This document shows, piece after piece, positions 1-13,147 of a stretch of DNA of 13,147 nucleotides. The position numbers were made by a program, and so were the translations under genes. The DNA lies in assembly GCA_031288005.1 (NCBI GenBank), contig JAITSE010000052.1:1-13147 (forward strand), in the 5' to 3' direction. The DNA is from Treponema sp. (GTDB taxonomy: Bacteria > Spirochaetota > Spirochaetia > Treponematales > Breznakiellaceae). The notes below the pieces were generated by a model. That model had not been told where the DNA came from and did no database searches. It worked only from the letters and a program-made list of their open reading frames with translations. Each line of letters begins with the position of its first letter. Within the stretch, counting starts at the first letter, position 1.

Positions 1-119
1 GGAGAAGCCAGGGGGACAGACCCCAAGGAGAAGCCAGGGGGACAGACCCCAAGGAGAAGCCAGGGGGACAGACCCCAAGGAGAAGCCAGGGGGACAGACC
101 CCAAGGAGAAGCCAGGGGA
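1..119. repeat. 26-bp tandem repeat array, about 4.6 copies
   Basis: A unit beginning GGAGAAGCCAGGGGG and ending ACAGACCCCAA is repeated without change at 1-26, 27-52, 53-78 and 79-104, with a partial fifth copy at 105-118. The array continues off the left edge, so its full length is unknown. Each unit contains a short inverted motif, GGGG-gacaga-CCCC, that could form a small hairpin. The 26-bp period is not a multiple of three, which argues against coding. The last copy runs directly into a long perfect palindrome. Function unknown. Confidence 0.95.
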
Positions 120-149
120 GTTTTTTCCGCCAAAGGCGGAAAAAACTCC
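117..149. repeat. perfect inverted repeat, 15-bp arms, AAA loop
   Basis: The left arm 117-131 (GGAGTTTTTTCCGCC) and right arm 135-149 (GGCGGAAAAAACTCC) pair perfectly around AAA. The T-run lies on the 5' side of the GC core and the A-run on the 3' side in both reading directions. The core hairpin is therefore not followed by a U-tract, and I do not call it a standard intrinsic terminator. Its position at the end of the tandem array suggests it belongs to the same repeat locus. Confidence 0.9.
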
Positions 150-151
150 AA

Positions 152-188
152 GAGACCCGTGAGACCCGTAGGGTCTCATGCGGGTCTC
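152..188. repeat. nested hairpin built from GAGACCC/GGGTCTC
   Basis: The outer arms are GAGACCCG (152-159) and CGGGTCTC (181-188). The inner arms are GAGACCC (161-167) and GGGTCTC (171-177), with loop GTA. The same two-level design recurs at 232-269, which indicates a repeated structural unit rather than chance. Confidence 0.8.
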
Positions 189-189
189 A

Positions 190-230
190 GAGAACGCCGC
201 GCTTTCCCAGGAGAACGCCGCGCTTTCCCA
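190..230. repeat. 21-bp direct repeat, two copies
   Basis: GAGAACGCCGCGCTTTCCCA occurs at 190-209 and again at 211-230, separated by one base. A degenerate third copy (GAGAACGGAACGCTTCCTGA) lies at 271-290, after the second nested hairpin. The direct repeats and the nested hairpins therefore alternate. Confidence 0.85.
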
Positions 231-231
231 A

Positions 232-269
232 GAGACCGGGAGAGACCCTACGGGTCTCATAACGGTCTC
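232..269. repeat. second nested GAGACC hairpin
   Basis: The outer arms are GAGACCG (232-238) and CGGTCTC (263-269). The inner arms are GAGACCC (242-248) and GGGTCTC (252-258), with loop TAC. It is a diverged copy of the structure at 152-188, and its loop is the reverse complement of the first loop. Further GAGACC motifs follow at about 300-316. Confidence 0.8.
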
Positions 270-322
270 AGAGAACGGAACGCTTCCTGAAACCGCTATG
301 AGACCGGAGACCCGTGAGATCT

Positions 323-337
323 GAAACCTGCGGTTTC
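323..337. repeat. small hairpin downstream of the amidohydrolase gene
   Basis: GAAACC (323-328), loop TGC, GGTTTC (332-337) form a perfect 6-bp stem just beyond the stop codon of the minus-strand gene ending at 357. No T-run follows on the minus strand, so a transcription-termination role is only a possibility. Confidence 0.45.
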
Positions 338-356
338 TTAGGAGTTTTGCGGGCTA

Positions 357-2042
357 TTATGGCCGCAGGAGAGAGGCTTGCGAAACGCAAAACTCCAGTT
401 CACCCCCTGTCATGGAGAAAAGGACCTTCGCGCCGGGTATCTTCTCCGGGGGAAGCGCAAAGATATCCCGGTCGAGCAGCACAAGGTCGGCCTTATAACC
501 CGGCGCTATTCTGCCCAGGCGTTCCCCTTCCCCAGTAACCGCCGCGCTGCCCTGGGTATATGCGTCCACCGCGGCGTAACAGTCCAGCGCCTCTTCCGGG
601 AAGAAGCTTTGCGCGGGCGGAGAATCCGGTAGGCGCGGCTCCTGCACGGCGGGCCGTCTGAGGACCGCGCAGGCAATTCCCAACAGGGGATTCAGGGGCT
701 CCACCGGGCAGTCTGTGCCGAAACCCGCGCTTATACCGCGGCGCAGCATGGAGGCAAAGGGCAGGAAATACCTGGCTCGCTCCCGGCCCAGTCTGCTTTC
801 GGCAAAGAAAATGTCGTGGGTTAAAAACGCGGGCTGCAAAAAAGCGGTGAGCCTGTTCCGGGCCATACGATCAATGAGGGATTCATTCATAACTTCGCAG
901 TGAACAAGCCCGTGCCTGAGCGGATTACGCCCGGGGGAAGTAACCGTTTCGAGGCAACGGAGCGTTTCATCCGCGGCCGCGTCCCCAATGGCGTGGATTA
1001 TAAGCTGAAAACCCCGCTCGTCCCCGTCTCTGACAGCGGCCTCCATCGCGGGCCCGCTCATCGCCCTCAAACCCCGGCTGGCAGGATCGTCAGAATAGGG
1101 GCGCTCAAGCCAGGCGGTCCTGGAGCCCAAAGTTCCATCGGCAAAGAGCTTCAGCGCTCCCATTTTCAGCAGGGGATGGCCCAGCGTTTCTCCTGAAAGC
1201 CATCCTCGCCTTGAAAACTCATCCAGAATGGGCTTCTTTGAAAGGCCGCACTGCAAAGAAACCCGGACGCGGAGCTTCCCCTCCCGCAGAACCTCAAGAT
1301 AGGCCCCTCTTATCAAGTCCCAGTTGTCGTCAAAAATATCGTTGGAGTCAATGGAAGTAATGCCTGAAGCCGCGGCCTGGCGCAGGCCGTATTCAATCTG
1401 AGAGCGGGCCCGTGCGGCGTCAAGCGGAGGGAGCAGCGCGCGGGACAATTCGAAGGCGGCTTTTTCGTGAAAGATTCCCAGCGGCTTGCCCGCGCCGTCC
1501 CGCTCCACGCCCTTTCCCGAAAACAGCGCCCCAAGGCCGGCTTCTTCGGCCTTTTCCAGGGCTTTTGTATTGCAGCAAAGCGTATGCCCGCAGATCCGCT
1601 CCAGGATGATGGGATGCTCACGGCTTATGCGGTCCAAATCGAAGCGCATGGGGTAATTAGCCCAGGGTACAGTCCCGCTTATCTCGTGAAAATCTTCCTG
1701 ATTCCAGCCGCCCCCGTGGACAAGCGCGCCGGCTTCGGGAGCGATGCGCTTCAAATCCGACCGGGCCTTTTCAATGAGGCCGTCTATTGAAGAAACCCCC
1801 CGCAGGTCGATTTCCTGTACTCTCGAGCCGAAATGCCTCAGATGCAGGTGGGAATCGTGGAAGCCCGGCAAAAGAAGCCCCCTCCGGCAGTCTATTTTCT
1901 CCGCCCCGCCCAGGGAAACCGCCAGCGTCGTCATCTCCTCAAGGGTTCCCGCGCCGCAAATCGCGTCCCCCTCAACTAGCAGAGCCTGGCTGAACTTTTC
2001 CTTCTCCAAGTAAACTTTAGCATTATGAAAAAGAAGCGGCAC
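357..2042 (-). CDS. YtcJ-like metal-dependent amidohydrolase
   Basis: This 561-residue protein matches the amidohydrolase_3 (YtcJ-like) family by visible motifs. These enzymes hydrolyse C-N bonds (amides, formamides, ureas) using metal in a TIM-barrel. HxH is at H65 and H67 in GFHDSHLHL, followed by HGGGWNQ (109-115), the conserved lysine segment GALKLFADGTLGSRTAWL (K298), HAIGD (H350), HCE (H381), and a metal-binding aspartate in GFGTDCPVE (D444). The C-terminus returns to the small beta domain with GRIAPGYKADLVLLD. The length is normal and I see no signal peptide, so it is probably cytoplasmic. The start is GTG: GGAGG (2049-2053) lies 6 bases upstream and the protein begins at the expected beta strand. 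The substrate cannot be told from sequence. It is transcribed away from the efflux operon, so a functional link is not implied. Confidence 0.93.
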   Translation of the reverse strand: MPLLFHNAKVYLEKEKFSQALLVEGDAICGAGTLEEMTTLAVSLGGAEKIDCRRGLLLPGFHDSHLHLRHFGSRVQEIDLRGVSSIDGLIEKARSDLKRIAPEAGALVHGGGWNQEDFHEISGTVPWANYPMRFDLDRISREHPIILERICGHTLCCNTKALEKAEEAGLGALFSGKGVERDGAGKPLGIFHEKAAFELSRALLPPLDAARARSQIEYGLRQAAASGITSIDSNDIFDDNWDLIRGAYLEVLREGKLRVRVSLQCGLSKKPILDEFSRRGWLSGETLGHPLLKMGALKLFADGTLGSRTAWLERPYSDDPASRGLRAMSGPAMEAAVRDGDERGFQLIIHAIGDAAADETLRCLETVTSPGRNPLRHGLVHCEVMNESLIDRMARNRLTAFLQPAFLTHDIFFAESRLGRERARYFLPFASMLRRGISAGFGTDCPVEPLNPLLGIACAVLRRPAVQEPRLPDSPPAQSFFPEEALDCYAAVDAYTQGSAAVTGEGERLGRIAPGYKADLVLLDRDIFALPPEKIPGAKVLFSMTGGELEFCVSQASLLRP

Positions 2043-2116
2043 TGCTTTCCTCCGTTACGACCTAGATTAAACACGGAAAACAGAGCCTAATCAAGCGAGG
2101 GATCCGCGGGCTTATT

Positions 2117-2230
2117 TTACGGGCTTGTAACCAGAGCGGCCCAGACAGCTTGCAAAGTAAATCCCCGCGCCGGATAGGACGTGATTAAAAACACAAAAAG
2201 CGCGCCTAAAAAATATATCTGGGTTCTCAT
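2117..2230 (-). CDS. possible short secreted peptide or gene remnant, 37 aa
   Basis: ATG at 2230 opens a 37-codon frame ending TAA at 2119-2117. GGGAG sits about 10 bases upstream, a little far for a ribosome binding site. The peptide starts MRTQIYFLGALFVFLITS and reads like a signal peptide: short basic start, 12 or more hydrophobic residues, then S-Y-P-A-R. The end, FTLQAVWAALVTSP, resembles the first mature helix of TolC-type channel proteins (pattern TLxxAVxxALxxSP). It could therefore be the N-terminal stub of a lost outer-membrane gene, or a leader peptide of the amidohydrolase transcript 74 bases downstream. It could also be chance. Confidence is low. Confidence 0.3.
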   Translation of the reverse strand: MRTQIYFLGALFVFLITSYPARGFTLQAVWAALVTSP

Positions 2231-2398
2231 GGCAATACAACTCCCAAAATCATGGGGCCTAATGATTATGGCGCTCTTGGCTGTGTCCAATTAAAGCGGA
2301 ACACGTTTTACCGCCCTGATGATGATAACAGCCGTAAAAAACCCCTTTAAGTTAAATTATTGTAACATAGAATGTATTGATATGTTTTATTTGTCAAT

Positions 2399-2413
2399 AG
2401 ACTTGTTCAGTAA
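2399..2413 (+). repeat. solitary arm of the GACTTGTTC palindromic repeat
   Basis: AGACTTGTTCAGTAAC at about 2399-2414 closely matches the arm GACTTGTTCGATAAC of the palindromic elements near 11208. No partner arm is seen nearby. It is probably a decayed remnant or a coincidental match. Confidence 0.35.
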
Positions 2414-2458
2414 CTTGCTTGCTTGATTGCCAAACCCAAGTTTTACAGCGCCGGACCG

Positions 2459-2494
2459 GAGTTTCGCTTTTCGTTTCAGCGGAATGCGAAACTC
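2459..2494. promoter_or_regulatory. inverted repeat in the efflux upstream region
   Basis: GAGTTTCGC (2459-2467) and GCGAAACTC (2486-2494) are perfect 9-bp arms separated by 18 bases. They lie about 50 bp upstream of the predicted -35 box of the regulator gene. An operator, an activator site or an RNA hairpin are all possible. Confidence 0.45.
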
Positions 2495-2502
2495 TTCAGA
2501 AT

Positions 2503-2535
2503 AATTAGCTAATTTCCTTTGCAAATTAACTAATT
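2503..2535. promoter_or_regulatory. paired AATTARCTAATT operator-like sites, 21 bp apart
   Basis: AATTAGCTAATT (2503-2514) is a perfect 12-bp palindrome. AATTAACTAATT (2524-2535) is a copy with one change. Their start-to-start distance is exactly 21 bp, two turns of B-DNA, so dimers bound to both would face the same side of the helix. The pair ends 6 bp before the predicted -35 box. This arrangement is typical of a protein-binding site. The binding protein is unknown; the tandem TetR encoded next door is the obvious candidate. Confidence 0.5.
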
Positions 2536-2541
2536 AGCGTG

Positions 2542-2571
2542 TTGCCTTTCTTTGCCTATGTTTGTTATATT
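2542..2571 (+). promoter_or_regulatory. predicted sigma70-type promoter of the efflux operon
   Basis: A -35-like TTGCCT (2542-2547) and a -10-like TATATT (2566-2571) are separated by 18 bases. Transcription would begin near 2578, about 27 bases before the regulator ATG. The -10 end and start site lie inside the 30-bp palindrome at 2571-2600, which fits repression by steric block. The match to consensus is moderate. Confidence 0.5.
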
Positions 2572-2600
2572 TTATGTTAACGACCAGTCGGTAACATAAA
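2571..2600. promoter_or_regulatory. 30-bp near-perfect palindrome, likely TetR operator
   Basis: The left arm TTTATGTTAACGAC (2571-2584) and right arm GTCGGTAACATAAA (2587-2600) pair at 13 of 14 positions around a central CA; the single mismatch is 2580 against 2591. It overlaps the predicted -10 box and transcription start and ends four bases before the ATG of a TetR-family gene. TetR/AcrR repressors characteristically bind palindromes of this size in their own promoters, so autorepression of the whole operon is the natural inference. Confidence 0.7.
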
Positions 2601-2604
2601 GCGT

Positions 2605-3891
2605 ATGAAAAAAGAAGATATTATCCGGGCGGCCTTCCGGGTGTGGGGCCGGAAATTGTACCAAAGCATCAGTTTGACTCACCTGGCGAAGGAATTAGGA
2701 GTTACCAAACCCGCGTTGTACCGGCACTTTCCCAATAAGCAGGCCCTGCTGGACAGTATGTATGAATGGTTTCTTGACGATTTCGCGGCTTTCGTCCGGG
2801 ATGATTACGCCAGGGCCGCGTCCGCGAAAGACCTGGCCGAGGCAATTCTGATCCCGGGTAGGGCGGTGGCCCGCTACTATTGCCTCAATTTGGACGCTTT
2901 TCTCTTTGCCCTGCTTTATGTTTACGGCAGCAAGAGCGGCGGGATCATGGAAGAGGAGCTTGCCGGGCGGGGCGTTGATATGCGGCGCTTTTCCGGGCCC
3001 GGTGCGGATTCATCGGTCTATCCTTCGCCGGCGCAGCTTGTTATTCTCACTTTGATGTTTTGGATATGCTCCTTTCACAAACGCATCTTTGAGCCTGAGC
3101 CTGGGGAGTACCTTCCGGAAGAGCATCAGCCTCTGGATGTGGAAAAAGCCCTGGTTGCTATGGAGGAAAAACTGCTTTACGGCCTAGGTTTTGACAAGGG
3201 CAGGGTTGACGCGCTGGATTACCAGGAGCTTGAGGAGCGGACAGCCGGTCTTGTTCCTGGTGACATTAATGATGACGGGCTTTACAGGGCGGCCGCGGGT
3301 GCGCTTGCCGAGGCGGGGCCTTGGGATGTGTCTATGGAGATGGTGGCCCGCAGATCGGGGATATCCAAGAGCGGGCTTTACTCCCATTTCAGAAACCGGC
3401 AGGAAATGATCCGCAAGTTTTTTTTGACTGAATTTGAGCGGATCGCCGCTTCCGCCGGCGCCGGCATGGAAAAATCCACCGCGCCTGAAGATCGGCTTTA
3501 CCTCGCGATTATCGGGATTGCGGATTACCTGCGCGCACGGCCTGAGATTCTCCTCGCTCTTGATAAGATACGGACGCGGAAGCTGGAACTGGGCCTCCCT
3601 GAGACTCTCAGATTCCATCTGATTTTTGAGGGCGTCAATGCCGGAGACCTAGACGCCAGCAGCCCGGCTGCGGAAGCGGCTTCCAGGTGGATACTCTTTC
3701 TTATTGTCAACGCTCTGATGCGTTACAGAGAGGGGGGGGGGGGGGGGAGTGAAATGTCCGGGCCTTTCTGTTTTGGGGAGGTAAAAAATTCCTGTTTCAG
3801 GATTTTATACCGGTTTATCGCATTGGGTATCCGTGGATTTGACGCCGGGAAAAACGGCGCTTCTTCTGAGACAGCTTCTGAAAGGCTTTAA
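2605..3891 (+). CDS. tandem (double-domain) TetR-family regulator of the efflux operon
   Basis: This 428-residue protein contains two complete TetR-type DNA-binding domains in one chain. The first (about residues 5-52) carries LTHLAKELGVTKPALYRHF, and the second (about 224-270) carries MEMVARRSGISKSGLYSHF. Each is followed by about 150 helical residues that would form a ligand and dimer domain. Normal TetR repressors are about 190-220 residues, so this is roughly a head-to-tail fusion of two. One chain could act as an intramolecular dimer or join two operators. The ATG has no Shine-Dalgarno sequence in front, and the operator palindrome occupies that space, so translation may be weak. A 16-G run falls at residues 376-381, near the C-terminus (see separate entry). 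The gene is first in the operon for a TolC-adaptor-RND pump, so it probably senses pump substrates. The family call is firm; the ligand is unknown. Confidence 0.9.
   Translation: MKKEDIIRAAFRVWGRKLYQSISLTHLAKELGVTKPALYRHFPNKQALLDSMYEWFLDDFAAFVRDDYARAASAKDLAEAILIPGRAVARYYCLNLDAFLFALLYVYGSKSGGIMEEELAGRGVDMRRFSGPGADSSVYPSPAQLVILTLMFWICSFHKRIFEPEPGEYLPEEHQPLDVEKALVAMEEKLLYGLGFDKGRVDALDYQELEERTAGLVPGDINDDGLYRAAAGALAEAGPWDVSMEMVARRSGISKSGLYSHFRNRQEMIRKFFLTEFERIAASAGAGMEKSTAPEDRLYLAIIGIADYLRARPEILLALDKIRTRKLELGLPETLRFHLIFEGVNAGDLDASSPAAEAASRWILFLIVNALMRYREGGGGGSEMSGPFCFGEVKNSCFRILYRFIALGIRGFDAGKNGASSETASERL
3732..3747 (+). repeat. G16 homopolymer inside the regulator gene
   Basis: Sixteen consecutive Gs encode the end of Glu376 and Gly377-Gly381. 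Poly-G runs of this length are classic slipped-strand sites. With one G fewer, the frame reads about 12 altered residues after the glycines and stops at a TAA. With one G more, it meets TGA straight after the tract. Either change removes the last 40-50 residues, which should be part of the second effector/dimer domain. The run could also be miscounted in the assembly. Confidence 0.85.
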
Positions 3892-4025
3892 GCTATGACG
3901 TTTGAGCAAAAATGTTTTTTATGGCCGCGCTGTATGCGGGCCTATCGCTATGAATGACAGGACGGATTCGGCGCAGCGCGTTTCGTTCGTCATTGCGGGA
4001 CCGTCCGGTGAGGTGGAGTCCGCGC

Positions 4026-4031
4026 AAGGAG
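4026..4031 (+). promoter_or_regulatory. ribosome binding site that sets the TolC-like gene start
   Basis: AAGGAG is followed by 5 bases and ATG at 4037. The earlier in-frame TTG at 3902 has no comparable site, and starting there would place 45 extra polar residues before the signal peptide. The bases between the regulator stop (3891) and this site show no convincing promoter, which suggests read-through from the regulator promoter. Confidence 0.7.
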
Positions 4032-4036
4032 CCGCT

Positions 4037-5569
4037 ATGATTCAAATGGATTACAGCGCCGCAGGATTGGCCGGGGAAAGCTCCGGGGGCCTGGGGCGGA
4101 AATTACGGCCTGGGGGAAAGGGGATTAAACTTTTGTTTTTCCTGATCTGGGTTTTGCCGGCCGGGAAGTCCGGACTTTTCGCTCAGGCGGGCCCTGGCGC
4201 GGAAAGCTTCGCGGCGCCGCAGGGCATAATACTCAGGATTTCCCCTGACGAAGCGGTTAAAAAGGCCGTGAAAAACAACCTTGGTCTGGAATCGGCTAGG
4301 CTTAGCGCGGAAAACAAAAAACGGGCTTCCGATACGGCGTGGAATGTGTTTATCCCCAGCGTGACTTTGGGAGGAAGCCTGACCCGGGATAACACCGCGG
4401 CGGCCGGTACGAACATGATCCCGTATCAGCTTCCCGATCCGGCGCCTATGGGCCTTTATGGGATTATTCTCCATCCCTACGAATCCCCCCAGTGGCACGC
4501 GACTGGTTCTGTTCAGACATCGCTTAACATCAATTTCGCCATGTTTGAAGCCATGCGTCGGCTGCGTCTGGATTATGAAGGCGGACTTTTGAGTTACGAA
4601 AAGGCCAGGTCCCAGCTTGAGCGGGATGTCCGCAAATCTTATTATCAGATGCTGCTCCTTCAAGAAAATATCGCCCTGCTGCGGGAAAACTATGATGCCG
4701 CGGAACGGCGGGTCGTTATGGCCGGGGCGAACTACCGGGCCGGGCTGGTACCGGAACTGAGCCTTTTGCAGGCCCAGGTTTCCGTAGAAAACATGAAGCC
4801 TTCCGTCGATCAGGCGGAAAACGGCCTCAAACTGGCTATGGCCCAATTCGCCATGAATTTAGGCTTAGGCTATGACGCCCGCTTTGAATTGATTCCCGTG
4901 GAGGAGGGTTTCGATTTTATTCCAATGGATGTGGCTGAACTGATCCGCCAGGCTTCGATAAATAAACCTGAAATTCAGGAACTGCGGCAAAATATCCTGG
5001 TTTCGGAAAGCGGCAGAAAGGCCGCGAAGCAGCGGGCGTATACGCCAAACTTAAGTTTAAGCTGGAATTTTAATTCAGTCTTTACCCGGGATCCCTGGAA
5101 TGATTCCTGGTTTGACAGCGACAATTGGAGTCGTTCTGGTTCCCTTACTATAGCCCTGGGTTTTCAACTCCACAACCTTCTTCCTTGGAGTCAGGATATT
5201 CAGAGTATTAAAAGCATTGACGACAATATCCGCAGCCAAAACATCATCCTTGCCCAGGCGATCCGGGGAACGGAGATTGAAATTTACAGTACCTTGCTTT
5301 CCCTGGAAAAAATCCGGACTACTGTGGAGGCTCAGGAATACACAGTGAATCTGGCGGAGCGCTCCTATAAATTGACTGAAGAAGCCTACCGGGCCGGTCT
5401 GACAGAATTGCTGGAGATGCAGAATGCGGAGTTGGAACTCCGCAAGGCCCGGATCGGGGTTTTGGAGCAGGATTTCAGCTATATCCAGGGCCTTATCGAT
5501 CTTGAATATTCTATGGGGGTCCCTTTTGGGACTCTGAGTTCACGCATACACTCAGGAGAAAAACAATGA
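4037..5569 (+). CDS. TolC-family outer-membrane efflux channel
   Basis: From the ATG with the best ribosome binding site the protein has 510 residues, usual for the outer membrane efflux protein (OEP) family. These form trimeric channels through the outer membrane and periplasm. A long polar N-region (about 30 residues) precedes the hydrophobic core IKLLFFLIWVLPA, with a probable cleavage region near GLFAQA. Two repeated OEP halves follow. The first opens with PDEAVKKAVKNNLGLESARL, typical of the family. The second starts at AELIRQASINKPEIQELRQ and ends with the coiled-coil segment LAERSYKLTEEAYRAGLTEL. The stop overlaps the start of the adaptor gene (ATGA), indicating translational coupling. 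It should dock with the adaptor and RND pump encoded next. The unusually long N-region leaves the exact start somewhat uncertain; ATG 4046 and TTG 4067 are alternatives. Confidence 0.9.
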   Translation: MIQMDYSAAGLAGESSGGLGRKLRPGGKGIKLLFFLIWVLPAGKSGLFAQAGPGAESFAAPQGIILRISPDEAVKKAVKNNLGLESARLSAENKKRASDTAWNVFIPSVTLGGSLTRDNTAAAGTNMIPYQLPDPAPMGLYGIILHPYESPQWHATGSVQTSLNINFAMFEAMRRLRLDYEGGLLSYEKARSQLERDVRKSYYQMLLLQENIALLRENYDAAERRVVMAGANYRAGLVPELSLLQAQVSVENMKPSVDQAENGLKLAMAQFAMNLGLGYDARFELIPVEEGFDFIPMDVAELIRQASINKPEIQELRQNILVSESGRKAAKQRAYTPNLSLSWNFNSVFTRDPWNDSWFDSDNWSRSGSLTIALGFQLHNLLPWSQDIQSIKSIDDNIRSQNIILAQAIRGTEIEIYSTLLSLEKIRTTVEAQEYTVNLAERSYKLTEEAYRAGLTELLEMQNAELELRKARIGVLEQDFSYIQGLIDLEYSMGVPFGTLSSRIHSGEKQ

Positions 5570-6549
5570 AGCGTACAGTGACGGCTTTTCTATATATGGT
5601 TCTTATCCCGGCGGCCATGTTGTTTTCGGCCTGCGGGCAGATTAGCGCGATCCGGGAACGCATTACCGGGAGCAAAGGAGCCTCCGCGCCTGGCGGGGCT
5701 CCCGCTGTCCAGGAACGGCCTGTTTTTGCGGTGAACACCACTACCGCATCCCAGGGCCAGATCCGGGATTACCTTGCCCTTTCAGGGGATATCGCCGCGG
5801 GATCCACAGTTGAGGCATATTCCGACATGGCGGGAAAGATTACCCGGGTTTTTACGGCAGTGGGGAGACGGGTCAACCGGGGAGATCCAATTGCGGAGAT
5901 TGACCCTTCCAGGCCAGGTATGAACTACATCCCTGGCATCGCCGCGGCCCCGGTATCGGGGATCGTAGTGGCCCTCCCGGCCCAGGTAGGAATGACCGTG
6001 GCTCAGACCGTGCCGCTGGCCCGGATCGCCGCGGGCAATGTCCTGGAAATCCGGCTTTTTGTGGCCGAGCGGTTCATCTCGAAAATGGCCCTGTGGCTTT
6101 CCTGTGAAATCACCCTGGACGCATATCCCGGGGAAGTCTTTCAGGGGCGGATCACCGAACTATCTCCAGTAGTAGACCCCGCATCCCGGACCATGGAGGT
6201 CAAGGTTGGCGTAACCAATATGGGCAATAAACTTAAAGCGGGAATGTTCGCCAAGGTGAGAGTCATTACGGAAACGAAAAACAACATTGTTAAGATTCCC
6301 GCATCCGCCATGATGCAGCGCTTTGGGGAAAGTTATGTCTTTGCCGTGGAAACAGACCCCGCGGATCCGGCCTTCCTAATAGCGCGGAAGAGGATAGTGG
6401 TTCCGGGGATTTCTATAGACGGCGCGCTGGAAATACAACAGGGACTAAACCCAGACGAGGAAGTGATCCTCCGGGGTCAGACGCTTCTGGAAGACGGGTC
6501 CCGGGTCAATGTGATTGAGCGGATAGCGCCTTTAGGTATAGATAATTAA
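5566..6549 (+). CDS. periplasmic adaptor lipoprotein of the RND pump, lacking the helical hairpin
   Basis: This 327-residue membrane fusion protein (HlyD/AcrA type) links pump and channel. The N-terminus (MKRTVTAFLYMVLIPAAML, then FSAC) is a lipoprotein signal with the acylated cysteine at C23. Phenylalanine at the -3 position is a relaxed lipobox of the kind spirochaetes tolerate. Lipoyl half 1 is about residues 86-113 (EAYSDMAGKITRVF, then GDPIAEID) and half 2 about 127-154 (AAPVSGIVVALPAQVG). Only some 13 residues join them, where AcrA has a coiled-coil hairpin of dozens. A beta-barrel (about 160-235) and a membrane-proximal domain follow. Borrelia BesA is a known hairpin-less adaptor, so this suggests a BesABC-like assembly. 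AGGAG (5554-5558) lies 7 bases before the ATG, which overlaps the upstream stop. Confidence 0.9.
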   Translation: MKRTVTAFLYMVLIPAAMLFSACGQISAIRERITGSKGASAPGGAPAVQERPVFAVNTTTASQGQIRDYLALSGDIAAGSTVEAYSDMAGKITRVFTAVGRRVNRGDPIAEIDPSRPGMNYIPGIAAAPVSGIVVALPAQVGMTVAQTVPLARIAAGNVLEIRLFVAERFISKMALWLSCEITLDAYPGEVFQGRITELSPVVDPASRTMEVKVGVTNMGNKLKAGMFAKVRVITETKNNIVKIPASAMMQRFGESYVFAVETDPADPAFLIARKRIVVPGISIDGALEIQQGLNPDEEVILRGQTLLEDGSRVNVIERIAPLGIDN

Positions 6550-6562
6550 TAAGGAGTTTACC

Positions 6563-9500
6563 ATGAGTTTTGCCAAAGCGGTCGTCTCCCGGCCCACTAC
6601 TGTTTTTATTATTTTCGCCCTCCTCATCATGCTGGGGGTTTTTGCCTTTGTGAACCTCCCGCTGGATCTCCTCCCTGAAATCAACCCCCCCTATTTGGTG
6701 GTATCCACCACATACACCGGGGCCGGTCCGGAAGAAGTTGAGCGCACCGTAACCCGTACTTTGGAATCGGCACTTTCCAGCGTATCCAGCCTGGAAAAAA
6801 TCAGTTCGACTTCCGCCAAAGGCTCCAGCATGGTGATGATGGAGTTTACCTATGGGACAGATCTCGCGGACGCTTCGAATTCCGTGAGAGACGCTTTGGA
6901 GCGGGTAAGAAACTACCTCCCGAGCGAGGCTGATGTCCCTCTTATCTTCAAAATGGATCCATCGATGATGCCCATCATGGGGCTCATGTTGACCGGAAAC
7001 CGCAGCCCGGAAGAACTACGGGAACTCGCGGAGGACACCATCATCCCCCGCATAGAGCAGACGCCGGGAGTAGCAGCCGCGTCTGTAAGCGGCGGCAGGG
7101 AGAAGATCATCCGCGTGGAGATACCCCAGTTCAGCCTAGAAGCCTACGGCCTTACGATTACCCAGATACAACAGATGCTGGCCTCCCAGAACCTGCAAGT
7201 TTCCGCCGGGACTATTGTTGAGGGCGGCACATCCTACATACTCACTACGATGGGGGAGTATACGTCCCTTGACCAGATACGAAACACCGTAATCGCCTAC
7301 AAGGGCGGAGGCGCCGGCGCGTCCGGAATGGAACCGCCCCGCCGGGTGTACCTGCGGGACATCGCGGACGTGATTGAAGGGTTTCGGGATGAGCAAAGCG
7401 TGGTATTCGTTAACGGACAGCCGGCGGTTCAGATGACTGTGCAGAAGCAGAGCGGCAAGAACTCTGTTCAAACAGCAAAAGAACTACGCTCCAGACTTGT
7501 CCGTATTGCCAAAGAAATCCCCCAGGACATCAAAATCAGCGAAACTTTTAATACAAGTGACCAGATTGAGAATTCTATTAAACAAGTCGGGTCCAGCGCC
7601 ATATCCGGGGCGATTCTTGCTGTAGTGATACTGTTCATTTTTCTTCGTTCAATCAAGCCGACATTGATTATCGGCATTAGTATTCCTATCTCCTTGGTCA
7701 TTACTGTCATGCTGATGTATTTTGCCGGCCTTACATTGAATCTTATGACCCTGGCTGGTCTCATACTGGGAGTAGGAATGCTGGTGGACAACTCTATAGT
7801 TATACTTGAAAATATTTACCATTACCGGGAGAAAGGGGCTAAGCTTGCCACTGCGTCGGTGCTGGGTACATCTGAGATGTTTACCGCTATTGTTGCATCC
7901 ACTCTCACAACAATTTGCGTATTTGCTCCCCTGGTGATGTTTCAAGGGCTTCTGGAAATGGCGGGAGAAATGTTTGCGGGTCTTGCCTTTACGGTGGTCA
8001 TTTCTCTTGCGGCTTCTCTGTTTGTAGCGGCCTTTCTGGTGCCGGTTCTTTCAAGCCATTATTTCCCCCTGGTAACCCGAAAACAGAAGCCTCTCAGCGG
8101 CCCCTTGGCCGCCGTGGACCGCGTTTTCGGCGGTTTCTTTAACAGTCTGGACAACGCCTACCGCTGGGCGGTAGATAAAGTGCTGCGGCACAAAGCCGCG
8201 GTAATACTCATTTTGTTGTTTATCTTCATAGGAAGCCTGGCTCTTATTCCGCGGATAGGCTGGGTCTTTATGCCCAGCCAGGAAGCTGATTCTGTGACTA
8301 TCAATGCGACACTGCCTCTTGGGACCCCGCTTTCGGAAACCGAAGCTGCTCTGCGCCGCATGGAATTACTGATAGAAAAAGAAGTGCGCGGGTATGAACG
8401 CATTGTACTGAACGCTGGCGGCGGCGGGATGTTCAGCACAGGCGGCAGCAACTCAGGTTCCCTGCGTATTAATCTGCCTAAATATGAAGAGCGCATAGAC
8501 AGCGCAGACGACATTAAGGCCAAGATGCGGGCCCACTTCAATGAATTCCCCGGCGTAAGTTTTAGTTTTTCGGGCGGCATGATGGGCGGCGGCATGGGTG
8601 GAACCCCCGTAGATATAGTTCTCAGGACGGAAGATTTGGTAAAAGGCAAGGCCGTGGCGCAGCGTATCTCGGCGCTTCTAAGAGAGCGGATGACGGATGT
8701 AACAGAACCCAGGGTAAGCCTTGAGGACGGTCTCCCGCAGATCGAAATCAGGCTTGACAGAGAACGGATGTACGCGCTGGGACTCAATGCAATCACTGTC
8801 GGCACTGAGATACGGGCCGCTGTGGACGGCGTTACAGCCACCCGCTACAAATCAGGCGGCCACGATTACGATGTTGTGCTGATCCTTGCTGAAGCCGATC
8901 GCAATGCCCGCCCGGCGCTTGACCGCATTTTTGTGAATAGTCAGACGGCTGGACGGGTCCCCCTGTCCAGCTTTGCTTCCTATGACGAAGGGACCGGCCC
9001 CATGAACATAAGCCGGGAAAATCAGAGCCGTGTCATCCACGTTACAGCAGGCGCAGTCCCAGGAACCAAGCTCAATCAGCTTGAAGATAAGGTACGAGCG
9101 TTGATCGCATCGGAAATACCGGCGGAAGACGATATACTCATTGAATACGCTGGCGACAATGCGGATATGATGAAGATGATGAGCCGGTTTTTGCTAATTA
9201 TGATAGTAGCGGTGTTCCTTGTCTTCGGCGTTATGGCAAGCCTCTTTGAATCCTTCCGGGACCCCTTCATCATCATTTTTACTATTCCCCTTTCGGTGAT
9301 AGGAATTGTGGCGATTTACTTTTTCACAGGCGAGACTTTCAATATTCTCACCGCGGTAGGACTGCTCGTACTCGTGGGCGTAATCGTTAATAACGGCATA
9401 GTCCTCGTGGACTACACAAATCTCCTCAGAAAGCGAGGTCTCCCACTGCACGCTGCCTGTGTTGAAGCTGCGGGCAGCCGGCTTCGTCCTATTTTGATGA

Positions 9501-9760
9501 CCACTCTTACTACTATCCTGGGCCTTCTGCCAATGGCCTTCTTCCCAGGCGAAGGCTCAGAGTTGGTGGCTCCTATAGGCAAGACAGTATTGGGGGGCCT
9601 TTCCTTCGGCACTCTGATGACCCTTTTCCTTATGCCTACGGTGTATTACATTATGAACAAGCGTTCTGACGAACGGGCGGACCGGGCTGAAGCTAGACGG
9701 CAGCGCATCGCGGAGGGCTTGTCTGGAAGAAAAACGCGGTCCGGGGAGGCGGCAAAATGA
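6563..9760 (+). CDS. RND-family multidrug/solute efflux transporter
   Basis: The 1065-residue length and architecture are those of AcrB-type pumps: TM1 (about 12-32), a porter domain, TM2-6 (about 343-500), a second half with TM7 (about 543-562), a second porter domain, and TM8-12 (about 873-1032). Proton-driven export from periplasm or inner membrane to the TolC channel is expected. The TM4 relay motif is GMLVDNSIVILENI: D409 matches the first aspartate of AcrB's pair (D407), but the second is N410. The TM10 motif is VGVIVNNGIVLVDY, with Asn where AcrB has K940. That pattern is common in the SwrC-like branch rather than AcrB. It therefore fits the broad HAE/multidrug class more than heavy-metal CusA. 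A Gly/Met-rich loop (about 670-681) is notable. AAGGAG (6551-6556) is 6 bases before the ATG; the stop overlaps the next gene. Confidence 0.95.
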   Translation: MSFAKAVVSRPTTVFIIFALLIMLGVFAFVNLPLDLLPEINPPYLVVSTTYTGAGPEEVERTVTRTLESALSSVSSLEKISSTSAKGSSMVMMEFTYGTDLADASNSVRDALERVRNYLPSEADVPLIFKMDPSMMPIMGLMLTGNRSPEELRELAEDTIIPRIEQTPGVAAASVSGGREKIIRVEIPQFSLEAYGLTITQIQQMLASQNLQVSAGTIVEGGTSYILTTMGEYTSLDQIRNTVIAYKGGGAGASGMEPPRRVYLRDIADVIEGFRDEQSVVFVNGQPAVQMTVQKQSGKNSVQTAKELRSRLVRIAKEIPQDIKISETFNTSDQIENSIKQVGSSAISGAILAVVILFIFLRSIKPTLIIGISIPISLVITVMLMYFAGLTLNLMTLAGLILGVGMLVDNSIVILENIYHYREKGAKLATASVLGTSEMFTAIVASTLTTICVFAPLVMFQGLLEMAGEMFAGLAFTVVISLAASLFVAAFLVPVLSSHYFPLVTRKQKPLSGPLAAVDRVFGGFFNSLDNAYRWAVDKVLRHKAAVILILLFIFIGSLALIPRIGWVFMPSQEADSVTINATLPLGTPLSETEAALRRMELLIEKEVRGYERIVLNAGGGGMFSTGGSNSGSLRINLPKYEERIDSADDIKAKMRAHFNEFPGVSFSFSGGMMGGGMGGTPVDIVLRTEDLVKGKAVAQRISALLRERMTDVTEPRVSLEDGLPQIEIRLDRERMYALGLNAITVGTEIRAAVDGVTATRYKSGGHDYDVVLILAEADRNARPALDRIFVNSQTAGRVPLSSFASYDEGTGPMNISRENQSRVIHVTAGAVPGTKLNQLEDKVRALIASEIPAEDDILIEYAGDNADMMKMMSRFLLIMIVAVFLVFGVMASLFESFRDPFIIIFTIPLSVIGIVAIYFFTGETFNILTAVGLLVLVGVIVNNGIVLVDYTNLLRKRGLPLHAACVEAAGSRLRPILMTTLTTILGLLPMAFFPGEGSELVAPIGKTVLGGLSFGTLMTLFLMPTVYYIMNKRSDERADRAEARRQRIAEGLSGRKTRSGEAAK

Positions 9761-10116
9761 TCCGTATAGAAATTATAGCTAACCATTCGGTTGAAGAAAA
9801 CATTTTGGAAGCCCTTCAGCGTGAAGGAGCGGGCAAGTATTACACGAAATATCCCGGCGTATATGGCGTTGGCTCCGCCGGCCCCCGCATGGGAGACGCG
9901 ATCTGGCCGGAAGAAAACTTCGCCATTGTTATCTGGTGCGATGAAGATGAAGCGGACCGCATAGCCCGCGCAGTATCAGTTGTGAAGGTTCATTTTCCCG
10001 ATGAGGGTATAAAGATGTTTGGCCTCCCGGAAAATCAGCAGTCAGGTGATGTTCCGGCAGGCGGCGGCGGAAAAAAAATATCTGGAAACGACGATACTGG
10101 AGACGCGGGGAAATAG
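9757..10116 (+). CDS. small PII-like (ferredoxin-fold) protein coupled to the RND gene
   Basis: This 119-residue soluble protein overlaps the transporter stop by ATGA and has GGAGG (9745-9749) 7 bases before its start, so it is co-translated with the pump. Residues 1-92 read as beta-alpha-beta (MIRIEIIANHSVEENILEAL), a loop rich in Tyr/Gly/Pro (YYTKYPGVYGVG), then a second beta-alpha-beta (FAIVIWCDEDEADRIARAV, VKVHFPDEGIKMFGL). That order resembles PII/CutA-like trimeric proteins. A PII subgroup is known to sit beside RND efflux genes. The tail (about 95-119) is polar, with GGGGKK. No classical PII T-loop tyrosine motif or nucleotide-binding signature is clear to me, so the family is a fold-level inference. 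A regulatory or substrate-sensing role for the pump is plausible but unproven. Confidence 0.7.
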   Translation: MIRIEIIANHSVEENILEALQREGAGKYYTKYPGVYGVGSAGPRMGDAIWPEENFAIVIWCDEDEADRIARAVSVVKVHFPDEGIKMFGLPENQQSGDVPAGGGGKKISGNDDTGDAGK

Positions 10117-10551
10117 CCCCGGCACGCATCTTTTTGGGAACAGCCTCGAAGTTACCAGCGTAGAATAAGCCGAAGACAGGCTTAATGAAAAATCAGGCGC
10201 TCCAGCCCGCCGGCAAAGTTCAGAGCGCTGTCTCAGGCAAAACGGGTTTTAAGAAGCCGTTGATTTCAGACGGTGTGTCACTGGTCTTTTTCAGCAGCTT
10301 TGCTAATTTTTCCGGGTCAATTTTTACAAGCTATCCCGCTCCATGCCGTGACCCTAAAAAAAATTTTATCAATTACCGGTTTCAACGAATCAAAACGAGG
10401 GTGGTCTTGTGTATTACGGCGTTTTCTATGCCTGTTCATTCTGTACATCTTCGGGGCTGACCACCTTCTCGCAATCAGCTCCGGCTGTTTGTGATATTGT
10501 CCGCTTTATATGCTGTAGGCGCCATCCGCTGTGCTGTACATCATAAATTAA
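10117..10551. other. gene-poor stretch after the efflux operon
   Basis: No convincing intact gene is present. A weak hairpin, TAAGCC (10166-10171) with GGCTTA (10179-10184), lies downstream of the last operon gene but has no T-run. The minus strand holds short coding-like fragments broken by stops and frame changes, one listed separately and another reading CEKVVSPEDVQNEQA before a stop near 10427. This suggests decayed genes. Base composition starts to become AT-richer here. Confidence 0.55.
10220..10330 (-). pseudogene. fragment of a small protein gene, probably frameshifted
   Basis: The minus-strand frame reads LVKIDPEKLAKLLKKTSD, then TPSEINGFLKPVLPETAL and TGA (10222-10220). Its amphipathic composition looks genuinely coding. 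Just upstream in another frame is ATG-GAG-CGG-GAT-AGC-TT. A single missing base near 10330 would join them into a protein of about 41 residues beginning MERDSLVKIDPEK. I do not recognise a family. It is weak evidence for a decayed small gene. Confidence 0.3.
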
Positions 10552-10559
10552 CAAAATGT

Positions 10560-10632
10560 GGAGCATTTTGCGAGACTTGTTCGACAATCCGAACTCGGTA
10601 GGGTTCAGTAAAACAGGTTGTCGAACAAGCCC
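10560..10632 (-). repeat. palindromic element A (73-bp repeat, inverted copy of element C)
   Basis: The arms CTTGTTCGACAA (10576-10587) and TTGTCGAACAAG (10618-10629) enclose an interior with a GAAC...GTTC stem. The whole 73 bases align without gaps to the reverse complement of 11207-11279 with about 63 identities by eye, so they are two copies of one element in opposite orientation. Next to it, CAAAATG (10552-10558) pairs with CATTTTG (10564-10570). Confidence 0.85.
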
Positions 10633-10668
10633 AATATCATTTTATATTAAGCAGCAAATGGAGCGATG

Positions 10669-11205
10669 ATGAATATACTGGTAACAGCCTTGTTCGATAA
10701 CTTCAATTATCGAACAAGGCCAATAAACGGAAGCCCGAGAGGCGCAGAAAGCAATACATTAAAACTTACAAACACATTCATTGATGGAATACATAAGGCT
10801 GGAAATCATCAAGTGAAAACAATCAACGTATCGCAAAAAACATAGAGCCATGCCGCGGATGTTTTGCTGCTGCGAAAAACGCCGGGGAAATGTATTATCG
10901 CCGATGATATGCACTGTATTCTTGAAAAGCATATCAACGCGGAGCTGATCATCTGTAGTTTTCAGTTTTACTATTACAGTGCGCCGTCAGAAACAAAGGC
11001 TCTTATCGACCGCCTGCTGCCCGCCAATTTGCCGGATATAATCGCCAATACCGAAGGTTCGAAGAGACACCAGCTCCGATGCAATCTGCAAAAACAGCGG
11101 TATATATTTATTTCAACCTGTGGCCTTTTTACGGTTCAACATAATTACGATGGCTTGCTTAAATGGTTTGAGATTATGTGTGGAGGTGGTTTTGCCATGA
11201 TATAA
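10669..11205 (+). pseudogene. broken NAD(P)H-dependent FMN reductase (flavodoxin-fold)
   Basis: Starting MNILVT and, after an inserted palindrome, INGSPRGAESNTLKLTNTFIDG, this matches the FMN-binding start of flavodoxin-like reductases. The next expected motif, KNIEPCRGCFA, is visible in another frame after an A-run. The in-frame reading hits TAG at 10843-10845. The original frame resumes with TPGKCIIADDM, the long middle YYYSAPSETKALIDRLLP and FISTCGLF, and ends GGGFAMI at 11205, just where palindromic element C begins. One base lost in the A-run (10835-10840) and two near 10870 would explain the break. The gene is therefore non-functional as read and cut at its 3' end. GGAG (10660-10663) precedes the ATG by 5 bases. 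Flanking repeats A and C lie immediately outside it. Confidence 0.8.
10684..10722 (+). repeat. palindromic element B, inserted in frame in the reductase gene
   Basis: The arms GCCTTGTTCGATAA (10687-10700) and TTATCGAACAAGGC (10707-10720) are perfect 14-bp inverted repeats around CTTCAA. Removing 10684-10722 (39 bases, 13 codons) joins MNILV directly to INGSPRG, the normal flavodoxin-like N-terminus. The insertion keeps the reading frame and contains no stop. Its arms are those of elements A and C without their interior. Confidence 0.85.
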
Positions 11206-11206
11206 T

Positions 11207-11279
11207 GGACTTGTTCGATAACTCATTTTACTGAACCCTATCGGGTTCTGGTTATCGAACAAGTCTCGCAAAATGCTCC
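11207..11279 (+). repeat. palindromic element C (73-bp repeat)
   Basis: The perfect 15-bp arms GACTTGTTCGATAAC (11208-11222) and GTTATCGAACAAGTC (11251-11265) enclose a second hairpin, GAACCC (11233-11238), loop TATC, GGGTTC (11243-11248). The sequence continues to 11279 in homology with element A. It truncates the reductase pseudogene. There is no T-run, so it is not an obvious terminator. Confidence 0.88.
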
Positions 11280-11300
11280 GCAGTTTGCTGTTTTCAAGCG

Positions 11301-11335
11301 GAAGTTGTTCAAAAATTGAGGTTTTTGAACAACTC
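11301..11335. repeat. palindromic element D
   Basis: AGTTGTTCAAAAA (11303-11315) and TTTTTGAACAACT (11322-11334) are perfect 13-bp arms around TTGAGG. Read from the right, the end GAGTTGTTCAAAAACC differs at only two of 16 positions from the insertion-sequence end GACTTGTTTAAAAACC at 11879, so it belongs to the same broad family. Confidence 0.8.
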
Positions 11336-11436
11336 TAATATACTATATGAAGCTGTTTTTGAATAAAAAATTGGGGGGGAACCACTAATCCGACAGTCTC
11401 GTTAGGCGCAATTGCACTGAAATTTTTTGAAAATAC

Positions 11437-11466
11437 TTGACAATAAAAAATTATTCTGAATAATAT
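11437..11466 (+). promoter_or_regulatory. strong predicted sigma70 promoter
   Basis: TTGACA (11437-11442), an 18-base spacer, then TAATAT (11461-11466): the -35 is perfect and the -10 differs at one base. It drives the second flavodoxin-type pseudogene. AAAGGGGG (11471-11478) follows as a ribosome binding site. Confidence 0.65.
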
Positions 11467-11484
11467 GTTTAAAGGGGGAAACTT

Positions 11485-11878
11485 ACGAACGATAATATAA
11501 TCTTCTCTTTTTCAGGAACGGGGAATTCGTTTGACATTACGTTAAAAATAGCGGAACAAATTAAAAATACGGATGTTAAAAATATTGCATCAATAAAAAA
11601 CATACCCCCCCACTGGATGGTTATAAAAGAATAGGTTTAATTTCCCCTGTTTATGGTTTTACAATGCCAAACATAGTTTCAAAATTTATTCAGGGTTGTC
11701 GAAAAGCAATAGTGTTTATTATTTTAGCATTGTTACATTGGGTGGACTTGAATTGGGTGGAAAATATAGAATTCATGAATCCTTTAATAAGGCGGGCATA
11801 AAATTAGATTATATTTCACATGTTTTTATGCCGAAAAATTATATAATATTTTCAATGGTTCCAGGTGATAAACCAATA
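11485..11878 (+). pseudogene. broken flavodoxin/EFR1-type gene, interrupted by the insertion sequence
   Basis: The reading starts (T)NDNIIFSFSGTGNSFDITL, where FSGTGNS is the phosphate-binding loop of flavodoxin-like domains. This start is typical of EFR1-type flavodoxin-ferredoxin fusions. The expected start codon position, 6 bases after AAAGGGGG, is ACG (11485-11487) rather than ATG. A C7 run (11605-11611) shifts the frame: with eight Cs it would continue PPPLDGYKRIGLISPVYGF. A second loss of one base near 11694 moves the frame to SKSNSVYYFSIVTLGG, followed by LDYISHVFMP and MVPGDKPI. There the insertion sequence begins, and I see no continuation beyond it. The gene thus has a lost start, two frameshifts and a truncation. 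Confidence 0.75.
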
Positions 11879-12770
11879 GACTTGTTTAAAAACCCTAAAG
11901 ATGTTATAATAATGACATGGGCAAGGGAAAAAAGGCAGCGGATGCCAAAGCGGTTCGTTTCAAACGGTTGTTCGGGGTGAAACCCGGTACATTTGAAAAA
12001 ATGTTGTCAATTTTACAAAGGGAATACGATGCTTTGCACGAAAAAGGTGGTAAACCGCCAAAATTGACGGTCAAAGACAAGCTGTCTATTACCCTGAAAT
12101 ACCTGCGGGAGTACCGGACTATGGACAGTATCGCGGCGGAATACGGCGTTTGCAAGGGCACGGTCTGCCTGTCCATTCAATGGGTGGAAGACACTCTGAC
12201 AAAAGACGGCGCCTTCGCCCTGCCCGGGGAAAAGAAGCTCAAGAGAAAGTCGGCCTCAATTCAGTACGTTGTGGTCGATGTTACCGAAAGCCCCATAAAC
12301 CGCCCGAAAAAGGGCCAAAAAGCGTACTATTCAGGGAAAAAAATGGCGCACGCTGAAGACGCAGGTCATCATCGAGCGGAACAGTCTGCAAATCATAGAT
12401 GTGCAGGAAGCCAAAGGCAGCGAGCATGATTTCAAGGTATATTAAAGATACGATTGGAAAAAACATCAGCAATTCGATACCGCTTGACGCTGATCTTGGA
12501 TACATGGGGATAGAACAATACCATACAAACAGTTTCATACCGATAAAATCAAGCAAGAAACATCAACTGACCGGAGAGGAAAAAGCGTATAACAGGGAGC
12601 TTGCGGGGAGACGGGTTGTCATTGAGCATATCAATGCCAAAATAAAAACATTCAAAAGCATGGCATATCCTTACCGGGGACATTGCTGTAATCGACATTC
12701 ACTGAGAATGACTTTGATTTGTGGTATCATAAACTATGACAGGCTGGTTTAGGGGGTTTTTAAACAAGTC
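11879..12770 (+). mobile_element. IS5-family-like insertion sequence, 892 bp
   Basis: The ends are terminal inverted repeats. The left end begins GACTTGTTTAAAAACCC (11879-11895) and the right end carries its exact reverse complement (12754-12770), with similarity extending to CCTAAA on both sides. A TA dinucleotide flanks each end (11877-11878 and 12771-12772), consistent with a TA target duplication used by some IS5-family elements. One transposase gene fills it, broken by two frameshifts. It sits between a flavodoxin-type pseudogene and the toxin gene, damaging both. Confidence 0.85.
11917..12752 (+). pseudogene. IS5-type DDE transposase with two frameshifts
   Basis: Segment 1 (11917-12351) gives 145 residues with a helix-turn-helix (about 50-95: LTVKDKLSITLKYLREYRTM, then SIAAEYGVCKGTV) and the first catalytic aspartate in YVVVDVTESP (D121). 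Two bases are missing near 12352. Segment 2 (12353-12442) reads LKTQVIIERNSLQIIDVQEA then KGSEHDFKVY. One extra T at 12443 leads to segment 3 (12444-12752), with the second aspartate in LDADLGYMGI and the catalytic glutamate in RRVVIEHINAKIKTF. Repaired, the product would be about 278 residues, normal for helix-turn-helix/DDE transposases of the IS5 family. No ribosome binding site is evident before the ATG. Because the frameshifts are not at a recognised slippery site, I read this as inactivation (or sequencing error) rather than programmed frameshifting. Confidence 0.85.
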
Positions 12771-13079
12771 TATTAATATTTTCTCTATGTTTCTCCTGCC
12801 GTCTAATACCAATAATATTTTTACCCTTCTGTTTTCTTCATCTATTTTGTAATATACTATCCAAGGATTTATTGTCAACTGGTAAATATCATTTATTCCT
12901 ATATCCTTTAATTCTGGAGATACTTTTGTCTTAATTTCTTCTATTGCCAATAATTCTATTTCCTTATTAATTTTGGTAAATATATTTTTTGCAATATTTT
13001 CTCCAGCCCTTATGCCATAATATTCCACAATCTCATTAAATGATTCCTCCCCGTCAGGCGTCCATTCTATTTTTCTCAT
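12699..13079 (-). CDS. RelE/ParE-family toxin with an IS-encoded C-terminal extension
   Basis: This 126-residue minus-strand protein begins MRKIEWTPDGEESFNEIVEY and carries the family's C-terminal strand pattern, DIYQLTINPWIVYYKID, then RRVKILLVLDGRRNIEKIL. These are small toxins that block translation (mRNA cleavage) or gyrase; HGRRNIEK-like endings favour the ParE side. Residues 1-103 are encoded outside the insertion sequence. Residues 104-126 (from DLFKNPLNQP) are read from its right terminal repeat and adjoining bases, ending at TAG inside the element. Family members usually have 90-110 residues, so the core is essentially complete and the tail replaced. The ATG overlaps the antitoxin stop (ATGA), giving coupled translation. 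Activity with the altered tail is uncertain. Confidence 0.82.
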   Translation of the reverse strand: MRKIEWTPDGEESFNEIVEYYGIRAGENIAKNIFTKINKEIELLAIEEIKTKVSPELKDIGINDIYQLTINPWIVYYKIDEENRRVKILLVLDGRRNIEKILIDLFKNPLNQPVIVYDTTNQSHSQ

Positions 13080-13147
13080 TTCTTTATCCGCTTTAACGTT
13101 TCTTCAATCCTTGCTTTTACCTTTTCATGGGGTATTAATTTACCATC
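13076..13147 (-). CDS. antitoxin of the RelE/ParE pair, C-terminal 23 residues only
   Basis: The gene enters from the right edge and ends TGA at 13078-13076, overlapping the toxin ATG by two bases. The visible end reads DGKLIPHEKVKARIEETLKR, then IKK. The G-x-LIPHExVKxR pattern resembles the C-terminus of RelB/Phd-like antitoxins, which wrap the toxin and also repress the operon. The DNA-binding N-terminus lies outside the window, so the exact family is open. Confidence 0.7.
   Translation of the reverse strand, partial: DGKLIPHEKVKARIEETLKRIKK

Follow-up and report, generated by a model that had tools for sequence, protein, structure and literature searches.

A G16 tract in the gene of a tandem TetR regulator as a candidate contingency locus of a Treponema efflux operon

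Can a run of sixteen Gs inside the coding sequence of an efflux regulator act as a switch, leaving some cells of a spirochaete population with an active pump and others with a repressed one? The question is raised by a 13,147-nt stretch of Treponema DNA, here called the window, in which a sequence-only reading had suggested that such a tract may render the regulator of a drug pump phase-variable. Here, we approach it using domain and homologue searches, structure prediction and translation of the slipped frames, complemented with a survey of the orthologous genes and genomes of relatives.

The regulator, its operon and a putative operator

The gene that carries the tract (2605..3891, plus strand) encodes a tandem, two-unit TetR-family regulator of 428 residues. 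TetR_N is matched twice by Pfam, with one helix-turn-helix in each half of the protein, and the NCBIfam TetR models match residues 2-74 and 220-301. The layout is further supported by homologues (368 found, of which 120 were listed and served as input for AlphaFold2) and by the resulting model, which is all-helical with a pLDDT of 88.7 and a pTM of 0.89. The best match of this model in the PDB is Mce3R (9b7y), a TetR regulator of Mycobacterium tuberculosis that aligns with the two-unit model over 428 columns (E 4e-4), a distant match with a TM score of 0.42 of the query and 18% identity. Mce3R, which we take to be a tandem TetR protein itself, has targets that differ from those of the window's regulator; the latter protein is represented by one sequence (P0001, 1 member).

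What does the regulator control? On the same strand, 145 nt past its stop codon, starts a gene for an outer-membrane efflux protein (OEP/TolC-like; 4037..5569; Pfam, NCBIfam), for which the ATG at 4037 is favoured over the TTG at 3902 because of an AAGGAG at 4026-4031. It is followed, also on the plus strand, by the genes for an RND periplasmic adaptor (MFP; 5566..6549; Pfam, with TIGR01730 above its cut-off) and an RND permease (ACR_tran in Pfam; 6563..9760). The best NCBIfam model for the permease, that of a multidrug RND permease, matches below its cut-off, as do all 25 of the NCBIfam models shown (31 matched). This arrangement is kept in relatives: among loci that extend far enough, the OEP gene lies immediately 3' of the regulator gene in 116 of 126, and OEP, MFP and RND genes are all found 3' of the regulator in 55 of 55. 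The protein had been called an efflux regulator from sequence alone, and this identity is upheld by a two-unit TetR gene heading an OEP, MFP and RND operon. We regard the latter as a putative RND multidrug efflux operon, with drug export as its predicted function.

The operon is closed by a gene for a PG0541-family transporter-associated protein (P-II-like; 9757..10116, plus strand; NF045581 above cut-off), a family with matches in 41 loci including the window and located 3' of the pump in eight relatives shown. Elsewhere in the window, a perfect 26-bp tandem repeat of 4.5 copies occupies the contig start (1-118) and an IS5-family transposase is present as two overlapping pieces in different frames (11917-12752); a search of the window against Rfam gave no match.

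Upstream of the regulator gene lies a sigma-70-like promoter (2542..2571, plus strand) consisting of TTGCCT, an 18-nt spacing and TATATT with a TG ahead of the -10, with 9 of 12 matches. One such site against a mean of 1.4 in shuffles of the region is weak if taken alone, and the site draws its support from its placement just ahead of a palindrome. This operator-like palindrome, GTTAACGACCAGTCGGTAAC (2576..2595), is part of a longer inverted repeat (2571-2600) and is situated directly 3' of the promoter-like site and 5' of the regulator start codon. Allowing at most three mismatches, the pattern GTTAMCGAMCNKTCGKTAAC occurs upstream of the regulator gene in 136 of the 140 loci with enough upstream sequence to be scanned, with an exact copy in 100, and in none of 1400 base-shuffled upstream regions. 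Among the four misses, an exact copy lies just beyond the scanned region in L034, and in L212 and L221 a copy is located 3' of the gene. A copy 22-138 nt 3' of the regulator gene is seen in six loci (L079, L209, L212, L214, L221 and L226), where it possibly belongs to a separate pump promoter.

The exact pattern is present in 112 of the 195 genomes of the family, at more than one place in 11 of these, with no exact match in the other 83; a reversed palindrome, used as a control, is absent from all 195. Because the exact palindrome mostly occurs at one place per genome where it is found, the regulator most likely governs only its own operon, itself included. The regulator-pump operon is probably self-repressed, with the palindrome as its predicted operator.

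The G16 tract and the predicted effect of slips

The tract (3732..3747, plus strand) starts at the third base of a GAG codon and runs through five GGG codons, in frame inside the 428-aa reading frame. It is the sole G or C run of at least nine bases on either strand of the window. All eight matches to G9 on the two strands fall within it, and a chance origin was discarded since none of 200 shuffles of the window (maximum six) reached that number.

Gain of one base leads to a TGA right behind the tract (GAG-TGA; 3750..3752) and a product of 382 residues, and loss of one base leads to a TAA at 3782..3784, 12 codons past the tract, and a product of 392 residues; upon translation, about 47 native residues are missing after either slip. 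The sequence-only reading is accurate in these respects: the position of the run and its inclusion in the coding sequence are exact, the TGA follows straight after the tract, the TAA lies about 17 codons on when counted from the first G, and the loss falls within the 40-50 C-terminal residues that had been proposed.

Where in the protein does the tract reside? The homologue alignment and the AlphaFold2 model place it in a loop of unit 2 whose length differs greatly among homologues (residues 378-394; 3736..3786) and which separates a helix of residues 354-377 (3664..3735) from the last long helix, residues 395-417 (3787..3855). By analogy with TetR, we take these helices to be alpha-8 and alpha-9 of unit 2. 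The last long helix contributes to the dimer interface in TetR proteins, and residues 399, 401, 404, 408 and 411 are among those that are nearly invariant in the homologues. This helix is gone after slips of one or two bases. Judged by translation, unit changes in the tract toggle by frame between full-length and truncated regulator; changes of three bases in either direction are probably harmless, with the glycine stretch sitting in a loop without length constraint.

These features suggest how a switch could operate. The 428-aa protein, as a covalent "dimer" of two TetR units, would bind the palindrome just past the -10-like box and repress its own operon, comprising the regulator, the OEP, the MFP, the RND permease and the PG0541-like protein. 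A slip of one or two bases would remove the last helix of unit 2 and derepress the pump in the cells concerned, and a back-slip would restore repression. The gene in which runs recur would then be a contingency locus through which gut spirochaetes hedge the expression of the pump. Such a model presumes that the full-length protein represses, that truncation abolishes its function, that the tract slips and that the population would benefit.

Runs in the orthologous genes of relatives

Relatives were collected with a profile built without P0051 and P0111; 231 loci of at least 100 bits among the matches listed yielded 151 unique ones after removal of identical loci. For the best 80 of 156 loci, the record titles refer to genomes of Treponema, Spirochaetaceae or Spirochaetia, and the isolate codes presumably point to termite guts; we infer a gut origin for the relatives. 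A G or C run of at least nine bases is present within the gene or at its end in 39 of the 151 orthologues. The frame is kept, with conserved flanks on both sides, in 28 of these runs and is split in one (L249), and ten are not judgeable as they lie at the C-terminal end or at a contig end. For runs of at least 11 bases the corresponding numbers are 25 in frame, none out of frame and eight not judgeable.

That 28 of the 29 judgeable runs stay in frame indicates selection on the frame and an advantage of the full-length protein in the bulk of the population. The same number makes frequent harmless slipping unlikely, as more than one "off" gene in 29 would then be expected in assemblies. The single exception, L249 (2490-3688), is a tandem TetR ortholog with two parts in different frames around a G10; it could be an "off" allele, or result from decay or error.

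With L249 left aside, 35 of the 36 runs of at least ten bases could be mapped onto the protein, L228 only roughly (residues 341-386) because its contig ends there. They form six site groups and include both G and C runs. Ten, the window's included, lie between the last two long helices, four lie 5' of this helix pair (L039, L214, L220 and, roughly, L228), three are at residues 331-336, and the inter-unit linker, unit 1 and the C-terminal tail have six each. By a loose criterion, the mapped span includes a predicted loop for 31 of the 35 runs. On a FastTree of 142 of the 151 rows, in which nine short rows were left out and 46 of 139 inner branches are weakly supported, tract presence changes at least 19 times, gains and losses not being told apart. 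A single conserved tract was discarded as an explanation, since the runs are at differing places and most rows have none. The make-up of the locus agrees with a phase-variable pump repressor that regulates itself, and the strongest new evidence for it comes from this repeated occurrence of runs in one and the same gene.

Does the length of the run differ between relatives? A fixed G16 would, according to the sequence-only reading, speak against a switch, and the comparison between species goes partly its way and partly the other. The nearest relative with DNA, L001 (58% identical), has a G15 in this loop as well, at its opposite end; no run is present in L002, which falls into one starred group of the tree together with L001 and the window. 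Lengths differ at the C-tail site (C10, C14, C17 and C20 between species) and near residues 371-388, where one clade has G11, G12 and G12 and another G15 and G15. On the other hand, the linker site has a G14 in all six species (L230, L232, L234, L235, L236 and L247) and looks stable. All of these comparisons are between different species.

The sites also differ in what a slip would do. It deletes the conserved helix in the window, and likewise in the majority of the other loop cases that were translated. In the clade of L018, L025, L026, L032 and L041, the run coincides with the end of the last long helix or lies beyond it, and a slip alters the tail only, with the fold kept upon translation; L030 and L031 likewise have C-tail runs, near contig ends. 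The notion that every tract is an on/off switch is weakened by this clade.

Switch, tolerated run or artefact

We judge it fairly probable that the G16 is one of several contingency tracts that have recurred in a repressor devoted to one pump, with the "on" state prevailing in the assemblies. The main rival, and a serious one, is that a mutational bias towards long G/C runs lets tracts grow wherever in-frame poly-glycine or poly-proline is harmless, as it would be in the loops of this regulator, with slips being rare nulls that are purged and without an adaptive switch. We consider this neutral account possible but doubtful. How do the two fare against the distribution of runs?

Runs of at least 11 bases number 29 in 178,421 nt inside the regulator gene, against none in 477,123 nt of pump genes (170,646 nt of OEP, 101,460 nt of MFP and 205,017 nt of RND genes), seven in 567,629 nt of other flanking DNA, and four in the 60 nt 3' of the regulator gene. 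The run in L257 was tallied as "other", though it is just 5' of a match that covers the gene only from the second unit onwards, a choice that counts against enrichment in the regulator gene. Per gene, 29 of 151 regulator genes have such a run, compared with none of 37 other TetR genes (p = 0.0016); per base, the control TetR genes hold none in 22,248 nt, with 3.6 expected at the density of the regulator gene (p = 0.069). Kinship among the rows renders the Fisher and Poisson p values too small, so that significance is overstated, and the control, drawn from 23 genomes picked for having a tract, is small and made up of shorter proteins with fewer long loops. It comprises 50 of the matches listed, 30 picked automatically and 20 by hand, minus 12 target genes and minus L366, which seems to be a truncated target gene to judge by its score and its location where a contig begins. 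Of the remaining 37, two have a run in the 60 nt 3' of the gene.

Across the 195 genomes, 5,369 runs of at least 11 bases in 483.3 Mb amount to 1.1 per 100 kb, with a median of 0.6 per 100 kb and between 0 and 279 runs per genome (maximum in G064). Such a spread within one family suggests differences between lineages in repair or selection. A run in the regulator gene or within 60 nt 3' of it is found in 31 genomes, a list compiled by hand, whereas about 2.8 would be expected for average DNA of 1.24 kb; the regulator gene thus stands about elevenfold above the genome average. Genomes with a run in the regulator gene are richer in tracts overall (median of 2.2 per 100 kb, versus 0.5 in those without).

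Tolerated growth finds support in part of these data. Runs are common genome-wide and it is the richer genomes that have one in the regulator gene, as a purely mutational origin predicts; the frame is intact in nearly all judgeable runs; the runs reside mainly in loops, in both units; and those of the C-tail clade would leave the fold intact. It accounts less well for the elevenfold excess in the regulator gene and for the absence of runs inside the pump genes and the 37 other TetR genes, the latter a small control of 22 kb. The suggestion of a phase-variable regulator stands in part: the run is real, its slips truncate the protein ahead of the last long helix, and runs are enriched over pump genes, flanks and other TetR genes, while length variation within a population and loss of repression by the truncated protein are predictions.

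Might the tract tune expression in another way? A frameshift stop may alter how far translation or the transcript reaches into the pump, by polarity or coupling, or slips may alter the length of the tail. The regulator and pump genes are indeed close together on one strand, slips in one clade touch only the C-terminal tail, and slips in Mga are known to cause a tail polymorphism (PMC10330708). We nevertheless give this account a very small chance, given that the window and most loop cases lose a conserved helix and that loss of the repressor is the simplest effect.

Scarcely credible, finally, is a false or mis-sized run from poly-G read ends or homopolymer errors: runs do cluster at contig ends in the two genomes described below, but the window's G16 lies in the interior, with 3.7 kb to one end and 9.4 kb to the other, which discards a contig-end artefact as the only cause, the judgeable runs are in frame in 28 of 29 cases, unlike random errors, and runs at shared sites recur across different assemblies.

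Known switches and the wider occurrence of runs

Pump regulators with indels at homopolymers are known from M. tuberculosis, where the regulator Rv0678 (MmpR5) belongs to the MarR family and MmpL5 is an RND protein. Indels in Rv0678 are concentrated at homopolymers of 5-7 bases (PMC10187448) and its mutations derepress the MmpL5-MmpS5 efflux transporter (PMC10353445). The likeness to the window is that of a pump regulator with homopolymer indels, but the runs of Rv0678 are short and the mutations are selected for resistance, whereas the window's regulator has a long tract. Phase variation of regulators themselves is likewise known. In BvgS of Bordetella pertussis, a change from C6 to C7 in a coding poly-C truncates the regulator and switches virulence genes (PMC1891110); as in the window, a homopolymer lies within a regulator coding sequence and one extra base truncates the product, but BvgS, a sensor kinase, acts widely on virulence, unlike a tandem TetR protein that probably serves one operon, has a G16 and is known from one sequence. 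In Mga of group A Streptococcus, slips in a C8 within the regulator gene give non-functional and longer functional C-terminal forms (PMC10330708). Mga shares with the window a poly-C/G tract in the gene of a transcription regulator, but it belongs to another family, regulates M protein and has demonstrated reversion, whereas the window's tract is known from sequence alone.

Poly-G tracts whose length is variable within one population are known from Treponema pallidum, which bears the same genus name, at tpr genes and tp0126. The cases described concern promoter tracts of outer-membrane protein genes (tprL with 7-11 Gs), and a few of the listed tracts are inside reading frames (PMC7864442). The accessible parts of two other M. 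tuberculosis papers hold nothing bearing on the pump-repressor locus (PMC9184757, PMC9579286). Judged by titles and the starts of abstracts, no report of a TetR pump repressor switched by a coding homopolymer was found among the matches listed, nor one of phase variation in termite-gut Treponema, the matches on Treponema phase variation being on T. pallidum or syphilis. Regulator phase variation is thus already known from BvgS and Mga; what is new is a tandem TetR repressor in which long runs occupy many places.

More broadly, and rather tentatively, we propose that in uncultured gut Treponema an autorepressor of an RND pump has repeatedly been made into a contingency locus by independent gain of poly-G or poly-C in different loops, with some cells always derepressed, and that it is a member of a large undescribed phase-variable set which includes solute-binding proteins and another regulator. 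If true, bet-hedging would have evolved convergently in an efflux system that belongs to symbionts rather than pathogens, and the switch would be a regulator of one operon only. Two questions could then be put to the test at one locus: are long coding homopolymers selected or just tolerated, and do gut symbionts, in the face of toxic compounds, hedge without acquiring genes?

Beyond the pump-repressor locus, the genomes of two relatives were surveyed for runs of at least 11 bases, 98 places giving 93 runs after removal of repeats. Close to contig ends, within 130 nt, lie 47 of the 93, which fits assembly breaks from mixed lengths or read errors; the sequence of L030 terminates with 69 Gs. Of the 46 tract-bearing reading frames, 30 were compared with Pfam, which assigned 13 to a family. 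Tracts inside or close to genes for regulators and uptake systems are thus not confined to the pump-repressor locus. In L277, L310, L318 and L335, the G or C run is in the first part of extracellular solute-binding protein frames, and L307 is a PTS permease. L301 (147-1183, minus strand; genome G001) is an AraC-type regulator with a G21 between its sensor and DNA-binding domains, the two parts being in different frames, and is likely an "off" allele of a second regulator.
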